Shown here one piece after another: positions 1-64,000 of a DNA stretch of 64,000 bases; position 1 is the first letter of the stretch; each line of letters starts with the position of its first letter. Both the position numbers and the translations under genes were made by a program. The notes under the pieces were generated by a model. It did no database searches. It was given only the letters and a program-made list of their open reading frames with translations, and was not told the DNA's origin. The DNA is from Saprospiraceae bacterium (GTDB lineage: Bacteria; Bacteroidota; Bacteroidia; Chitinophagales; Saprospiraceae): positions 1 to 64,000 of the forward strand of contig JANQHF010000101.1 of NCBI GenBank assembly GCA_028282725.1, read 5' to 3'.

Positions 1-97
1 TTGACTCACGTTCTGGAAAACATTGCAGACACAAAGCTGTCAGATTTAGATCAATTGATGCCGCAGAAGTTTAGGGTGTAGTTGCTCGGACGCTTAC
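1..97 (+). mobile_element. Right end of an IS66-family element (transposase C-terminal tail plus terminal repeat)
   Basis: From base 1 an open frame reads through to a TAG at 79-81; its last residues (ENIADTKLSDLDQLMP) look like the conserved C-terminal tail of IS66 transposases (TnpC), which typically ends in a short D/E-L-L/M-P motif. Sixteen bases after the stop the sequence CGGACGCTTAC ends at 97; read from the other strand this is GTAAGCGTCCG, the typical start of IS66 terminal repeats. The element therefore appears to end at 97, and the next 8 bases (98-105) would be one copy of its target duplication. The rest of the element lies left of the window, so the family call rests on a short tail and the terminus. 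Confidence 0.7.
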
Positions 98-356
98 CAA
101 TCAAGTTTATAAGAAACAAAGGCAAATTCCCCCGCTTCCAGTTTACCTCTGCAATGAAACGTTGCAAACGTCCATAGTTGCTGCTCACCTTTACTTCACT
201 CAACATCCCATGTGCCACTTTGATCAGATTAACGCTGCCCACACTACACATGCTTATTACTGCCAACGTGATTAAATCGATCCGGCATTTGTTAATGCCG
301 GTTAGTCCTATTTTCAACTCCCGGGAAAGTTTTTTAACTTTCTCCGTAATAGCCAT
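51..356 (-). pseudogene. IS4-type transposase, N-terminal fragment interrupted by the IS66 end
   Basis: An open frame starting at ATG 356 (an in-frame ATG also exists at 380) encodes about 86 residues up to base 98 that resemble the N-terminal region of IS4-family transposases (motif KVSSNYGRLQRFIAEV, where the family has a K/L-SSN-x-RRIQRF-like segment). The remaining codons, 97 down to the stop at 51-53, are read out of the IS66 terminus and are not transposase. The catalytic DDE domain is absent from the window. A 9-bp inverted repeat (362-370 against 437-445) lies just upstream and could be part of the original IS end, but this is weak. The gene cannot encode an active transposase as seen here. 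Confidence 0.65.
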
Positions 357-445
357 GATAAAATTTGTAGTTGTTCTCAAATAATCAACAATCGATACAT
401 GGCTATTATTCTCTTTGTCATGTACTCATAATCATTCTACAAATT

Positions 446-853
446 ATGAACTTAACAAATCAAGTTCTTTCCAGGAAAGAGGACTTTTTGGCATTCATAA
501 ATAACTATCCCTCCAATACGCCAGTAGTCATGGTCAATATTTTGAAATTTAAAGACCGATCGGGTATTGGTGAGGAGACAGGAAAAGAGGCATATAAGAG
601 ATATGCCCGGAATGTAACACCATTATTGGCAAAAGTTGGGGGAAAGTTCCTTTGGGCCGGGAAGGTGAATCAGGTTATTATCGGCGATCAGGATCACAAA
701 CCTGATCAAATCCTGATTGTTCAATATCCTTCGAAAGAGGCATTCCTTGAAATGGCCACATCGGAGGAATACTCCATCGTAGGAAAGGACAGAGATATTG
801 CCCTTGAATATGGTGGCCTTATTGCAACGGAATCCATCGATATGATGCAATAA
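446..853 (+). CDS. DUF1330 family protein
   Basis: A 135-residue protein starting at ATG 446; an upstream in-frame ATG at 371 would add residues with no family character and is in the IS-flanking sequence, so 446 is preferred. The pattern VVMVNILKFK near the N-terminus, a central G-G-K-x-L-W-A-G strand and the segment DQILIVQYPSKEAFLEM fit the DUF1330 family, small ferredoxin-fold (dimeric alpha/beta barrel) proteins of unknown function related to antibiotic-monooxygenase-like folds. It stands alone between the IS remnant and a convergent SDR gene. No catalytic residue can be named, so no reaction is proposed. Confidence 0.75.
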   Translation: MNLTNQVLSRKEDFLAFINNYPSNTPVVMVNILKFKDRSGIGEETGKEAYKRYARNVTPLLAKVGGKFLWAGKVNQVIIGDQDHKPDQILIVQYPSKEAFLEMATSEEYSIVGKDRDIALEYGGLIATESIDMMQ

Positions 854-884
854 CATATTGGAAATCATCGATGGATCTGTCCTG

Positions 885-1670
885 TCAGCTCAATACCGGC
901 GCGTGCAGGATGCCGCCATCATTGACCAGTACGGAGCCAGTCATATAAGTTGAGGCATCACTTGCCAGGAATACAGCCAACCCAGCCATTTCATCCGGCA
1001 TAGCCATTCTTCCAAGAGGAATATTTTGTTCAAATTTCTTCAGATTATTTTCGTCTGACCACAGGGCCGCACTCAGTTTTGTCCTTACGAGACCCGGACA
1101 AATTACGTTGACCCGAATATTGTCCTTCCCCCACTCTGCCGCCTGGTTTTGTGCCAGCATTACCAATCCCGCCTTACTCAAATTATAGGCTGCAAATCCT
1201 GCGGTCGCATGTAATCCCTCAATGGAACTTACATGCATCACACTTCCGCCACCCTGGGCCTTCATGTGTGGGTAAGCCAGTCGACTCAATTCCATGGGAG
1301 CACTTAGATTGATATCCATAGTCTTTTGATAGGCTGCCATAGGCATCTGGTCAATGGGTCCAAAGTATGGATTGGTTCCGGCATTGTTAATCAGGATATC
1401 GATCCTGCCATATCTATCGACGGTTTTCTCTATAAGGTTTTCTCTTTGTTCCTCATTGGCAACATGACAGGCGATTCCCATAGCATCGAGGCCATCTTTT
1501 TGAAAGCTCCGTGCAACTTCTTCGACGGCCTCCTGCTTTCTGCTACTGATCACAACACTGGCTCCAAATTCCGCCATTCCACGGGCCATAGCTTCTCCTA
1601 TTCCTTTTGAAGCTCCGGTTATGACGGCAACTTTGCCATTGAGATCAAACAGATTTTTTATTCTGGTCAT
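885..1670 (-). CDS. Short-chain dehydrogenase/reductase (SDR)
   Basis: A 261-residue classical SDR. The nucleotide-binding motif TGASKGIG is at residues 18-25, NNAG near residue 94, and the catalytic Ser and Tyr-x-x-x-Lys are visible in VSSIEGL and YNLSKAG (about residue 160). The C-terminal LVNDGG motif is also typical. Such enzymes oxidise alcohols or reduce ketones with NAD(P)(H); the lack of Asp after beta-2 (it has SSRK) suggests NADPH preference, in the manner of DHRS4-like enzymes. It is the last gene of a leftward group that includes the metallo-hydrolase 11 bases upstream and, beyond a terminator, the beta-oxidation genes, so a role in lipid or acyl metabolism is plausible but inferred only. 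Confidence 0.85.
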   Translation of the reverse strand: MTRIKNLFDLNGKVAVITGASKGIGEAMARGMAEFGASVVISSRKQEAVEEVARSFQKDGLDAMGIACHVANEEQRENLIEKTVDRYGRIDILINNAGTNPYFGPIDQMPMAAYQKTMDINLSAPMELSRLAYPHMKAQGGGSVMHVSSIEGLHATAGFAAYNLSKAGLVMLAQNQAAEWGKDNIRVNVICPGLVRTKLSAALWSDENNLKKFEQNIPLGRMAMPDEMAGLAVFLASDASTYMTGSVLVNDGGILHAPVLS

Positions 1671-1681
1671 ATTTTATTGTT

Positions 1682-2719
1682 TTATTCAATTGTAAATAGA
1701 TCACCATCCTCCGCCAGTAATATGGTGCCGTTATACACATCATCCATTCCTGATGTATAAAATGTACGGCTAATTGGATTTTCAGGCGCTGGTCCAAGAT
1801 GTGTTAAGATCAGCTTTTTCACATTTGCAGATTCAGCAATTTCAGCAGCTTCAACCGGACTCGTATGATAGTCCATGATATCTGCCAGGATCCTGGCGTT
1901 CCGCGCAACACCTAAGTCCTCCTGGATCTTTTGAGCCCGTTCGATAAAATCAAACGATAATGCCTCATGTAAAAGAATGTCCGCATCCCGGGACATTTCG
2001 ATCAAAATGTCATCTTTTTTGGTATCACCACTGATGACAAGAGATTTATCCTGAAATTCAATCTTGTAGCCGAAAGCAGGAGTAGCGGGTTCGTGACGCA
2101 CCTTAAAAGCCGTGATGATCACTCCATCCCGGTCATATACCACCATCCGATCAGAATTCACAAGATCGATTTTTTTGACGATGGGTTTCGCCTTGGAGAA
2201 ATCCATTAATTCGTCCCCATGATGATCGACCCTGAACTGATTTTCGGTAGCTACAAACATATTCAGACCATACATTATGGAATCAATGGGTTCAGGACCA
2301 TACACCGTAATATTGTGCTCGCGTCCCCTGACCCAGCTTCGGTTTATAATTTCGGGCAAATCAAAGAAATGATCTGCATGCCAATGCGTAATAAAAATTC
2401 CCTCGATTTCTGTCAGGGGTAATCGAAGTCTTTCAATCGCACTTGCTCCACCGTCCCCGATATCAAACAGGAAGAACTTTCCATTCACAAAAACCGCATT
2501 GCACGAAAGATTTCGTCTGCCGGGAATTGGTGATCCCGTACCCACTGATACGAGTCGAATCGTACCATCTCTATCTAATAATTGGGTCCTGAGATTGGCA
2601 ATGGAACTTTGGCGTATAATAAATCGCTCAACCAGCTTGTCCTGATTGATATATCCAAATACTGCAACAAACAATACCAGCAGCAAGAGAACAAGAGATA
2701 CGATACCCAGTTTCTTCAT
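1682..2719 (-). CDS. Membrane-anchored metallo-beta-lactamase-fold hydrolase
   Basis: A 345-residue protein with an N-terminal hydrophobic anchor (residues 4-23) followed by an RNase Z/arylsulfatase-like MBL domain. The zinc motif THWHADH is at 111-117, with a downstream ligand Asp in SGDTKK (about 230), a His in LLHEALS, and the last His in ILTHLGP near the C-terminus, so the metal centre looks complete. The GTGSP-x-PGRR segment near residue 60 matches ribonuclease Z-like hydrolases, but the membrane anchor argues against a tRNA-processing role; a hydrolase acting on small esters, lactones or phosphodiesters outside the cytoplasm is more likely. It lies 11 bases upstream of the SDR gene in the same direction. 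Confidence 0.8.
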   Translation of the reverse strand: MKKLGIVSLVLLLLVLFVAVFGYINQDKLVERFIIRQSSIANLRTQLLDRDGTIRLVSVGTGSPIPGRRNLSCNAVFVNGKFFLFDIGDGGASAIERLRLPLTEIEGIFITHWHADHFFDLPEIINRSWVRGREHNITVYGPEPIDSIMYGLNMFVATENQFRVDHHGDELMDFSKAKPIVKKIDLVNSDRMVVYDRDGVIITAFKVRHEPATPAFGYKIEFQDKSLVISGDTKKDDILIEMSRDADILLHEALSFDFIERAQKIQEDLGVARNARILADIMDYHTSPVEAAEIAESANVKKLILTHLGPAPENPISRTFYTSGMDDVYNGTILLAEDGDLFTIE

Positions 2720-2732
2720 TCGTTGATTCTAT

Positions 2733-2769
2733 CAAAAGTAGAAGCCCGTCAGTTTTGACGGGCTTCTAC
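2733..2769 (-). terminator. Rho-independent terminator after the beta-oxidation genes
   Basis: A perfect 14-bp stem (2738-2751 against 2756-2769) with a 4-base loop, followed on the minus strand by TTTTG. It lies between the end of the multifunctional enzyme gene and the start of the MBL hydrolase gene, so it should separate or attenuate the two transcription units. Confidence 0.85.
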
Positions 2770-2832
2770 CTGATAAAGCAAAGTTAAAAAGCTTAATGGC
2801 TTTGCAACCAGATCTTTTTTGAATGTGGTCTT

Positions 2833-5025
2833 CTATGCCACCGCTTCAGCGGTTTGAGGTACATCAGAAGAAGTGTCCTGCCTGAAGTCATGAATCGATT
2901 TACCGGCTGCTGCCAGATCTCTAAGGCTTTGAGGTACCATAAATCGGTTACCAAACCTCTGAGTGAAATCATCACATTCAGCAATAAATACATCCATGCC
3001 CACATAATCGATGTAGGACAGGGCCCCACCGGTGTATATCGGGAATCCAAATCCCATGATGCTACCGATATCTCCGTCTTTCACTGACCTGAGCACACCT
3101 TCCTCCAGGCATCTGTAGGTCTCCAGTGCCATGCGGTGTAACATCCTCTTTCCCACTGTTTCTTTATCCAGTGTATCAACATTCGAATTAAATATTTTGG
3201 ACAATTCCGGCCAGATCCTCTTCTTTCCTTTTTCAGGATAATCATAGAAGCCTTTACCATTCTTTTTCCCGTGACGACCGTACTCATCTACCATCATTTT
3301 ACCGATTTTGTAGAATCTAGTCTGCTCTTCCGGTTTGTTCGGATTGGGATCACTCTCATAAACGTGAAGCCCCAGTGTCAGTGAGACCTCATCGGTCACT
3401 GCAAGAGGTCCTACCGGCATTCCCTTTGTCTTAGCCACATTTTCTATCATGACAGGTGGCACACCTTCTTCGAGCAGGAATCCGCCCTCAGAACAGTACG
3501 TACCAAATGTCCGGGACGTGAAGAATCCGCGGCTGTCATTGACAACGATAGGCGTTTTTCTGATCGAAACCACGTAGTCGATAGCAGCAGCTATTGCACG
3601 ATCACTCGTTTTCTCTCCAACGATGATCTCAACCAGTGGCATTTTATCTACAGGAGAAAAGAAGTGAATTCCGATAAAATTTTCAGGACGTTTTGAGGCC
3701 CTGGCCAATAGCGTTATTGGAATGGTTGAGGTATTCGAAGCATAAATCTTATCTTCTGCAAGAGCAGCTTCCGTTTCTGCCGTCACTTTGGCCTTCAAGT
3801 CGGGATTTTCGAACACAGCTTCGATGACCATGTCACATCCCTCCACGGCATTAGGATCATCGGCAGGATGAATCCTGGACAGGATTTGATCCGCTTTTTC
3901 CTGAGTCAATTTTCCGCGACTGACTCTCTTCTTTAATAGTCCAACACTATATGACTTTCCTTTTTCAGCTCCCTCAAGGGTCACATCTTTAAGGATTACT
4001 TCCATGCCTGCATAAGCTGATACATAGGCAATGCCTGCACCCATCATTCCTGCTCCCAGTATTCCCAACTTCTTGACTTCATAGTTGTCAAATCCCGACG
4101 GTTTAGCCTTTCCTTTACTAGCTTCCTGGATGGCAAAAAATCCTGTCCGAATCATATTTCGCGCCTCTTTGGACATGAGCACTTTGGTAAAGTACCGGGC
4201 CTCAATTTCCAAAGCTCTGTCAAACTTTACCTGTAAACCATCGTGAATGACACTCAACACATACTGAGCTGCCGGGTAATTGCCATGAGTGATCTTTCGC
4301 ACGTTGCCTATTCCTCCCATCATTGTCTGAGCACCATTTGGTGTAAAGAGTCCTCCCCCCGGAATTTTATGACTCTTGTCATCCCACGGTTGCAGGGCCT
4401 TACCTCCTTCGACAATCCATTTCTTGGCAGCTGGAACAAGTTCATCAATGCTTTCTACGGTGTCGTTGATCAACCCCGCAGACTTGGCTTTGGAAGGACT
4501 GTGATTTGTGCCTTGCAACAGAGCCATCATACCGGCTTGTATGCCCATCAAATAAGGCGCCTTTATTGTCCCTCCGGCGCCGGGAAACAGGCCAACTTTG
4601 ATTTCCGGAAATCCAATTTTGATCTTGGGATCATTTATTGCAATTCGATAATGACAAGCCAGGCACAATTCCAATCCTCCTCCCAGGGCATGTCCATTGA
4701 TGGCAGCTACGAATGGTGTGCCTCCGGTCTCGATATCCCGCATGTTTCTGTGCATAAGCAGTGCGTTCTCGAAGAACTGCCGGGCATCTGCAATCGGCTT
4801 CTCCAGCATTTTGAGATCCGCTCCTGCCATAAACATGCGTCTGGATGAAGTAACCACTACCCCTTTGACACCTTCATCTGCAATTGCCTTTTTTGCTACA
4901 TCAAAATAGGTTTCCATGAAGTCCGGACTGAACAGGTTAGTCGGATGTTCCTCCATGTTTATTGTAATCAATCCTATGCCATCACCATCGACTTCATAGG
5001 AAAGGATCTTGTTTTTAAATGACAT
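2833..5025 (-). CDS. fadJ: Multifunctional fatty-acid oxidation protein (enoyl-CoA hydratase / 3-hydroxyacyl-CoA dehydrogenase)
   Basis: A 730-residue FadB/FadJ-type fusion. The N-terminal crotonase domain shows the oxyanion-hole segments GADLKML (68-74) and GHALGGGLEL (111-120) and a catalytic Glu in FPEIKVG (about 141). A Rossmann domain follows with LGILGAGMMGAGIA near residue 320, and the HCDH catalytic His lies in IHFFSPVDKMPLVE (about 440). The length is that of FadJ/FadB (about 715-730). It would hydrate enoyl-CoA and oxidise the 3-hydroxyacyl-CoA with NAD+. The thiolase gene is 32 bases upstream in the same direction, so the pair encodes the alpha and beta activities of a beta-oxidation complex. 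Confidence 0.93.
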   Translation of the reverse strand: MSFKNKILSYEVDGDGIGLITINMEEHPTNLFSPDFMETYFDVAKKAIADEGVKGVVVTSSRRMFMAGADLKMLEKPIADARQFFENALLMHRNMRDIETGGTPFVAAINGHALGGGLELCLACHYRIAINDPKIKIGFPEIKVGLFPGAGGTIKAPYLMGIQAGMMALLQGTNHSPSKAKSAGLINDTVESIDELVPAAKKWIVEGGKALQPWDDKSHKIPGGGLFTPNGAQTMMGGIGNVRKITHGNYPAAQYVLSVIHDGLQVKFDRALEIEARYFTKVLMSKEARNMIRTGFFAIQEASKGKAKPSGFDNYEVKKLGILGAGMMGAGIAYVSAYAGMEVILKDVTLEGAEKGKSYSVGLLKKRVSRGKLTQEKADQILSRIHPADDPNAVEGCDMVIEAVFENPDLKAKVTAETEAALAEDKIYASNTSTIPITLLARASKRPENFIGIHFFSPVDKMPLVEIIVGEKTSDRAIAAAIDYVVSIRKTPIVVNDSRGFFTSRTFGTYCSEGGFLLEEGVPPVMIENVAKTKGMPVGPLAVTDEVSLTLGLHVYESDPNPNKPEEQTRFYKIGKMMVDEYGRHGKKNGKGFYDYPEKGKKRIWPELSKIFNSNVDTLDKETVGKRMLHRMALETYRCLEEGVLRSVKDGDIGSIMGFGFPIYTGGALSYIDYVGMDVFIAECDDFTQRFGNRFMVPQSLRDLAAAGKSIHDFRQDTSSDVPQTAEAVA

Positions 5026-5057
5026 ATTTTTTTATTGTTTTCTTTTATTAAAAGGCG

Positions 5058-6260
5058 CTAAACGCGCTCAACGATTGTTGCAATACCCATTCCTCCACCT
5101 ATACATAGCGTCACCAAACCCGTTGACTTACCCGTTCTTTCCAGTTCATCCAGCACGGTACCCATTAGCATACAACCCGTGGCACCGAGCGGATGACCCA
5201 AGGCAATAGCACCGCCGTTTACGTTGACCTTTTCGTGTGGTATACCAACATCATCCATAGCTCTCATCGGCACCACAGCAAACGCTTCATTGATCTCAAA
5301 CAAATCGATATCCGAGGCTTCCATTCCGGCCTTTTTCAGCGCCTTGCGAGTGGCCGGTGCAATCCCGGTGAGCATGATTGTGGGATCAGTGCCCATAACT
5401 GCCACAGAGCGAATTTTTGCCCTTGGTTTCAGACCCGTTTTTTCTCCTGCTGTCTTACTCCCTACAAGTGCCAATGCGGCTCCATCAACAATAGCTGAGG
5501 AGTTGCCCGCATGGTGGACATGATCGATAAATTCCACTTCGGGATACTTGTCAAGACATACGTCGTCAAAACCGGCCATTTGGCCCATCATTGTAAACGA
5601 CGGCTGCAGACCGGCTAAAGCATCCATTGAGGTGCCCGGTCTCACATTCTCATCCCGGTTGAGCATGACAATTCCATTCACATCCTTGACATCAATCCTG
5701 GATACAAATCTTCCTTCTTGTTCTGCAACTGATGCTCTTCGTTGAGATTCTACAGCAAACTGATCCACGTCATCTCTCGAGTACCCATATTTTGAAGCGA
5801 TCAGATCTGCTGAAATTCCTTGAGGAACGATGTGACCCGGAAGAGCTACTGCAGGATCCATCATCAGGGCCCCTCCATCACTGCCCATCTTTACGCGGGA
5901 CATACTTTCTACACCACCTGCGATGAGCAAATCCGAAAATCCGGATTTAACGTAGGCAGCAGCCTGATTGATGGATTCAAGTCCCGAACCACAAAATCGA
6001 TTGAGTGTAACTCCGCAAAGGTGGTCACCATACCCTGACTGCTGGGCTGCGGTCTTAGCAATATTCGCACCTTGATCCATGATCTGGGTAACACATCCTA
6101 AGATGACATCTTCAACCAACTCCGGGTCAAATTGATGTTTATTTCTTAATTCTTTTAAACAGAGGGTTACCAGGTGGGTAGGTGTTACGGTATTCAGAGC
6201 ACCTTTCTTATTCCCTTTACCGCGGACTGTGCGGATTGCATCATAAATAAATGCTTCCAT
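5058..6260 (-). CDS. Acetyl-CoA C-acyltransferase (beta-oxidation thiolase)
   Basis: A 400-residue thiolase. The acyl-accepting Cys is C90 in NRFCGSGLESIN, the His base is H356 in GGAIALGHPLGATG, and the second Cys is C386 in CIGGGMG; all are the family's catalytic set. It cleaves 3-ketoacyl-CoA to acetyl-CoA and a shortened acyl-CoA (FadA/FadI role). It is the first gene of the leftward fad unit, and its promoter region (6261-6532) is shared with a divergent TetR regulator and carries TTGGC palindromes, so repression relieved by a fatty acyl ligand is a reasonable inference. Confidence 0.93.
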   Translation of the reverse strand: MEAFIYDAIRTVRGKGNKKGALNTVTPTHLVTLCLKELRNKHQFDPELVEDVILGCVTQIMDQGANIAKTAAQQSGYGDHLCGVTLNRFCGSGLESINQAAAYVKSGFSDLLIAGGVESMSRVKMGSDGGALMMDPAVALPGHIVPQGISADLIASKYGYSRDDVDQFAVESQRRASVAEQEGRFVSRIDVKDVNGIVMLNRDENVRPGTSMDALAGLQPSFTMMGQMAGFDDVCLDKYPEVEFIDHVHHAGNSSAIVDGAALALVGSKTAGEKTGLKPRAKIRSVAVMGTDPTIMLTGIAPATRKALKKAGMEASDIDLFEINEAFAVVPMRAMDDVGIPHEKVNVNGGAIALGHPLGATGCMLMGTVLDELERTGKSTGLVTLCIGGGMGIATIVERV

Positions 6261-6350
6261 AGAGTTTAATTTATTATTTAGTCAAATTCGCCTATTATGC
6301 AAGTGAATACCCGCTGAATAGATCATATTATTAATTATCTTAATATATCT

Positions 6351-6368
6351 ATTGGCACCTCTGCCAAT
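6351..6368. promoter_or_regulatory. Palindrome, likely TetR-family operator (distal site)
   Basis: ATTGGCACCTCTGCCAAT is a perfect inverted repeat of ATTGGCA around a 4-base centre. It lies in the divergent promoter region between the thiolase and TetR genes. A further half-site ATTGGCAC is at 6472-6479, and a second palindrome with the same TTGGC/GCCAA arms is at 6503-6520, so the three occurrences look like one regulator's sites. Confidence 0.6.
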
Positions 6369-6502
6369 TGAAAGGACATCAAATGTATAACATATTCATC
6401 AATTGAAACAAATGAGGATGTAGAATTCAATAGTCATTGGAATTCAATTTTTGAGATGAATCTATTTGAGAAATTGGCACTTTTGATGCATCTTGCGAAT
6501 TA

Positions 6503-6520
6503 TTTGGCAAATTCGCCAAT
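6503..6520. promoter_or_regulatory. Palindrome, likely TetR-family operator (proximal site)
   Basis: The arms ATTTGGC and GCCAAT flank a 4- to 6-base centre (TTGGC-N6-GCCAA). It sits 12 bases upstream of the ATG of the TetR gene, a position suited to autorepression. The arm sequence matches the distal site at 6351-6368. Confidence 0.55.
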
Positions 6521-6532
6521 AAATAAGAAGAT

Positions 6533-7225
6533 ATGGAGACCATTCCGACTCAATCCAGGATGAAAAACGGGAAAGCACTAAATTCTGTTGTGAAGCGAAA
6601 GCCCGGACGACCGACTGCGGACTCTGAAATCAATATCGAGCATTTATGTGATGTGGCGGTGAATGTGTTTGCAGAAAAGGGCTATTCAGGAACGACTACA
6701 ACGGAAATTACGAAGAAGGCCGGAGTAGCCCGGTCCTTGATTCATTACTACTTCGGAAACAAGGAAGAATTGTGGAAGGCATCAATAAAGAGACTTGCCA
6801 ACGAATTTATTTCTGAGTTTGAGCAGTCCAAAAAAATTCATAAGGATCTCAACGGGCTTCAAATGATCAAAGTCGTGATCAGACAGCTTGTTCATTTTTA
6901 TGCTAAATACCCCGCTTTTCCCAAGATCCTTGCCCAGGAATTGAATGAGCACTCTGAACGGAGTGAGTGGATCATCAATAGTATGATTTACCCGCTTTTC
7001 AATGTTACAGGTGCGCTCTTTAAGCGTCAGAGAAAATTGGGAAATATTAAAAAGATTGATAAGGAATTTCAAACCAGCATACTGATTGGGATGGCAAGTA
7101 ATTTTTTCTCCAATCCCTACCTGGCCAAACATTTGTACGATCGTGATCCCTTTGATGATGAGGTAATCGAAAAATATGCTGATGCTGTGGTAGAAATTTT
7201 TTGTCATGGTATTATCACCCAATAG
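6533..7225 (+). CDS. TetR/AcrR-family transcriptional regulator
   Basis: A 230-residue regulator. After a basic N-terminal tail (KRKPGRPT) the TetR helix-turn-helix occupies about residues 30-75, with the signature segment TTTEITKKAGVARSLIHYYFGNKEELW. The C-terminal two thirds would be the ligand-binding and dimer domain and cannot be assigned to a ligand from sequence. It is divergent from the thiolase/FadJ unit and 37 bases ahead of the methylmalonyl-CoA epimerase gene, which places it between two acyl-CoA functions; control of fatty-acid or acyl-CoA degradation is the likely role. Palindromes at 6351-6368 and 6503-6520 are candidate operators. Confidence 0.88.
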   Translation: METIPTQSRMKNGKALNSVVKRKPGRPTADSEINIEHLCDVAVNVFAEKGYSGTTTTEITKKAGVARSLIHYYFGNKEELWKASIKRLANEFISEFEQSKKIHKDLNGLQMIKVVIRQLVHFYAKYPAFPKILAQELNEHSERSEWIINSMIYPLFNVTGALFKRQRKLGNIKKIDKEFQTSILIGMASNFFSNPYLAKHLYDRDPFDDEVIEKYADAVVEIFCHGIITQ

Positions 7226-7262
7226 ATTGTAGGTATCTTATCTCACCGTCAACCATCTTACT

Positions 7263-7670
7263 ATGAGAAAGATCGAACATATCGGAATTGCAGTCAAAGA
7301 TCTCGGCAAAGCCGAATTGGTTTACCAAAAACTTTTGGGAGTTACTCCCTACAAACGTGAGATCGTAGAATCCGAACATGTAACCACATCGTTCTTTAGG
7401 GTGGGACCCAACAAGATAGAACTCCTGGAATCCTTTAATGAAGAAAGTGCCCTCTCGAAATTCATCGAAAAACGCGGGGAAGGAATTCATCACATAGCTT
7501 TTGATGTTCCTGATATTCAAAAAGAAATGGACCGGCTGAAAAAGGAAGGCTATCAGTTAATCCACGACCAGCCTAAACCGGGAGCAGACAATAAGTTGAT
7601 TTGTTTTGTCCATCCGAAATCCTGTAACGGGGTGCTGATCGAGCTCTGCCAAGAAATTAAGGATGACTGA
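7263..7670 (+). CDS. mce: Methylmalonyl-CoA epimerase
   Basis: A 135-residue glyoxalase-fold protein. Metal ligands of the vicinal-oxygen-chelate fold are visible at H6 (KIEHIGIAV), H76/H77 (GIHHIAFDV) and E127 (VLIELCQ), and the segments LLGVTPYKRE and GPNKIELLE fit the epimerase subgroup. It interconverts (2S)- and (2R)-methylmalonyl-CoA in the propionyl-CoA/succinyl-CoA route. The length is normal for the family. It follows the TetR gene and overlaps the next gene by 8 bases (7663-7670), suggesting translational coupling with the TSUP permease. The methylmalonyl-CoA mutase itself is not in the window. Confidence 0.92.
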   Translation: MRKIEHIGIAVKDLGKAELVYQKLLGVTPYKREIVESEHVTTSFFRVGPNKIELLESFNEESALSKFIEKRGEGIHHIAFDVPDIQKEMDRLKKEGYQLIHDQPKPGADNKLICFVHPKSCNGVLIELCQEIKDD

Positions 7671-8433
7671 CGATCCTGCAATACTGGCCATTGCAGTCTT
7701 AGGTGGTTTACTGGCAGGTATCATCAATACCCTTGCAGGCAATGGTTCGGCAATAACCCTGAGCATAATGACGGAACTCATCGGACTCCCCCCAAATAAT
7801 GCCAATGGAACAAACCGGGTGGGAATCGCCATGCAGGGCGTCACTTCCAGCTTCTCCTTTGTCAAGAATAAAAAACTTGATTTACGTAGTGACCTCATGC
7901 CGATTGTTGCAACAGTAACCGGAGCTATTGTCGGCATCCTATTGGCCCTGAATGTGTCGAACGATCAATTTTATACTGTATTCAAGTACCTCCTCGTATT
8001 GATGCTCTTTGTCATATTGATCAATCCCAAAAAATGGTTGCGAGAACGTGACCCGGTAAAGATCATAAAGCACCCACTAGCTTTACCGGTCTTTTTTGCA
8101 CTTGGATTTTATGGTGGCTTTATCCAAATGGGTATGGGTATAGCATTTTTAGTGCTTACCGTAATCGTACTGAAATATGACCTGATATCAGCCAATGTAT
8201 TAAAGACAGCTGTGGTGGCCATTTATACCTTCATCGCTGTTATCATTTTCGAATGGAATGGAATGATTGATTGGAAGATCGGTCTGGTCATCGGAATCGG
8301 TCAGGCAATAGGGGGTTATTTGGCAGCAGAATTTTTGTCAAAAGACCCGCGTGCTCAAATATGGGCTTATGTTCTCCTGATCATCATGGTGATTGTTGCC
8401 ATATTGAGTACCTTTAGAATCATTCAGTTTTAA
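7663..8433 (+). CDS. TSUP-family (TauE/SafE) membrane permease
   Basis: A 256-residue integral membrane protein with about eight hydrophobic segments and the two-half arrangement of TauE/SafE (TSUP) proteins: GGLLAGIINTLAGNGSAIT at the N-terminus and GFYGGFIQMGMGIAFL at the start of the second half are the family's repeated glycine-rich motifs. Such permeases export or import sulfite, sulfonates or other organic anions across the inner membrane. The start overlaps mce by 8 bases. The substrate cannot be read from the sequence; no sulfur gene is adjacent here (the sulfite operon is 50 kb away in the window). Confidence 0.85.
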   Translation: MTDDPAILAIAVLGGLLAGIINTLAGNGSAITLSIMTELIGLPPNNANGTNRVGIAMQGVTSSFSFVKNKKLDLRSDLMPIVATVTGAIVGILLALNVSNDQFYTVFKYLLVLMLFVILINPKKWLRERDPVKIIKHPLALPVFFALGFYGGFIQMGMGIAFLVLTVIVLKYDLISANVLKTAVVAIYTFIAVIIFEWNGMIDWKIGLVIGIGQAIGGYLAAEFLSKDPRAQIWAYVLLIIMVIVAILSTFRIIQF

Positions 8434-8465
8434 AAGAGTCAATAATTATAAAGCAGTTAATTATA

Positions 8466-9695
8466 TTGCCTTTTGCTTGCATGCTATTTATTCAATGTCT
8501 GAGTGATCAATCGGACTTAAATCCCCTGGACGATATACTTCTGACACTCCCGGATTCTCTGCAATCTTTGATCGATCAATCACAACACGAAATTCAAATT
8601 TTGTATACTAAGATCGACCGTGACGAGCACGACATTCCTCATTTGACTTCCTATTTTAAAAACTATGACAACGAGCACTATTTCTATCCGGCCAGTACCG
8701 TAAAAATGCCGGTTGCCTTTCTTGCACTGCAACGAATCAATCAGTTGCGGGAAACCGACAGTCGCATCAATCGGAATACCAGGTTGAAGATCGATTCGGT
8801 ACGACCTCCCCAGTCACCGGCGCATATCGATTCAGCTTCGTTTTCTAATTTTCCCAATGTTGCCACATATACTGAAAAAGTATTCAGCGTGAGCGACAAT
8901 GATGCATATAACAGGCTTTACGAATTTCTAGGGCAGGATTATATCAATGAGGAGCTGAGGAATAAAGGAATATTTAAAAATTCCAGGATCAGCACGAGGG
9001 TGGGTATTTCGGGCTTTGATACGGAAAGTAATAAGTATACAAATCCCGTACAGTTATTAATAGATGATGAAGTTGTTTATGCCCAGGGAGAATACTACGC
9101 GCTGTATTCAGATTTCCCCAAATTGAAAAATGATTACAAGGGGCAGGGCTATTTTGATAGTGATTTAGATTCTGTGATCTACGAGCCCTTTGATATGAGT
9201 CAGAAGAATTTCATCAATTTAATTGATCTGGAAGCTTCATTGCGCCGGATAATCTTTCCGGAATTATTTGATGAAACAGAACTATTCAACCTGTCGACCG
9301 ATCAATATCAGTTTCTCTATGACATCATGCCAAAAACCCCATTGGAATTTGAATTCAATAGGGGTCACGAAGATGAGTATTATGACAGCTATGTTAAGTT
9401 CTTTTACAATGGTGACAATAAGGATCCAATTCCGGATAACATCAATATCTACAACAAGGTGGGATGGGCATATGGCACACTTACGGATTGTGCATATATT
9501 GTGGATATTGAGAATGGAGTTGAATTCTTCTTGAGTGCCACCATTCTTATCAACGAGAATAGAATCTTCAATGATGGAATATACGAATATGAAGAACTGG
9601 GCCTTCCGTTTTTGTCAAACCTGGGAAAGGCTGTCTATCAATACGAACTAAAAAGAAAGAGAAAGTATTTACCTTCCCTTTCAAAATTTAAATAA
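8466..9695 (+). CDS. Serine hydrolase of the class A beta-lactamase/PBP-like fold, probable lipoprotein
   Basis: About 409 residues. The three active-site motifs of penicillin-recognising serine enzymes are present: S-x-x-K as STVK (77-80 counted from the TTG at 8466), SDN (143-145) and K-x-G as KVG (about 338). This suggests an acyl-serine hydrolase acting in the periplasm; the family includes class A beta-lactamases and many uncharacterised Bacteroidota proteins (beta-lactamase2). The N-terminus is unsettled: TTG 8466 or ATG 8481 give very short signal sequences, whereas reading on from ATA 8448 or ATT 8445 yields a better lipoprotein signal (KQLIILPFACMLFIQC). Antibiotic resistance is not implied. 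Confidence 0.75.
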   Translation: MPFACMLFIQCLSDQSDLNPLDDILLTLPDSLQSLIDQSQHEIQILYTKIDRDEHDIPHLTSYFKNYDNEHYFYPASTVKMPVAFLALQRINQLRETDSRINRNTRLKIDSVRPPQSPAHIDSASFSNFPNVATYTEKVFSVSDNDAYNRLYEFLGQDYINEELRNKGIFKNSRISTRVGISGFDTESNKYTNPVQLLIDDEVVYAQGEYYALYSDFPKLKNDYKGQGYFDSDLDSVIYEPFDMSQKNFINLIDLEASLRRIIFPELFDETELFNLSTDQYQFLYDIMPKTPLEFEFNRGHEDEYYDSYVKFFYNGDNKDPIPDNINIYNKVGWAYGTLTDCAYIVDIENGVEFFLSATILINENRIFNDGIYEYEELGLPFLSNLGKAVYQYELKRKRKYLPSLSKFK

Positions 9696-9705
9696 AGGAA
9701 AGCTG

Positions 9706-10521
9706 ATGGATTGGGAACATACACTGAATTCTTATACTGATGGTTTGCTGAACTTTGCCCCAAGGTTGGCAGGCGCGATCGTCGTGCTTATTGTGGGATT
9801 ATGGATTGTCAAGAAACTCCTCACCATAATGGATCGACTGCTGGAAAAGTCGGCACTTGACGAGGAAATAAGGAGCTTTTTATCCTCTCTGGCATCGCTG
9901 GCCATGAAGTTCATTATCATCCTGATAGCAGCAGGAATTATTGGTTTTGAAGTATCTGCGCTCATCGGAGTCCTGGCTGGAGTTGTCTTTGCAATCGGCC
10001 TGGCCCTTCAGGGATTCCTTGGAAATTTTGCGTCAGGAATAACCATCGTTTTTTTCAAGCCTTACAAAATTGGGGATTGGGTGCAGATTGCAGATTTCTT
10101 TGGAAGGGTAGAGAATATTCAAATTTTCAATACAACTCTCGTAACTCCAGGAGATAAGACCTTGATTATTCCCAACGGCAAGGTGACCGAGGACATCATA
10201 ACAAATTTTTCGACCCGTGGTCATATCAGATTGGAATTAATGGTGACTATGCCATATGAAGAAAGTTTTCCAAAAGTGCAGCAGACGATTATGGAGACAT
10301 TACAAGCCTATCCTAAAATTTTGAAAGACCCATCACCGATCATTGGGATTGAATCTTTTGACAGCCATAATATCATTGTTTCTGTCAGACCATATATACA
10401 CCCGGATAACTATTGGGAGGTAACCTTTGATTTAAACAGAATGATTAAAGAGGCCTTTTATAAAAAAGGAATAAAAGTCGCTTACTCAGAAGGAGTGGAA
10501 TTGGGAATTATTGGGGAATAG
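9706..10521 (+). CDS. MscS-family small-conductance mechanosensitive channel
   Basis: A 271-residue protein with three N-terminal membrane helices; the third is the glycine/alanine-rich pore helix (GVLAGVVFAIGLALQGFLGN), followed by the conserved beta domain (KPYKIGDWVQIADFFGRVENI and TLIIPNGKV) and a C-terminal cytoplasmic cage. This is the standard MscS layout and length (E. coli MscS is 286). It opens under membrane tension to release solutes after osmotic downshock. It begins 10 bases after the serine hydrolase gene and is the last gene of this rightward run. Confidence 0.93.
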   Translation: MDWEHTLNSYTDGLLNFAPRLAGAIVVLIVGLWIVKKLLTIMDRLLEKSALDEEIRSFLSSLASLAMKFIIILIAAGIIGFEVSALIGVLAGVVFAIGLALQGFLGNFASGITIVFFKPYKIGDWVQIADFFGRVENIQIFNTTLVTPGDKTLIIPNGKVTEDIITNFSTRGHIRLELMVTMPYEESFPKVQQTIMETLQAYPKILKDPSPIIGIESFDSHNIIVSVRPYIHPDNYWEVTFDLNRMIKEAFYKKGIKVAYSEGVELGIIGE

Positions 10522-10562
10522 CCTCATCTCGAAATCTGTTGCAGACAGATGTATCCATTAAA

Positions 10563-11327
10563 TCAAGTCATGGTGGTAATCCGGGTAAATTCACCTTCTT
10601 CATTTAAGACATCTACAAGAAAATTTCTGGTGCTGCCGTCGACGATCCACGTTGGAATATGTGCCTTTTGAGCAATCTGTGCCGCTTCCAATTTTGATTT
10701 CATTCCTCCGGAACCCTGTGAGGATTTAGAATCAGAAAGATTTGCAATCACCGAATTCAGGTCTTGAATTTCATGAATAAATCTCGCGTCCGAATTCAAC
10801 TTGGGATCTTTATCATATAGTCCCCTGATATCAGAAGCCAGGATCAGTTTTTGAGCACCACAAAGCACCGCAGTCATTGCAGCAAGCTTGTCATTATCCC
10901 CAAATTTGATCTCGTCGGTCGCAACAGTGTCATTCTCATTGATGATGGGTATGTATTCAAATGACAAAAGGGTATTGATCGTGTTGACGATGTTCAGTTT
11001 TGAATCTTCGTTATTAAAGTCATAATAAGTCAAGAGGCACTGAGATACCGGTAGTTGATAATCACTGAAAACTTCCTGATATAATCTCATCAAGTGCACT
11101 TGTCCGATGGCTGCAAGAGCTTGTTTTGCCTCTACTGAGCCAAGATTGCTGATCGAAGCATATTGTTTTGCCGCAGCAATAGCTCCACTGCTGACCAGGA
11201 TGATTTCATTTTCCGGTGTTAGTTCCTTGATCTGAAGCGCAATATCCTCGATTTTTCCCCTTGAAATCCTTGAAGTGCCCTGGGTAAGCGTTGAAGTACC
11301 CACCTTTAAAACGATCCGTTTTACCAT
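10563..11327 (-). CDS. proB: Glutamate 5-kinase
   Basis: The reading frame opens at 11357, but MVKRIVLKVGTSTLTQG at 11327 is the natural start, 8 bases after the proA stop codon; this gives 254 residues. The amino-acid-kinase motifs KVGTSTL, ILVSSGAIAAAKQ, INENDTVATDEI and GSGGMKSKLEAA (substrate and Mg-ATP binding) are present. It phosphorylates glutamate to gamma-glutamyl phosphate, the first step of proline synthesis. The C-terminal PUA domain of E. coli ProB (367 residues) is missing, which is common for short ProB forms. It is co-transcribed with proA. Confidence 0.92.
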   Translation of the reverse strand: MVKRIVLKVGTSTLTQGTSRISRGKIEDIALQIKELTPENEIILVSSGAIAAAKQYASISNLGSVEAKQALAAIGQVHLMRLYQEVFSDYQLPVSQCLLTYYDFNNEDSKLNIVNTINTLLSFEYIPIINENDTVATDEIKFGDNDKLAAMTAVLCGAQKLILASDIRGLYDKDPKLNSDARFIHEIQDLNSVIANLSDSKSSQGSGGMKSKLEAAQIAQKAHIPTWIVDGSTRNFLVDVLNEEGEFTRITTMT

Positions 11328-11334
11328 TTTACTT

Positions 11335-12537
11335 TTATCTGATCTGTCCATCACCAAAAACGTACCATTTATTTGTGACTAGTTGATGCAGACCTAAGGG
11401 ACCACGATGATGTAATTTGTCCGTGCTGATCGCCAGTTCAGCTCCCAATCCAAACTGCCCTCCATCCGTAAACCTGGTAGAAGCATTGTGATATACCGCA
11501 GCAGCGTCCACCTCTTCCATAAATTTTTTGGCCTCTTTCCGATTACCCGTTAAAATGGTAGCCGAATGACCACCCGAATATGTATTGATCATATGAATGG
11601 CTTCATCTGTGTCTTCAACCAGGCCGATAGCTATTTTCATCGCCAGGTATTCCTCGGGCCACTCGGACGCAAGATCATCACCATGCACATTCATGCTATG
11701 CAATCGCACTTTACTTGCCACGTTTGAAACGATTTCGACTCCATGTCTGGCTAATGCTGCAAAAAGTGTATTCATGCGTTCATCCAGCTCAGGAAGATGC
11801 TCATTGATTAACACCTTATCCAGGGCATTACAAGCAGAAATCTTATCGGTCTTGGCATTAATAATAATTGGGATCGCCTGTTCCCAGTCAGCATCATAAT
11901 GAACATACAAGAAATTATTTCCCCTTCCACTTACTAAAACCGGGCAAGTAGCATGAGCTTTCACAAAGTTGATCAATCCGTCACCACCTCGTGGAACAAT
12001 AAGATCAATTTTATGATCAGGAGATTTGAGATATTCCCGTGTCCTTTGACGATCAAACTCGAGCAAGGTGATCCAATCTTTATCAAGACCATGCTCTTTT
12101 AACGCTTCATGCCAGCAATTGACAAGGACACGATTGGTATGAATGGCCTCCTTCCCCCCCTTTAACAGGATCTTGTTATTGGACTTAAAAGCAACCATAG
12201 CCGCCTCTATTGTCACATCAGGCCTTGATTCATAAATGATCAAAACAGTCCCAAACGGAGCTGTTCGATTACTGATGCGCATACCATTTTCATGGTGGAA
12301 ATGATAAAGTTCTTTTCCCACCGGATCGCTATCAGAGATTATATCATCAACAGCTCTGATCATCCCTGTGATTTTTTGATCATTGACGATCAGTCGATCG
12401 TACATCGCCTGATCGGTACCAGACCAAGATTCAAGATCAATTGCATTGGCATCCAGTATTGATTGATTGAATTGAGAAATATTCTTCTTTACCGAATGCA
12501 GCACAGCATCTTTTGCTTCTGTAGAAAGGAGAATCAT
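11335..12537 (-). CDS. proA: Glutamate-5-semialdehyde dehydrogenase (gamma-glutamyl phosphate reductase)
   Basis: A 400-residue aldehyde-dehydrogenase-fold enzyme. The motifs IIYESRPDVTIEAA, LLKGGKEAIHTN and LIVPRGGDGLINFV, and the catalytic Cys in KISACNALDKVL (about 237), define ProA. It reduces gamma-glutamyl phosphate to glutamate semialdehyde with NADPH, step two of proline synthesis. It precedes proB in the operon, the reverse of the E. coli order. A minus-strand TAGTTTTG box at 12562-12569 fits the Bacteroidota -7 element, though no TTG is at the ideal distance. Confidence 0.93.
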   Translation of the reverse strand: MILLSTEAKDAVLHSVKKNISQFNQSILDANAIDLESWSGTDQAMYDRLIVNDQKITGMIRAVDDIISDSDPVGKELYHFHHENGMRISNRTAPFGTVLIIYESRPDVTIEAAMVAFKSNNKILLKGGKEAIHTNRVLVNCWHEALKEHGLDKDWITLLEFDRQRTREYLKSPDHKIDLIVPRGGDGLINFVKAHATCPVLVSGRGNNFLYVHYDADWEQAIPIIINAKTDKISACNALDKVLINEHLPELDERMNTLFAALARHGVEIVSNVASKVRLHSMNVHGDDLASEWPEEYLAMKIAIGLVEDTDEAIHMINTYSGGHSATILTGNRKEAKKFMEEVDAAAVYHNASTRFTDGGQFGLGAELAISTDKLHHRGPLGLHQLVTNKWYVFGDGQIR

Positions 12538-12561
12538 ACCATTTCAAATATTGACGAAATA

Positions 12562-12569
12562 CAAAACTA
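12562..12569 (-). promoter_or_regulatory. Candidate -7 promoter element for proBA
   Basis: On the minus strand the sequence reads TAGTTTTG, matching TAnnTTTG, 25 bases upstream of the proA start codon. The matching -33 TTG at 19-21 bases is not present, so the call is tentative. Confidence 0.4.
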
Positions 12570-12608
12570 CTAAAGTATCGAGTAGAATTCACGACAAACA
12601 AGCCCAAG

Positions 12609-13370
12609 CTAAGAATCGGGTTGAGGGCTGATAGCCGTCCATCCGCCGTCTACGATTAGCGTTTGGCCTGTTGTATGATTTGCATCTTCTGATAAGAAAT
12701 AAAGAACGGCAGAGCTAATGCTTTCGACATTGGCAATTTGTCCATTTGGTGTAATGCGTTCCCAGATTCTTTGATAGTTATCATCCAATGCATTTGTACG
12801 TTCGGTCAATGTGGCTCCTGGCGCGATTGCATTGACCGTAATTTTAAAGGGAGCTAATTCCACTCCAAGAATTCGAACCAACGATTTGATTGCCGCCTTG
12901 GTCATACCATAGGCAATCAGGTCCTTGTGATATTGGTAGGCAGTAACCGAGCTCATCATGATGATCTTTCCGGGTAAATGATTCTTGATCATGGACTCGG
13001 ATGCCTTTTGGGCAAGAAAATAGGAGCCCTTAAGGTTCACTGACATTAATCGATCAAAATCACTCTCCGAATATCCGTCAAATGAACCGAAAGTGGTAAT
13101 ACCTGCATTTGCAATAGCAACATCCAATCGCCCATAGTTACTTTCTGCGGCAGAAACCATTTCATCAATACATGATAACTGTCCGGCATCTCCGAAGACG
13201 CTTACGCATTCTCCGTAATCAGATAAGTCCTTTAGAAGATCTTCCAGGATGGATTCTTCGATGTCATTTACAACTAATCGAAAGCCTTCTTGCATCATGC
13301 GAATAGCAAGTGCACGGCCAATACCACTGCCCGCTCCCGTTATAATGCCAACCCTGGAATGAGAGGACAT
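12609..13370 (-). CDS. Short-chain dehydrogenase/reductase (SDR)
   Basis: A 253-residue classical SDR: TGAGSGIGRA at about residues 11-20, a coenzyme-selecting Asp after beta-2 (VVNDIEE), NAGI near residue 90, catalytic Ser in MSSVTAY and Tyr-x-x-x-Lys in YGMTKAA, and the C-terminal VDGGW. The Asp after beta-2 suggests NAD+ preference, hence an oxidative direction. It is the last gene of a five-gene leftward operon (FMO, MDR reductase, FAH hydrolase, SDR, SDR), with only 3 bases between it and the preceding SDR. The substrate is unknown; the pairing of two SDRs with an FAH-type hydrolase recalls non-phosphorylative deoxy-sugar acid pathways. Confidence 0.85.
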   Translation of the reverse strand: MSSHSRVGIITGAGSGIGRALAIRMMQEGFRLVVNDIEESILEDLLKDLSDYGECVSVFGDAGQLSCIDEMVSAAESNYGRLDVAIANAGITTFGSFDGYSESDFDRLMSVNLKGSYFLAQKASESMIKNHLPGKIIMMSSVTAYQYHKDLIAYGMTKAAIKSLVRILGVELAPFKITVNAIAPGATLTERTNALDDNYQRIWERITPNGQIANVESISSAVLYFLSEDANHTTGQTLIVDGGWTAISPQPDS

Positions 13371-13373
13371 AGC

Positions 13374-14165
13374 TTATGTATTCAAGGTGAGAAATCCACC
13401 ATCGATTGGATAATAACTGCCCGTGATAAAAGCCGCCTCGTCAGAACACAAATAGTTGATCAAATGTGCAATCTCAACAGGCTTGCCCATTCGTCCGATG
13501 GGCTGAGTCCTCGAAAGTGCTTCATACATTTCTGCTTCACGACCCGGATAATTATCTGCCAGGTAGCCGTCAACAAATGGCGTGTGGACCCTGGCAGGGC
13601 CAACCGCATTACACCGGATTCCCCTGTCGATATAATCCTTTGCGATTGAGAAAGTCATGGTATAAACCGCTCCTTTACTCATGGAATAGGCAAATCGATC
13701 AGCCAGACCAATAACGGAAGCAATGGATGCCAAATTGACAATAGATCCTCCCCCGCTATTGAGCATATGCTTTACGCCAAAATGAAGACAACTATATACG
13801 CTGCGCACATTCACCTGGTACAATTTGTCCATTTCTTCCGGACTCGTCTCCAATACAGATCCGATAGAAGCTATACCAGCATTATTCACAAGAATATCGA
13901 GGGATCGAGAGGTATCGAACACCTTTTGAAAAGTGGCTTCAACAGCTGCATGGTCGGAGACATCGCATCTGTGAAAATAAGCTCTGCCACCTGAATCATT
14001 CACCTTGTTCACAACATTCAGGCCTTCTGTTTCATCGATATCAAGGACATGGACAATGGCCTTCTGTTGGCTAAAAACCTCTACTATGCTTCGTCCTATG
14101 CCTTTTGACCCTCCGGTGACGATTGCGACCTTGTCTGAAAGTTTGAAGAGATCACTCATATGCAA
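13374..14165 (-). CDS. Short-chain dehydrogenase/reductase (SDR)
   Basis: A 263-residue SDR (or 261 from the second ATG at 14159). It has TGGSKGIGRS near residue 18, the NAD-selecting acidic pair after beta-2 (VLDIDETE), NNAGI near 93, catalytic Ser in LASIASVIG and Tyr-x-x-x-Lys in YSMSKGA, and PIDGGF at the C-terminus. It resembles 2-keto-3-deoxy-sugar-acid or 3-oxoacyl dehydrogenases, but the specificity cannot be read directly. Its start overlaps the end of the FAH-hydrolase gene by 14 bases, so the two are probably translationally coupled. Confidence 0.85.
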   Translation of the reverse strand: MHMSDLFKLSDKVAIVTGGSKGIGRSIVEVFSQQKAIVHVLDIDETEGLNVVNKVNDSGGRAYFHRCDVSDHAAVEATFQKVFDTSRSLDILVNNAGIASIGSVLETSPEEMDKLYQVNVRSVYSCLHFGVKHMLNSGGGSIVNLASIASVIGLADRFAYSMSKGAVYTMTFSIAKDYIDRGIRCNAVGPARVHTPFVDGYLADNYPGREAEMYEALSRTQPIGRMGKPVEIAHLINYLCSDEAAFITGSYYPIDGGFLTLNT

Positions 14166-15006
14166 CGAATCTTTGTTTTTGCCGGCCTAGATGCCGGATC
14201 TCCAATTGTACCTCGTCACCGGCTTTCAAAAACTGTGGAGGATTCATACCAAGACCGACACCCGGTGGAGTTCCCGTAGAAATAATATCTCCCGCTTCTA
14301 AGTTCATAAATTGAGAAATATAATATACGATGAAAGACGGTTTGAAAATCATTGTTTTTGTATTTCCATTCTGACGGACCTGTCCATTCACCAATAAATT
14401 CATGTCCAGGTGATCAACCCGTTCGATTTCATCTTTGGTAACCAGGTAGGGTCCGATAGGTGAAAATCCAGGACAGGATTTTCCTTTGACCCATTGACCG
14501 CCTTTTTCCAGTTGAAATGTTCTTTCCGAAAGATCATTCACTACGCAAAAACCCGCAATGGACTCCAGGGCTTCATTTTCATCATTCAATTGATAAACGT
14601 CCTGGTTTAAAACAATTCCCAATTCTACCTCCCAATCGGTTTTAATACTTCCGGGAGGGATGGCAATGTCATCAAAGGGTCCGGACAGTGTGTTTGTAGC
14701 CTTCATGAATAAAATCGGTTCCTTCGGAATATCCATTCCCGATTCCTTGGCATGATCACTATAATTGAGACCTATACAGAGGATCATTCCAGGACGGGCA
14801 ACCGGACTTGCCCACCTCACCGACTTCTCCACGACCGGCAACTGATCCAATTTGGTTTGAACAAGAATATTCAGTTTTGACAATCCGTTATTCAGAAAAA
14901 AATCGCGGTTCCAATCTTGGAAATGATCCGAACAGTCAAAGCGACGGCCATTGATCTCAATTCCTGGTTTTTCATTGTTTCTTGATCCAAATCTCAAAAG
15001 TTTCAT
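14152..15006 (-). CDS. Fumarylacetoacetate hydrolase (FAH)-family protein
   Basis: A 284-residue FAH-fold enzyme starting at MKLLRFG (15006); an in-frame ATG at 15033 overlaps the upstream gene and is less likely. The C-terminal FAH domain shows LCIGLNYSDHAKE, PILFMKATNTLSGP, the metal-binding acidic cluster DWEVELGIVL and GDIISTGTPPGVG, all diagnostic. FAH-family members cleave C-C bonds of 1,3-diketo acids or act as hydrolases/decarboxylases with Mg2+. The closest well-known subgroup with this N-terminal extension includes 2,4-diketo-3-deoxy-L-fuconate hydrolase, which works with SDR dehydrogenases; both kinds of gene are in this operon, so such a role is possible but unproven. Confidence 0.85.
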   Translation of the reverse strand: MKLLRFGSRNNEKPGIEINGRRFDCSDHFQDWNRDFFLNNGLSKLNILVQTKLDQLPVVEKSVRWASPVARPGMILCIGLNYSDHAKESGMDIPKEPILFMKATNTLSGPFDDIAIPPGSIKTDWEVELGIVLNQDVYQLNDENEALESIAGFCVVNDLSERTFQLEKGGQWVKGKSCPGFSPIGPYLVTKDEIERVDHLDMNLLVNGQVRQNGNTKTMIFKPSFIVYYISQFMNLEAGDIISTGTPPGVGLGMNPPQFLKAGDEVQLEIRHLGRQKQRFVAYE

Positions 15007-15016
15007 GGCTATATCT

Positions 15017-16024
15017 CTAGTTTTGATCAGCAATTTGTAGCACCAATTTCCCTCTTTTATCTCCGGTGAATAATTTTTTAAACGTAGGATACCAGTTCTC
15101 TAATCCGGTTTCAATATGTTCTCTAGACTTGATCTTTCCTTCAGCTACCCACTGTCCCAGCATCTTAGCAGCTTCACCATATCGATGTCTATAATTAAAC
15201 ACTACAAATCCTTCCATACGGGCGCTATTGATTAAAAGTGAAAGATAATTGGACGGTCCCTTTACAGGCACTTCATTATTGTATTGAGAAATAGCCCCGC
15301 AAATGGGAATCCGGGCACCTTTATTGATTCGGGTCAAAGCAATATCGAGAATTTCACCACCAACATTGTCAAAATAAATATCAATTCCGTTGGGACAGTG
15401 TTCTTTTATACCCTGGCGCACGTTTTCATTTTTATAATCAATGCACGCATCAAAACCCAATTCATTGACCACATAGCTGCATTTTTCAGGTCCTCCGGCA
15501 ATACCAACTGCCCGGCAACCTTTGATCTTCGCAATCTGCCCTGTCACACTTCCTACGGCTCCCGCAGCTCCTGAAATCAAAACGGTCTCTCCTTCTTTGG
15601 GCTGTCCTACATCCAGCAGGCCAAAGTAGGCTGTAAATCCTGGCATGCCGAGAGTACCTAAATATCTTGGTAGTGGTAACAGATCCGGATCCACTATGAC
15701 CCAACCTTTGCCATCTGTTACACAATATTCCTGGACACCGGTCATTCCATAGACGTGATCACCGGTTTTAAAATCAGGATGATTACTTTCAAGGACCCTG
15801 GCAACGCCACCACATCGCATCACCTCGTCAATTTGAACAGGAGGAACATAGGATTTGACATCATTCATCCATCCACGCATAGCAGGATCCAGAGAAATGT
15901 ACAACACCTGTGCCAGGAGCTCGTTTTCCTGTAATTCCGGAATTTCATTGTATTCTAATCTCCACACATCTTCGGAAGGAAATCCTACCGGTCTTTTGTT
16001 GAGCAGTAATTGTCTATTATTCAT
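15017..16024 (-). CDS. Zinc-independent NADPH-dependent MDR reductase (curcumin/alkenal reductase type)
   Basis: A 335-residue medium-chain reductase. The N-terminus (LDPAMRGWMND near residue 50) and the Rossmann motif GAAGAVGSVTGQIAK (about 155) match the CurA/leukotriene B4 12-hydroxydehydrogenase subgroup, which reduces the double bond of alpha,beta-unsaturated ketones with NADPH; the usual zinc-binding cysteines of alcohol dehydrogenases are absent. The segment YFDNVGGEILD is also typical. It sits 10 bases before the FAH gene start and 15 bases after the FMO stop within the operon, suggesting it reduces an enone intermediate or detoxifies alkenals. Confidence 0.87.
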   Translation of the reverse strand: MNNRQLLLNKRPVGFPSEDVWRLEYNEIPELQENELLAQVLYISLDPAMRGWMNDVKSYVPPVQIDEVMRCGGVARVLESNHPDFKTGDHVYGMTGVQEYCVTDGKGWVIVDPDLLPLPRYLGTLGMPGFTAYFGLLDVGQPKEGETVLISGAAGAVGSVTGQIAKIKGCRAVGIAGGPEKCSYVVNELGFDACIDYKNENVRQGIKEHCPNGIDIYFDNVGGEILDIALTRINKGARIPICGAISQYNNEVPVKGPSNYLSLLINSARMEGFVVFNYRHRYGEAAKMLGQWVAEGKIKSREHIETGLENWYPTFKKLFTGDKRGKLVLQIADQN

Positions 16025-16039
16025 TATATTTTCTAATTG

Positions 16040-17164
16040 TTACTTATTCAATATTTTACTTACAATCAATTCACTATCGCTGAGAATTGTTCCTAGTATA
16101 CCTCCGAGTTTATAATTATCATATCCTATAAAATAAAGATTCTCTAATTTGTCTTTTGCAATTGGACCGGACGGCAGGTCATGGTTGTCAAGAAATTCAA
16201 CTACATCAGGAATCAATTGACTTAAATCTGCAGTATAACCCGTAGCCAGGATGATGGCATCCACTTGCTGTCTTGAATCGTCTTTGAATGTCACCATATT
16301 GTCATTGATCTCTTTTACATCCGGACACACCTTGATCTTTTCCGCCTTAATAGCGGCTATGGTCCCAATATCGATGACAGGTGTTTTGCCCGTCTCCTTT
16401 AATTGAACTGCCGGATGCATTTTTGAAATCTGCAGACCATATTTTTCCAAATTGCCAAAATAGATTTTTCTAATTTGAGAACCCAGCCAATCCCCTAATC
16501 CGAATGGCAATTTATCCAGCCGCTTTGCTGTTACCTGCACAGGTTGACCATTCAGATCTCTTGGCACAAGACTGATTGGGCTTCTGACAGACAGGTAAAC
16601 CTCAATATCACTTTCAGATAAATCAAAAGCAATTTCTGCACCTGTATTTCCCATTCCAATAATGAGCACCTTTTTTCCAATAAAAGGAAGAGGGTTCTTG
16701 TATTTCCTGCTGTGAACAATTGTTCCGGAAAAACCCTCATCACCTTTCCAGGATGGAACTCTCGGAGATCTGTTTACACCGGTAGCCATGACCACATGCC
16801 GGGCGGTGATCATTTTATTATTGGTTTGGATCTTCCATTGATCCCCGTTTCGGATGATTTTTTTGACCTCTGTTTCATATAGGGGCTGGATATTGAACTT
16901 CTCGGCATAATCTTCCAAATATTTCACTACTTGATCCCTGGGCACATACAAAGGGTATTCATCCGGAAATTCCTTGTGTGGTAAATGAGACCACTGTTTT
17001 ACGGTGTGCAAATGTAATCTGTCATAGTGATGTCTCCAGGAATTTCCAACATTTGAGGAGGATTCAACGATTACATAATCCTCAAAACCTTTTTGCGACA
17101 ATCGTCCGGCCACTGCCAGTCCTGCTGGACCGGCTCCGATTATGACCACTTCATATTCCATCAT
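16040..17164 (-). CDS. Flavin-containing monooxygenase-like NAD(P)/FAD oxidoreductase
   Basis: A 374-residue two-dinucleotide-binding protein. The FAD motif GAGPAGLAVAGRL is at the N-terminus, the NADPH motif GMGNTGAEIAFDL near residue 172, and the FMO fingerprint F-x-G-x3-H-x3-[YW] appears as FSGTIVHSRKY (about 144). The late ILATGYTADL motif is also present. This is the YUCCA/CzcO-like short FMO type, which oxygenates soft nucleophiles or performs Baeyer-Villiger-like chemistry. It is the first gene of the operon that continues with MDR reductase, FAH hydrolase and two SDRs, so it may start the pathway by oxygenating the substrate. Confidence 0.82.
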   Translation of the reverse strand: MMEYEVVIIGAGPAGLAVAGRLSQKGFEDYVIVESSSNVGNSWRHHYDRLHLHTVKQWSHLPHKEFPDEYPLYVPRDQVVKYLEDYAEKFNIQPLYETEVKKIIRNGDQWKIQTNNKMITARHVVMATGVNRSPRVPSWKGDEGFSGTIVHSRKYKNPLPFIGKKVLIIGMGNTGAEIAFDLSESDIEVYLSVRSPISLVPRDLNGQPVQVTAKRLDKLPFGLGDWLGSQIRKIYFGNLEKYGLQISKMHPAVQLKETGKTPVIDIGTIAAIKAEKIKVCPDVKEINDNMVTFKDDSRQQVDAIILATGYTADLSQLIPDVVEFLDNHDLPSGPIAKDKLENLYFIGYDNYKLGGILGTILSDSELIVSKILNK

Positions 17165-17219
17165 ACCTGCAAGATAGTCTTTATCGACTAGTCAGATTAT
17201 TTGAATATTTGGCGAAATG

Positions 17220-18620
17220 TTAGAATGAAAATCTAAACCCTGTTTTCACATTGAGGGAGTTGATCTTGGTCACCAGTAAGTTGATGTCATTTGTAAATGA
17301 ATGCTGGTATTGCGGTTGGACATACCAACTGATTCCATTTTTGATATGAGACTCAATTCCAAAACCTATGACACCCGTGAAATAAATATTTTCAGCATAG
17401 CTCCCTCCTTGAGTTAATCCCTGTGGAAGGTTTTTAAAGTCGACTACTTCTGTTGCCGGACTAAAGGCCAGTCTTGCCTTGGGTTGTACAGAACGCCTGA
17501 TTTGATATTCATTGGTTGTAATTAAATTCATGGCAATTCCCGCTACACCATAAAGACTGCTTTTTCGATTGGGTGATGAATATATTTTTGTAAGTAGCGG
17601 AATTTGCATTTGCTTTATGAGCATTTGGTCCAATTGAGACTCCAGAAAGCTATTTACTCCGGACTTGGAATAGCTGGTCAGCAATCCGGGGACAAAGGTC
17701 TTTTCACTATACTCTATTCCGGATTCGAATTCTAAATTTGACTGGCGATATGCCACTGAAATGCCAACACTGTTTCCTTCTAATCCCGACCTGATCTGAT
17801 TTGACAAGTAACCAAGATTTATATCCGTATTGATAAAGTTGACATCGTATGAAAAAGGCAATCCTACTGTCCAACCTGAATTATATGACCTAGAAGGCGT
17901 TTGTTCGTTGACCAACGCAAATGAAGGAGTTTCATCTTGAATCTTGTCAACATACAAGGCCTGGATAGGTAATTTTTCAAGTAACTCACTGGAAGGCGTG
18001 CTTTCTGTAGTAGTCAGCAATGACGCAATAAACATTTTGGAACGATTGAATCCTGCTCCAATGACAGAACTTACACCTTTCATATTTGGTGATTGGATTC
18101 GACCAACAGATTCAAGAATTCTTGAATCGACAAATGCAGGGCCAGATGGATTATTATTGGATTCCGTTGAAGGCAATGAATTCAAAACCACAATTTCGTC
18201 GTCGCCCATTATAGATATTCCCGCTATGTTCACATCCGGGCTACCGGATTGAAGCTGCGCATATTCGACCTTAGGTTTCTCGGTGCTTGTCGTATGAGAC
18301 TTATAGTTGAAGTAGGTGTAAAATAGCAAAAGAACGATGGCAGCTTCTAATGCTTTTATCATAAACTGACGTTCACGTCTTTGTCGCTTTTCATCTAATT
18401 CTGATTTCAGATCCTCCCAGTGATCATTATTGACATCACTTCGTTGATGTTGTAGTTTCTCTTTAACTATGGGAATAAATGCTTCATCATCGGACAATGA
18501 AGGAACTTCTGCATTTTCATCCAGCTTTTTATTGAGCTCTTCCCATGAAGATTCATCGTACTCCTGGTGAGTACTGCTCAGTAGTTCCCTTATTTTATCG
18601 TCAAATCTATCTTCTTGCAT
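17220..18620 (-). CDS. Membrane-anchored protein with anti-sigma-like N-terminus and outer-membrane-barrel-like C-terminus
   Basis: A 466-residue protein of the kind often found directly after ECF sigma genes in Bacteroidota. The first 80 residues hold two related acidic segments (YDESSWEELNKKLDEN and VNNDHWEDLKSELDEK), each with a central Trp. One hydrophobic helix follows (about residues 90-105), then a low-complexity linker, then about 220 residues rich in alternating hydrophobic/polar strands and ending in Phe (GFRFSF), which is how outer-membrane beta-barrels finish. Its start overlaps the sigma gene by 14 bases. A role as a membrane-spanning regulator of that sigma factor is inferred from position and from the cytoplasmic-side motif; no enzymatic motif was seen. 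Confidence 0.65.
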   Translation of the reverse strand: MQEDRFDDKIRELLSSTHQEYDESSWEELNKKLDENAEVPSLSDDEAFIPIVKEKLQHQRSDVNNDHWEDLKSELDEKRQRRERQFMIKALEAAIVLLLFYTYFNYKSHTTSTEKPKVEYAQLQSGSPDVNIAGISIMGDDEIVVLNSLPSTESNNNPSGPAFVDSRILESVGRIQSPNMKGVSSVIGAGFNRSKMFIASLLTTTESTPSSELLEKLPIQALYVDKIQDETPSFALVNEQTPSRSYNSGWTVGLPFSYDVNFINTDINLGYLSNQIRSGLEGNSVGISVAYRQSNLEFESGIEYSEKTFVPGLLTSYSKSGVNSFLESQLDQMLIKQMQIPLLTKIYSSPNRKSSLYGVAGIAMNLITTNEYQIRRSVQPKARLAFSPATEVVDFKNLPQGLTQGGSYAENIYFTGVIGFGIESHIKNGISWYVQPQYQHSFTNDINLLVTKINSLNVKTGFRFSF

Positions 18621-19170
18621 AATCCGAACTCTTCGCTAACAACAATGCTCTTAATTTGGCCCTGGCTTTGACCAGGTTGGACCGCGACGTACTTTCAGAA
18701 ATGTTCAACTTACTGGCAATTTCCTTGTGTGCATAACCTTCGATCACATATAAGTTAAATATGGCGCGGTATGAGGGGGACAATTCTTGCATACAATCCA
18801 CTATTTCATCAGCAGATAGCAAGTTAATAGCATTCGGATCGGTGCTCCTGACAGAATATGCTGCATCGAGATCTTCAGTTCGTCGTCTGACACTTTTGCG
18901 ATAAAAGTCGATGGCAGTATTGATCATAATGCGTTTGATCCATGCGTTTAGTGAGGTGCCCATCTGGTATTTGTTAATGTGTTTAAATACCTTGATAAAT
19001 CCCTCATGTAAAATGTCTAAAGCATCCTCTTTGTTGGTAGCATAACGTTGACAAAGCGGCATCATATAGGGATAAAATTCCTTATACAGCAACTCCTGGG
19101 CCCATCGCTCATTCTGCATGCACGCCGCCAGGTAATCCTGTTCCTTGTCAACCTTGATTACAAAGTCCAT
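18607..19170 (-). CDS. ECF-type RNA polymerase sigma factor
   Basis: A 187-residue sigma-70 family factor. Region 2 (DALDILHEGFIKVFKHINKYQ with the following W-I-K-R-I-M-I-N-T-A-I-D -10-binding helix) lies at about residues 45-95, and region 4 with its helix-turn-helix (YRAIFNLYVIEGYAHKEIA and ISESTSRSNLVKAR) at 130-180. It would direct RNA polymerase to a small regulon. The downstream gene overlaps by 14 bases and encodes a membrane protein with anti-sigma-like features, so the pair is probably a signalling unit. Typical length for the family. Confidence 0.92.
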   Translation of the reverse strand: MDFVIKVDKEQDYLAACMQNERWAQELLYKEFYPYMMPLCQRYATNKEDALDILHEGFIKVFKHINKYQMGTSLNAWIKRIMINTAIDFYRKSVRRRTEDLDAAYSVRSTDPNAINLLSADEIVDCMQELSPSYRAIFNLYVIEGYAHKEIASKLNISESTSRSNLVKARAKLRALLLAKSSDYARR

Positions 19171-19272
19171 ACTTAAATGTAGTTATTCCCCTTATACCGA
19201 ACAACTATCTATTCCTCTTTTTAACGGTTTTTTTAATCACATTGCTGCCCGGAAAATCTTGATCGGCCTGAC

Positions 19273-19872
19273 TTAATTTTTGAAGATCTCTTCCTGTTCC
19301 TGAGTTTTCAGTTGCCACCCTGAAGCCTGAATGGCCAATTCCAAAACATCAAACAATTCTTTACGCTGAACTTCGGCCTGCTCATATAAATCGCTTTGTT
19401 CGGCTTTTTGTGCAATGAAGTCCTTGGCTTCAAATCCCATTTCCGTGATATCCTTATTTGTGATCATATTAAAAAGGCCATTTTCGAAATTATAGTAATC
19501 CATATCATGTTCGATACTTAAAATTTCCGGACCGGGAATGTTAGTGATGGTGATGGTTTTTTCAGCTTCATCCACATTGATGATCACCTTTTCAAAATCA
19601 TAGCCCACCAGGACTTTCGCATTTATGCGCACAAGTGCCTTTTTGCGGAATGGCCAGATATCCGCGATGAAATGATGTTTATAGTCATAGATCTCGGAAA
19701 AACTACCCTCGATCGTTACCAACTTCATCACCTTTTCGACTCGCTCAAGCAATACACTGGAACTTACCTCCTTCTTTGGTCCACGATCTACAAAGTATTT
19801 GTAAACACCGAATATGCCCAATACGGACAGGATCAGAATGATCAATAACAATACCCTCTTAATCCATTTCAT
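19273..19872 (-). CDS. DUF4230 family membrane-anchored protein
   Basis: A 199-residue protein with an N-terminal membrane helix (residues 5-26) and the DUF4230 domain behind it (about 40-190): LERVEKVMKLVTIEGSFSE, KALVRINAKVLVGYDFEK and ITITNIPGPEILSI are the recognisable conserved strands. The domain is widespread in Bacteroidota and Firmicutes and has no established function; it is expected to face the periplasm. The gene stands alone between the sigma operon and ruvC. Confidence 0.8.
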   Translation of the reverse strand: MKWIKRVLLLIILILSVLGIFGVYKYFVDRGPKKEVSSSVLLERVEKVMKLVTIEGSFSEIYDYKHHFIADIWPFRKKALVRINAKVLVGYDFEKVIINVDEAEKTITITNIPGPEILSIEHDMDYYNFENGLFNMITNKDITEMGFEAKDFIAQKAEQSDLYEQAEVQRKELFDVLELAIQASGWQLKTQEQEEIFKN

Positions 19873-19965
19873 CTTTCTATTTCTTAGTCAAACAGTGAAA
19901 AGTTCGATAAAATTCAATGAATAGCAAAGTCCCGAACACAACTGAATGAATGATCTAGCGTTTGA

Positions 19966-20535
19966 GTGGATGTGAAAGGAGACTCAAAAAAAATATTAGG
20001 AGTAGATCCCGGTACAAATATTACAGGTTATGCCATTATTGAAATTGATCAGCCCAAATGCAGCGTTATTACCTGCGGAGTATTCGATTTAAGAAAACAT
20101 GCGGACCATCAAAGTAAGCTGAAGGAAATATTTCTGCAGCTTCAGGAAATCATTGAGACTTATTTACCTGCACATATGGCCATAGAATCTCCTTTTCATG
20201 GTAAAAATGTACAGTCCATGTTAAAATTGGGCAGAGCCCAGGGGGTAGCAATGGCCGCTGGTATGACAATGGGTTTAGAGATTCACGAGTATGCTCCAAA
20301 AAAAATCAAACAGGCCATTACTGGTAATGGTAATGCCTCGAAAGAACAAGTGGCTAAAATGTTGGAGACCCGGATGAATATATCATTAGACAAAAGGCTA
20401 ACGGATGCCTCAGACGCGTTGGCTACTGCGGTTTGCCACTTTCAACGAGCTTTTGGTACAACGTCAACTCAGGACCAGAAAAAATACAAGGACTGGAAAA
20501 GTTTTGTAAAGATGAACCAGCACAAGGTAAATTGA
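19966..20535 (+). CDS. ruvC: Crossover junction endodeoxyribonuclease RuvC
   Basis: A 189-residue Holliday-junction resolvase. The four catalytic acidic residues are visible: Asp in ILGVDPGTNITGYA, Glu in AIESPF, and two Asp in LTDASDALATA; the DNA-recognition loop F-H-G-K-N-V-Q-S is also present. There is no ATG: an in-frame TGA directly precedes GTG 19966, and a second GTG at 19972 is the only other candidate, so this gene uses GTG. The purine-rich AAAGGAG at 19975-19981 lies inside the frame and may be fortuitous. It is convergent with the HIT gene, whose stop codon directly follows. Confidence 0.93.
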   Translation: MDVKGDSKKILGVDPGTNITGYAIIEIDQPKCSVITCGVFDLRKHADHQSKLKEIFLQLQEIIETYLPAHMAIESPFHGKNVQSMLKLGRAQGVAMAAGMTMGLEIHEYAPKKIKQAITGNGNASKEQVAKMLETRMNISLDKRLTDASDALATAVCHFQRAFGTTSTQDQKKYKDWKSFVKMNQHKVN

Positions 20536-20934
20536 CTAAATGGTCAAATTTGACTTGATCTTTGATGCTATTTGAATCATCTCTTCACCATCTAACTGAA
20601 GTTTGGGCTTCCGAAAGTCGACATCTCCCATTGCATTAATAGGCATCAGGTGTATATGCGCATGGGGTACTTCGAGACCGATTACCATCATTGCAACACG
20701 ATCACACGTAAACGAGGATTCGATCGCCGTGGCGATTTTTTTGCAAAAAGGAAAGATACCCTGATAAATTTCATCTTCGAGATCAAATAGCTTATTGACT
20801 TCGACTTTGGGAATGACAAGGGTGTGTCCCCTGACAAGGGGATGAATATCCAGGAAGGCAAAATAATTGTCATCTTCGGCAATCTTATAGGAAGGAATTT
20901 CCCCGGATACGATTCGGCTGAATACAGAAGCCAT
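20536..20934 (-). CDS. HIT-family nucleotide-binding protein
   Basis: A 132-residue histidine-triad protein: the catalytic motif appears as VPHAHIHLMPI (H-x-H-x-H) near residue 100, and the N-terminal FSRIVSGEIPSYKIAEDD and LDIHPLVRGHTLVIPK segments are those of HINT/HIT hydrolases. These proteins hydrolyse nucleotide phosphoramidates or AMP-lysine adducts. Its ATG abuts the greA stop codon on the same strand, and the greA-HIT order is common in Bacteroidota, so they are co-transcribed. Confidence 0.92.
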   Translation of the reverse strand: MASVFSRIVSGEIPSYKIAEDDNYFAFLDIHPLVRGHTLVIPKVEVNKLFDLEDEIYQGIFPFCKKIATAIESSFTCDRVAMMVIGLEVPHAHIHLMPINAMGDVDFRKPKLQLDGEEMIQIASKIKSNLTI

Positions 20935-21405
20935 TTAGATTGAGATTTCGAGAATTTCAAATTCAATTTCACCGGCGGGGGTCTGTACCTTTGCTATTTC
21001 TCCCTCTCGCTTACCTAACAATCCTTTGCCTATAGGTGATTCAATAGATATCTTCTTTTCTTTCAGATTAGCTTCGGATTCTGAGACAATCTGATATTGC
21101 ATTTCCCTGTTAACCTTCAAATTCCTGATTTTGACTTTACATAGGATTGAAACCTGGGAAGTGTCTACGGATGATGCTTCGATGATTTGAGCATTCCCCA
21201 GGGCCTTTTCCAGGTCATTGATCTTCATTTCGAGCATTCCCTGGGCATCCTTGGCTGCATCGTATTCGGCATTTTCTGACAAATCTCCTTTTTCTCTGGC
21301 TTCAGCAATTGCCTTGGCAGCTTCCTGTCGGCCAACTGTTTTCAAGTGGTCCAATTCCGACTTTATCTTATCATACCCCTCTTGAGTCAGGTAAGAAGTT
21401 TTCAT
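20935..21405 (-). CDS. greA: Transcription elongation factor GreA
   Basis: A 156-residue GreA starting at MKTSYLTQEGYDKIK (21405). The frame is open further upstream, but that stretch contains a terminator hairpin and is not GreA. The N-terminal coiled coil (residues 8-75), with the tip acidic residues in EKGDLSENAEYDAAKD, is followed by the FKBP-like C-terminal domain ending IESPIGKGLLGKREGE and EFEILEI. It rescues backtracked RNA polymerase by stimulating transcript cleavage. It is followed immediately by the HIT gene. Confidence 0.94.
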   Translation of the reverse strand: MKTSYLTQEGYDKIKSELDHLKTVGRQEAAKAIAEAREKGDLSENAEYDAAKDAQGMLEMKINDLEKALGNAQIIEASSVDTSQVSILCKVKIRNLKVNREMQYQIVSESEANLKEKKISIESPIGKGLLGKREGEIAKVQTPAGEIEFEILEISI

Positions 21406-21426
21406 ACTTATTGTTTTATCAATTGA

Positions 21427-21469
21427 AAACAAAGGACGTCCCCGGGTACATCCGGAACGTCCTTTATTG
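21427..21469 (-). terminator. Rho-independent terminator after the hydroxyacid dehydrogenase gene
   Basis: AAAGGACGT (21431-21439) pairs with ACGTCCTTT (21457-21465), with GC-rich bases inside the loop. On the minus strand the stem is followed by GTTTTC. It ends the gene at 21503-22447 just before the greA start. Confidence 0.7.
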
Positions 21470-21502
21470 TACTGCAAAATTAGCGCATTTGATACAAAAA
21501 GG

Positions 21503-22447
21503 CTATAAATCGTAGAAATTGCGGATTTTTTCAAGAAGGACGTCAGCGATCAGAAACAAGGATTTTTTCGTCCATCCTGCTATATGAGGAGTGATGATTA
21601 CGTCGTCCCGGTTGAATAGGGCAGCATACACTTCTTCTTCCTTTTTATTCCAGCTTTTCGGACGTTCGTTTTCGACAACATCAAGACAAGCTCCGGCTAG
21701 CTTGCCAGACTGCAAGGCACTTAATATGGCATCTGATTTGGCAATCTGTCCCCTGGATGTATTGATAAGGATAGAGCCATCTTTCATCCGGTCGAGAAAG
21801 GAGGTGTCAACAAGATTTCTTGTTTCTTCAGTCAACGGAATATGTAAACTAACGACATCTGAAATTTCCAGCAGTTCGCTCAGCTCGACCTGTCTGATAT
21901 TTTGATCCGGCTTCGATAGATTGTGTTTGTATATGTCATTGACAAGAATCTCTACATCAAATCCACTCAGTTTTTTGGCAAAGGCTGGTCCGGTATGGCC
22001 AAATCCTATAATACCAATGATCTTGTCACCTAATTCGACTCCTCGATGAATTTCTCTTTCCCATATCCTTTGCTTGACAAAAGCATGACTTACGGAAATA
22101 TTGTTCAACAGGCTTAAGAGCATGCCTAGTGTATGTTCTCCTACTGCATTTGCATTACCTTCCGGAGAACTCAATATTCGGATTCCGGTCTTTTCTGCGA
22201 AATCCATGTCGATAATGTCCAGTCCCGATCCCAGTCTTCCAATAAAATCCAGGTGAGAAGCGGTCTGTAAGAACTCTCGATCACACCGAATTTTACTATT
22301 TACAATGAGTCCGTCATACTTGTTTATTCTGTTGCATACCTCTTCAAATGTGATATCGGGTTTGTAGTCTACCTGCATATTCAAGTACCTAAGACCTCGA
22401 ATCAAAGCAGGATCAACCTTGTCGGTAATTAAGATGGATTGCTTCAT
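21503..22447 (-). CDS. D-isomer-specific 2-hydroxyacid dehydrogenase (phosphoglycerate dehydrogenase-like)
   Basis: A 314-residue NAD-dependent dehydrogenase. The NAD-binding GFGHTG lies in IIGFGHTGPAFAKKL near residue 148; the catalytic Arg in LINTSRG (about 232), the acidic partner in the DVVENER region and the His in PHIAGWT (about 287) complete the active site. The N-terminal GRLGSGLDIID is the phosphoglycerate-dehydrogenase-like segment. The C-terminal ACT domain of long SerA forms is absent. It could be a serine-pathway enzyme or a general keto-acid reductase; no serine gene is adjacent, so specificity stays open. Confidence 0.85.
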   Translation of the reverse strand: MKQSILITDKVDPALIRGLRYLNMQVDYKPDITFEEVCNRINKYDGLIVNSKIRCDREFLQTASHLDFIGRLGSGLDIIDMDFAEKTGIRILSSPEGNANAVGEHTLGMLLSLLNNISVSHAFVKQRIWEREIHRGVELGDKIIGIIGFGHTGPAFAKKLSGFDVEILVNDIYKHNLSKPDQNIRQVELSELLEISDVVSLHIPLTEETRNLVDTSFLDRMKDGSILINTSRGQIAKSDAILSALQSGKLAGACLDVVENERPKSWNKKEEEVYAALFNRDDVIITPHIAGWTKKSLFLIADVLLEKIRNFYDL

Positions 22448-22537
22448 AAAAAAGGACGAAGATAGTCCAGACAGGAACCAGTCTCAAGATCAATGAATAT
22501 TCAATTTGAAAGATCAGAACACTTTATAATGGATCAT

Positions 22538-22545
22538 TATATTTG
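22538..22545 (+). promoter_or_regulatory. Candidate -7 promoter element for carB
   Basis: TATATTTG matches the Bacteroidota consensus TAnnTTTG, 15 bases upstream of the carB ATG, implying a very short leader. No TTG lies at the preferred 19-21 base distance, so the call is moderate. Confidence 0.5.
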
Positions 22546-22560
22546 CGCAACTTTTTAAAC

Positions 22561-25398
22561 ATGCCTAGAGACACTACCATTCGTTCCGTTCTGATTATTG
22601 GAAGCGGACCCATTATTATTGGCCAAGCCTGTGAGTTTGATTATTCAGGATCACAAGCATCGCGTTCGTTAAGAGAAGAAGGTATTGAGGTCAGCCTGAT
22701 CAATTCCAATCCTGCAACCATAATGACGGACCAGGTGACTGCTGATCACATCTATCTTTTACCATTGACAGTAGAGAGTATCGAGCAGGTTCTCCGGGAA
22801 CGTCAAATAGATGCAGTCCTTGCAACCATGGGAGGTCAGACTGCCTTGAATCTGGCTATTGAAGCAGGAAAACAAGGTATTTGGGAGAAATATAACGTAC
22901 GACTAATCGGTGTTGACCTGGAAGCAATAGAGTTAGCAGAAAACAGGGAAGCATTTAAAGAGCACGTTATTAAAATAGGCCAGAATGTCGCCCCTTCTTT
23001 TATCGCCAACTCATTCCTTGAAGGCAAGGAAGCCGCGCAGAAAATTGGATTTCCCCTTGTGATCAGACCATCCTATACGCTGGGAGGGACAGGTGGAGGC
23101 TTTGTTATGCATTCCGAAGATTTTGATGAAGCCCTGAGAAGAGGGCTTAATGCATCCCCGGTACATGAGGTATTGGTCGAGAAAGCTGTTTTCGGATGGA
23201 AGGAATATGAACTGGAGCTATTGCGTGACAGCAATGACAATGTGGTTATCATCTGCACCGTGGAGAACTTGGATCCCATGGGCATTCATACCGGCGACAG
23301 TATCACGGTTGCACCTGCAATGACGCTTTCTGATACGGCTTATCAGCGGATGAGGAACGACGCGATTCAATTGATGAGGTCGATGGGAAATTTTGCCGGT
23401 GGATGCAATATTCAATTTTCAATCGAACCGGATACTGAAGAACTCATTTGCATAGAAATCAATCCGAGGGTTTCTCGCTCCTCTGCCCTGGCGAGCAAGG
23501 CTACGGGTTACCCCATAGCCAAGATAGCTGCCAAATTGGCGATTGGATATACCCTGGATGAATTGAAAAATCAAATAACCAAAACTACATCTGCTTATTT
23601 CGAACCGACCCTGGATTATGTTATTGTCAAAATGCCTCGCTGGAATTTTGCCAAGTTTAAGGGAAGTGATAACAGCCTTGGGCTTCAAATGAAGTCTGTG
23701 GGGGAAGTAATGGCGATCGGCAGAAGCTTTAAGGAAGCACTTCAAAAGGCATGTCAAAGCCTGGAAAACAACAGACACGGTCTGGGCGCAGACAAGAAAG
23801 AATGGATCAGGACCGAAGATATTTTGAACAGACTCGAAAAAGTTGGTGACGATCGGATATTCAGACTAAAAGACGCCTTGCGTTTGGGTGTGCCTGCAAA
23901 GACGATTCAGAAACTTACACAGATTGATCCTTGGTTCATCAAACAAATCAAGTCTCTTGTCGATCTTGAAAATCAACTGGGTCGATACAATATACCGGAG
24001 GACATACCGGAGGAATTCTTTAGGACACTCAAAGAAAATGGATATTCAGATGCTCAGATAGCATGGTTGCAGAGAGTCGAGCCCAAACAGGTGACTGAGT
24101 ACAGGAAAAAGTTGAATATCCACAGAGCTTATAAAATGGTGGATACCTGCGCCGCCGAATTTGAAGCCCAAACGCCCTATTTCTACTCGACCTTCGAAAG
24201 AGAAAATGAAAGTCATGCCAGCTCTAATCCCAAAAAGGTAATCGTTCTTGGCTCCGGACCAAATCGCATCGGACAAGGTATCGAATTTGATTATTGTTGT
24301 GTTCATGGTTTGCTTGCGCTTAAAGAAGAGGGATATGAGTCCATCATGATCAACTGTAATCCTGAAACGGTCTCTACGGATTTTGATGTGGCAGACAAGT
24401 TGTACTTCGAGCCTGTTTACTGGGAACATATTGAAGAAATTATCAGACTGGAAAAGCCGCATGGAGTCATTGTTCAGCTAGGAGGGCAGACGGCATTGAA
24501 GTTGGCCCAGACCCTTCACAAGGAGGGTGTGAAAATTATAGGTACTCAATTCCCTGATATGGACCTGGCCGAGGATCGGGGAGCATTTTCTGATCTGCTC
24601 AAAGAGTTGGACATACCCTATCCGGATTATGGAGTTGCCGATACGGCTGACGAAGCAATTGCCATTGCCAACAAGGTATCATATCCCGTGTTGGTAAGAC
24701 CTTCTTATGTGCTTGGAGGTCAGCGGATGAAAATCGTGATCAATGATGATGAATTGGAGAGACAGGTATTGAGCATTTTCAAGCACATGCCTGATAACAG
24801 GGTATTGATCGACCAATTTCTTGAAAGGGCTAAAGAAGCTGAAATCGATGCCATTTGTGACGGTGAATCAGTGCACATTATGGGCATTATGGAACATGTC
24901 GAACCCGCCGGAATACACTCTGGTGACAGCTCAGCTGTCCTGCCACCGTATAGCCTCTCTGATCAGACTATCGAAACGATGATCGCTTATACGAAAAAGC
25001 TTGCCTTCGCTTTGAATATCAAGGGATTGATCAATATACAATTTGCCATTCGACCCGAACGCGAAGGCGTAGAGGAAAAAGTTTTTGTAATCGAGGCCAA
25101 TCCTCGCGCATCAAGGACTACACCTTTTATTGCCAAGGCTTACAAAATCCCATACCTCAATGTTGCCACCAAGGTGATGTTAGGTACTCATAAGCTCAAA
25201 GATTTCAAACTGATCAATGAGATGGATGGATACGCAATAAAGGTACCCGTCTTCTCATTCGATAAATTTCCCAATGTTGACAAACAACTTGGACCTGAAA
25301 TGAAGTCAACAGGAGAGGCCATCCGCTTTATTAAGGATACAACAGATCCTTTCTTCAGAGAGCTGGATCGAAATCGATCCATGTATTTGTACAATTAG
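22561..25398 (+). CDS. carB: Carbamoyl-phosphate synthase large subunit, lacking the allosteric C-terminal domain
   Basis: A 945-residue CarB starting at MPRDTTIRSVLIIGSGP (22561); the TTG at 22543 is part of the -7 box. Two homologous halves are seen, each with its own nucleotide-binding start (VLIIGSGPIIIGQ at the N-terminus and VIVLGSGPNRIGQG near residue 565) and ATP-grasp loops (RPSYTLGGTGGG, RPSYVLGGQRM). It makes carbamoyl phosphate from bicarbonate, glutamine-derived ammonia and two ATP for arginine and pyrimidine synthesis. E. coli CarB has 1073 residues; here the protein ends soon after the second ATP-grasp domain, so the MGS-like regulatory domain (UMP/ornithine site) is missing. 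carA is not adjacent. Confidence 0.94.
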   Translation: MPRDTTIRSVLIIGSGPIIIGQACEFDYSGSQASRSLREEGIEVSLINSNPATIMTDQVTADHIYLLPLTVESIEQVLRERQIDAVLATMGGQTALNLAIEAGKQGIWEKYNVRLIGVDLEAIELAENREAFKEHVIKIGQNVAPSFIANSFLEGKEAAQKIGFPLVIRPSYTLGGTGGGFVMHSEDFDEALRRGLNASPVHEVLVEKAVFGWKEYELELLRDSNDNVVIICTVENLDPMGIHTGDSITVAPAMTLSDTAYQRMRNDAIQLMRSMGNFAGGCNIQFSIEPDTEELICIEINPRVSRSSALASKATGYPIAKIAAKLAIGYTLDELKNQITKTTSAYFEPTLDYVIVKMPRWNFAKFKGSDNSLGLQMKSVGEVMAIGRSFKEALQKACQSLENNRHGLGADKKEWIRTEDILNRLEKVGDDRIFRLKDALRLGVPAKTIQKLTQIDPWFIKQIKSLVDLENQLGRYNIPEDIPEEFFRTLKENGYSDAQIAWLQRVEPKQVTEYRKKLNIHRAYKMVDTCAAEFEAQTPYFYSTFERENESHASSNPKKVIVLGSGPNRIGQGIEFDYCCVHGLLALKEEGYESIMINCNPETVSTDFDVADKLYFEPVYWEHIEEIIRLEKPHGVIVQLGGQTALKLAQTLHKEGVKIIGTQFPDMDLAEDRGAFSDLLKELDIPYPDYGVADTADEAIAIANKVSYPVLVRPSYVLGGQRMKIVINDDELERQVLSIFKHMPDNRVLIDQFLERAKEAEIDAICDGESVHIMGIMEHVEPAGIHSGDSSAVLPPYSLSDQTIETMIAYTKKLAFALNIKGLINIQFAIRPEREGVEEKVFVIEANPRASRTTPFIAKAYKIPYLNVATKVMLGTHKLKDFKLINEMDGYAIKVPVFSFDKFPNVDKQLGPEMKSTGEAIRFIKDTTDPFFRELDRNRSMYLYN

Positions 25399-26291
25399 GA
25401 AAAGGTAACGGGCTTGAGCATCAGGTCATCAATAGTTAAATCCATTTTTTGGGTGAAGAGCAGGTAAAAACCTCCTCCTCCCGCTCCGCAAACTTTAAAA
25501 TAGTACCCTCCTTCTTTGATCCCCCGATCCCACTGAAATCGAAGATTTTCGGTGATCATGTAATCCATGATCTGCCGTTGTAATTTGCTGATTTCGGCAA
25601 CCCTGGAGAGGAGTGATCCATATGATGGATTGAGGTAACACTTAATGGCATCATTGTTCAGTTGAATCAAATGTTGAATTTCACGGGAACCACTGTGTGA
25701 CAACTCCAGGAATTTTTGAATGGTTCTCCTTCCACTCCTCGGAATATTGCTGTTCACCAAATAAATTTTGCAATCCGTTCGAGATTGATGTCCATCCAGT
25801 AGGCGAAATTGTCCGCTGGATTTGTATACCGGTTTTTGGAAGTAGGAAACCAGGGGATCAAATCCCGAACTTTTACCATGAAAATGGGATTCCATTACAG
25901 CAAAGATCTTTTGCAAGTCTTGAATCGAAGTTTTTTCAAGATTGGAGGCACTGACGTCATAAATTGCTGCACAAAGAGCTCCTGAGCTGCCAAGACCATA
26001 TCCTATCGGAATATTCGCCTCGATTGTCCATGATTCAAGCCATCGCCTGAGCTGATCCATATTGAGAAATCGACTGCAGTTCAGCTCCAAATAGGTAATG
26101 AATCCGTGCAACCACTCAGGATGATTGGCAGACCTGGCAACCCACTTCATGAAGTATGCATTAAATGGAATCGCGAGGGCGTCTGAACCAAGTAATACCG
26201 TGTGTTCACCGAAAAGTAGCAGTTTGGCCGGATAATGCCTCTTTATTGGATCCATTGATCGCAAATTAAAGACAATATCACTCAGCCCCAA
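25395..26291 (-). CDS. GHMP-family kinase (mevalonate kinase-like)
   Basis: A 298-residue GHMP kinase. Motif 1 is PAKLLLFGEHTVLLG near residue 22, motif 2 (the phosphate-binding loop) is PIGYGLGSSGALCAA near 97, and motif 3 is CGAGGGGFYL near the C-terminus. The FGEHTVLLG start is closest to mevalonate kinases, and short relatives of this type are commonly annotated so in Bacteroidota. ATG 26252 (MDPIKRHYPAK) is an alternative start. The 3' end overlaps the convergent carB by 4 bases. Without other isoprenoid genes nearby the substrate remains open. Confidence 0.75.
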   Translation of the reverse strand: MGLSDIVFNLRSMDPIKRHYPAKLLLFGEHTVLLGSDALAIPFNAYFMKWVARSANHPEWLHGFITYLELNCSRFLNMDQLRRWLESWTIEANIPIGYGLGSSGALCAAIYDVSASNLEKTSIQDLQKIFAVMESHFHGKSSGFDPLVSYFQKPVYKSSGQFRLLDGHQSRTDCKIYLVNSNIPRSGRRTIQKFLELSHSGSREIQHLIQLNNDAIKCYLNPSYGSLLSRVAEISKLQRQIMDYMITENLRFQWDRGIKEGGYYFKVCGAGGGGFYLLFTQKMDLTIDDLMLKPVTFS

Positions 26292-26294
26292 GAT

Positions 26295-29200
26295 CTACCA
26301 TCCCGGAATGAAGTTAAGTCCAAAAACAACCTTCGAATTCTCCTGAAAAGGATATGCCCAATACGGTTCGAGGATCATGGCACCAAATAAATTGATTCTT
26401 ACGGAAACACCTACACTCATGGCCACTTCTGGCTTCAAGCCTTCAAAACTACTCCCTAATTCACTGAATTCATCAAAGGCGATCCCGGCATCGAAAAACA
26501 GGGCCAAATCCGTAAATAAGACATTTGATCCGATCATTGCCAACTGTTTGGGTCCGGTAAAGGGAGTCCGTATTTCAAATGAAGCGAGTGCCATTTTTGA
26601 CCCGATTAACTGTTCGGGATTCAGATCTCCACCAATTCCACTGAAGTTGTTTCCAAAAGCCCAGTCATACCCCCTGACGAATCCCATTTGACCGATAAAG
26701 AATGGATATATTGAATTGATTTCCTGGTCAAACCTGACATAGGTCATACCCCGGAATGCAATGGATACCGGCTTTGTCCAATAGTATTTTCTATAGTCAC
26801 CCAGGATGCCATAATAGTCATTGATACCAATACTTCTTTCAATGGACAACCTAAACCGCTGTCCGTACAATGGAGATGTCAAACCAAAATACGAGTTGTC
26901 TCCTACAAGAGCAATATTCGCACCGCCGATCATACCTTTTTGAAGGGTATAGAATTGATTGAAGATAATTTCATCCCCCACGTCTATTCTTTCCCTTTCC
27001 TGTCCCAGAAAAATGAATCCATCTTCCGTATAGAAGTTTTTGGTTTGATCCCAACGAAAGCCCCTATGGCCAATTTCAAACCCACCTTCGAGTCGTAAGG
27101 TCGTACTAAAGGGCAGATGGGCAAATAAAGAAACTTGCTTATCGAAAACCCTGAGAATATTGATTTGATCGACTAAAGAAGTGGCTGTGCTGCCATCAGA
27201 AAATTGGATTTCTTCAAAACCCAAACTTCTGAATCCGGTTCTCAACGGTATATGTGACACACCTGCACCCCACGCCAACCGATTTGACCGATTCAGATAA
27301 GACACCCGTCCGCCGAAATCATAGATCTCTCCGTTCAGAGCAAGCTGAGAGAAAAGCTGGTGGTTGCCCAACATATCCCCGAATAAAAGATCCACTCCTC
27401 CCTGTAATCCCGTGTATGTACCGAATGTACTGTTACTCACACCTACACCAGCTCCACCTCCAATGTAGTCGAGTTGAAATCTTGGGCTGTACTTTTTTGA
27501 TCTGAAATTATTTTCATCCAAAACCGCATACTCATCAATGTTATTCAGGTTGGCATTTACGATGTCTGTCCGATTCAGGCCGACTACAGGCAAGGTGCCC
27601 GCTTCAAAATCAACGATCCGTGGATCCACTTCCTCATTGAGCAATTTGTCCGATGATGCTTCTTTTACGATGTATTCATTACCATAGTAATGTGTGAACA
27701 GGACGCGATCTCTTTTTCGGGCAGCAGACAATACGGGTGAATATCTTGAAATACCACTAAGACCGGTAAGAAAATCCGTCATCCTGGATACCTTTCCCGT
27801 AGCAGGTTCGTACTTGTACATATTCCTGAATCCATCCCTGTCTGACATGAAGTACACATTGTCTTCATGATCAAAAGTGGGATTGATATTATCTGCTCCA
27901 TGAAAGATATCCAGGATCTCCCTGGAACCCGAGGAATAATCCATGATTGCCAGGTCATATGTATATTTTCCGTAGGTTCTGCCTTCTTCAAAACTTCTTT
28001 GATCCGTACTGAAAATTAATTTCGACCCATCACTATTAAAATAAGGTTGTATTTCCGAATAGCGATCATTAGTTATTTGCCGGACTCTCTTGCTTTTGAT
28101 ATTAACGGCAAAGAGGTCCGTCTGTCCTTCGACATTACCCGTTACAATGATTTCGCGTCCATTCGGAGACCAGGTTGGATTTGTAAAGGCCGGAACACCC
28201 CTGACCGAAAAAGTCTCTTCTGTATTTCCGTTTTCTGCATTCTTGATCACCAATACGTTTTCCCCTCTTTTAAATCCCACGAAGGCAAATTCTCTGCTGT
28301 TTGGCGACCATGTGCCTGCAGATTCGAGGAAGTTGAAATTATCGAGATCGGAGTCCTTGACCAGACTGGACAATTTTCTCCTGATCTCACCTGTTCTGGC
28401 ATCTGCCAGAAAAATATCTGTTGAGAATAGATCCTTTTCAGACATGAATACTACCCATCTCCCGTTCGGACTGAGTGATGGAGACACATTGATTCTTCCC
28501 GAATTTTCTTTAGACAGCAAGGTCTTGCCGATCCTGCTTTCTTTCCCCTGCCCCAGGAAAGGTTCATAATATGTTTTCAGCGCACTTTCCCACATTCCAC
28601 TGATGGTTTCCAGATCCTGGCCAAAGGCTGAAAATGCACCATAGGGTACGCCATATTTGGCACTCTCCTCCAAAAATCGCTTTAAGGTCTGATCACCATA
28701 GTATCCTGCCAGGAACGACCAGGCGGCCTGCCCATATCGATATGGAAAATACCTTGGGTTCGCCATTTTTTCCAGTGAAGGAACATCCTCATTGAGAATG
28801 GCATTTCTCATCCACATGGCCGTAAAGGGATCAACTCTGCCGATGGACATGTATTCCGCCATACCTTCAATAATCCAGAGAGGTACATTGCTCAGTGATC
28901 TGATAGAGGTCGAATCACCGCCAATGATGATATTGAATTGAAAGGCATGCACGAGTTCATGTCCAAGAACCTGGTGCGTTTGCTGATTCGAAAAGGATAC
29001 AGGCATGATCACCCGATTCTTAAAACCTTCCGTGACTCCTCCTGTACCGACTCCAATGCCCCCTGAAATCGCATTGGTTTGCTGAAATTCCGCATGGTTA
29101 TTATAAAATATCATCGGGTTCAGAAAAGGAATTTCATGCCCTAAGGCCTCACGGTGATAGTCGTACCATAATTCGGAATCTTCTGCCAACCAATTGATGA

Positions 29201-29357
29201 CATCGGTATTCTTTACATAGTAGTGAATATCGTAATGAGGTGTCTCCTTTACCTTAAAATTGAAATCTCGATAGCGAGGTTTATTTCTACCGAAATATTG
29301 ACCGGACAGTTCAACTCCCAGAAACAGCAGACATAAGAACAAGGCGGAAATTCGCAT
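26295..29357 (-). CDS. Secreted peptidase-MA-like / TolB-propeller / outer-membrane-barrel fusion protein
   Basis: A 1020-residue protein starting at MRISALF (29357) with a signal peptide ending after ELSGQ. Residues about 30-260 resemble gluzincin peptidases of the MA clan, with a complete zinc motif HELVH in VLGHELVHAFQF and a downstream Glu in WIIEGMAEYMS. Residues about 280-580 contain repeated PD40/TolB-like blades (SPNGRWVVFMSE, TWSPNSREFAFVG, WSPNGREIIVTG). The last 400 residues look like an Omp85/surface-antigen-type beta-barrel (FRLSIERSIG, FFDAGIAF, final GLNFIPGW). It should sit in the outer membrane with the peptidase and propeller on one face. The fusion occurs in Bacteroidota and related groups, with no established substrate. 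Confidence 0.8.
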   Translation of the reverse strand: MRISALFLCLLFLGVELSGQYFGRNKPRYRDFNFKVKETPHYDIHYYVKNTDVINWLAEDSELWYDYHREALGHEIPFLNPMIFYNNHAEFQQTNAISGGIGVGTGGVTEGFKNRVIMPVSFSNQQTHQVLGHELVHAFQFNIIIGGDSTSIRSLSNVPLWIIEGMAEYMSIGRVDPFTAMWMRNAILNEDVPSLEKMANPRYFPYRYGQAAWSFLAGYYGDQTLKRFLEESAKYGVPYGAFSAFGQDLETISGMWESALKTYYEPFLGQGKESRIGKTLLSKENSGRINVSPSLSPNGRWVVFMSEKDLFSTDIFLADARTGEIRRKLSSLVKDSDLDNFNFLESAGTWSPNSREFAFVGFKRGENVLVIKNAENGNTEETFSVRGVPAFTNPTWSPNGREIIVTGNVEGQTDLFAVNIKSKRVRQITNDRYSEIQPYFNSDGSKLIFSTDQRSFEEGRTYGKYTYDLAIMDYSSGSREILDIFHGADNINPTFDHEDNVYFMSDRDGFRNMYKYEPATGKVSRMTDFLTGLSGISRYSPVLSAARKRDRVLFTHYYGNEYIVKEASSDKLLNEEVDPRIVDFEAGTLPVVGLNRTDIVNANLNNIDEYAVLDENNFRSKKYSPRFQLDYIGGGAGVGVSNSTFGTYTGLQGGVDLLFGDMLGNHQLFSQLALNGEIYDFGGRVSYLNRSNRLAWGAGVSHIPLRTGFRSLGFEEIQFSDGSTATSLVDQINILRVFDKQVSLFAHLPFSTTLRLEGGFEIGHRGFRWDQTKNFYTEDGFIFLGQERERIDVGDEIIFNQFYTLQKGMIGGANIALVGDNSYFGLTSPLYGQRFRLSIERSIGINDYYGILGDYRKYYWTKPVSIAFRGMTYVRFDQEINSIYPFFIGQMGFVRGYDWAFGNNFSGIGGDLNPEQLIGSKMALASFEIRTPFTGPKQLAMIGSNVLFTDLALFFDAGIAFDEFSELGSSFEGLKPEVAMSVGVSVRINLFGAMILEPYWAYPFQENSKVVFGLNFIPGW

Positions 29358-29616
29358 AGCAGTAAGGATTATTTCAGTTCTCCTATAACACATGTAATTA
29401 TCAAGTTGTTATAAAGGGCTTCTTAATGCCCGTTAAATTATATTTAAAGTTACAGTAGTTGTTCTTCATCAAATACATTGCTAAAGATCACATTGCCGGG
29501 AACACAGACAAATTGTCACTATTCATTACGACTGAGAGGACAAATTGGCTGCAAAATCGAACATTCTTTAGATTGGTCGGTGATTTGAGGATTTTGTTAT
29601 GGATTAAAAAAGAAAT

Positions 29617-32244
29617 ATGACTTACGATAATTTCACGATAAAGGCACAGGAACTCATCCTGAGAGCACAGCAAATTGCAGGTGGACTTGATCAACAAAGC
29701 GTTGATACGGTACACTTACTGCGGGCATTATTTGAAATTGACGAACAGCTCGCACAGTTTGTCTTTAGTAAGATGGAAATAAACATCATACAACTCAGGA
29801 AGGAAATCAATAAGGCTATTGAAGTCTTTCCAAAGGTGGAAGGAACAGATAAGCAATATCTCACCAACGATGCAAATAAAGCCTTGTCCAAGGCCAAGAA
29901 ACTGATGAAGGAGTTTGGTGATGAATACATTTCGATAGAGATGATCTTACTGGGTATTTTATCCGGGAACGATAAAGCTGCCAAGATCCTGAAGGATGGT
30001 GGTGCGACCCAGGAAGGATTGAGAGCGGCGATCAAAGAATTGCGAAAAGGAGGGAAGGTCACTGATCAGCATACTGATAGTTCATATAATTCTTTGAAGA
30101 AGTATGCTATCAATCTGAATGAGCGGGCAGAATCGGGAAAACTGGATCCAATCATCGGAAGGGATGAAGAGATCAGAAGAATCTTACATATCCTTTCACG
30201 CAGGAAGAAGAACAATCCCATCCTGATCGGTGATGCCGGTGTAGGAAAGACAGCAATTGTCGAAGGGATCGCCTGGAGGATAGTGAAGCACGATGTTCCG
30301 GAAAATTTATTGAGCAAGCAGATATTTGCTTTGGACATTGCCGCTTTAATAGCAGGTGCAAAGTTTAAGGGAGAATTCGAAGAGCGTCTGAAAGGTGTGA
30401 TCAAAGAAGTTAACAACTCCGATGGAGAGGTCATTCTGTTTATTGACGAGATTCACACGCTGATCGGGGCAGGTGGTGGCAACGGTGCAATGGACGCAGC
30501 AAATATTCTCAAACCCGCTCTGGCACGCGGGGAATTGCGAACCATCGGGGCCACAACCTTTGACGAATACCAGAAGTATTTCGAACGTGATAAGGCATTG
30601 GTGAGAAGATTTCAATCTGTGTTTATCGACGAACCCAGTGTTGAGGACACAATTTCGATCTTAAGAGGAATTCAGGATAAGTATGAAGTGTATCACAAGA
30701 TCGACATCCTCGATGAAGCATTGATATCAGCTGCTGAATTATCTCACCGGTACATATCAGAAAGAAAATTACCTGACAAGGCGATTGATCTGATTGACGA
30801 AGCTGCGGCCAAATTGAGATTGGAGCTCGATTCCGTGCCTGAGGAGATCGATGAACTCAGCAGAAAGGTCAGGCAGTTGGAAATTGAGAAGGAAGGCATC
30901 AAACGGGAAAAGGATGAAAAGAAACTAAAGAGAATTAATGGTCAAATTGCCAATGCCAAAGAATTTCTTGAGTCCAAAACTGCTGCCTGGAAAGCTGAAA
31001 AGGAAATTGTTGAGACCATTCAAAACATAAAAAAACAAATTGAAGAACTGGAGCACCTGGCAGATAAGGCTGAGCGCGAGAGCAATTTTGAAATGGTCGC
31101 AAAAATCAAATACGGTGATCTGAAGGAAAAAGAGGCAATGCTGAAAGTGGCTGAAGAAAAGCTACACGATCTTCCCGAAGACAGTCGATTTACCAATGAG
31201 GAAGTTACTGCAGATGATATCGCAGATGTCGTTTCCAAATGGACAGGCATACCCGTCTCCAAGATGTTGCAAAGTGAAAAAGAAAAATTGTTGCACCTGG
31301 AGGATGAGATCGGCAAGATGCTGATCGGACAAAAGGAAGCCGTAGTGGCCGTCTCGGATGCAGTGCGTAGAAGCAGGGCCGGGCTTCAGGATGAAGGAAG
31401 GCCTATAGGGTCATTCATCTTTTTGGGCCCAACGGGTGTCGGAAAAACAGAATTGGCAAAGTCGTTGGCGAAGGTATTATTCGATGACAAAAATGCGATC
31501 ACCCGGATTGACATGAGCGAATTTCAAGAAAAACATACGGTTTCAAGACTTGTGGGTGCTCCTCCGGGCTACGTTGGATATGACGAAGGTGGACAATTGA
31601 CAGAGGCCGTTCGCAGAAAACCCTACTCCATCATTCTTCTTGACGAAATAGAAAAGGCTCATCCCGATGTGTTCAATGTTCTTCTTCAGGTACTCGATGA
31701 CGGACGTTTGACGGATAACAAAGGACGTGTGGCCAATTTTAAGAATACCATTATCATCATGACTTCCAATATGGGAGCTCAGACCATTCTTGAAAATTTT
31801 GAGGATTTGCAGAATGTGGATGAAAAGCATACGGCTGACATCATCGAGACGACCAAGGTGGAAGTATTTGAATTATTAAAGGAATCATTGCGGCCAGAGT
31901 TTCTGAACAGGATCGACGAGAAGATCATGTTTTTGCCATTGACCAAAGGAGAAATCAAGCAAATTGCTGAATTGCTCCTGAGGAATGTAAGGCAGATGTT
32001 GGCCGACAGGACCATGAAACTGGAATTGACGGATGAAGCCATGAATCTCCTTGCAGACCTTGGATATGACCCTCAATTCGGTGCACGTCCATTGAAAAGA
32101 GTGATTCAGAAAGAGATCGTCAACGACTTGTCAAGAATGATCCTATCGGGAAAGATCTCAGATGGCGATCTGATCAAGGTAGCCACCGACGCCAAGGGAT
32201 TTACCTTCGATGTCGAAGAAGGCGTGGTTGAGGAAGAAGAGTAG
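29617..32244 (+). CDS. clpB: ATP-dependent chaperone ClpB
   Basis: An 875-residue Hsp100 disaggregase. An N-terminal Clp-N repeat domain (residues 1-145) is followed by AAA-1 with Walker A GDAGVGKT (about 205-212), Walker B FIDEIH and the pore loop; a long coiled-coil middle domain (about 410-530, rich in KE repeats, distinguishing it from ClpA); AAA-2 with Walker A GPTGVGKT (about 603-610) and Walker B LLDEIE; and the D2-small domain with FGARPLKR. It lacks the ClpP-binding loop signature, so it is a disaggregase working with DnaK rather than a protease subunit. The tail ends in an acidic EEEE run. Confidence 0.95.
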   Translation: MTYDNFTIKAQELILRAQQIAGGLDQQSVDTVHLLRALFEIDEQLAQFVFSKMEINIIQLRKEINKAIEVFPKVEGTDKQYLTNDANKALSKAKKLMKEFGDEYISIEMILLGILSGNDKAAKILKDGGATQEGLRAAIKELRKGGKVTDQHTDSSYNSLKKYAINLNERAESGKLDPIIGRDEEIRRILHILSRRKKNNPILIGDAGVGKTAIVEGIAWRIVKHDVPENLLSKQIFALDIAALIAGAKFKGEFEERLKGVIKEVNNSDGEVILFIDEIHTLIGAGGGNGAMDAANILKPALARGELRTIGATTFDEYQKYFERDKALVRRFQSVFIDEPSVEDTISILRGIQDKYEVYHKIDILDEALISAAELSHRYISERKLPDKAIDLIDEAAAKLRLELDSVPEEIDELSRKVRQLEIEKEGIKREKDEKKLKRINGQIANAKEFLESKTAAWKAEKEIVETIQNIKKQIEELEHLADKAERESNFEMVAKIKYGDLKEKEAMLKVAEEKLHDLPEDSRFTNEEVTADDIADVVSKWTGIPVSKMLQSEKEKLLHLEDEIGKMLIGQKEAVVAVSDAVRRSRAGLQDEGRPIGSFIFLGPTGVGKTELAKSLAKVLFDDKNAITRIDMSEFQEKHTVSRLVGAPPGYVGYDEGGQLTEAVRRKPYSIILLDEIEKAHPDVFNVLLQVLDDGRLTDNKGRVANFKNTIIIMTSNMGAQTILENFEDLQNVDEKHTADIIETTKVEVFELLKESLRPEFLNRIDEKIMFLPLTKGEIKQIAELLLRNVRQMLADRTMKLELTDEAMNLLADLGYDPQFGARPLKRVIQKEIVNDLSRMILSGKISDGDLIKVATDAKGFTFDVEEGVVEEEE

Positions 32245-32293
32245 GTGGATCTACGTTCTGTATCTTGGCAAGGCAATTGGACTGCATTCAATG

Positions 32294-32330
32294 AAAAAAG
32301 GCTTGTTCTCTGAGAACAAGCCTTTTTATT
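32294..32330. terminator. Bidirectional Rho-independent terminator between clpB and tonB
   Basis: A 16-bp stem (32295-32310 against 32312-32327) with A-run on the left and T-run on the right serves both strands. The two flanking genes converge here. Confidence 0.9.
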
Positions 32331-32353
32331 TTATTCTAACGGAAGAAAACGAT

Positions 32354-33250
32354 CTACCCTTCCAGTTTAAAAGTTGCTGGCAAAGTATACAAGACCCGGA
32401 CAGGTTTTCCTCTTTGTTTACCAGGTGTCCAACCTTGCGCCAGATTGTTCATACCCTGGATTACCTTAAGAGCAGCTTCTCCACATCCTGCGCCGATATC
32501 CCTAACAATTTGCGCATCTGTAACCTTTCCGTCCTTCTCAACAACAAATCGAATAAATACCCTTCCTTCCACACCATTCTCTCTTGCAATTGCCGGATAC
32601 TTAATATTACCCTGGATGTACTTAATCAATGCTTGATCAGAACAAGCCTTATCGCTACACCCGCCGAATAATGGCATTTGCTCAACCACTTTAAAAATTT
32701 CATCCACTTCTGGTTCTGGTGGTGGTGGAGGAGGTGGTGGTGGTGGTGGTGCTTCCTCTTTTGGTGGTGGTGGCGGCTCCTCGAATACTGTTTCTTCATC
32801 AATTGTCTGATCTTCAAACTCCGGTTGTTCCTCTTCCTCGATTTCTTCCTCGGGCACTTCTTCAATTACCGGAGGCGGGGGAGGGGGAGGCGGAGGCGGA
32901 GGTTCAGCGGTTCGAGGGGGTTCAATTTCAATTTCTTCATCCACTTCGAGACTGAACTGAGAGACATCAATTACTTTTTCATAAGTTGTCCAGCTAAAAC
33001 TCATAACGGTCATACTTAATGCAGCCGCCAGACCCAAGCCAATCAATGTCCCTCGGTGTTTGAAGATATCGACATCCGGATATTTAACTCTTGCTTTAAG
33101 AGGAGAAGTAAAGGATGTTTCACTATACTTCTCTGTCAGTCCATCCTTGGGGGAAAACATACTTCTTAAAACAAAAATTACGGCCAGAATAAGGACAATC
33201 AGGGCTATAAAACCTAAGCCAACCAGTGATCCTGTTAATGCGATATCCAT
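32354..33250 (-). CDS. TonB-family energy transducer with proline-rich spacer
   Basis: A 298-residue TonB. Two hydrophobic segments are visible (residues 5-27 and about 66-85), then a periplasmic spacer with two runs of 10-11 prolines separated by a Glu-rich stretch, then the TonB C-terminal domain (about 195-298) with the conserved YPAIARENGVEGRVFIRFVV and WTPGKQRGKPVRVLYTLP. It couples proton motive force to TonB-dependent outer-membrane receptors. The domain carries a Cys pair in GCSDKACSD just before its first helix, shared with the neighbouring lipoprotein. The first hydrophobic segment and its linker are an N-terminal extension compared with classical TonB. Confidence 0.9.
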   Translation of the reverse strand: MDIALTGSLVGLGFIALIVLILAVIFVLRSMFSPKDGLTEKYSETSFTSPLKARVKYPDVDIFKHRGTLIGLGLAAALSMTVMSFSWTTYEKVIDVSQFSLEVDEEIEIEPPRTAEPPPPPPPPPPPVIEEVPEEEIEEEEQPEFEDQTIDEETVFEEPPPPPKEEAPPPPPPPPPPPEPEVDEIFKVVEQMPLFGGCSDKACSDQALIKYIQGNIKYPAIARENGVEGRVFIRFVVEKDGKVTDAQIVRDIGAGCGEAALKVIQGMNNLAQGWTPGKQRGKPVRVLYTLPATFKLEG

Positions 33251-33374
33251 ACCTTAGTTTGTTTTCGATGTTAAAAAATCGCTCACAAATGTGTGCGAGC
33301 ATAATATTAGCAATATTCTGTTTAAAGGTCAAATGACTCAGTCTTAATCTTTGCATCACTTAGCCTTATCTCAT

Positions 33375-33398
33375 GAAAATGATTCTTTAATCATTTTT
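33375..33398 (-). terminator. Terminator at the end of the TonB-domain lipoprotein gene
   Basis: AAAATGATT (33376-33384) pairs with AATCATTTT (33389-33397) around a CTTT loop; on the minus strand it is followed by CATGAG with the T-run inside the stem. The stop codon of the gene overlaps the stem. Weak GC content makes it a moderate call. Confidence 0.5.
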
Positions 33399-33897
33399 AC
33401 AAAATATACGATACAGGTAAGGTCAATACCACCGGCACGTCTTTACCTTCATTCTTGCCGGGAGTCCATTTCACCGTTAGATCATTCATACCTGCGACCA
33501 ATTCAGCGGCAGCATTTCCAAGACCCGCCCCAATATCTTTTGCAATATGAATATTTGACACAGATCCATCGGTCTCTACAATAAACTGCACAAATACCTT
33601 TCCTTCAATTTTTGCCTCTTTGGCCTCTTTCGGATACTTCAAATTTTCCTGAATGTATTGAATCAACTGCATGTTGGAACAGTCCCAATCTTCGCATCCG
33701 GCAAATAATGGCATCTGATCTACAATTTTCATTGCTTTATCATAAGCCTCATTCATCTTTTTTGAGGATACAGGTTCTTCAGTTTTTGCTTTTGATTGGC
33801 TTTCGCTTTTCTCATTGGTTACATCTTGGTTCGTGCATGCGATAAGTAGGAATATCGTGATAATCGAGAGAAGCAAATTCTTTAACAGGATATTCAT
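33397..33897 (-). CDS. Lipoprotein with TonB C-terminal domain
   Basis: A 166-residue protein with a lipoprotein signal (LLIACT, lipidated Cys about residue 21), a short charged linker, and a TonB C-terminal domain (about 65-166): YPKEAKEAKIEGKVFVQFIV and WTPGKNEGKDVPVVLTLP closely parallel the TonB encoded next door. The same Cys pair occurs (GCEDWDCSN). There is no proline spacer or inner-membrane helix, so it cannot be a classical transducer; it would be held to a membrane by lipid. The two genes appear to be a duplication followed by re-targeting. Confidence 0.8.
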   Translation of the reverse strand: MNILLKNLLLSIITIFLLIACTNQDVTNEKSESQSKAKTEEPVSSKKMNEAYDKAMKIVDQMPLFAGCEDWDCSNMQLIQYIQENLKYPKEAKEAKIEGKVFVQFIVETDGSVSNIHIAKDIGAGLGNAAAELVAGMNDLTVKWTPGKNEGKDVPVVLTLPVSYIL

Positions 33898-33901
33898 TTT
33901 G

Positions 33902-34264
33902 TCATTTTCTTTTTACAAGGAATACGATGACAACAATGCCGAGAATATTTGCTGCCAAATCATATGTATCCATGACCCTGTTAGCAATGTGATTCTGTGC
34001 AAGCTCAGTTAATACGCCTAAGGTTATCAATGCAAAGCTCGTCATCCAAAAGTTGACTTTGAGCGACCTTTCTTCATACATCTTTATGACGAGAAAAGTG
34101 AGAACAGCAAATAAAATGAAGTGACCAATTTTGTCAATTCCATACTTCCTGGCGGTATCCATGGTTTCGGGATCTCGTCCTGGCACAAGTGTTGCAACTA
34201 ATACCAGGACTCCCCATATCAAAGCGCCAATTGTGTACTTTCTGCTGCCTCGCTTCTTTATCAC
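33902..34264 (-). CDS. VanZ-family membrane protein
   Basis: A 120-residue protein with four hydrophobic helices and the VanZ signature D-K-x-x-H at IDKIGHFILFAVLTFL, plus FALITLGVLTELAQNHI and DTYDLAANILGIV in the second half. VanZ-like proteins are small integral membrane proteins of unclear function, named for teicoplanin resistance. It is 4 bases ahead of the TonB-lipoprotein gene and 48 bases after gcvH; the gcvH-vanZ-tonB order is frequent in Bacteroidota, so the placement is conserved rather than resistance-related. Confidence 0.85.
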   Translation of the reverse strand: MIKKRGSRKYTIGALIWGVLVLVATLVPGRDPETMDTARKYGIDKIGHFILFAVLTFLVIKMYEERSLKVNFWMTSFALITLGVLTELAQNHIANRVMDTYDLAANILGIVVIVFLVKRK

Positions 34265-34312
34265 TTAGTTAGATGCAGCTTTGAGTCAAATTGGTGTATA
34301 TCAAAAGAAAAA

Positions 34313-34702
34313 CTATGAAATGAGTGCTTCATATTCCTCTGAAGTCATCAAGTCATCTAATTGTGAAAGATCGGATATTTCTGCTTTAATGATCCAGCCT
34401 TCACCATAAGGATCTTCATTGATCAGGCCGGGATTATCATCTTCATTTTCATCCAGTAGTTTATTGAACTCGATTACCTTCCCTGAAATGGGCATGAATA
34501 AATCGGACGTTGTCTTTACTGCTTCCACGGTACCAAAAACTTCATCTCGACCAACTTCTTCTCCGACAGTTTCAATTTCAACATAGACAATTTCACCCAA
34601 TTCTTCCTGGGCAAAATCCGTGATGCCAATTGTAGCAATATTGTCTTGAACAGAAATCCATTCGTGTTCCTTAGTGTATTTTAAGTGATCAGGACTTGCC
34701 AT
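34313..34702 (-). CDS. gcvH: Glycine cleavage system H protein
   Basis: A 129-residue lipoyl carrier. The lipoylated Lys is in GTVEAVKTTSDLFMP (about residue 64) and the N-terminal KYTKEHEWISV and C-terminal GEGWIIKAE segments are those of GcvH. It shuttles the aminomethyl group and electrons between the P, T and L proteins of glycine cleavage. None of those is in the window, which is usual in Bacteroidota where gcvH is separate. It is 12 bases downstream of the citrate synthase gene. Confidence 0.94.
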   Translation of the reverse strand: MASPDHLKYTKEHEWISVQDNIATIGITDFAQEELGEIVYVEIETVGEEVGRDEVFGTVEAVKTTSDLFMPISGKVIEFNKLLDENEDDNPGLINEDPYGEGWIIKAEISDLSQLDDLMTSEEYEALIS

Positions 34703-34714
34703 TCTTTACGATTA

Positions 34715-36019
34715 TTAAGATTTTACAAATTCTCTAACCCATTGCAGCGTTACGGACTTGGGACGCTCCAATGGAAATCCCAATGCCCGTGACCAGCATA
34801 GGGCAGACAAGACCCCCAATGCCCGTGACACTCCAAAAAGAACCGTATAATAACTATATTCTTTTAATCCGTAATGAACCAATATGGCTCCACTGTGGGC
34901 ATCTACATTCGGCCAGGGGTTTTTGACCTTACCCAAACTCTTGAGAATCGGAGGTACCACTTCAAACAACTTCCATACGACGTTGACGATATTGCTGTCT
35001 TTCAGATATTTTTCAGCAAAGATCCTCTGTGCGGTAAACCTGGGATCCGGCTGTCTCAAAACAGCATGCCCATACCCGGGAATCACCTTACCCTCGTCCA
35101 GGGTCTTTCGAACAAATTGTGCTATTTGCTCGGAACTTGGATCATCCGTGCCTAATTCTTCTATCATTTCAAAAATAAATTTGATCACTTCCTGGTTAGC
35201 AAGGCCGTGGAGTGGTCCAGCCAGGGAGTTCATACCTCCGGCAAATGACATGTATGCACTACTCAAAGTCGAACCAACGAGGTGAGTCGTATGTGCCGAA
35301 GCATTGCCACCTTCGTGATCTGCATGGATCGTAAGATATAGTCTCATCAGGCTCTTGAATTGATCATCTCTAAATCCAAGCATATGAGCGAAATTCCCTG
35401 CCCAATCAAGCGAATGATCCGGAGAAATATGATCATTGTCATGATACATCTTACGATAGATGTAAGCAGCGACGCGGGGCAACTTTGCTATAAGATTCAT
35501 AGTGTCTTCATAAGTTGCGTCCCAATAATCGGTCTTACTCATTCCCTCGGCATATCTTCCCGAAAAGACACTCTCACTTTCCATTGACACAACAGCTGCA
35601 GAAAGTTGCGACATAGGATGAGTATGATCGGGGAGTGCATCCAATACTGCTATTGTATGATCGGGTATATTTGCCCTTTTTTCCCATTCGTCACTCAACC
35701 AATTAACTTCTTCATGACTGGGAATTTCATCGACCAGCATCAACCAAAACAGACCTTCCGGAAGAGGTTGATCATCTCCTTCACGCTTAGGTAAAACCTT
35801 TTGAAGTTCGGGAATAGAATGTCCGCGAAACCTAATGCCTTCAATCGGGTCTAAATGAGAGGTTTCCCAGATCATGCTTTTCACTCCTCGCATACCTCCG
35901 AATACCTGAGCTAACTTTACTTCGTCGACTTTTTTATCGCCAAATTCCTTGAGAATCTGGCGATATTCCTTGAAAATGTTTAGTGCCTTATTTTTGAATT
36001 TTTCTTTTAATATGTCCAT
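34715..36019 (-). CDS. gltA: Citrate synthase, mitochondrial-type
   Basis: A 434-residue citrate synthase. The three catalytic residues lie in LAGPLHGLANQE (His), GYGHAVLR (His) and NPWPNVDAHSGA (Asp). These segments and LYLTIHADHEGGN, YYTVLFGVSRALGVL and RALGFPLERPKS are almost word for word those of animal mitochondrial citrate synthases, not of the hexameric E. coli GltA type. It condenses oxaloacetate and acetyl-CoA in the TCA cycle. The leading minus-strand region 36020-36126 holds the shared promoter with DUF3109 but no clear consensus element. Confidence 0.94.
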   Translation of the reverse strand: MDILKEKFKNKALNIFKEYRQILKEFGDKKVDEVKLAQVFGGMRGVKSMIWETSHLDPIEGIRFRGHSIPELQKVLPKREGDDQPLPEGLFWLMLVDEIPSHEEVNWLSDEWEKRANIPDHTIAVLDALPDHTHPMSQLSAAVVSMESESVFSGRYAEGMSKTDYWDATYEDTMNLIAKLPRVAAYIYRKMYHDNDHISPDHSLDWAGNFAHMLGFRDDQFKSLMRLYLTIHADHEGGNASAHTTHLVGSTLSSAYMSFAGGMNSLAGPLHGLANQEVIKFIFEMIEELGTDDPSSEQIAQFVRKTLDEGKVIPGYGHAVLRQPDPRFTAQRIFAEKYLKDSNIVNVVWKLFEVVPPILKSLGKVKNPWPNVDAHSGAILVHYGLKEYSYYTVLFGVSRALGVLSALCWSRALGFPLERPKSVTLQWVREFVKS

Positions 36020-36126
36020 GAGAAAAACAGGGGTTTTTATGCATAAGGATTAGTTATGCGAAAGTACGTGTAATTATACTTCCAATTCATAAAATTATTT
36101 ATCATTTTCCGTTTCAAGATTGACTG

Positions 36127-36711
36127 ATGGTTGTTATAGAAAATAAGGTTGTCAGCAGAGATTTGTTCACTGTAAAATTCATTTGTGATTTGAATAAGTG
36201 TAAAGGTGCTTGTTGCTGGGAAGGAGATTTCGGCGCACCTGTAAAAAGCGAAGAAATTCAGATCATCGAATCTATCTTGCCGATCATATTTTCTTATCTC
36301 TCCGAGGAATCTGTCCATAAAATAAGGCGGGAAGGAGTCGCACCCTTCAGTGGGTTATTCGGGGATAACGTTACCCCACTCCACGAGGACGGAGCATGTG
36401 CATTTTTGATCAGGGATAAACTCGGTGTTGCCCAATGTGCTTTTGAAAAGGCATTCGAAGACAAAAAGACAACGTTCAGAAAGCCCATTTCATGTCATCT
36501 CTATCCAATGAGAATCCATGTGAACAACGAAACAGGATTTGAGGCACTCAATTATGACCGATGGGATATCTGCAGCGCCGCCTGTACCTTGGGTGAAAAG
36601 TATCAAATGCCCGTTTTCAGATTTTTAAAAGAGGCAATTGTCAGAAAGTACGGCCAGGAATTTTATGATCAAATGGAGGTCATTTACCGGGATCATTTGG
36701 CATCCGACTAA
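36127..36711 (+). CDS. DUF3109 family cysteine-rich protein
   Basis: A 194-residue protein with eight or so conserved cysteines: CDLNKCKGACC near residue 20-30, GACAFL (about 90), AQCAF, ISCHLYP (about 122) and CSAACTLG (about 150). This cysteine arrangement defines DUF3109, related to the YkgJ-type zinc- or iron-binding CxxCxxCC families. A metal cluster is likely but the role is unknown. It is divergent from citrate synthase and is followed by the ppiD-like gene with its own promoter. Confidence 0.85.
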   Translation: MVVIENKVVSRDLFTVKFICDLNKCKGACCWEGDFGAPVKSEEIQIIESILPIIFSYLSEESVHKIRREGVAPFSGLFGDNVTPLHEDGACAFLIRDKLGVAQCAFEKAFEDKKTTFRKPISCHLYPMRIHVNNETGFEALNYDRWDICSAACTLGEKYQMPVFRFLKEAIVRKYGQEFYDQMEVIYRDHLASD

Positions 36712-36714
36712 CAT

Positions 36715-36745
36715 TTGATAAAAGGAATGAAAGATGCTACCTTTG
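36715..36745 (+). promoter_or_regulatory. Bacteroidota-type promoter for the PpiD-like gene
   Basis: TTG (36715-36717), exactly 20 bases, then TACCTTTG (36738-36745). This matches the -33/-7 consensus TTG-N19-21-TAnnTTTG. Transcription would start near 36752, leaving a leader of about 37 bases. Confidence 0.75.
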
Positions 36746-36788
36746 CGCCTCTTTTCAAAAATCTTTGGTTAAGACTTAACTCAATACT

Positions 36789-38906
36789 ATGGCCTTAATA
36801 GGAAAGATCAGAAATAACATGTGGTTTGTCTTTGTACTTATTGCCTTGGCAACTGCAGCTTTTATTCTTATGGATGCCTCGGGACCAGGTGGTTTTGGCG
36901 GAAATACGGCCAATGCTGCCGTAGGAGTTGTTGCTGGTGAGAAAATCAAACAGATGGATTTCGAAAGAGCATACCAGGCATTGTTCAGCAATGTCCAGAA
37001 TCCGAATGCCGGTAGAGAAGTCCTTTGGAATTTCATGATAGAAGATAAGATAGTCGCGAAGGAAGCCTCCAAGTTAGGAATGAGTATTGGGGAAGACGAA
37101 CTTGATGATTTACAGTTTGGCACAAATTTGAGCCCTATCATCAGGCAAAATTTTACCAATGCAAGCGGTCAATTGGACGTGAATCAATTGCAGCAAATCA
37201 AGAATCAACTGGAGTCAGGAGGTCCGATTAATCCCCAGTTACAACAATTCTGGTCCGAGCAACAAAAACAAATCAAAAAAGAACAATTAGAAACCAAATT
37301 GAGCAGTCTTGCAGAAAAAGCGGTATACACACCGAATTGGATGGCAGAAAGAGGATTTAAAGATGAGAGTGGTACGGTGGATATAGCGGTAGTCAAGATT
37401 CCCTTCGACAACATTCCTGCAAGTGATATAAGTGTTACAGACCAGGACATCCGCAATTACCTGCAAGAGAATAAAGCTGATTACGAATTAGAAGAAGAAA
37501 ACCGGAAAATAGAATACTTCACACTCGAAGTGATTCCAACCGGAGAGGACTCTATCGATCTTCTTACTCAAAGCGAGGCGTTAATTGCAACCTTTAAAAC
37601 GACTCCAGATGATTCAAGTTTTGCCATTGCAAATAATGGATTCCTGACTCCATTGTATCTAAAAGCAGAGCAATTAGATGAATTCTATACTGACAAATTA
37701 CCCGACTATGAAGTCGGTGAAGTCTACGGTCCATACATATTAGGAAACTCATACCAGGGGATCAAACTGGTGGACAAAAGAATACTTCCTGACTCTGTAA
37801 GAGCAAGGCATATTTTGAGAAATGTAAATCCGGGCAATGAACAACAACTTCAGGAAGCTAATCGGATCATTGACAGCCTGGAGAATGTACTTTCCCGGGA
37901 CAGGTCCAAATTTGCAGAATTAGCCGAGCAGTTTAGTGACGACCTTTCCAATAATATTGAAGGCGGTGACCTTGGATACTTTGCACAGGGAAGAATGGTA
38001 AAATCCTTTAACGATATTTGCTTTATAGACGGACAAGAAGGAAATTTGTACAAGGTCAGGACCCAATTCGGTGTTCATTTGGTGTACATAGAAGATCAAC
38101 TCTTCAAGGACAGAAACCCAAGTTATAAGATCGCCGTTGTGAACACGAATATTATTCCCGGGAAAGAAACCCAGTCCGTGGGCTATGATGTCATGCTCGA
38201 TTTGATCAGCTCGTATCCATATCTCAACGAATTAAAACAGGCTGCTGAAAGCAATTCCGATATCACTGTAACAACAAGCCCGAATCTTGACATCAATGCG
38301 TACTCCATCCCTGTGCTTGGCGATGGATCAGCATCCCGGGACATCGTTAAATGGGCATTTGACGGTGACCGGAATATTGGAGATGTGTCCCAAACGGTCT
38401 ATGAGTATACAGATCCAATTATTTATTTCACCAACAAATATGTCATCGTTGGGTTGAAAGAAATCAATGAACCCGGACTTCCATTACCGGAAATGGTCAG
38501 ATCACAAGTTGAATTTGCCGTCTTAAATAATCTTAAAGCCGAAAAAGCTTTGAATGAAATATCAGGGACAGACTTGACTAGTATTGCCGGGGACTACGGA
38601 GTAAGCGTTGATACATTGACCAATTTAAATTTACTCAATACGTTTGTAGCTGGTCTGGGCAATGAACCCAAGGTAGTTGGTACTGCATTTGGACAGGGCA
38701 TTGGTGACGTATCTCAACCTCTGAAAGGAAGTAGTGGAATTTTTGTCGTTCAGACATTGAATAAAAACATTCCCGAACAGGCTTCCAATATTAGTCTTAT
38801 CAAAAGAACGATGGCCGGAACGAAGAGATCCGGTATGCGTTTGGCTTTGCGGGAAGCATTGAAAGAACATCATGAAATCAAGGATAACAGGGCAATTTTC
38901 TATTAA
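36789..38906 (+). CDS. Membrane-anchored peptidyl-prolyl isomerase (PpiD/SurA-like periplasmic chaperone)
   Basis: A 705-residue protein with one N-terminal membrane helix (about 12-29), a SurA-N-like helical region (about 40-200) and a parvulin domain (about 335-435: RARHILRNVNPG, FAELAEQFSDD, GGDLGYFAQGRM, FGVHLVYIED). A second degenerate parvulin-like region seems to follow (FGQGIGDVSQPLKG). This is the Bacteroidota PpiD layout. It assists folding of outer-membrane and secreted proteins in the periplasm, which suits the many barrel proteins encoded nearby. Promoter at 36715-36745 and terminator at 38931-38957 define a single-gene unit. Confidence 0.9.
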   Translation: MALIGKIRNNMWFVFVLIALATAAFILMDASGPGGFGGNTANAAVGVVAGEKIKQMDFERAYQALFSNVQNPNAGREVLWNFMIEDKIVAKEASKLGMSIGEDELDDLQFGTNLSPIIRQNFTNASGQLDVNQLQQIKNQLESGGPINPQLQQFWSEQQKQIKKEQLETKLSSLAEKAVYTPNWMAERGFKDESGTVDIAVVKIPFDNIPASDISVTDQDIRNYLQENKADYELEEENRKIEYFTLEVIPTGEDSIDLLTQSEALIATFKTTPDDSSFAIANNGFLTPLYLKAEQLDEFYTDKLPDYEVGEVYGPYILGNSYQGIKLVDKRILPDSVRARHILRNVNPGNEQQLQEANRIIDSLENVLSRDRSKFAELAEQFSDDLSNNIEGGDLGYFAQGRMVKSFNDICFIDGQEGNLYKVRTQFGVHLVYIEDQLFKDRNPSYKIAVVNTNIIPGKETQSVGYDVMLDLISSYPYLNELKQAAESNSDITVTTSPNLDINAYSIPVLGDGSASRDIVKWAFDGDRNIGDVSQTVYEYTDPIIYFTNKYVIVGLKEINEPGLPLPEMVRSQVEFAVLNNLKAEKALNEISGTDLTSIAGDYGVSVDTLTNLNLLNTFVAGLGNEPKVVGTAFGQGIGDVSQPLKGSSGIFVVQTLNKNIPEQASNISLIKRTMAGTKRSGMRLALREALKEHHEIKDNRAIFY

Positions 38907-38930
38907 TGTTGTGATTCAAAGAAATAAAAG

Positions 38931-38959
38931 AAGGGATAACATCTGTTGTCCCTTTTTAG
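38931..38959 (+). terminator. Rho-independent terminator after the PpiD-like gene
   Basis: An 11-bp stem (38931-38941 against 38944-38954, one G-T pair) followed by TTT within CCCTTTTTAG. Lies 25 bases after the stop codon. Confidence 0.75.
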
Positions 38960-38987
38960 TTTTACTAAGGTCTGAAGTGCTCCTATC

Positions 38988-39605
38988 GTGAATTATGTAC
39001 AGTCTGTAATTGGTCTGATTATAATCGTCCTTACCGGATGTGGCCAAGGTCTGAAAGAAATCAATGAATTCACACCTTCCGGCATTCTTTATAAACAATA
39101 CTTCATCGATTCTGATTCTCTTGTTCAGGGAGAATTGAAGGTATACTATGATGATGGTGAAATATTGTTTGAGCAATCCAATTATCTGGATGGCAAATTG
39201 AATGGTGAGAGAGTGCTATACTATCAAAATGGCAGTCCGGAAATCATGGAATACTATCACGATGGAGTTTTGAGTGACACATTGAAAGTCTTCTATCCAT
39301 CAGGCAACATCAAAAGGAAGGTGCCCTACAGCAGTGGTGAATTAAAAGGGATCCTCTCGGGATATTATGAAGATGGCACCCTGAAAGAAACTGTCACCTT
39401 TTCAAATAATGAAGAAAATGGCCCTTTTGTAGAATACTTCCCAAACGGAAATTTGGCATGGAAGGGTCATTATTTAAATGGTGAATATGAATTCGGAGAA
39501 TTGCTGAAATACGATTCCAGTGGAACTTTGATTCGTAGACTCATGTGTGATAGTATAGCGCGTTGCCATACCATATGGGTATTGAATGAAGATTCTGATT
39601 CTTAA
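38988..39605 (+). CDS. MORN-variant repeat lipoprotein
   Basis: A 205-residue protein from GTG 38988 with a lipoprotein signal (IIIVLTGCG, Cys about residue 17). The body consists of about six tandem 22- to 24-residue repeats of the antitoxin/MORN-variant type: YYDDGEILFEQSNYLDGKLN, YYQNGSPEIMEYYHDGVLS, FYPSGNIKRKVPYSSGELKG, YYEDGTLKETVTF and YFPNGNLAWKGHYLNGE. Such proteins are abundant in Bacteroidota and usually annotated as toxin-antitoxin YwqK-like antitoxins, but no toxin is present here. A surface or periplasmic binding role is more plausible. porQ follows after 3 bases. Confidence 0.75.
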   Translation: MNYVQSVIGLIIIVLTGCGQGLKEINEFTPSGILYKQYFIDSDSLVQGELKVYYDDGEILFEQSNYLDGKLNGERVLYYQNGSPEIMEYYHDGVLSDTLKVFYPSGNIKRKVPYSSGELKGILSGYYEDGTLKETVTFSNNEENGPFVEYFPNGNLAWKGHYLNGEYEFGELLKYDSSGTLIRRLMCDSIARCHTIWVLNEDSDS

Positions 39606-39608
39606 GAC

Positions 39609-40673
39609 ATGCGATCAGCGATCAGGTACATAGCGATAACAGGTTATTTGCTTGTTCATCTTTTTGATATAGCTTACTGCCAGATCGGTGGACTCGATAG
39701 CTACGACTTTCTCAATCTGGCTCAATCTGCGACTACGACAAGCCTTGGTGGATATACGATAGCCGGTGCCGATGAGGATATATCAAATGCTTTTCAAAAT
39801 CCAGCGCTCATTAATGAATCAACAATCCATCTGTTATCATTGAACCACAACTTTCACCTCGCAGACATATCTCATGGATTTATTGCATATGGTTTGCCTT
39901 TTTCTCCAAGCAGCACCTCGATGATGCTGGGCATTAATTATGTAAACTACGGCAGTTTTAATCGCGCCGACAGATTTGGCAATCAGACAGGGCAATTCAA
40001 GGGATCGGAAACGGCAATCACTGTAGGAGCCAGTAAGCTGCTGGATGATAGATTACGTCTGGGAATAAATCTGAAGTATGCATCATCCCATTTTGATACA
40101 TACCGGTCTTCCGGAGTTGGTGGAGATATCGGTTTTCATTATACGAATGATGAAAAAAATTACAATTGGGCGCTTGTATTCAGAAACATAGGAGGTCAAA
40201 TTTCATCCTACTCTGAAGAAAACGAAACCTTTCCTTTTGAGATACTTCTGGGATATTCCAAGCGACTGCAACATGTGCCATTCAAATTCTATGTAACTGC
40301 TCATCATCTGAATCGCTGGAATCTGAAAACACTCACCGAAGAGAACCGCGATCCCGTTTTTTTTGGTCAGAATCCCGATTCCAATTCTTCATTTTCCAAA
40401 GAAGTCGATAATTTTTTCAGACACCTTGCATTTGGTGGTGAGTTCTTAATTGGAAAGAATGAGTTGTTCCGCATCAGACTCGGATACAATCACTTGCGCA
40501 ATAAGGAACTGACTGTATCCGGCTATAGGAGTTTAAGCGGTTTCAGTTTTGGTGTCGGATTTAAACTCCGTAAAGTGACGTTTGACTATGGTGTAGGAAG
40601 GTATCATCTTGCTGGTGGCGTGAATCATATAAGTTTGTCAATTGATCTGGATTCAATCTTTGATAAGTTATAG
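39609..40673 (+). CDS. porQ: Type IX secretion system protein PorQ
   Basis: A 354-residue protein with a signal peptide (cleaved after FDIAYCQ) and a predicted 14-strand FadL/PorV-like barrel. The N-terminal SYDFLNLAQSATTTSLGGY and the adjacent DISNAFQNPALIN motifs are characteristic of PorQ. In the type IX secretion system PorQ, with PorU, PorV and PorZ, forms the attachment complex that processes CTD-bearing cargo at the cell surface. Its presence implies T9SS in this organism. It is convergent with the PorE-like gene, 6 bases apart. Confidence 0.85.
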   Translation: MRSAIRYIAITGYLLVHLFDIAYCQIGGLDSYDFLNLAQSATTTSLGGYTIAGADEDISNAFQNPALINESTIHLLSLNHNFHLADISHGFIAYGLPFSPSSTSMMLGINYVNYGSFNRADRFGNQTGQFKGSETAITVGASKLLDDRLRLGINLKYASSHFDTYRSSGVGGDIGFHYTNDEKNYNWALVFRNIGGQISSYSEENETFPFEILLGYSKRLQHVPFKFYVTAHHLNRWNLKTLTEENRDPVFFGQNPDSNSSFSKEVDNFFRHLAFGGEFLIGKNELFRIRLGYNHLRNKELTVSGYRSLSGFSFGVGFKLRKVTFDYGVGRYHLAGGVNHISLSIDLDSIFDKL

Positions 40674-40679
40674 CACATT

Positions 40680-42884
40680 CTACTGTCCGTAGTTCATGAG
40701 ATTCTTTAAGTCCGGAAAGTCATTTACGAAGTAGGAATACCGATCCTCTTCCAACCTTTCTCCGTCATAATAAGCGATGACCTGTGCATCGGTTATTCCC
40801 ATCCGATCCATATCTCTTTTGACCTTGAGTGCTTCGATATAAGAATCATACAGACCTATCGTGTATGAGTACAGACCGGTCTCTTCGACTTCCTCAATCG
40901 CAGTATCATTGAATTGATCGAGGGGGATTCCCCTGTACATTTGGTTGACCATGGCGATTTGGATTTTATATGTTATTGCATCCTCTACAAATGTTGTGAA
41001 CAGTTCATACTTGATGTCCCTTGCAAACTGTGGAATAGCGGGACTTAGTCTTTGCATTTTCATCAATTTATGATCATAATTCCTGAATCGAATTTCAATT
41101 CTGGAATTATAAGATTCGGAATATTTGTAGTCTCCTCCGTTATCGGGAAGTTTCGCGATCGGATAACTACTTCCCAATCCTACGATTTTGATTCGGTCGT
41201 CATCAATACCCCTTTGTTTAAAGAATTGTTCGAGGCGTTCTGCAGTCTTCAAAGAAGAATACAATTGGTATTCGACAATTCCTTCTTCGTTTGAATGGCA
41301 GACAAATTCAACATGGAGTCCTGTATGCTCCTTCATCCAATCAATAATGGAGATGATTTGTGATTCATTGGATTTGTTGATCAATTCGTTACTCGAGGTG
41401 AAATAGATCGGCTCATACGTGAATGACACTGGCTCAGATACCTTATCGGGGACGAATGGTTTGCTCTCGGTCTCGGTTATTTCTTCAGATATTTCCTGAG
41501 CGGATTCCAAGGTGATTTTTTCTGTTCCCGGATCAGCAATCGGTAATTTATAATCGATGAATGCAAGCTCGTCTGCCGAGTATTCGAACGTACCCCTCGC
41601 CTCTTTGAATCTAGCCATATATATGTCCATTCCTCCGTTTGAATTTTTGCGATTGGAGGAAAAAAATGCTTTTAAGCCATCATAGGAAAGGCTGAAGTAT
41701 CGCTCGTCTCCCGGGGAATTAATCGGAATTCCCAGATTTTCAGGGGTGTCCCATCTGTCGGCCTCATACAAGTAAATGCTGGTATAAATGTCATACCCTC
41801 CAATGCTCGCTTCCCGGTTTGAACTGAAAAATATTTCCGAACCATCCGCACTGAGATAAGGACTGACTTCATCAAATGGACTATTGATATGTGGTCCTAA
41901 ATTCTTGGGCTTGGACCACTTGCCATTCTGTTTTACGGAAGCATATAAATCATATCCGCCGTATCCCATGTTTTCCTTTAGTGAGAAAATGACAACTTGA
42001 TCATTATAAAAAAATGCATCGCCATTGACAAGCGTAATATCTGCTTCGATACTGATTGGTGATGTCCTTGAGTGATCACCACTGCCCCTGTTTTCAAAGA
42101 TTGCTGCAGAATATTCCTTCCCACGGAAGAAATACAAACCATCGGCATTGGGTGTGAAGCCCAGAAGAATGTCGTGATCTCTTTGATTAATTGTATAGCG
42201 CATCCTGGAGGGTTCCTCTTCCCATTTGCCAAGTTCTTGAGAAATGAAATAAACATCAAAATCGCTGGCTTCCATTGACGAAGACAGATTGGGTTTGTTC
42301 GATGTGAAGTAATACCTGTCTTCTACGGAAGGGCTCTCTATCAATCCAATTTCATCGAAGGCTGAATTTATAGAAGGCGGCAACTGCTCCACTATAGCGA
42401 TAGGACGATTAAAAGAAAGATCAATGGCGCGGCCACATTGTTTGATCAGTTTGATCACTCTTAGCCTGTCAATGTCATCTTCTTTAAGCTCCTTCAGGTA
42501 GAGTTTATAAAATCTGGCAGCCCCGGCAAAATCACCTTTATGGTGAAGGATTAGTCCATTATAGAAATCAATTTCAGGATGTTCATATCCGAATTCCCAT
42601 GCTTTTCTAAAGTCTTCAAGAGCAAGATCGAGCCTGTTGATTTCATAGTAGCAGACACCTCTTTTAAAGAGCAATGGACCACTGTTTTTTATCTGTTCAA
42701 TCCTGTTAAAGTAAATGAGTGCCTCTCTGAACTTATCTTCCTGAAAAGCCAAATTTGCAGATTTAAGCGGGTCATTTTGGGCGGAAAGGCCAGAAAAAAA
42801 AACAACAAATGTCAGGAATGTAATGAAGAGTTTGGGTGTCTCAGATAGGCCGGTTTGAATCAAAATTCTCAATATAATATGCAA
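40680..42884 (-). CDS. PorE-like protein: TPR, PD40 propeller, OmpA-type and SPOR-like domains
   Basis: A 734-residue exported protein; the signal peptide (LFITFLTFVVFFSGLSAQ) ends near residue 36. TPR units cover about 37-160 (LAFQEDKFREALIYFNRI), PD40 blades about 180-440 (FDEVSPYLSADGSEIFFSSN, DERYFSLSYDGLKAFFSSN), an OmpA-type domain about 495-610 (VEFVCHSNEEG with R-G-I-D-x-x-R), and a SPOR-like segment at the end (YTIGLYDSYIEALKVKRDM). This order resembles PorE of the type IX system, though the OmpA motif is degenerate (TD and the LSxxRA pattern are altered). It starts inside the end of the E2 gene (44-base overlap), and a later non-ATG start is possible. Confidence 0.75.
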   Translation of the reverse strand: MHIILRILIQTGLSETPKLFITFLTFVVFFSGLSAQNDPLKSANLAFQEDKFREALIYFNRIEQIKNSGPLLFKRGVCYYEINRLDLALEDFRKAWEFGYEHPEIDFYNGLILHHKGDFAGAARFYKLYLKELKEDDIDRLRVIKLIKQCGRAIDLSFNRPIAIVEQLPPSINSAFDEIGLIESPSVEDRYYFTSNKPNLSSSMEASDFDVYFISQELGKWEEEPSRMRYTINQRDHDILLGFTPNADGLYFFRGKEYSAAIFENRGSGDHSRTSPISIEADITLVNGDAFFYNDQVVIFSLKENMGYGGYDLYASVKQNGKWSKPKNLGPHINSPFDEVSPYLSADGSEIFFSSNREASIGGYDIYTSIYLYEADRWDTPENLGIPINSPGDERYFSLSYDGLKAFFSSNRKNSNGGMDIYMARFKEARGTFEYSADELAFIDYKLPIADPGTEKITLESAQEISEEITETESKPFVPDKVSEPVSFTYEPIYFTSSNELINKSNESQIISIIDWMKEHTGLHVEFVCHSNEEGIVEYQLYSSLKTAERLEQFFKQRGIDDDRIKIVGLGSSYPIAKLPDNGGDYKYSESYNSRIEIRFRNYDHKLMKMQRLSPAIPQFARDIKYELFTTFVEDAITYKIQIAMVNQMYRGIPLDQFNDTAIEEVEETGLYSYTIGLYDSYIEALKVKRDMDRMGITDAQVIAYYDGERLEEDRYSYFVNDFPDLKNLMNYGQ

Positions 42885-44256
42885 TTCGGTTCAGAAATGT
42901 GCCACCTTTATATCCATCGATGACTCTATGATCAAACGATAAAGATAAGAACATCATATGACGAATTGCTATAATATCTCCTTCGGATGTTTCTTGAATG
43001 ATCGGTTTCTTTTTAATTGCTCCGAGGGCGAGAACGGCCAATTCAGGTTGATTGATAATTGGGGTACCCATTATGTTTCCAAACGTCCCTATATTACTGA
43101 TGGTAAATGTTCCCCCGGAAATCTCTTCAGGCCGAAGTTGATTCTTCCTTGCACGCGTTGTAATATCGTTGAAATGTTTGGTCAATCCGAGTAAATTCAT
43201 CTGACCTGCGTCTTTGATCACAGGTACAATCAGATTGCCATTATCCATTGCAGTAGCCACACCAATATTCAGATCTTTTTTAATGACCAGATGATTGTCC
43301 ACAATGGATGCATTGAGTCTTGGATAGTCGCGCAGGGCCTGAAGAACGGCTTCGACAAAGAGTGGCGAAAAAGTGAGTTTTTCTCCATATTTTCTTTGAA
43401 AACTTTCTTTCATTCGGTTTCTCCAATTCACCAATCTTGTTGCATCGGCTTCTACAAATGAAGTGACATGAGCGGAAGTGGCTAATGATTGGGTCATATG
43501 CTGTGCGATGATCTGGCGCATGCGACTCAGCTCTATGATTTCATCTCCAACAGAGGAAAAACCTGGTTTTTCAACTATTGTGTTGATCTCATTTGGTACA
43601 TGCCGGGCCGAATGGGATTCAAACTCTTTCTCAGAAGGCATTGAAACGCTTGTCCTTTCCCGGTCCGGTTGAGCCACTGCCGGCCGGACAGACCTAAACT
43701 TTCGTTGTTCGAGATAATTGAGCAAATCAAATTTTGTCACTCTTCCTTCGGCACCAGTGCCTTCAACATTTTGAAGTTCTTCAAGACTTAAGCCTTCTGC
43801 GCGGGCTATATTTCTCACCAGAGGACTGTAGAATTTATCACCGATGGTACTGGGTATCTTTTGAATTCCAATGGTCTTGGAAAATTTCGCCTGAGCCGGT
43901 GTTGGGTCAGGTTTTGTATCCATGATTGCACGACTGGGTTGTTCGATGACATCTTGTTGCGCTGGCTTACTTTCCTCTTCTTTGATGATTGGTGATTCCG
44001 GCTGAGGATCTTCGGAGTCTGTTTCAATCAGGGCGATTACCTTATCAACTGCAACAACATCATCTTTTTGAAAAAGTATTTTTTTAATCTTTCCACTCAC
44101 AGGGGATGGTACTTCAGAATCGATTTTATCCGTAGCCACCTCAAGTACCGTTTCATCAATCTCCACAAATTCTCCTTCCTTCTTAGTCCACTCAATGATA
44201 GTAGCTTCAATAATGCTTTCGCCCATCCGGGGCATTACTAACTCCACTATCGCCAT
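42841..44256 (-). CDS. 2-oxo acid dehydrogenase E2 component (dihydrolipoamide acyltransferase)
   Basis: A 471-residue E2. One lipoyl domain (residues 1-76) has the lipoyl Lys in EVATDKIDSEVPSP; a Pro/Gln/Ser-rich linker follows; the E3-binding domain (about 140-185) reads YSPLVRNIARAEGLSLEEL with GRVTKFDLL; the acyltransferase core ends in SLSFDHRVIDGYKGG with the catalytic His and Asp (H-x-x-x-D-G). The GTIGN variant TISNIGTFGNIMGTPIIN is typical of branched-chain or multi-substrate E2. It transfers acyl groups to CoA. E1 and E3 are not adjacent. A minus-strand TAACTTTG box is at 44281-44288. Confidence 0.92.
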   Translation of the reverse strand: MAIVELVMPRMGESIIEATIIEWTKKEGEFVEIDETVLEVATDKIDSEVPSPVSGKIKKILFQKDDVVAVDKVIALIETDSEDPQPESPIIKEEESKPAQQDVIEQPSRAIMDTKPDPTPAQAKFSKTIGIQKIPSTIGDKFYSPLVRNIARAEGLSLEELQNVEGTGAEGRVTKFDLLNYLEQRKFRSVRPAVAQPDRERTSVSMPSEKEFESHSARHVPNEINTIVEKPGFSSVGDEIIELSRMRQIIAQHMTQSLATSAHVTSFVEADATRLVNWRNRMKESFQRKYGEKLTFSPLFVEAVLQALRDYPRLNASIVDNHLVIKKDLNIGVATAMDNGNLIVPVIKDAGQMNLLGLTKHFNDITTRARKNQLRPEEISGGTFTISNIGTFGNIMGTPIINQPELAVLALGAIKKKPIIQETSEGDIIAIRHMMFLSLSFDHRVIDGYKGGTFLNRIAYYIENFDSNRPI

Positions 44257-44280
44257 ATTTCTCTTTTAAATTTTAAACCA

Positions 44281-44288
44281 CAAAGTTA
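44281..44288 (-). promoter_or_regulatory. Candidate -7 promoter element for the E2 gene
   Basis: The minus strand reads TAACTTTG, matching TAnnTTTG, 25 bases upstream of the E2 ATG. A TTG within TTTGACAA lies 30 bases away, too far for the consensus, so the call is tentative. Confidence 0.45.
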
Positions 44289-44322
44289 GAACAGACTCAT
44301 AAACCATGAAGGTTTTGTCAAA

Positions 44323-45591
44323 TTATTCATTGGACTTTTCATTAGCCGGATTCGTATCGAGCATAAAGAGTCTCAACATATCAAGAGCCTTGATCACGCT
44401 ATACTGAATGTTTAAATTTCGATTTTTTGCAAGATGGACAACTTTGAAAACGATTCTCTGCTTGTTTCCTACTGCCATCCAGACAGTTCCCACGGGTTTA
44501 TCGGGAGTTCCTCCGTTAGGTCCGGCAATACCTGAGACGGCTACAGCCACATCTACAGACAACGTCCTGATCAGGCCCTGTACCATCTGTTCCACAGTCT
44601 CCTTACTTACAGCCCCTTTTGACTCAAGTGTGTACTTATCGACACCGAGAATTTCGGATTTGATATCGTTGGAATAGGAAACTACAGATCCTTCAAAATA
44701 TGCTGAAGAACCTGGAACAGAAGTGATCCGGCTGGCGATTGCACCGCCTGTGCAACTTTCAGCCGTGCCAATTGTAAGACCTTTTTCAATCGCAATTTGA
44801 CCAATTACCTCTTCCAACTTGATCTCTCCATAGCCAAAAACTACTTCCCCAAGCCTTTCCGCAATGCGGTTGTTGAATATTTCGAGCTGGCTCTTCAGAT
44901 AGTCATCGTCCTCCCCTTTTCCGGTTAATCGCAATTTGACAGCTCCCAAACCCGGTAAATAGGCAATTTGGATCTCGGGTGGAAATTCTTCAAGGATATC
45001 TTCAATTTGTTCAGCTATACGAGTTTCTCCCAAGTCAACAGTTTGAATCACACGGAAGTGGATCTTTTGAGAAGAATTCAATGCTTCTAATTTTGTCAGA
45101 CCGCCGTCAATCATGATTCCTTTCATCTCTACCGGAACGCCAGGAAGACTAAGCAGGATACTCTTGTCATCCTGGAGCCACATTCCAGGGGCAGTCCCAT
45201 GATTATTATTGATCAGAACAGCTTTCTGAGGCATATTGCTCTGAGCCTTGTGTGCCTTGGTGGGCTTTCTTCCCGTCTTTTCAAAATAATCTACGATTCG
45301 ATCATAAACTTGCTGGTTAAAAACCATCTTATCCTTAAAGTATTCCACGATCGCTTTTTTAGTCACATCATCCTTTGTTGGCCCCAACCCACCTGTGGAA
45401 ATCACCACAGGAACTTTCACAAATAATTGATCAAAACCATTGATGATCTCTTCGTGGGTATCTCCCACTGAAAGTCGCATCTCCACCGAAATTCCTATTT
45501 CATGCAACTTTCTCCCAAGCCAGGCAGAATTGGTGTCAAGGGTTTGGCCATTCAAGATCTCATCACCAATGGTCAAAATGGCTGCCTTCAT
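44323..45591 (-). CDS. cinA: CinA family protein (nicotinamide-nucleotide amidohydrolase)
   Basis: A 422-residue full-length CinA. The N-terminal MoaB-like (MoCF) domain (1-170) starts AAILTIGDEILNGQTLDTNS and includes STGGLGPTKDD; the C-terminal amidohydrolase domain (about 255-410) has TAESCTGGAIASRITSVPGSS and AVSGIAGPNGGTPDKPVG. CinA deamidates nicotinamide mononucleotide in the pyridine-nucleotide salvage cycle, and its N-terminal part hydrolyses ADP-ribose. birA follows the same direction 10 bases upstream. Confidence 0.93.
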   Translation of the reverse strand: MKAAILTIGDEILNGQTLDTNSAWLGRKLHEIGISVEMRLSVGDTHEEIINGFDQLFVKVPVVISTGGLGPTKDDVTKKAIVEYFKDKMVFNQQVYDRIVDYFEKTGRKPTKAHKAQSNMPQKAVLINNNHGTAPGMWLQDDKSILLSLPGVPVEMKGIMIDGGLTKLEALNSSQKIHFRVIQTVDLGETRIAEQIEDILEEFPPEIQIAYLPGLGAVKLRLTGKGEDDDYLKSQLEIFNNRIAERLGEVVFGYGEIKLEEVIGQIAIEKGLTIGTAESCTGGAIASRITSVPGSSAYFEGSVVSYSNDIKSEILGVDKYTLESKGAVSKETVEQMVQGLIRTLSVDVAVAVSGIAGPNGGTPDKPVGTVWMAVGNKQRIVFKVVHLAKNRNLNIQYSVIKALDMLRLFMLDTNPANEKSNE

Positions 45592-45601
45592 GAGTGTTGT
45601 T

Positions 45602-46333
45602 TTAGATTATAAATTTGATCTCTCCGTGGCGACAGGCTCTAACGCTCTCATGATCGTGAATCAAAAGCTTTCCCTCCTCATCAATTCCGAGAATTCTTCC
45701 TTTGATTATCTGTTCTCCTATTATGAAAGAGCCCGCTTCATCCTTGAGGTATAATAAATTCTCATATTCGGACTTCAGTTTTTTATCCTCGCTTTTGAGT
45801 CTCAAATACACGTCGTTCATACTTATACAGATCTCATCCAGTAATTGTTCAACACCAGGTGCCTGAATACAATTCAGTGAAATAGAGGTGGGATTGGGAA
45901 TATTGGCATCCCATTCTTTTTGGTGAATGTTTATGCCCATACCTATGACAGAATGTTTGATCCTCATCGACTGGACAAAATTCTGGATTAATATGCCCGC
46001 AACTTTATTTTTCCCGATATAGATATCATTTGGCCATTTTATTTTTACCTCTTCGCAATATTTCGAAATAATTCTCGCCACAGCAATACTCGCTGTTATG
46101 TTCAAATCAAACTGCCTGTCAATTGGCAAGAAGCGGGGACATATGATGACAGTCATTAAGAGATTCTGATTGAGTCGACTATCCCATGTTCTGCCGAACT
46201 GGCCTTTTCCCTGGGTCTGATAATTTGCGGTAATTACAGTTCCGTGAATTCCTTTGCCGGATTCAACCATGCGCCTGGCCTCCTCATTGGTAGAATCTAG
46301 CTGATTAAAGTGAATTCGATCGTTGCCAATCAC
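45602..46333 (-). CDS. birA: Biotin--[acetyl-CoA-carboxylase] ligase
   Basis: A 243-residue monofunctional biotin ligase. The substrate loop is seen as ANYQTQGKGQFGRTW (G-x-G-x-x-G-R) and KWPNDIYIGKNKVAGILI, with NLLMTVI and GMGINIH, all family motifs. It adenylates biotin and attaches it to carboxylase BCCP. The N-terminal DNA-binding domain of E. coli BirA is absent, so it does not act as a repressor. It is 4 bases after the sigma-factor gene stop on the same strand. Confidence 0.93.
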   Translation of the reverse strand: MIGNDRIHFNQLDSTNEEARRMVESGKGIHGTVITANYQTQGKGQFGRTWDSRLNQNLLMTVIICPRFLPIDRQFDLNITASIAVARIISKYCEEVKIKWPNDIYIGKNKVAGILIQNFVQSMRIKHSVIGMGINIHQKEWDANIPNPTSISLNCIQAPGVEQLLDEICISMNDVYLRLKSEDKKLKSEYENLLYLKDEAGSFIIGEQIIKGRILGIDEEGKLLIHDHESVRACRHGEIKFII

Positions 46334-46337
46334 GGCG

Positions 46338-46934
46338 TTAGTAAGTATCGGAGGTTAACAGTACACTTTGACTGAAGGCGATAATAACCAATATAAAATC
46401 ACCTCGTAAGTTCTTGATTGCCCGGCTGACTGCATTTCTCAGGGATTGATATTTCACATCGAGAATGTCAGAAATTTGCTCGTATTCAAGTCCCTGATAA
46501 AACCTCAGGTAGAGGATCTCTTTTTGCTTGTCGGTCAGCTTGGCAAATGCCATTTTCAATTTCTGGGACTGCTCCTGGCTCAACTCTGCATTCATGATGC
46601 AATCCTCGATGGAAAGCTCTAATTCAAAAGGCATTTGTTCCATCGAGTCTGATGACTGGATCTTTTGCTCTTTTTTTAAAATGCTGATCACCTTTCTTCT
46701 CAATGATGCAGCAAGATATTTTCTGATCGAATCCGTAGCACCTAAAGAATCGTGTCTTTGCCAGATTTCAACGAAGAGATCATGGATACAATCTTCGACA
46801 AGTTCTGTGTTCTGAAAAATCCTTCTTCCATAGTTGAACAGATAATCAAATTGCTGTTCGTAAATCAATTTCAATGCTGATTTTTCTCCACTTCGGAGTC
46901 TGTCCCAAAGCAAACCATCTCCAGATTCTGGCAT
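46338..46934 (-). CDS. ECF-type RNA polymerase sigma factor
   Basis: A 198-residue sigma factor. Region 2 (FDYLFNYGRRIFQNTELVED, DLFVEIWQRHDSL) lies at 29-75 and region 4 with its helix-turn-helix (KQKEILYLRFYQGLEYEQIS and VKYQSLRNAVSRAIKNL) at about 130-178. After region 4 a short hydrophobic tail (FILVIIAFSQSVLL) is present, unusual for a soluble sigma factor. No FecR-type anti-sigma or TonB receptor gene is adjacent; instead birA and cinA follow directly, so this gene may be the head of a housekeeping operon rather than of a polysaccharide locus. The region 46935-47086 upstream shows nothing recognisable. Confidence 0.88.
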   Translation of the reverse strand: MPESGDGLLWDRLRSGEKSALKLIYEQQFDYLFNYGRRIFQNTELVEDCIHDLFVEIWQRHDSLGATDSIRKYLAASLRRKVISILKKEQKIQSSDSMEQMPFELELSIEDCIMNAELSQEQSQKLKMAFAKLTDKQKEILYLRFYQGLEYEQISDILDVKYQSLRNAVSRAIKNLRGDFILVIIAFSQSVLLTSDTY

Positions 46935-47086
46935 AGAATTATTATATGAGTTACAAAACTAAAAGTTCGCGAGAATTAGTCTGTCAGAAAGTCAAATTGT
47001 TCATCTGATCAGGACCAACTTCTGCAAGATTTTAAGTGCTGTCAGAATGAATCATTCCGTTCACTTTGCTTTCCTCCGGAAGAGGA

Positions 47087-48124
47087 TTAAAAGTGATGCC
47101 ATCCCTGGGCAGTCAAGCGATGGATATTTCCTCCCGTGGTATGCAAGGTAGTGCCATCACTGGCATCAACGATCTCACCAATGATGTGCATGTCCGGCAT
47201 AAACCTGATTTTTTCAATTTTCGATTGATCGATAGTAAACAAAAGCTCATAGTCTTCCCCTCCATTCAAGGCACAGGATATCGGATCCATATTGAATTCC
47301 AGCGCTACTTTTTTGACTTCTTCCATCATGGGAATCTTGCCTTCCTCTATATAAGCACCCACTTCAGAACGTTTACAGATGTGTAAAAGATCAGAACTCA
47401 ACCCATCAGATAAGTCGATCATCGAAGTCGGAACGAGATTCACTTTTTCAAAGTAGTCGATTGCTCTTTTGTTCGCTTCGGGTTTGAGCTGTCTCTCGAG
47501 AAGATAAGAATGTTGATCAAGTTCCGGCTGAATATTCGGGTCAGACAGATATAATTGTTTTTCTCTCTCCAATAATTGCAAACCCAGATACGAGGCTCCC
47601 AGATTACCGGTGACGCAAATGATATCACCTTTCCTAGCGCCACTTCTGAACGTAATGGACTCAAAGTTTTGGGTTGTACCCAGAGCGGTGACACTTATGG
47701 CCATTCCCCTGGGGCTTGAAGTGGTATCCCCCCCTACGAGATCCACCTTGTACATCGAACAGGCAGCCTGAATTCCATCGTATAATTCTTCGAGTGCTTC
47801 TACACTGTACTTACTCGACAGGGCGATGGAAACAGTGATATGACTGGGTCTGACATTCATAGCATACACGTCTGACAGGTTGACCACAACAGCCTTGTAT
47901 CCCAGGTGTTTCAATGGGGAATACATCAAATCAAAGTGAATTCCCTCCACTAACATATCAGTCGTAAGAACAGTATAGTCCTTGACATTTTTGATCACGG
48001 CGGCATCATCTCCGACTCCTTTAATGGTGTTTTCATGTAAATTGGTAAAGGAATTTGTCAGGTGATCAATGAGCCCAAACTCTCCATAAGTATTTACATC
48101 TGTAAATTTCTGTCCATCACTCAT
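47087..48124 (-). CDS. thiL: Thiamine-monophosphate kinase
   Basis: A 345-residue ThiL of the AIR-synthase-like superfamily. Magnesium/ATP-binding segments are IKGVGDDAAVI near residue 36, TTDMLVEGIHFD (about 54), NLSDVYAMN (about 80), DLVGGDTTSSPRG (about 127) and MIDLSDGLSSDL (about 228), with NGGEDYELLF further on. It phosphorylates thiamine monophosphate to the active diphosphate. The gene seems to be a single unit; a minus-strand TACTTTTG box at 48145-48152 is a suitable -7 element. Confidence 0.94.
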   Translation of the reverse strand: MSDGQKFTDVNTYGEFGLIDHLTNSFTNLHENTIKGVGDDAAVIKNVKDYTVLTTDMLVEGIHFDLMYSPLKHLGYKAVVVNLSDVYAMNVRPSHITVSIALSSKYSVEALEELYDGIQAACSMYKVDLVGGDTTSSPRGMAISVTALGTTQNFESITFRSGARKGDIICVTGNLGASYLGLQLLEREKQLYLSDPNIQPELDQHSYLLERQLKPEANKRAIDYFEKVNLVPTSMIDLSDGLSSDLLHICKRSEVGAYIEEGKIPMMEEVKKVALEFNMDPISCALNGGEDYELLFTIDQSKIEKIRFMPDMHIIGEIVDASDGTTLHTTGGNIHRLTAQGWHHF

Positions 48125-48144
48125 TTGGAAGAGAAAATTTTTCG

Positions 48145-48152
48145 CAAAAGTA
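48145..48152 (-). promoter_or_regulatory. Candidate -7 promoter element for thiL
   Basis: The minus strand reads TACTTTTG, matching TAnnTTTG, 21 bases upstream of the thiL start. No TTG was found at the ideal distance. Confidence 0.45.
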
Positions 48153-48182
48153 CTTATTAATCATCCTTGAAACGATCCTTCG

Positions 48183-48956
48183 TTAAACCAGCTTCTTTGC
48201 ATTTTGTGGAAATCGGGCATCCCTCACCCAACCCAGTCGGCAAAGTCTGGATTTTATAGTTGTGCTCAGGATGAGGTAAGCATACTTAATTCCATTGACA
48301 TAAGAGATCTCGTCACCATAAAATGTTGGAATACTGACTTCTTCAAATTTCGCTCCCCGATCAATTAACTGAATGATGATCTCAGTGTCAAAATCAAAGT
48401 AGTCGGAATTTTCTTCCAGGGGAATCATAGCCAGGCTTTCTACGCTGAAAGCTCTATATCCCGTATGAAACTCAGACAAACTTGTTCTGAGAAGTGTGTT
48501 TTGAATTGTAGAAAGAACTTGATTGCCAAGCCATTTATACAAAGGCATATTTCCTTTGAGCGCCTTTAATTTATTGATCATTCTTGACCCGAGCACTACA
48601 TCTGCCCTCTCCTCTGTGATGGGGGTCGTCATTTGACCAAGGTATTCCGGAGCATATTGACCGTCTCCGTGAATCAATACTACGACATCAAATCCTCCCT
48701 CACGTGCATACTTGTAACCTAATTTCTGATTGCCCCCGTATCCAAGATTCACAGGGTTGGATTGAATGGAAATATTCAAGTGACTATGGTTTTTTTGGTA
48801 TTCGTAACACAGGCTTTTGGTATTATCTTTTGAAGCATCGTCACTGATCAATATTTCATAATCGATTGTACGAAGCCATTTGTCAGGAATTCTCTGAAGG
48901 GTCTGAATAATATGATTTTCAGCCTCGAATGCGACGACATAAATTAATATCCTCAT
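48183..48956 (-). CDS. Family 2 glycosyltransferase (dolichyl-phosphate-mannose-synthase-like)
   Basis: A 257-residue GT-A enzyme. The N-terminal IDYEILISDDASKDNT binds the nucleotide, SNPVNLGYGGNQKLG follows, and the metal site reads VVVLIHGDGQYAPE (D-G-D-equivalent) near residue 95; FHTGYRAFSVESL is a typical acceptor-side motif. It would transfer a sugar from a nucleotide sugar to a lipid carrier or glycan. There is no C-terminal membrane region. It lies next to RluA and a methyltransferase in the same direction. Confidence 0.88.
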   Translation of the reverse strand: MRILIYVVAFEAENHIIQTLQRIPDKWLRTIDYEILISDDASKDNTKSLCYEYQKNHSHLNISIQSNPVNLGYGGNQKLGYKYAREGGFDVVVLIHGDGQYAPEYLGQMTTPITEERADVVLGSRMINKLKALKGNMPLYKWLGNQVLSTIQNTLLRTSLSEFHTGYRAFSVESLAMIPLEENSDYFDFDTEIIIQLIDRGAKFEEVSIPTFYGDEISYVNGIKYAYLILSTTIKSRLCRLGWVRDARFPQNAKKLV

Positions 48957-48965
48957 ACCTCTTGA

Positions 48966-49631
48966 TCAGTTCATCAATTCATTCAACAATTCCTCTGTCC
49001 AGATTTCATTCCAAATATTTTCACGTCCCAGGGGAAGGGCAAATATGTCAGATACCCCGGATCCAATATTCAAAAAGTGAGCGTGTAGATCTATACTTCT
49101 ATCCCTATTTCTTCTCCTGGCTCCGTATTTGACATCACCTCGGATAGGCCATCCCATTTTTACCAATTGTGCCCTGATCTGGTGGAATCTTCCGGTTTCA
49201 GGGATAATCTCGATCAAGGCGTATCGGTCAAGACGCCTGATCACCTTGTAGCTGAGATGACAGTCTTTGTAATCCGGCCCGGGATGATCACTGATAATGG
49301 CCTTATGTCTCCGGCCATCTCTGCGAATAAAATTATCTAATCGCCCGGTATCCGGAATTTTCTGCGGAACGAGTGCCAAATATTTCTTCACTGTTGAAGG
49401 AATTGTCCCTGTTGATTTACAAAGGATCAAAATGCCACTTACAGGTTTGTCAAGTCTGCTGTGGAGGTGTAAGGTGCCTGGTCTGATTGATTGCATCCAT
49501 TCAAGGATACTGAGACCCGTAGTCGGATCTTTTTGTGAACTTATTCCCGGTGGTTTATTCACAATAATGAGCTCATCATTTTCAAAGAGCAGCAAGTCAC
49601 TTGAAGCAAACCTCTCAGTCCACTTCTTCAT
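48966..49631 (-). CDS. RluA-family RNA pseudouridine synthase
   Basis: A 221-residue synthase without S4 domain. The catalytic Asp lies in the motif LHSRLDKPVSGILIL (R-L-D) near residue 58; IIVNKPPGISSQ at the N-terminus and RFHQIRAQLVKMGWPIRGDVKYG later are standard. It isomerises uridine in rRNA or tRNA; the short length resembles RluA/TruC/YqcB-type enzymes. The ATG overlaps the end of the small DUF4834 gene by 17 bases, so the two are likely translated together. Confidence 0.9.
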   Translation of the reverse strand: MKKWTERFASSDLLLFENDELIIVNKPPGISSQKDPTTGLSILEWMQSIRPGTLHLHSRLDKPVSGILILCKSTGTIPSTVKKYLALVPQKIPDTGRLDNFIRRDGRRHKAIISDHPGPDYKDCHLSYKVIRRLDRYALIEIIPETGRFHQIRAQLVKMGWPIRGDVKYGARRRNRDRSIDLHAHFLNIGSGVSDIFALPLGRENIWNEIWTEELLNELMN

Positions 49632-49764
49632 AATCTATATCAATCGTATCGTCTCCTTGCTGACCTTTGATCTGATCTTTTGTTGAGCTTCCAATTGATT
49701 TTGCTGGAAATGTCAGTTTGTATAAAATGTAGAGCAAGACAGCTATTGAAAGTATTTTAAACAT
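49615..49764 (-). CDS. Small membrane protein, DUF4834-like
   Basis: A 49-residue frame from ATG 49764. The N-terminus is one hydrophobic helix (MFKILSIAVLLYILYKL), followed by a polar tail with the acidic end DDTIDIDYEEVD. The layout (single helix, flexible linker, Asp/Tyr/Glu-Glu-x-Asp end) matches the short DUF4834 proteins of Bacteroidota, function unknown. It lies in the 138-base space between the methyltransferase and RluA genes and overlaps the RluA start by 17 bases, which supports it as a real gene. Confidence 0.65.
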   Translation of the reverse strand: MFKILSIAVLLYILYKLTFPAKSIGSSTKDQIKGQQGDDTIDIDYEEVD

Positions 49765-49769
49765 TGGGT

Positions 49770-50651
49770 CTACTTCTTTCCAAAAAAATAGACGATGGAA
49801 CTGGCCTTTTCATTTCGAATCCATCCTCGCAATAAAGATGCGGTTCCTATGAACGGAATCAAAATATGTGCCCATTTCTTTTTGCGGTAAGACTCGCTGA
49901 TCAGACAATTGTAAAAAGGATCGAGTGGTAACATTTTAGTCTTGATCAATTCGAACTTATGATTGTTCATAAAGGTCTCAAATGTGGACCTGTCCCAATG
50001 CCATAGATGCCGAGGCACATCATAACCGGCCCAGAATTCTTTGTAATAGCTTTGGTCCATACATCGAAAATTGGGCAGGGCTATGATCAATACGCCATTT
50101 GCTGCCAAAAGCCGATGCATCTGTTCAATGATTGCCCCAGGATGATATACATGTTCCAGGACATGCCAGAAGGTTATATAGTCAAATTCAGAAGGAAAGC
50201 CCTGCTTATAAATCCGGTCGGGAGGCCTGATATCCAGACCGAATGTCTCCCGCCCAAATTCCCTTGCCTGCTCACTGATTTCAATTCCTAATCCCTCATA
50301 TCTTTTGGATTGCATATAGTTGAGAAAATACCCGGTACCCGTTCCAAAATCCAGAATGCGATTACCTCTGTCCAAAGACCTGATCAATCGAAGTTTGTAT
50401 CTGAGCATCCATTTTCTTGCCTTATGATAGGTCCAGTTGATCAGTCCTTTTGAAGAATCGGAATGTTCAATATAATCTTCACTCTCATAGAATAGATGAG
50501 CATCCTGCTCTGACGGCGGATTATGAATAAAGCGAAATCCACATTTACTGCACTCGTTAATCCGAAAGATCTTCTGACTCACCAAATGATCACGTACCCT
50601 GATTACCTCTTTTTGTTCGGAGGATTGACAGACAAGACAATCTGTTGACAT
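49770..50651 (-). CDS. Class I SAM-dependent methyltransferase with zinc-ribbon N-terminus
   Basis: A 293-residue protein (ATG 50651; ATG 50663 would add four residues). The N-terminus has two Cys pairs, CLVC and CSKC, about 27 residues apart, forming a zinc ribbon. The methyltransferase domain begins ILDFGTGTGYFLNYM (SAM-binding) near residue 105, with FDYITFWHVLEHVYHP (motif post II) and GVLIIALPN. Such proteins methylate sugars or lipids in surface-glycan synthesis. It is near a GT2 gene and divergent from the DUF2723 gene, consistent with envelope glycan work. Confidence 0.87.
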   Translation of the reverse strand: MSTDCLVCQSSEQKEVIRVRDHLVSQKIFRINECSKCGFRFIHNPPSEQDAHLFYESEDYIEHSDSSKGLINWTYHKARKWMLRYKLRLIRSLDRGNRILDFGTGTGYFLNYMQSKRYEGLGIEISEQAREFGRETFGLDIRPPDRIYKQGFPSEFDYITFWHVLEHVYHPGAIIEQMHRLLAANGVLIIALPNFRCMDQSYYKEFWAGYDVPRHLWHWDRSTFETFMNNHKFELIKTKMLPLDPFYNCLISESYRKKKWAHILIPFIGTASLLRGWIRNEKASSIVYFFGKK

Positions 50652-50762
50652 ACTACCTGGCATTTTTTATTCGTATTTATTACTGGTGATACAGCCGGAA
50701 CAGATAATCATAACTAATTCCTAATCGTTGTAGGTAATTATCCCCCAAGGATATGTTTTTAA

Positions 50763-50770
50763 TACATTTG
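50763..50770 (+). promoter_or_regulatory. Candidate -7 promoter element for the DUF2723 gene
   Basis: TACATTTG matches TAnnTTTG. Transcription would begin near 50777, leaving a leader of about 100 bases before the ATG at 50877. No TTG at 19-21 bases was found. Confidence 0.45.
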
Positions 50771-50876
50771 CAAAGCTATCATATTAGCTATTTCTTTAAT
50801 GGAACTAGAATCGATTCATTTTAAATTCTTCCAAAACGTCGAATCACGCCTCATTTTTACGTTAATCATATAACAT

Positions 50877-53800
50877 ATGTCCTTATTTAACAGAAAGTTT
50901 TCGATTGCTTCCATACTCATCTTTCTGGTTTCTTTCGTGGTGTACTACATGTCTGCAGAAAGAACCGGAAGCTTATGGGATTGTGGGGAATTTATACTTG
51001 GTGCTTATAAACTTCAAGTAGTCCACCCCCCCGGGGCACCTTTGTTTTTAATTATAGGAAGGGTATTTGCCTGGTTAGGGAACTTGTTTTCTGCGGATCC
51101 GTCGAACATTGCATTTGCCGTAAATCTCATGTCTGGTTTGTTCAGCGCTATCACAGCTACCCTGGTCGGTCATGCGACCATGTTGTTGACTCAAAAGACT
51201 TTTGAAAACTCCGAGATGAATAGCGAAAATAGCGAGATCATCTCAGCACTTGCTGGTGTTGTGGCGGGTCTTGCTACAGCTTTTACATCGTCCATCTGGT
51301 TTTCAGCAGTTGAGGGAGAAGTATATGCAATGTCCACATTTTTTACTGCATTGACTGTTTGGGGTGTCATCAAGTGGTACAGTCTTCCAAATGAAAACAA
51401 GTATGATAAATGGTTGGTTTTTTCAGCATACAGTGCAGGGCTTTCTATTGGTGTTCACTTGTTGAGCTTGTTGACATTTCCGGCTATGGCATTATTCGTC
51501 TATTACAAAAAATCCAATAAAAAGAGCTGGATTGGTGCTTTGGGAAGTATCGTTTTGGGTGCAGCGACGATACCCCTGATCCAGCAGTTGGTCATTGTTG
51601 GCGTGCCTACACTCTGGAAGTCAATGGACATATTTCTGGTCAATAGTGTAGGGACACCTTATCAATGGGGAATAGTTCCAACATTGCTCATTGTGGGTGC
51701 TGTTTTTTCATTCGTTTTCAGGTATGCCAGGAGGAAAAACAAGCACTGGTTGCAGTTGACCACGATGGCCGCTGCCATGATATGTATTGGCTATTCTACT
51801 ATTGGTGTCGTTGTCATTCGTGCCAATGCCGACCCTCCTGTAAACATGAATGTTCCGAGTGATGCAACGCGTCTGTTACCTTATCTGAACAGAGAACAGT
51901 ATGGGGAGCGATCACTATTATTCGGTCCTCATTTTGAGGCAACACCCATCAGCTATGACCGTCAAAAAAGACAAGGTCGGGTGGATTTCCCTCCCTATTA
52001 TGAAGAAAATGGCTCTACTCAATATGAATATGTAGATGAAAAAATAAAGCCCCAATACAGGAGTTCGGATAAAATGCTGTTCCCCAGGATCGCTCATGCG
52101 GAAATGGGAAGACCCGCTGTCTATCGACAATGGTATCAAATGATGTTTAATGGTGATCCCAAGCCCTCTTTTGCATTTAATTTCGCCTTCCTGTTCAAAT
52201 ACCAGGTCAACTGGATGTATGTCAGGTACTTCATGTGGAATTTTGTAGGTCGCCAAAACGGCGAGCAGGGTTTTTTCTCCTGGGATAAATCAAAGGGAAA
52301 CTGGGAATCCGGGGTAAAATTCATCGATGAAATGAAGTTGTTCAACATGGATGAGGAGCCCGCTACCATGCGAAATCACAAAGCCAGTAATAACTACTAC
52401 TTCTTACCTCTTTTATTTGGTCTCATCGGATTCTTCTTCCATGCAAGAATGCGTACTGAGGAATTCGCCGGGTTATTTGCACTTTTCCTGATTACAGGGC
52501 TGGGCATTATCGCCTACACAAATCAACCACCAAACGAACCCCGGGAACGCGACTATGTATTGGTAGGAAGTTTCTTTACCTTTTGCATGTGGATCGGTAT
52601 GGCAATACCGGCAATCTGGCACATGGTGAGCCAGCGATTTTCGGTAAAGGGCCTTCCTGCTATTGCAGGAGTTTCAGCCCTCGTGTTGCTGGCACCGATC
52701 ATTATGGGATTCCAGAATTTTGATGATCACAGCCGGAACGGTCAATTTGCTTCCAGGGATTATGCGAAGAATTTTCTGAATTCACTGGAGCCAAATGCGA
52801 TCATATTTACTTACGGTGATAACGATACCTACCCTCTCTGGTACGTTCAGGAAGTCGAAGATGTACGACGTGACGTTCGAATTGTCAACCTGAGCCTGAT
52901 CGCCGTTGACTGGTATATCAATAAATTACGCCGTAAGGTCAATGACTCGCCACCGTTGAAGCTCACCATACCGGCAGCATCATACAGGGGAAATAAGAGG
53001 AATCAACTTCCTTTTATGGGCGAAGACAACAGTCCGTTGCCATTACAGAATGTATTGAAATTTGCAGGAGAGAGACATCCCGTCGGTACCAGCTCGTTTG
53101 TAATAGAATCCTATATCCCTTCAAGGGAATTATATATTCCGACCAATTACGAAGCAGCTCAACGGTTAGGAATGTATAATCCCGCAGACTCTATAGCTGT
53201 TGCACCGGAAATAAGAATTTCTTTTGGGGCCAACAAGCAATGGATGACAAAGGATGATTTGGCAGTTCTGGATATCATTGGTTCCAATATTTGGGAACGG
53301 CCTATTTACTTTGCAACTACATGTCAGAATTCCAAATTGCTGGGCATGAATGACTATATGCAGTATGAAGGATTGGCACTAAGAATTGTACCGATCTTGA
53401 CACCAAGTGATCGAAAGCTTCAAATTTATGGAAGTGGCCGGGTCGATACGGAAAAGGTCTATGACAATATCATGAACAAATTTGAATGGGGAAATTTCGA
53501 CAAGAAAGAATTCTTTATCAATGATTCTTATGCAGCTGCGATCCAGGCACACCGAATGGTATTGACAAGAACTGTGGAAACTCTAATGATGGAAGGCAAG
53601 GCTCAAAAAGCAGTTGACCTTACTGATAAATTTTTTGAGGCATTCCCCCATTTCAACTTTCCGTATGATGCGACTGTCGTGCCTTTTATCAATATATATG
53701 TGAGAACCGGGCAGTTTGACAAAGCTAAGCCTCATATGAGAATTTTGGCCCAGGAGACCAGGGAATTCCTGGAATTCTATGAAAGTATCGACCCCGATAT

Positions 53801-53951
53801 CGTACAGTCCAGTTTTGCCTATGATATTTCAAAACGACAAAACGCATTAACCAACCTGTTTAGCCTGGCCAATTCAATTGGTGACCAGGCATTTATTGAA
53901 GAACTTAATAACTTGCTGGGAAGATTCAGAGCAGCACCTATACCAAATTAA
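50877..53951 (+). CDS. DUF2723 family polytopic membrane protein
   Basis: A 1024-residue protein. The first 570 or so residues contain about a dozen membrane helices, beginning with the DUF2723 motif GSLWDCGEFILGAYKLQV and HPPGAPLF, where acidic Asp/Glu near the first periplasmic loop recall GT-C fold glycosyltransferases (the family is related to protein O-mannosyltransferases and human TMEM260). The remaining 450 residues are soluble, with FTYGDNDTYPLWYVQEVE and a TPR-like C-terminus. It is probably a lipid-linked sugar transferase acting in the periplasm, but the acceptor is unknown. Its promoter is at 50763. Confidence 0.88.
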   Translation: MSLFNRKFSIASILIFLVSFVVYYMSAERTGSLWDCGEFILGAYKLQVVHPPGAPLFLIIGRVFAWLGNLFSADPSNIAFAVNLMSGLFSAITATLVGHATMLLTQKTFENSEMNSENSEIISALAGVVAGLATAFTSSIWFSAVEGEVYAMSTFFTALTVWGVIKWYSLPNENKYDKWLVFSAYSAGLSIGVHLLSLLTFPAMALFVYYKKSNKKSWIGALGSIVLGAATIPLIQQLVIVGVPTLWKSMDIFLVNSVGTPYQWGIVPTLLIVGAVFSFVFRYARRKNKHWLQLTTMAAAMICIGYSTIGVVVIRANADPPVNMNVPSDATRLLPYLNREQYGERSLLFGPHFEATPISYDRQKRQGRVDFPPYYEENGSTQYEYVDEKIKPQYRSSDKMLFPRIAHAEMGRPAVYRQWYQMMFNGDPKPSFAFNFAFLFKYQVNWMYVRYFMWNFVGRQNGEQGFFSWDKSKGNWESGVKFIDEMKLFNMDEEPATMRNHKASNNYYFLPLLFGLIGFFFHARMRTEEFAGLFALFLITGLGIIAYTNQPPNEPRERDYVLVGSFFTFCMWIGMAIPAIWHMVSQRFSVKGLPAIAGVSALVLLAPIIMGFQNFDDHSRNGQFASRDYAKNFLNSLEPNAIIFTYGDNDTYPLWYVQEVEDVRRDVRIVNLSLIAVDWYINKLRRKVNDSPPLKLTIPAASYRGNKRNQLPFMGEDNSPLPLQNVLKFAGERHPVGTSSFVIESYIPSRELYIPTNYEAAQRLGMYNPADSIAVAPEIRISFGANKQWMTKDDLAVLDIIGSNIWERPIYFATTCQNSKLLGMNDYMQYEGLALRIVPILTPSDRKLQIYGSGRVDTEKVYDNIMNKFEWGNFDKKEFFINDSYAAAIQAHRMVLTRTVETLMMEGKAQKAVDLTDKFFEAFPHFNFPYDATVVPFINIYVRTGQFDKAKPHMRILAQETREFLEFYESIDPDIVQSSFAYDISKRQNALTNLFSLANSIGDQAFIEELNNLLGRFRAAPIPN

Positions 53952-53961
53952 TAGATACAAT

Positions 53962-54408
53962 ATGACAATAGCACTGGGAAGCGACCACGCAGGATTTGAA
54001 TTAAAGGAGGAGTTGAAGCATTTTCTGTCAGATCTTGAGATAGATGTTAAGGATTTTGGTCCCCATAGTAGTGAATCTGTAGATTACCCCGACTTTGTAC
54101 ATCCTTTGTGTTCAGCCATTCTTGAAGGACAGGCTCATACGGGCATATTGATTTGCGGGACTGGTAACGGAGTAGCAATGACGGCGAATAAATACAGTGG
54201 TATACGCTGTGGTTTATGCTGGAATGAAGAAATTGCCACCTTCATCAGACAACACAACGATGCGAATATTCTCGCCCTGCCGGGCAGATTCATTTCTTTG
54301 GATATGGCCAAAAATATTGTCCGGAATTTTCTTGATACCGAATTTGAAGGAGGTCGTCACGCGCGCAGAATCGGTAAGATTACGCCACCGGTCAACTTCC
54401 TGTGTTAA
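53962..54408 (+). CDS. rpiB: Ribose-5-phosphate isomerase B
   Basis: A 148-residue RpiB starting at MTIALGSDHAGFELK (53962); the frame is open upstream, but that part overlaps the DUF2723 gene. Active-site segments are GSDHAGFELK, the catalytic Cys in GILICGTGNGVAMTANK and the anion-binding RQHNDANILALPGRF. It interconverts ribulose 5-phosphate and ribose 5-phosphate in the pentose-phosphate pathway. It begins 10 bases after the DUF2723 stop and is followed 6 bases later by the M28 peptidase, so all three are probably co-transcribed. Confidence 0.95.
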   Translation: MTIALGSDHAGFELKEELKHFLSDLEIDVKDFGPHSSESVDYPDFVHPLCSAILEGQAHTGILICGTGNGVAMTANKYSGIRCGLCWNEEIATFIRQHNDANILALPGRFISLDMAKNIVRNFLDTEFEGGRHARRIGKITPPVNFLC

Positions 54409-54414
54409 GAATAC

Positions 54415-56046
54415 ATGCCGATCCCGATGCGATACTTGATCATATTTTTAATGCTCACATATTCGGAGTTCATCAATGCCCAATATGCCAGTGGCATTTC
54501 ACGTCCCGATAGGGATGCCATGCAAGTCGATTATACCGATTGGGCATACAAACTTGCTTCCACCATTGCCAGGTCTGAATTGAAAGAACATGTTTTCCAT
54601 TTGGCATCTGATGAATTTGAAGGCAGAGAGACAGGTACGGAGGGCAATGAAAAAGCAGCCAGATATCTCGCTGGCCAATTTGCAAAAATGAAGCTGACAG
54701 ATGTTGACAATCGCAGCTATTTTCAGCCTGTGACATTTACGTTTTCCTCCTGGGACAAGACGGAACTTCGAATCAATGATCAGTCTTACAAACATTTAAA
54801 GGATTATATCATATTTCCTCATCTGAGCAATTCTGTGAATATCCATACCGGGGAAATAGTGTTTCTTGGATATGGAATCGATGACGAAAAATATTCGGAT
54901 TATCGCGGGGAAGATGTGACAAATAAAGTTCTTATCGTATTCGATGGTGAACCAATGAATTCGAATGGGGATTCACGGATTACAGGATCTGATGAACTGA
55001 GCAAATGGTCACTGGATTGGAGATTCAAAAGCAGAAGGGCGAAAGAAAAAGGTGCTGCAGCATTAATTATCATATCCAATAACTTCAAAGAGCTTGTAAA
55101 TAACAATCGTCGTCAACTTGTGAATCGGGTTACACAACTTGGCAATAATGCAAGTGAGCGGTCTGAAATGGTGGGCACGATATTCATTTCTTCAACTGCA
55201 GCACAGGATATATTGGGAGATTACAGAAGTGAAGTGATTCAGCTTAGAAATAGCATTGCTTCCGGAAGCCAGGTGAACGCCTATCCAAATTACCCAGTCG
55301 ATTTTGCTTTTGACACTAAAATCAAACGATCCGTAATTGAAGGCAAAAATGTCATGGGAATCATTGAAGGAACTGATTATAAGGATGAACTACTCATATT
55401 AACGGCACATTACGATCACGTAGGAAAAAGAAACAAAGATGTCTTTAACGGTGCGGATGACAACGCCTCGGGTACCACGACCATATTGGAAATTGCTGAA
55501 GCGTTCTCGCTGGCAGCAAGATTGAACAAGGGTCCAAAAAGAAGTGTAATGTTCTTGTTGGTTACCGGAGAGGAAAAAGGATTATTGGGGTCTCAATATT
55601 ATACAGAGCATCCGGTCTTTCAATTGGAAAATACGATTGCCAATATCAATATCGATATGGTAGGACGACGGGGAAAAGAATATGAGAATTCAGGCGATCC
55701 ATACATTTATGTCATAGGATCGGATCGAATCAGCCGGGAATTACATGATATCAATGAGTCAATGAATCAGAAATATTCAGGGCTTGTCCTGGATTACAAG
55801 TATAATGACGAACAAGATCCCAATAGATTCTATTACCGGTCGGATCATTACAACTTTGCCAAACGCGGTATTCCATCCATATTTTTCTTTAATGGTGTTC
55901 ACTCTGATTACCACAGAAGCACGGATACGTCGGACAAGATTGATTTGGATTTAATGCTACAACGTGTGCGTCACATATTCCATGTTGCCTGGGAACTTGC
56001 AAACCGGGGACAAAGAATTGCGATCGACAATACAAGTGCTCCTTAG
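54415..56046 (+). CDS. Secreted M28-family zinc aminopeptidase with PA-like insert
   Basis: A 543-residue protein with a signal peptide (IIFLMLTYSEFINAQ). A PA-type insertion lies at about 115-290. The M28 catalytic domain shows the metal residues in LTAHYDHVG (His), FNGADDNASG (bridging Asp), TGEEKGLLGS (Glu-Glu: base and ligand), NINIDMVGR (Asp) and VHSDYHRSTDT (His) in the correct order, so a co-catalytic two-zinc centre is complete. It removes N-terminal residues from peptides outside the inner membrane. Its stop overlaps the convergent flippase gene by 4 bases. Confidence 0.92.
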   Translation: MPIPMRYLIIFLMLTYSEFINAQYASGISRPDRDAMQVDYTDWAYKLASTIARSELKEHVFHLASDEFEGRETGTEGNEKAARYLAGQFAKMKLTDVDNRSYFQPVTFTFSSWDKTELRINDQSYKHLKDYIIFPHLSNSVNIHTGEIVFLGYGIDDEKYSDYRGEDVTNKVLIVFDGEPMNSNGDSRITGSDELSKWSLDWRFKSRRAKEKGAAALIIISNNFKELVNNNRRQLVNRVTQLGNNASERSEMVGTIFISSTAAQDILGDYRSEVIQLRNSIASGSQVNAYPNYPVDFAFDTKIKRSVIEGKNVMGIIEGTDYKDELLILTAHYDHVGKRNKDVFNGADDNASGTTTILEIAEAFSLAARLNKGPKRSVMFLLVTGEEKGLLGSQYYTEHPVFQLENTIANINIDMVGRRGKEYENSGDPYIYVIGSDRISRELHDINESMNQKYSGLVLDYKYNDEQDPNRFYYRSDHYNFAKRGIPSIFFFNGVHSDYHRSTDTSDKIDLDLMLQRVRHIFHVAWELANRGQRIAIDNTSAP

Positions 56047-57512
56047 AGATACGTTCGGATTCTTTTTTGCTCCATGATATAGGTCAGTATGCAATAAACG
56101 GCAATGATCAGAAGACCCATTGACAAATTTTGCAATGTAGAGGTACTTCTGAACATAAGACCGAGGTACATCAGTGCAACGATCATTGCAATTTGACGCA
56201 GCATTGAGATCACGGGATAATTTATGGGATATTTAATTCTCCCGATGAAGTAGGCCAGGATAACCATAGTCATGTAACACAGCAATGCTGCATATGCAGA
56301 AGCTATGATTCCTTCTGAGGGTAATAAGGTGATACTGACCCATAGAGTGATGAATGCCCCGATACTCGCGATGATTGCACCATACATAGTATGATCGCTC
56401 AACTTATACCAGATCGAAATATTATAATAGATCCCAAGGAACAGATAGGACATCAGCAAGATGGGTACCAGGTATAATCCCTCCCTGAAGGATGGACCGA
56501 TAACGAATTGAAACAGATCAATGAAAAGACTGATACCAAGCATCATTATTCCCGCAACGATGATAAAGAATAAAGCAATATCTCCGTATAGTTGTCGTGC
56601 GTCTTCTCTTTGGGCATTTCTGAAAAAAAAGGGCTCAGCTGCATAGTTATAAGCTGTTGTGAAGATGGCAAGCAAGGCTGGAATCTTCTGAACAGCGCCA
56701 TAGATTCCCGCTTGGTCTTTATTCAAATCAAAGTCCTGTCCGAGAAAATATTTTTGGAGAGGAACTCCAAAAAACTGATTGATTCCTCCCGCAATACCTA
56801 CAATGATCAATGGCCAGGCATATTTCACCATTTTGATCCATAGTCCCCAATTCACTTCAAATCTTCGAACAGGTTGGTACCAGATCAAGCCCAAAAACAT
56901 GACAGCGCTGGCAATCAGGTTGCTCAGGAATACGAAGTCAATCGCATTATCGGCAAAAGGAAAGTAATCAGCCAGAATATATGGATCCATACGCGGTATG
57001 GCTTCTAAAAAAAGGAAAACCAGGGCCACCGTAATCAGGACATTGGCAAGCTTGAATGCTACGAAGGTTTTTGCCCTGGATAATAGCCGCAGCTTGGCCA
57101 TCGGCAACAGGGCCAATACATCCAGGGCTATGATGAAACTAAACCAGATCACGTAATGACCCTTCCCGGGATATGTCAACCCTCTTGCGATCTCCTCAGA
57201 AAAAAGGATTCCGGAAACGATAAGAATGACCGACGTGCCGATCATTGGAATAAAAGCTGTCCTGTATACCTGGCTTAACTGGTCAGACTTAGATCCAAAT
57301 CGAAAAAGTGCCGTATCCATTCTATAGGAAAAGAGGACAATGAGTATAGAAGCATAAGCATATAAATCAAGATATATGGCATACTCCGCCCTCGCCTCAG
57401 TCAGGCGATACGTTAAGTACGTACTAAATACCAGATAATGAAATACCCTGGGCAATATATGCCCGATGCCATATATAATGGTCTCTCCGGCAAGCTGCTT
57501 TATAAGGGACAA
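56043..57512 (-). CDS. Polysaccharide/lipid-linked oligosaccharide flippase (MOP superfamily)
   Basis: A 489-residue integral membrane protein with 12-14 hydrophobic helices, starting LAGETIIYGIGHILPRVFHYL, the Wzx/RfbX-like N-terminus of the MOP (MATE-like) exporters. It has no soluble domain. Such proteins flip undecaprenyl-linked sugars or peptidoglycan precursors across the inner membrane. It converges on the M28 peptidase gene, and lies 23 bases downstream of the small CxxC protein gene in the same direction. The substrate is not readable from sequence. Confidence 0.85.
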   Translation of the reverse strand: MSLIKQLAGETIIYGIGHILPRVFHYLVFSTYLTYRLTEARAEYAIYLDLYAYASILIVLFSYRMDTALFRFGSKSDQLSQVYRTAFIPMIGTSVILIVSGILFSEEIARGLTYPGKGHYVIWFSFIIALDVLALLPMAKLRLLSRAKTFVAFKLANVLITVALVFLFLEAIPRMDPYILADYFPFADNAIDFVFLSNLIASAVMFLGLIWYQPVRRFEVNWGLWIKMVKYAWPLIIVGIAGGINQFFGVPLQKYFLGQDFDLNKDQAGIYGAVQKIPALLAIFTTAYNYAAEPFFFRNAQREDARQLYGDIALFFIIVAGIMMLGISLFIDLFQFVIGPSFREGLYLVPILLMSYLFLGIYYNISIWYKLSDHTMYGAIIASIGAFITLWVSITLLPSEGIIASAYAALLCYMTMVILAYFIGRIKYPINYPVISMLRQIAMIVALMYLGLMFRSTSTLQNLSMGLLIIAVYCILTYIMEQKRIRTYL

Positions 57513-57535
57513 TTTATTGCTTTACAGAAAGGCGA

Positions 57536-57991
57536 TTAACCTTCGATTTGGACAGCATCTGTTAAAAGATACATCAACCGGTTGATATCATCTGCATTCA
57601 GGTTCAGTTTTCCTTTAAGCACAACCTGCTCTGCTGTATACTCGACTGCTTCAGAGCTCTCCACCTCCATTACGGTTTCAGGACCAGCACCACCACAGAA
57701 GAAGCACATATTATATGGATAGGCAGAAAAAATGAACTCGTTATGACTCTTGTACCCCTCAACTGGGATGATATAACCCCTTACCACCACTTCTGTACCT
57801 TCTAATTCTCTTACTTGATCTGCAAAAACAGGTTTATCTATTTTAAAACCTAAAAACTCGTCATACTCTTTTTTATAGGTGATTTTGGAAAGAGTCTTCC
57901 AGACGTTTTCATCTGTTTCAGCTTCAATTTCCTGGCTCCAAAGAGGTAGTGTAAACAACAGCAAAGCCAATATTCCAAATAGTTGCTTCAT
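57536..57991 (-). CDS. Secreted protein with a CxxC motif (DUF3299-like)
   Basis: A 151-residue protein starting at MKQLFGILALLLF (57991), giving a clean signal peptide ending at LWSQ. The mature protein has an OB-fold-like strand pattern (EGTEVVVRGYIIPVEGYK, NEFIFSAYPYNM) and a CFFCGGAG segment at about residue 100, with strands VEYTAEQVVLKGKLNL behind it. This matches the general layout of small periplasmic proteins of the DUF3299 type, several of which carry a Cys pair that could bind a metal; the family assignment is tentative. It is divergent from the cysteine-controlled sulfite operon. A -7 box lies at 58024-58031. Confidence 0.6.
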   Translation of the reverse strand: MKQLFGILALLLFTLPLWSQEIEAETDENVWKTLSKITYKKEYDEFLGFKIDKPVFADQVRELEGTEVVVRGYIIPVEGYKSHNEFIFSAYPYNMCFFCGGAGPETVMEVESSEAVEYTAEQVVLKGKLNLNADDINRLMYLLTDAVQIEG

Positions 57992-58023
57992 ACTAGTCTG
58001 TTCATAATTTCGAGTAAAGCGCA

Positions 58024-58031
58024 CAAAGTTA
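58024..58031 (-). promoter_or_regulatory. Candidate -7 promoter element for the CxxC secreted protein
   Basis: The minus strand reads TAACTTTG, matching TAnnTTTG, placing a start site near 58017 and a leader of about 25 bases before ATG 57991. This also argues against the longer frame from 58024. Confidence 0.5.
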
Positions 58032-58168
58032 CAACAATAAGAATTTTAGTCTGGGTTTCGAAAATCCCTGTGGTAAAGATTAATTAACATCTCTATAAAC
58101 GGATTGATGACATAATTGACAGGGAAGTGACTTTTAAAAGACATTAAACAAATTTTAAGAGTTTTCAC

Positions 58169-58199
58169 TTGTATAGTTAGAGGATGAAATATACATTTG
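58169..58199 (+). promoter_or_regulatory. Promoter of the cysteine-attenuated sulfite-reduction operon
   Basis: TTG at 58169-58171, exactly 20 bases, then TACATTTG at 58192-58199: a full match to the Bacteroidota primary promoter TTG-N19-21-TAnnTTTG. RNA should begin at about 58205-58207. This position rules out the ATG at 58184, which overlaps the promoter, as start of the first leader peptide, and leaves about 23 bases of untranslated RNA before ATG 58229. Confidence 0.85.
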
Positions 58200-58228
58200 A
58201 TCCTGTGAAAAATCGAAATAGAAATATC

Positions 58229-58258
58229 ATGTGCTGTTGCTGCTGTTGTAGCTGCTAG
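58229..58258 (+). CDS. Leader peptide 1 with six consecutive Cys codons (attenuator sensor)
   Basis: ATG at 58229 followed by TGC TGT TGC TGC TGT TGT AGC TGC and TAG, giving MCCCCCCSC. An in-frame ATG at 58184 would lengthen it to 24 residues, but it lies upstream of the predicted transcription start. Seven of eight sense codons after Met are Cys, which is what an amino-acid-sensing leader peptide needs: the ribosome would stall only when charged tRNA-Cys is scarce. A terminator begins 34 bases after its stop codon, and sulfite reductase lies behind. The peptide itself probably has no function. Confidence 0.85.
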   Translation: MCCCCCCSC

Positions 58259-58259
58259 G

Positions 58260-58326
58260 TGCTTCGATAAGTTCTATGTAAAATATTTATGGCCTTTTCG
58301 AAGTGAATTTCGAAAAGGTTTTTTTT
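58260..58326 (+). terminator. Attenuator 1: Rho-independent terminator with competing antiterminator
   Basis: Terminator: CCTTTTCGAA (58293-58302) pairs with TTCGAAAAGG (58309-58318), loop GTGAAT, then eight T (58319-58326). Antiterminator: 58260-58267 (TGCTTCGA) can pair with 58298-58305 (TCGAAGTG), occupying the left arm. Protector: ATCGAA (58212-58217) can pair with TTCGAT (58263-58268). This 1:2 / 2:3 / 3:4 scheme is the arrangement of classical amino-acid attenuators. A ribosome halted on the Cys codons would cover segment 1; one at the stop codon would cover segment 2. Confidence 0.85.
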
Positions 58327-58339
58327 GTTTTAAAGAGAT

Positions 58340-58444
58340 ATGATTCAGGAATACATCAGGAATTTTTCTATGCGTAACCAAGGTGCAAATACAACATGTA
58401 TGTGTTGTTGTTGCTGCTATTACGCTAGAAGAGGAATATCTTGA
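58340..58444 (+). CDS. Leader peptide 2 with five consecutive Cys codons (second attenuator sensor)
   Basis: An open frame with in-frame ATGs at 58340, 58370 and 58400 ending at TGA 58442-58444. It contains Cys-Met followed by TGT TGT TGT TGC TGC (58403-58417). From ATG 58400 the peptide is MCCCCCYYARRGIS, mirroring peptide 1 (M then 5-6 Cys); the longer forms give 24 or 34 residues. AAAGAG at 58332-58337 lies close to the first ATG, so the start is unsettled, but every form reads the same Cys run. It lies between the two terminators on the same transcript. Confidence 0.8.
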   Translation: MIQEYIRNFSMRNQGANTTCMCCCCCYYARRGIS

Positions 58445-58504
58445 TGGAGATAAATTAAGAGAATAAGTAGGCTCATCGGGATATTCCCGATGGGCTTTTT
58501 TTTT
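58440..58504 (+). terminator. Attenuator 2: Rho-independent terminator with competing antiterminator
   Basis: Terminator: GCTCATCGGGA (58471-58481) pairs with TCCCGATGGGC (58485-58495), 3-base loop, then nine T (58496-58504). Antiterminator: CTTGATGG (58440-58447), which overlaps the stop codon of leader 2, can pair with 58473-58480 (8 bp, three of them G-T). An upstream CATCAGG (58354-58360) can in turn pair with CTTGATG. A ribosome that finishes leader 2 would mask 58440-58447 and favour termination; one stalled at the Cys run leaves it free. Confidence 0.82.
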
Positions 58505-58522
58505 GAACAAAAAGTCGTCATC

Positions 58523-60661
58523 ATGGAAGCAATAACAGACAATGAACATATTGCCTTAGCCGATAAGGTTGATATTCTCGAATTGGAAGAGCGAATTAAA
58601 AAATTCAGGGAAGGACTGATTGATGAGGAGAGATTCAAGCTCTATCGGTTGACCAGAGGAGTTTATGGACAACGGCAATTAGGAGTACAAATGTTTCGGA
58701 TCAAGATTCCATTTGGAAGGTTGAATAGCGAACAATTAATTCGAATTGCAGATGTTTCAGACAAATATGCAACAGGCAACTTGCACATAACGACCCGACA
58801 AGATATTCAACTTCACTATGTGAAATTAGAAGACTCCTCTGAAGTCTGGAAAGAACTGGCCGCCAAAAAAATCACTGCAAGAGAGGCATGCGGGAATACG
58901 GTTAGGAATGTTACTGCTTCAGCTGAGGCCGGAATTGATCCACATGAGCCATTTGATGTATCTCCTTATGCACATGCTGTGGCACACTACTTCATGCGCA
59001 ATCCGATTTGCCAGGAAATGGGAAGAAAAATAAAAATTTCATTTTCTTCAAGTGAAAAAGATTCTGCGCTCTCCTTTATTCATGACTTTGGATTCATTCC
59101 AAAAATCAATAAAGGTCAAAGAGGGTTTAAAATTCTTGTTGGAGGTGGTTTGGGCGCACAGGCTATGTTGGCCCGGACGGCTTATGAGTTTTTACCTGAA
59201 AAGGAAATAATTGCTTTTTTGGAAGCTGCACTCAGAATCTTTGACAGGTACGGAGAACGTGAAAAACGACACAAAGCGAGGTTGAAATTTCTAATTAAAA
59301 AAATTGGCCTCGATGCTTTTCTAAAATTGGTCTCAGATGAAAAACAAGGTCTATCGCCCGAATCCTTTCAAATTTCAATTACAGATCTTTCTGATGCACC
59401 TCCTCCGGAAATATTTCAACCTGAAGTTGATGAAGTCAAAAATGTTGACAAATATCGGACATGGTTAAAGACCAACACCTTTGTACAAAAACAAAGTAAT
59501 TATAGAGGAGTATACATTAAAGTTCACTTAGGTGATCTGTCTTCGGAAAAGGCCAGATACCTGGCAAGGATTGTCAGGAAATATGCCTCCGATGACATTC
59601 GACTTTCCATCAATCAAAACATTCTCCTGAAATACATCCGTCCTGAATATCTTCCAGAGCTATTTACTGTTCTCGACGGCTATGGCTTTGCTCAGCCCGG
59701 ATATGATTCAATTGCGGACATTACGGCTTGTCCCGGAACAGATACCTGTAATCTCGGTGTCACCAATAGTACAGCCTTGTCGACTGAGCTCGAGCGGCTA
59801 CTTGAAAACGAATATTCATCACTTCTGGAAGAGCAACATATAAAGATCAAGATCAGTGGATGCATGAATGCCTGCGGACAGCACATGATCGGCAATATTG
59901 GATTTCACGGAAGTTCTATAAAGAAAAATGACAAGGTGATACCCGCCATGCAGGTCGTACTTGGTGGCGGCGTTGATCCTCAGGGACATGGATACATAGC
60001 AGATAAAATCCTTAAAGTCCCTACGAAGCGAATTCCGGATGTGGTCAGAACATTACTTGATCATTTTGAAAAGGAAGGATTTGAAAATGAATATTTCAAT
60101 AATTTCTACACAAGGCTCGGGGGTCGGAAATACTTTTATAATCTGCTCAAAATTTATACTGATGTAGATTCACTCAAAGAATCCGATCTCATAGATTGGG
60201 GGGAGGATCATTTGTACAACCAGCAGATAGGTGTAGGAGAATGTGCGGGTGTAATACTCGATGTCATTGGTACAATCATCAATGATGCCAAAGAGAAATT
60301 AGAAAAAGCTCAGAAAGAATTACAGAATCTGTCAAGCGGGGCCGCTATCTATTATGCATATTCCTCATTCGTAACCGGGGCAAAAGCTGCTTTACTCAGT
60401 GAAGATATTCACTGCAATACTCATATCAAGATCATATCTGATTTCCAGGAATATATTCTGGAAGCTGGAAAAATGAGTTTGCCGTACAATTTTCAACAAC
60501 TGGTATTATCGATTAATACAAGTCCCCCTGATCAACGATTTGCAGAGATTTATACAAAAGAGGCTGAGCAGTTCTTACAAACTGTCATTAACTGGAGAAA
60601 CCAGCAACAGGCTCCGGAGAACCTTTCCAAACCTGTCATTACAAGTTATTACAATGCATAG
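58523..60661 (+). CDS. Siroheme [4Fe-4S] sulfite reductase with extra C-terminal domain
   Basis: A 712-residue hemoprotein starting at MEAITDNEH (58523), 18 bases after attenuator 2. It has the duplicated ferredoxin-like half and siroheme-binding half of the nitrite/sulfite reductase family (TRGVYGQRQLGVQMFRIKIP, TTRQDIQLHYV). The cluster ligands are C403, C409 (ACPGTDTCNLG) and C447, C451 (SGCMNACGQH), the canonical C-x5-C-x37-C-x3-C. It reduces sulfite to sulfide with six electrons. About 150 helical residues follow the core (from GVGECAGVILDV), a HEPN-like tail known in Bacteroidota homologues. Nitrite reductase is the alternative, but the Cys leader and cysH point to sulfite. Confidence 0.9.
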   Translation: MEAITDNEHIALADKVDILELEERIKKFREGLIDEERFKLYRLTRGVYGQRQLGVQMFRIKIPFGRLNSEQLIRIADVSDKYATGNLHITTRQDIQLHYVKLEDSSEVWKELAAKKITAREACGNTVRNVTASAEAGIDPHEPFDVSPYAHAVAHYFMRNPICQEMGRKIKISFSSSEKDSALSFIHDFGFIPKINKGQRGFKILVGGGLGAQAMLARTAYEFLPEKEIIAFLEAALRIFDRYGEREKRHKARLKFLIKKIGLDAFLKLVSDEKQGLSPESFQISITDLSDAPPPEIFQPEVDEVKNVDKYRTWLKTNTFVQKQSNYRGVYIKVHLGDLSSEKARYLARIVRKYASDDIRLSINQNILLKYIRPEYLPELFTVLDGYGFAQPGYDSIADITACPGTDTCNLGVTNSTALSTELERLLENEYSSLLEEQHIKIKISGCMNACGQHMIGNIGFHGSSIKKNDKVIPAMQVVLGGGVDPQGHGYIADKILKVPTKRIPDVVRTLLDHFEKEGFENEYFNNFYTRLGGRKYFYNLLKIYTDVDSLKESDLIDWGEDHLYNQQIGVGECAGVILDVIGTIINDAKEKLEKAQKELQNLSSGAAIYYAYSSFVTGAKAALLSEDIHCNTHIKIISDFQEYILEAGKMSLPYNFQQLVLSINTSPPDQRFAEIYTKEAEQFLQTVINWRNQQQAPENLSKPVITSYYNA

Positions 60662-61418
60662 ATCAAAAGACTTTACAGTTTCACTTGTCGGAGCAGGACC
60701 AGGCGATCCGGAACTTATTACCCTTAAGGGTTTAAAGGCTATTCAATCAGCTGATGTAATCTTATATGACGCCCTGGCAACGAAAGAATTGCTTTCTAAA
60801 GCCCGGGAGGGCTGTGAATGCATCTATGTGGGAAAACGCTGTGGCCGGCATAGTCTTAAACAACAGGACATACACGCATTGATACTCCAAAAGTCAAAGA
60901 CACACCATCACTTGGTACGGCTCAAGGGAGGAAATCCATTTGTATTCGGAAGAGGTCATGAAGAAATGACTTTTCTCGAAAACAATGGTATTACAGTTAC
61001 AGTCATTCCCGGGATAAGCAGTGCGACCAGCTTGCCCTTGTTGCAGGGAATTCCTTTGACAAAACGAGACGTCTCGGAAAGTTTTTGGGTGATCACCGGA
61101 ACGACTAAAGATCATAAAATTTCGAAAGACATCTACCTCGCCGCACAGTCCAGAGCAACTGTTGTCATCCTGATGGGAATGAGGAAGTTAGAAGAAATTT
61201 GCCAGATATTTCAATCAGGAGGCAGGGCAGCTATTCCTGCCATGGTCATCAGCAAAGGTTCTACACCGGAAGAAAAAGTTGCCGTTGGCACCGTCCGGGA
61301 TATTTATAAAAAGGTTCAAGAGTTACAATTAGAATCTCCCGGTCTGATTATAATCGGAGACGTTGTGGGACTTAAGAAAAAATCACTCATCAATCAGGCA
61401 ATAGAAACATGGCTATGA
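60654..61418 (+). CDS. cobA: Uroporphyrinogen-III C-methyltransferase
   Basis: A 254-residue SUMT from ATG 60654, overlapping the sulfite-reductase stop by 8 bases; the longer frame from 60540 lies inside that gene. Signature segments: VSLVGAGPGDPELITLKG (SAM site), VILYDAL, VRLKGGNPFVFGRG and PGISSATSLPLLQGIPLT. It adds two methyl groups to uroporphyrinogen III giving precorrin-2, the first committed step of siroheme, the cofactor of the preceding enzyme. Confidence 0.94.
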   Translation: MHRSKDFTVSLVGAGPGDPELITLKGLKAIQSADVILYDALATKELLSKAREGCECIYVGKRCGRHSLKQQDIHALILQKSKTHHHLVRLKGGNPFVFGRGHEEMTFLENNGITVTVIPGISSATSLPLLQGIPLTKRDVSESFWVITGTTKDHKISKDIYLAAQSRATVVILMGMRKLEEICQIFQSGGRAAIPAMVISKGSTPEEKVAVGTVRDIYKKVQELQLESPGLIIIGDVVGLKKKSLINQAIETWL

Positions 61419-62002
61419 CCCAAGATCAAAATAATCTCTATCCCGTATTTTTAAAACTCTGCAACTTGAAATTGCTCATCGTTGGTGCAGGAAATGTAGG
61501 ATTTGAAAAATTGTCATTTCTTCTGAAGAGTAGTCCGGATGCCAATATTTCAGTCATTGCCAAGAACTTTTCAGACCAGGTACAGAATCTCATTGCTGAT
61601 AACGATCGGATAGAAATTATTGAAAAGGCATTCACATCCACTGACGTCATTGGGCATGATATCATCATTGCCGCAACAAATAATGAAGATGTAAATGCAG
61701 AAATCTATGCTGCAGCCAAGCATCACAATAAAGTTGTAAATGTCGCTGACACTCCTCATTTATGTGACTTCTATATGGGATCCATCATTACCAGGGGAGA
61801 TCTAAAGATAGCGATTTCGACAAATGGAAAGTCCCCAACATTTTCTAAAAGATTCAGACAATTATTGGAATCCATTTTGCCTGTCGAATCCCACAGTCTC
61901 GTGAATAATTTGAAACTGATCAGGGATCGGCTCGAGGGAAATTTTGAATACAAGGTGAAGGAATTGAACCGTATCACAAAAACGCTTCTTACATATGAAT
62001 GA
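61409..62002 (+). CDS. Precorrin-2 dehydrogenase / sirohydrochlorin ferrochelatase (Met8/CysG N-terminal type)
   Basis: A 197-residue protein. The NAD-binding start LKLLIVGAGNVGFEKLSFLL, the central AATNNEDVNAEIYAAAK and NVADTPHLCDFYMGSIITRGDLKIAISTNGKSPTFS (quoted in two parts: NVADTPHLCDFY and ISTNGKSPTFS) match the N-terminal half of CysG and yeast Met8p. It oxidises precorrin-2 to sirohydrochlorin and may insert Fe2+ to finish siroheme. The gene overlaps cobA by 10 bases; in many bacteria the two are fused as cysG, here they are separate. Confidence 0.92.
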   Translation: MAMTQDQNNLYPVFLKLCNLKLLIVGAGNVGFEKLSFLLKSSPDANISVIAKNFSDQVQNLIADNDRIEIIEKAFTSTDVIGHDIIIAATNNEDVNAEIYAAAKHHNKVVNVADTPHLCDFYMGSIITRGDLKIAISTNGKSPTFSKRFRQLLESILPVESHSLVNNLKLIRDRLEGNFEYKVKELNRITKTLLTYE

Positions 62003-62672
62003 TCGAGAAATCATAGAACTGAATTATGAGTATAAATTATTGAGTCCGATGAAACGATTAGAAAAGTTGTTTACAGAGTTTGATCATAATGACATTCTCG
62101 TAACTTCTTCGTTTGGCACCACGTCAGGTATCCTAATGGGCATGGTCAGCATGGTTGCCCCCGGGCATCCCATTCATTTTATAGATACATCATTCTGTTT
62201 TAACAAGACCATCGATTATAAAAAGACGCTCACTGACATTCTGGGATTGAGGATAATAAATGTTTTACCCGATATTGATGATAATCTTGAATCCCGTGAA
62301 AAACAAATGTGGAAGAAGGATCCGGATAAGTGCTGTTTTCTAAACAAAGTGAAACCCTTTGAACCATACAAAAAGAATAAAAAGTTTTGGGTTTCAGGAC
62401 TACTGATGAATTCCACGCCTTTCAGGCGCAATCTCGAAATTTTTGAAAGGAGAAATGGAATCGTCAAAATGCATCCGAACATAGATACCACTGCTGAAGG
62501 CTTTGCGAAATTCTTAAAGGACAACAATATTCCTCCCCACCCTTTATCGCTTGAGGGATATGGATCTGTAGGCTGCACACATTGCACAAATAAAGGGGAA
62601 GGCCGCTCCGGACGCTGGTCCGGAACTTCTAAAGCAGAATGTGGTTTACATACTGAAGTAAGGTCATTTTAA
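61995..62672 (+). CDS. cysH: Adenylylsulfate/phosphoadenylylsulfate reductase, Fe-S type
   Basis: A 225-residue reductase overlapping the previous gene by 8 bases. The P-loop-like TSSFGTTSGILMGMV binds the nucleotide. The [4Fe-4S] cysteines CC (DKCCFLNKVKPF) and CxxC (GCTHCTNKGEGRSGRWSG) are present, so it belongs to the APS-reducing or dual type rather than the cluster-free E. coli PAPS type. The catalytic Cys is in the C-terminal ECGLH. It delivers sulfite to the reductase encoded upstream, using thioredoxin. Confidence 0.94.
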   Translation: MNDREIIELNYEYKLLSPMKRLEKLFTEFDHNDILVTSSFGTTSGILMGMVSMVAPGHPIHFIDTSFCFNKTIDYKKTLTDILGLRIINVLPDIDDNLESREKQMWKKDPDKCCFLNKVKPFEPYKKNKKFWVSGLLMNSTPFRRNLEIFERRNGIVKMHPNIDTTAEGFAKFLKDNNIPPHPLSLEGYGSVGCTHCTNKGEGRSGRWSGTSKAECGLHTEVRSF

Positions 62673-62695
62673 AAAAAGGTTAATAATTTTGAGAC

Positions 62696-63706
62696 ATGAT
62701 TAAAACAGACATTTTAATAGTAGGTGCCGGGCCTGTAGGTCTCTTCACTGTCTTTGAGGCTGGTTTGCTAAAGTTGCGATGCCATCTTGTCGACGCCTTG
62801 CCGATTCCAGGAGGACAATTGGCAGAGATTTATCCCAAGAAGCCAATTTATGATATTCCGGGATACCCGAGTATCCTCGCCGGAGATCTGGTCGATAATC
62901 TGATGAAACAGATCGAGCCTTTCCAACCTAAATTTACCCTGGGTGAACGTGTGGAGTCACTTGTCCAGGTTGAAGACAAGTTGTATGAAGTTCAGACCAA
63001 CAAAGGGACGAAGATACAGGCTCCTGTCATTGCCATAGCAGCTGGTCTTGGATGTTTCGAACCCCGAAAACCACCTATAGAAGATCTGGAAAAATATGAG
63101 GACAAGGGTGTTGATTACATTATAAAGGATCCCGAAAAATTCAGAGATAAAAAATTATTGATAGCAGGAGGAGGAGATTCTGCTTTGGACTGGACAATTG
63201 AATTGTCTGATATCGCTTCGGAAGTTACACTGATACACCGCCGGACATCCTTCAAAGGAGCCCTGGATTCAGTGGATAAAGTGCTCGAGCTTGCCAGGGC
63301 AAAAAAGGTAAACCTGATCACTGAGGCTCAGGCAATAGGAGTAGGCGGAAATGGGGTGCTCAGAGAAGTGAGGATCAAAAGCAAGCAAAATGGTGAGTTT
63401 ATCCATTATGTGGATAATTTCATCCCCTTATTCGGTCTGTCACCGAAACTTGGCCCAATCGCAGAATGGGGTTTGAACATTAAACGAAGCTCTATCACAG
63501 TTGATCCATCGGACTATAGCACGGGAGTGCCGGGTATTTATGCGATCGGCGATATCAATGATTATCCTGGAAAATTAAAATTAATTCTGTGTGGATTCCA
63601 TGAAGGAACTTTAATGGTTCAATCTGCTTTTAAATACATATACCCTGAAGCTAAATTGAGTTTCAAGTATACTACGGTATCCGGAGTCAATGGTTTTGAG
63701 GATTGA
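62696..63706 (+). CDS. Ferredoxin--NADP+ reductase (thioredoxin-reductase-like type)
   Basis: A 336-residue flavoprotein with FAD motif ILIVGAGPVGLFTVFEAGL, the NADPH motif LLIAGGGDSALDWTIEL near residue 157 and GIYAIGDINDYPGK at the end. It lacks the CxxC of thioredoxin reductases, which identifies the YumC-type ferredoxin/flavodoxin reductases. Between it and cysH are only 23 bases. Together with the ferredoxin that follows it forms the NADPH-to-ferredoxin electron path needed by a ferredoxin-type sulfite reductase. Confidence 0.92.
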   Translation: MIKTDILIVGAGPVGLFTVFEAGLLKLRCHLVDALPIPGGQLAEIYPKKPIYDIPGYPSILAGDLVDNLMKQIEPFQPKFTLGERVESLVQVEDKLYEVQTNKGTKIQAPVIAIAAGLGCFEPRKPPIEDLEKYEDKGVDYIIKDPEKFRDKKLLIAGGGDSALDWTIELSDIASEVTLIHRRTSFKGALDSVDKVLELARAKKVNLITEAQAIGVGGNGVLREVRIKSKQNGEFIHYVDNFIPLFGLSPKLGPIAEWGLNIKRSSITVDPSDYSTGVPGIYAIGDINDYPGKLKLILCGFHEGTLMVQSAFKYIYPEAKLSFKYTTVSGVNGFED

Positions 63707-63735
63707 AAAAGTTATTCAGATAAAGTTTTGAGAAA

Positions 63736-63767
63736 AGGCGGAGCATTTACCATGCTTCGCTTCTTTT
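63736..63767 (+). terminator. Possible intra-operon terminator before the ferredoxin gene
   Basis: An 11-bp stem (63736-63746 against 63752-63762, two G-T pairs) with loop TTACC, followed by TTCTTTT. It lies 30 bases after the FNR stop and before the ferredoxin ATG at 63782, so it may lower ferredoxin transcription or end the upstream unit. Confidence 0.6.
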
Positions 63768-63781
63768 ATGAACATTGGATT

Positions 63782-64000
63782 ATGATAGACAATGAAATAC
63801 AGTTGACTGTGATTGACAGGGATGATAAAGAACATGTGATCAATGCCCCAACAGATATGAATCTGAATATCATGGAAATCTGCAAGGCTTCAGATTTGCC
63901 GATTGAAGGGACTTGTGGGGGAATGGCCTTATGCGCCTCCTGTCACGTCTATGTCCTCTCCGATCATGAATTGCAGCAGCCATCAGAAGATGAAGAGGAC
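63782..64000 (+). CDS. 2Fe-2S ferredoxin, adrenodoxin type (cut by window end)
   Basis: The first 73 codons from ATG 63782 are in the window. An upstream in-frame ATG at 63752 lies inside the terminator stem and is less likely. The iron-sulfur motif EGTCGGMALCASCHVYV gives three of the four cluster Cys with the adrenodoxin-type C-x5-C-x2-C spacing, as in ISC/hydroxylation ferredoxins; the fourth Cys would be beyond 64000. It would carry electrons from the FNR to sulfite reductase. Confidence 0.88.
   Translation, partial: MIDNEIQLTVIDRDDKEHVINAPTDMNLNIMEICKASDLPIEGTCGGMALCASCHVYVLSDHELQQPSEDEED

What the first reader, a model, noticed from the sequence alone, without database searches (positions are those of the whole stretch)
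58169..58522. Tandem cysteine-codon attenuators in front of a sulfite-reduction operon
Seen directly: a consensus promoter, then two tiny frames with six and five consecutive Cys codons, each followed by a strong stem-loop with 8-9 T, then sulfite reductase, siroheme genes and cysH. Established: runs of regulatory codons plus terminator/antiterminator pairs are the mark of ribosome-mediated attenuation (trp, his, leu operons), and poly-Cys short frames have been shown to act as cysteine-responsive attenuators in mycobacteria. Inference: cysteine shortage stalls the ribosome and lets polymerase pass both terminators, so the pathway is made only when needed. Two in series would multiply the regulation range. 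I know of no described tandem Cys attenuator in Bacteroidota.
Basis: partly seen in the sequence, partly recalled or inferred. Interest (0 to 1): 0.95.

Follow-up and report, generated by a model that had tools for sequence, protein, structure and literature searches.

The report
Two-stage cysteine attenuator before sulfite reductase
In front of its sulfite-reduction genes this bacterium carries two tiny frames full of cysteine codons, each followed by a likely transcription stop signal that is predicted to fold in a second way too, and many related bacteria carry the same pair; they would act as two brakes in series that likely release the genes only when cysteine runs short, a layout for which we found no earlier report.

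Summary
Confirmed and extended. The leader 58169-58522 has a 9-of-9 Bacteroidota-type promoter (TTG-N20-TACATTTG) and two short frames with 6 and 5 consecutive Cys codons. Each is followed by a T-tailed hairpin and has an antiterminator segment that can pair with the hairpin's 5' arm (both p=0.01 against shuffles). Sulfite-reductase, siroheme and cysH genes follow. Correction: frame 1 probably starts at GTG 58205, 5 nt after the -7 box (near-leaderless); ATG 58184 lies inside the promoter.

Of 81 loci (window included), 19 have two complete units, 10 one, 6 are atypical, 41 none, 5 truncated. The alternative pairing beats shuffles (p<0.05) in 36 of 51 units and 14 of 20 units of a second sample. 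Own partners beat exchanged ones in 18 of 19 tandem loci and 4 of 5 further ones. In the own genome 2 of 19 Cys runs look like this, both here.

Best reading: ribosome-mediated transcription attenuation by lack of cysteinyl-tRNA, twice in series. Nothing was tested at the bench. Limits: the terminator wins at folding equilibrium, and some Pedobacter relatives keep the terminator with 1-2 Cys codons. New variant of a known kind.

The parts
58169..58199 (+). promoter of Bacteroidota type: TTG 58169-58171, 20-nt spacer, TACATTTG 58192-58199; predicted start of transcription about 58204
   Evidence: 9 of 9 letters; aligned with L009 and L028; -7 box at -12 to -5 in F. psychrophilum (PMC9723704, passage)
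58205..58258 (+). uORF1, predicted start GTG 58205 (near-leaderless): MKNRNRNIMCCCCCCSC; alternative start ATG 58229; Cys run 58232-58249
   Evidence: GTG/GTG/ATG 5/5/4 nt after the -7 box in window/L009/L028
58260..58272 (+). antiterminator segment of unit 1 (pairs with 58293-58305)
   Evidence: dG -11.4, p 0.01 against 300 shuffles
58291..58326 (+). terminator 1: hairpin 58291-58320 and 8 T to 58326
   Evidence: -13.3 kcal/mol
58340..58444 (+). uORF2: MIQEYIRNFSMRNQGANTTCMCCCCCYYARRGIS from ATG 58340 (or inner ATG 58370 or 58400); Cys run 58403-58417
58435..58448 (+). antiterminator segment of unit 2 (pairs with 58472-58484); overlaps the end of uORF2
   Evidence: dG -13.2, p 0.01 against 300 shuffles
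58469..58504 (+). terminator 2: hairpin 58469-58497 and 9 T to 58504
   Evidence: -19.7 kcal/mol
58523..60661 (+). NIR_SIR-family reductase, 712 aa, taken as sulfite reductase from its company
   Evidence: PF01077, PF03460; no NCBIfam model at its cut-off
60657..61418 (+). uroporphyrinogen-III C-methyltransferase (siroheme)
   Evidence: NF004790, TIGR01469 over cut-off
61409..62002 (+). precorrin-2 dehydrogenase-like protein (siroheme)
   Evidence: TIGR01470 over cut-off, PF13241
61995..62672 (+). cysH-like PAPS/APS reductase
   Evidence: NF002537 over cut-off, PF01507

Best explanation
The leader holds two cysteine-codon attenuators in series, each made of a short frame with a run of Cys codons, a predicted alternative (antiterminator) pairing and a terminator-like hairpin with a T run, and it would likely let RNA polymerase reach the sulfite-reductase operon only when charged cysteinyl-tRNA is scarce. 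Shown by sequence and comparison: the promoter match, the Cys runs, both hairpins, the mutually exclusive pairing of each hairpin's 5' arm with the stretch between Cys run and hairpin, and the conservation of these in many relatives. Inferred: a ribosome starts frame 1 almost at the 5' end of the RNA. With cysteine plentiful it runs to the stop codon and covers the antiterminator segment, so the terminator forms and transcription ends. With cysteine short it stalls in the Cys run, the antiterminator forms before the terminator's 3' arm is made, and polymerase passes. The same decision is then taken again at unit 2, so that leakage would be the product of two leaks and the range of regulation would widen.
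For: Cys runs, hairpins and T runs. Promoter (over 32 leaders a 9/9 promoter in 6 against 0.29 in shuffles). Pairing of antiterminator segment with terminator arm better than shuffles (p<0.05) in 36 of 51 units, mean z -2.44, and in 14 of 20 units of a second sample, mean z -2.65. Covariation: cognate mean dG -13.5 against -8.6 permuted, 0 of 20,000 permutations as good; -14.0 against -9.7, 0 of 20,000. Own partner better than exchanged in 18 of 19 tandem loci and 4 of 5 further ones. Before the 3' arm exists, the 5' arm is predicted paired upstream at 0.78 and 0.82 with the ribosome at the first Cys codon and at 0.09 and 0.22 at the stop codon. The whole-genome check finds only this leader. 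Cys codons mix TGT and TGC (188 and 102; one codon only in 3 of 51 runs), as selection for the amino acid, not for a DNA repeat, would leave. Cognate pathway downstream.
Against: No experiment. Once the 3' arm exists the terminator wins at equilibrium in every ribosome state (0.94-0.98 in the window), so the decision must be kinetic. With no ribosome the antiterminator is still predicted (0.75, 0.81), unlike the trp textbook case. The stall-versus-stop contrast (49 of 51 units) is partly geometric. The 1:2 pairing is better than shuffles in only 17 of 51 units, and not in unit 1 of the window (p 0.80). 15 of 51 and 6 of 20 units miss p<0.05 for the 2:3 pairing. 41 of 81 loci have no unit, among them Roseivirga and Neolewinella. 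Pedobacter L068, L080 and L074 keep the terminator with 2, 2 and 1 Cys codons. Pontibacter L039 and L042 keep Cys frames without convincing terminators.
Confidence: 0.85

Rival explanations
1. The poly-Cys frames act on translation of the next gene, as reported for mycobacteria, and the hairpins are incidental or only end stray transcripts.
For: Poly-Cys leaderless short ORFs are described as cysteine-responsive translational attenuators in Mycobacterium smegmatis (passages of PMC9031893, and PMC13236596). Pontibacter L039 and L042 have two Cys frames without convincing terminators.
Against: Hairpins with T runs follow the Cys run at a steady distance (run end to stem: median 57 nt, middle half 52-61), and the intervening stretch covaries with the hairpin's 5' arm. 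A translational switch does not need that.
Confidence: 0.08
2. Only one of the two units regulates; the other is a relic of a local duplication or a plain terminator.
For: Single-unit leaders exist (10 of 81; 11 of 32). In 4 of 19 tandem loci unit 2 is the best match of its own unit 1 among the 19 unit-2 sequences, as after local duplication.
Against: Both units of the window keep every part, and their own partners fit better than exchanged ones (-24.6 against -20.2). The window's clade of 6 is all tandem (SH-aLRT 100). The window's two units are not alike (rank 12 of 19).
Confidence: 0.12
3. The nascent poly-Cys peptide itself is the sensor (of zinc, copper, sulfide or redox state) and stalls the ribosome when it binds or oxidises.
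For: Cys runs are chemically able to do this (general knowledge). The run is followed by the switch in either case.
Against: Apart from the run the peptides differ between genomes, and the run length varies from 3 to 11 Cys. The genes downstream make cysteine, not metal or redox defence.
Confidence: 0.05
4. Chance: TGY-rich repeats beside unrelated terminators.
For: TGYTGY runs occur elsewhere in the genome (17 other runs of at least 4).
Against: None of those 17 is a short started frame outside long frames with a terminator; the detector finds about 0.6 expected against 51 counted units.
Confidence: 0.01

Closest known systems
Classical ribosome-mediated attenuators (trp, his, leu operons of enterobacteria; recalled)
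   Same: Short frame with runs of the regulated amino acid's codons, terminator, competing antiterminator, cognate pathway downstream
   Different: Cysteine; two complete units in series; first frame predicted near-leaderless; no 1:2 guard predicted in the window
Mycobacterial poly-Cys leaderless short ORFs (Canestrari 2020; paper not held, seen only through passages of PMC9094748, PMC9031893, PMC13236596)
   Same: Runs of Cys codons in a short frame before sulfur genes; (near-)leaderless start predicted for uORF1 here
   Different: There the cys leaders have no conserved terminator hairpins (PMC1262725, passages) and control is described as translational; here each frame has its own intrinsic terminator and antiterminator; another phylum
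Tandem attenuators of Salmonella mgtCBR (PMC3641672, abstract and passages)
   Same: Two short ORFs in one leader, each with its own control
   Different: There the two respond to different signals (ATP, proline); here both carry Cys runs, so the same signal twice, each with its own terminator
Leader-peptide candidates of Bacteroidota (PMC9723704; PMC7366714; passages)
   Same: Same phylum; attenuation suspected for amino-acid operons or long 5' UTRs
   Different: Cysteine and tandem units are not named in the passages seen

Membership tests
Ribosome-mediated leader-peptide transcription attenuator | short frame with a run of regulatory codons before the cognate operon | tested here: met
   6 and 5 Cys codons before sulfite reductase-siroheme-cysH
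Ribosome-mediated leader-peptide transcription attenuator | intrinsic terminator after the frame | tested here: met
   T-tailed hairpins, -13.3 and -19.7 kcal/mol; termination itself not measured
Ribosome-mediated leader-peptide transcription attenuator | antiterminator exclusive with the terminator | tested here: met
   (prediction with covariation)
Ribosome-mediated leader-peptide transcription attenuator | 1:2 hairpin that frees or sequesters the antiterminator segment | tested here: inconclusive
   17 of 51 units p<0.05; window unit 2 p 0.007, unit 1 p 0.80; no guarding predicted in the window
Ribosome-mediated leader-peptide transcription attenuator | readthrough rises when the amino acid is short | not testable with these tools
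   needs an experiment
Mycobacterial poly-Cys leaderless short ORF | poly-Cys run near the stop codon | tested here: met
   uORF1 ends with the run; uORF2 has 8 codons after it
Mycobacterial poly-Cys leaderless short ORF | leaderless start | tested here: inconclusive
   uORF1 start 5 nt after the -7 box, transcription start not mapped; uORF2 lies inside the leader and is not leaderless
Mycobacterial poly-Cys leaderless short ORF | no conserved terminator hairpin (PMC1262725) | tested here: not met
   both frames are followed by terminators
T-box or sulfur riboswitch (SAM and others) | match to the curated RNA family | tested here: not met
   no Rfam 15 family at gathering score in the window

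The most novel reading that the evidence does not exclude
A conserved two-stage, same-signal attenuator: two cysteine-sensing brakes in series on one operon, kept in several Bacteroidota lineages because squaring the leak gives a sharper and tighter switch than one brake can. The first frame is read from the very 5' end of the RNA (leaderless), the second by ordinary initiation inside the leader. It would also show that ribosomes follow RNA polymerase closely in this phylum.
Probability: 0.5. Interest if true: 0.82.

Novelty: new variant of a known kind. Interest (0 to 1): 0.72.

Why it matters
It would give a phylum with few described amino-acid regulators a simple RNA-level control of sulfate assimilation. 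It would be a natural case of two same-signal attenuators in series, whose dose response can be set against the single-unit leaders of relatives. Classical attenuation needs a ribosome close behind RNA polymerase, so this conserved design makes transcription-translation coupling in Bacteroidota directly testable.

Tried and rejected
E. coli-type promoter in the leader: none found. Known RNA family: none. Simple DNA repeat: rejected, because TGT and TGC are mixed. A wider cysteine regulon: in the own genome no other run of at least 4 Cys codons has this layout, and no frame with 3 Cys and a possible start was found before cysD or the two best cysK-like genes in the stretches held (one Cys-rich frame lies inside the second cysK-like gene; cysD is split over two contig ends, so its full surroundings were not seen). 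Spread by plasmids: no match of the leader in the plasmid collection.

Rows dropped before counts: of 55 unit rows with a hairpin, four were left out of the 51 (a second run in the same L010 frame; two L039 rows and one L042 row with weak or distant hairpins). L036 and L041 had 2 and 0 nt upstream. In the second sample 2 of 34 loci were cut at a contig end (L197, L211), and 7 of the other 32 are loci already seen, judged by equal contig length; these 7 were left out. L054 counts as 'none' although its frame holds spaced Cys codons that the detector misses (my reading of the sequence).

Literature: the listings of nine searches showed no tandem Cys attenuator and no Cys attenuator in Bacteroidota; they cover openly licensed PMC papers only, and the listings are capped. 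Canestrari 2020 is not held and Lopatovskaya 2010 was seen only as a reference; either may hold relevant cases. No paper was read whole; abstracts and passages only.

Full report
What is there. The leader lies between a divergent gene (57536-58024, minus strand) and a sulfite-reductase operon on the plus strand. In order it holds: a Bacteroidota-type promoter, TTG (58169-58171), 20 nt, TACATTTG (58192-58199), all nine defining letters matched; a short frame with six consecutive Cys codons (58232-58249) that ends at 58258; a hairpin at 58291-58320 with 8 T; a second short frame with five consecutive Cys codons (58403-58417) that ends at 58444; a hairpin at 58469-58497 with 9 T; and the reductase start at 58523. 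No Rfam family matches the window at gathering score.

Start of frame 1. The longest reading of frame 1 begins at ATG 58184, but this lies between the two promoter boxes. A passage of PMC9723704 puts the -7 box of flavobacterial promoters at -12 to -5, so transcription should begin at about 58204, and the next in-frame start is GTG 58205. The two nearest relatives have the same layout: L009 has GTG 5 nt after TAGTTTTA and L028 has ATG 4 nt after TAGTTTTG. Frame 1 is therefore predicted to be leaderless or nearly so. In the 39 leaders the distance is 4-5 nt in 7 and 7-10 nt in 6; in the other 26 it is longer (16) or no promoter reached 8 of 9 (10), so this is no general rule. Over 32 leaders a 9/9 promoter occurs in 6, against 0.29 in shuffles (highest 3), and one with at least 8/9 and spacing 20 in 18, against 1.85 (highest 6).

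Is it chance? In the 5.06-Mb genome 19 distinct runs of at least four Cys codons were found. Two lie in a short frame with a start codon, outside long frames, and before a terminator; both are here. In three genomes of the same family searched for five-codon runs, the only hit of this layout was again a reductase leader (L158 of G026). Outside the leaders of 81 loci the detector gave 17 hits in 1,580,704 strand-bases, none with more than four Cys. By my arithmetic that is about 0.6 expected in the leaders, against 51 units counted there (after dropping four of 55 rows).

The switch. For each unit I asked how well the stretch between Cys run and terminator pairs with the terminator's 5' arm plus loop. 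In the window both units do better than 298 of 300 shuffles (dG -11.4 and -13.2 kcal/mol). Over 51 units 36 reach p<0.05, mean z -2.44. In 20 units of a second sample of whole genomes 14 do, mean z -2.65. The letters of these pairs differ from genome to genome, yet each antiterminator fits its own terminator: mean cognate energy -13.5 against -8.6 with permuted partners, 0 of 20,000 permutations as good; in the second sample -14.0 against -9.7, again 0 of 20,000. Within a leader, own partners beat exchanged ones in 18 of 19 tandem loci (not in L010) and in 4 of 5 further ones (not in L184). Related loci are not independent, so these counts overstate the number of separate events. The 1:2 pairing has weaker support: 17 of 51 units, and not unit 1 of the window.

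Ribosome positions. Before the terminator's 3' arm is made, the 5' arm is predicted to be paired upstream at 0.78 (unit 1) and 0.82 (unit 2) with the ribosome at the first Cys codon, and at 0.09 and 0.22 with it at the stop codon. Stall exceeds stop in 49 of 51 units, but this is partly geometric. Two results differ from the trp textbook case: without a ribosome the antiterminator is still predicted (0.75, 0.81), and once the 3' arm exists the terminator wins in every state (0.94-0.98 in the window), so the decision has to be kinetic.

Relatives. With the window there are 81 loci: 19 with two complete units, 10 with one, 6 atypical, 41 with none and 5 with under 400 nt upstream (two of these five, L014 and L037, show one unit). 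The window's clade of 6 is all tandem (SH-aLRT 100). Tandem leaders also occur in other Saprospirales, in L023 (Chitinophagales) and L024, and in L062 (Adhaeribacter, Hymenobacteraceae). The second sample (149 genomes of the order, 35 with the reductase including the own) gave, in 32 usable loci, 7 with two units, 11 with one, 1 (L210) with one unit and a second Cys frame lacking a clear terminator, and 13 with none; 7 of the 32 had been seen before. Leaders without units include Roseivirga and Neolewinella. Pedobacter L068 and L080 keep the terminator with 2 Cys codons and L074 with 1 (the last by my reading). Pontibacter L039 and L042 keep Cys frames without convincing terminators.

What it controls. 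The genes are a NIR_SIR-family reductase, uroporphyrinogen-III methyltransferase, precorrin-2 dehydrogenase and a PAPS/APS reductase, followed by a thioredoxin-reductase-like flavoprotein and a 2Fe-2S ferredoxin, perhaps its electron supply. That the reductase acts on sulfite is inferred from this company, since no NCBIfam model reached its cut-off for it. A cysD gene, split over two contig ends, and a cysteine synthase lie elsewhere in the genome, without such a leader in the stretches held.

What is known. Passages of PMC1262725 describe Cys-run leader peptides before cys operons of mycobacteria, without conserved terminators. Passages of PMC13236596, PMC9094748 and PMC9031893 cite Canestrari 2020 for poly-Cys leaderless short ORFs that respond to cysteine; two of the three describe the control as translational. 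[quoted passage not shown] PMC2965389 (passages) says that by 2010 leader-peptide systems were, to its authors' knowledge, shown only in Proteobacteria and Actinobacteria, and adds one in bacilli. PMC9723704 and PMC7366714 (passages) suspect leader-peptide attenuation in two Bacteroidota, without naming cysteine there. The listings of nine searches showed no tandem Cys attenuator and none in this phylum, within the openly licensed papers held. I therefore file it as a new variant of ribosome-mediated attenuation.

Shown and inferred. Shown: the parts, the alternative pairing as a prediction with covariation, the conservation, the gene context. Inferred: translation of the frames, stalling, response to cysteine, the kinetic decision, the gain from two units.

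Noticed in passing
window 62696-64000: Directly after cysH come a thioredoxin-reductase/FNR-like flavoprotein (62696-63706) and a 2Fe-2S ferredoxin cut by the window end (63728-), with gaps of about 20 nt: perhaps the electron supply of the reductase in one operon.
   Followed up: partly
window 60122-60658 (residues 534-712 of the reductase): About 180 C-terminal residues of the reductase lie beyond the NIR_SIR matches and have no Pfam or NCBIfam match of their own.
   Followed up: no
L039, L042 leaders (Pontibacter): Two Cys-rich short frames each before the reductase, one with 6-7 consecutive Cys codons, but no convincing terminator; control there may work otherwise.
   Followed up: partly
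L068, L073, L074, L080 leaders (Pedobacter): TATATTTG stands 4 nt before the ATG of a short frame with 1-2 Cys codons, then a terminator: a near-leaderless frame with a decayed Cys run (L074 and L080 by eye).
   Followed up: partly
L050, L054, L078 leaders: The short frames mix Trp and Cys codons (such as CWFWCC, CWCC), perhaps a second amino-acid input.
   Followed up: no
L038, L040 leaders (Flexithrix and a relative): A strong terminator comes before the single Cys frame and only a weak hairpin after it.
   Followed up: no
L015, L023, L027, L053 leaders: Unit 1 resembles unit 2 of its own leader more than any other of the 19 unit-2 sequences, which suggests local duplication or exchange.
   Followed up: partly
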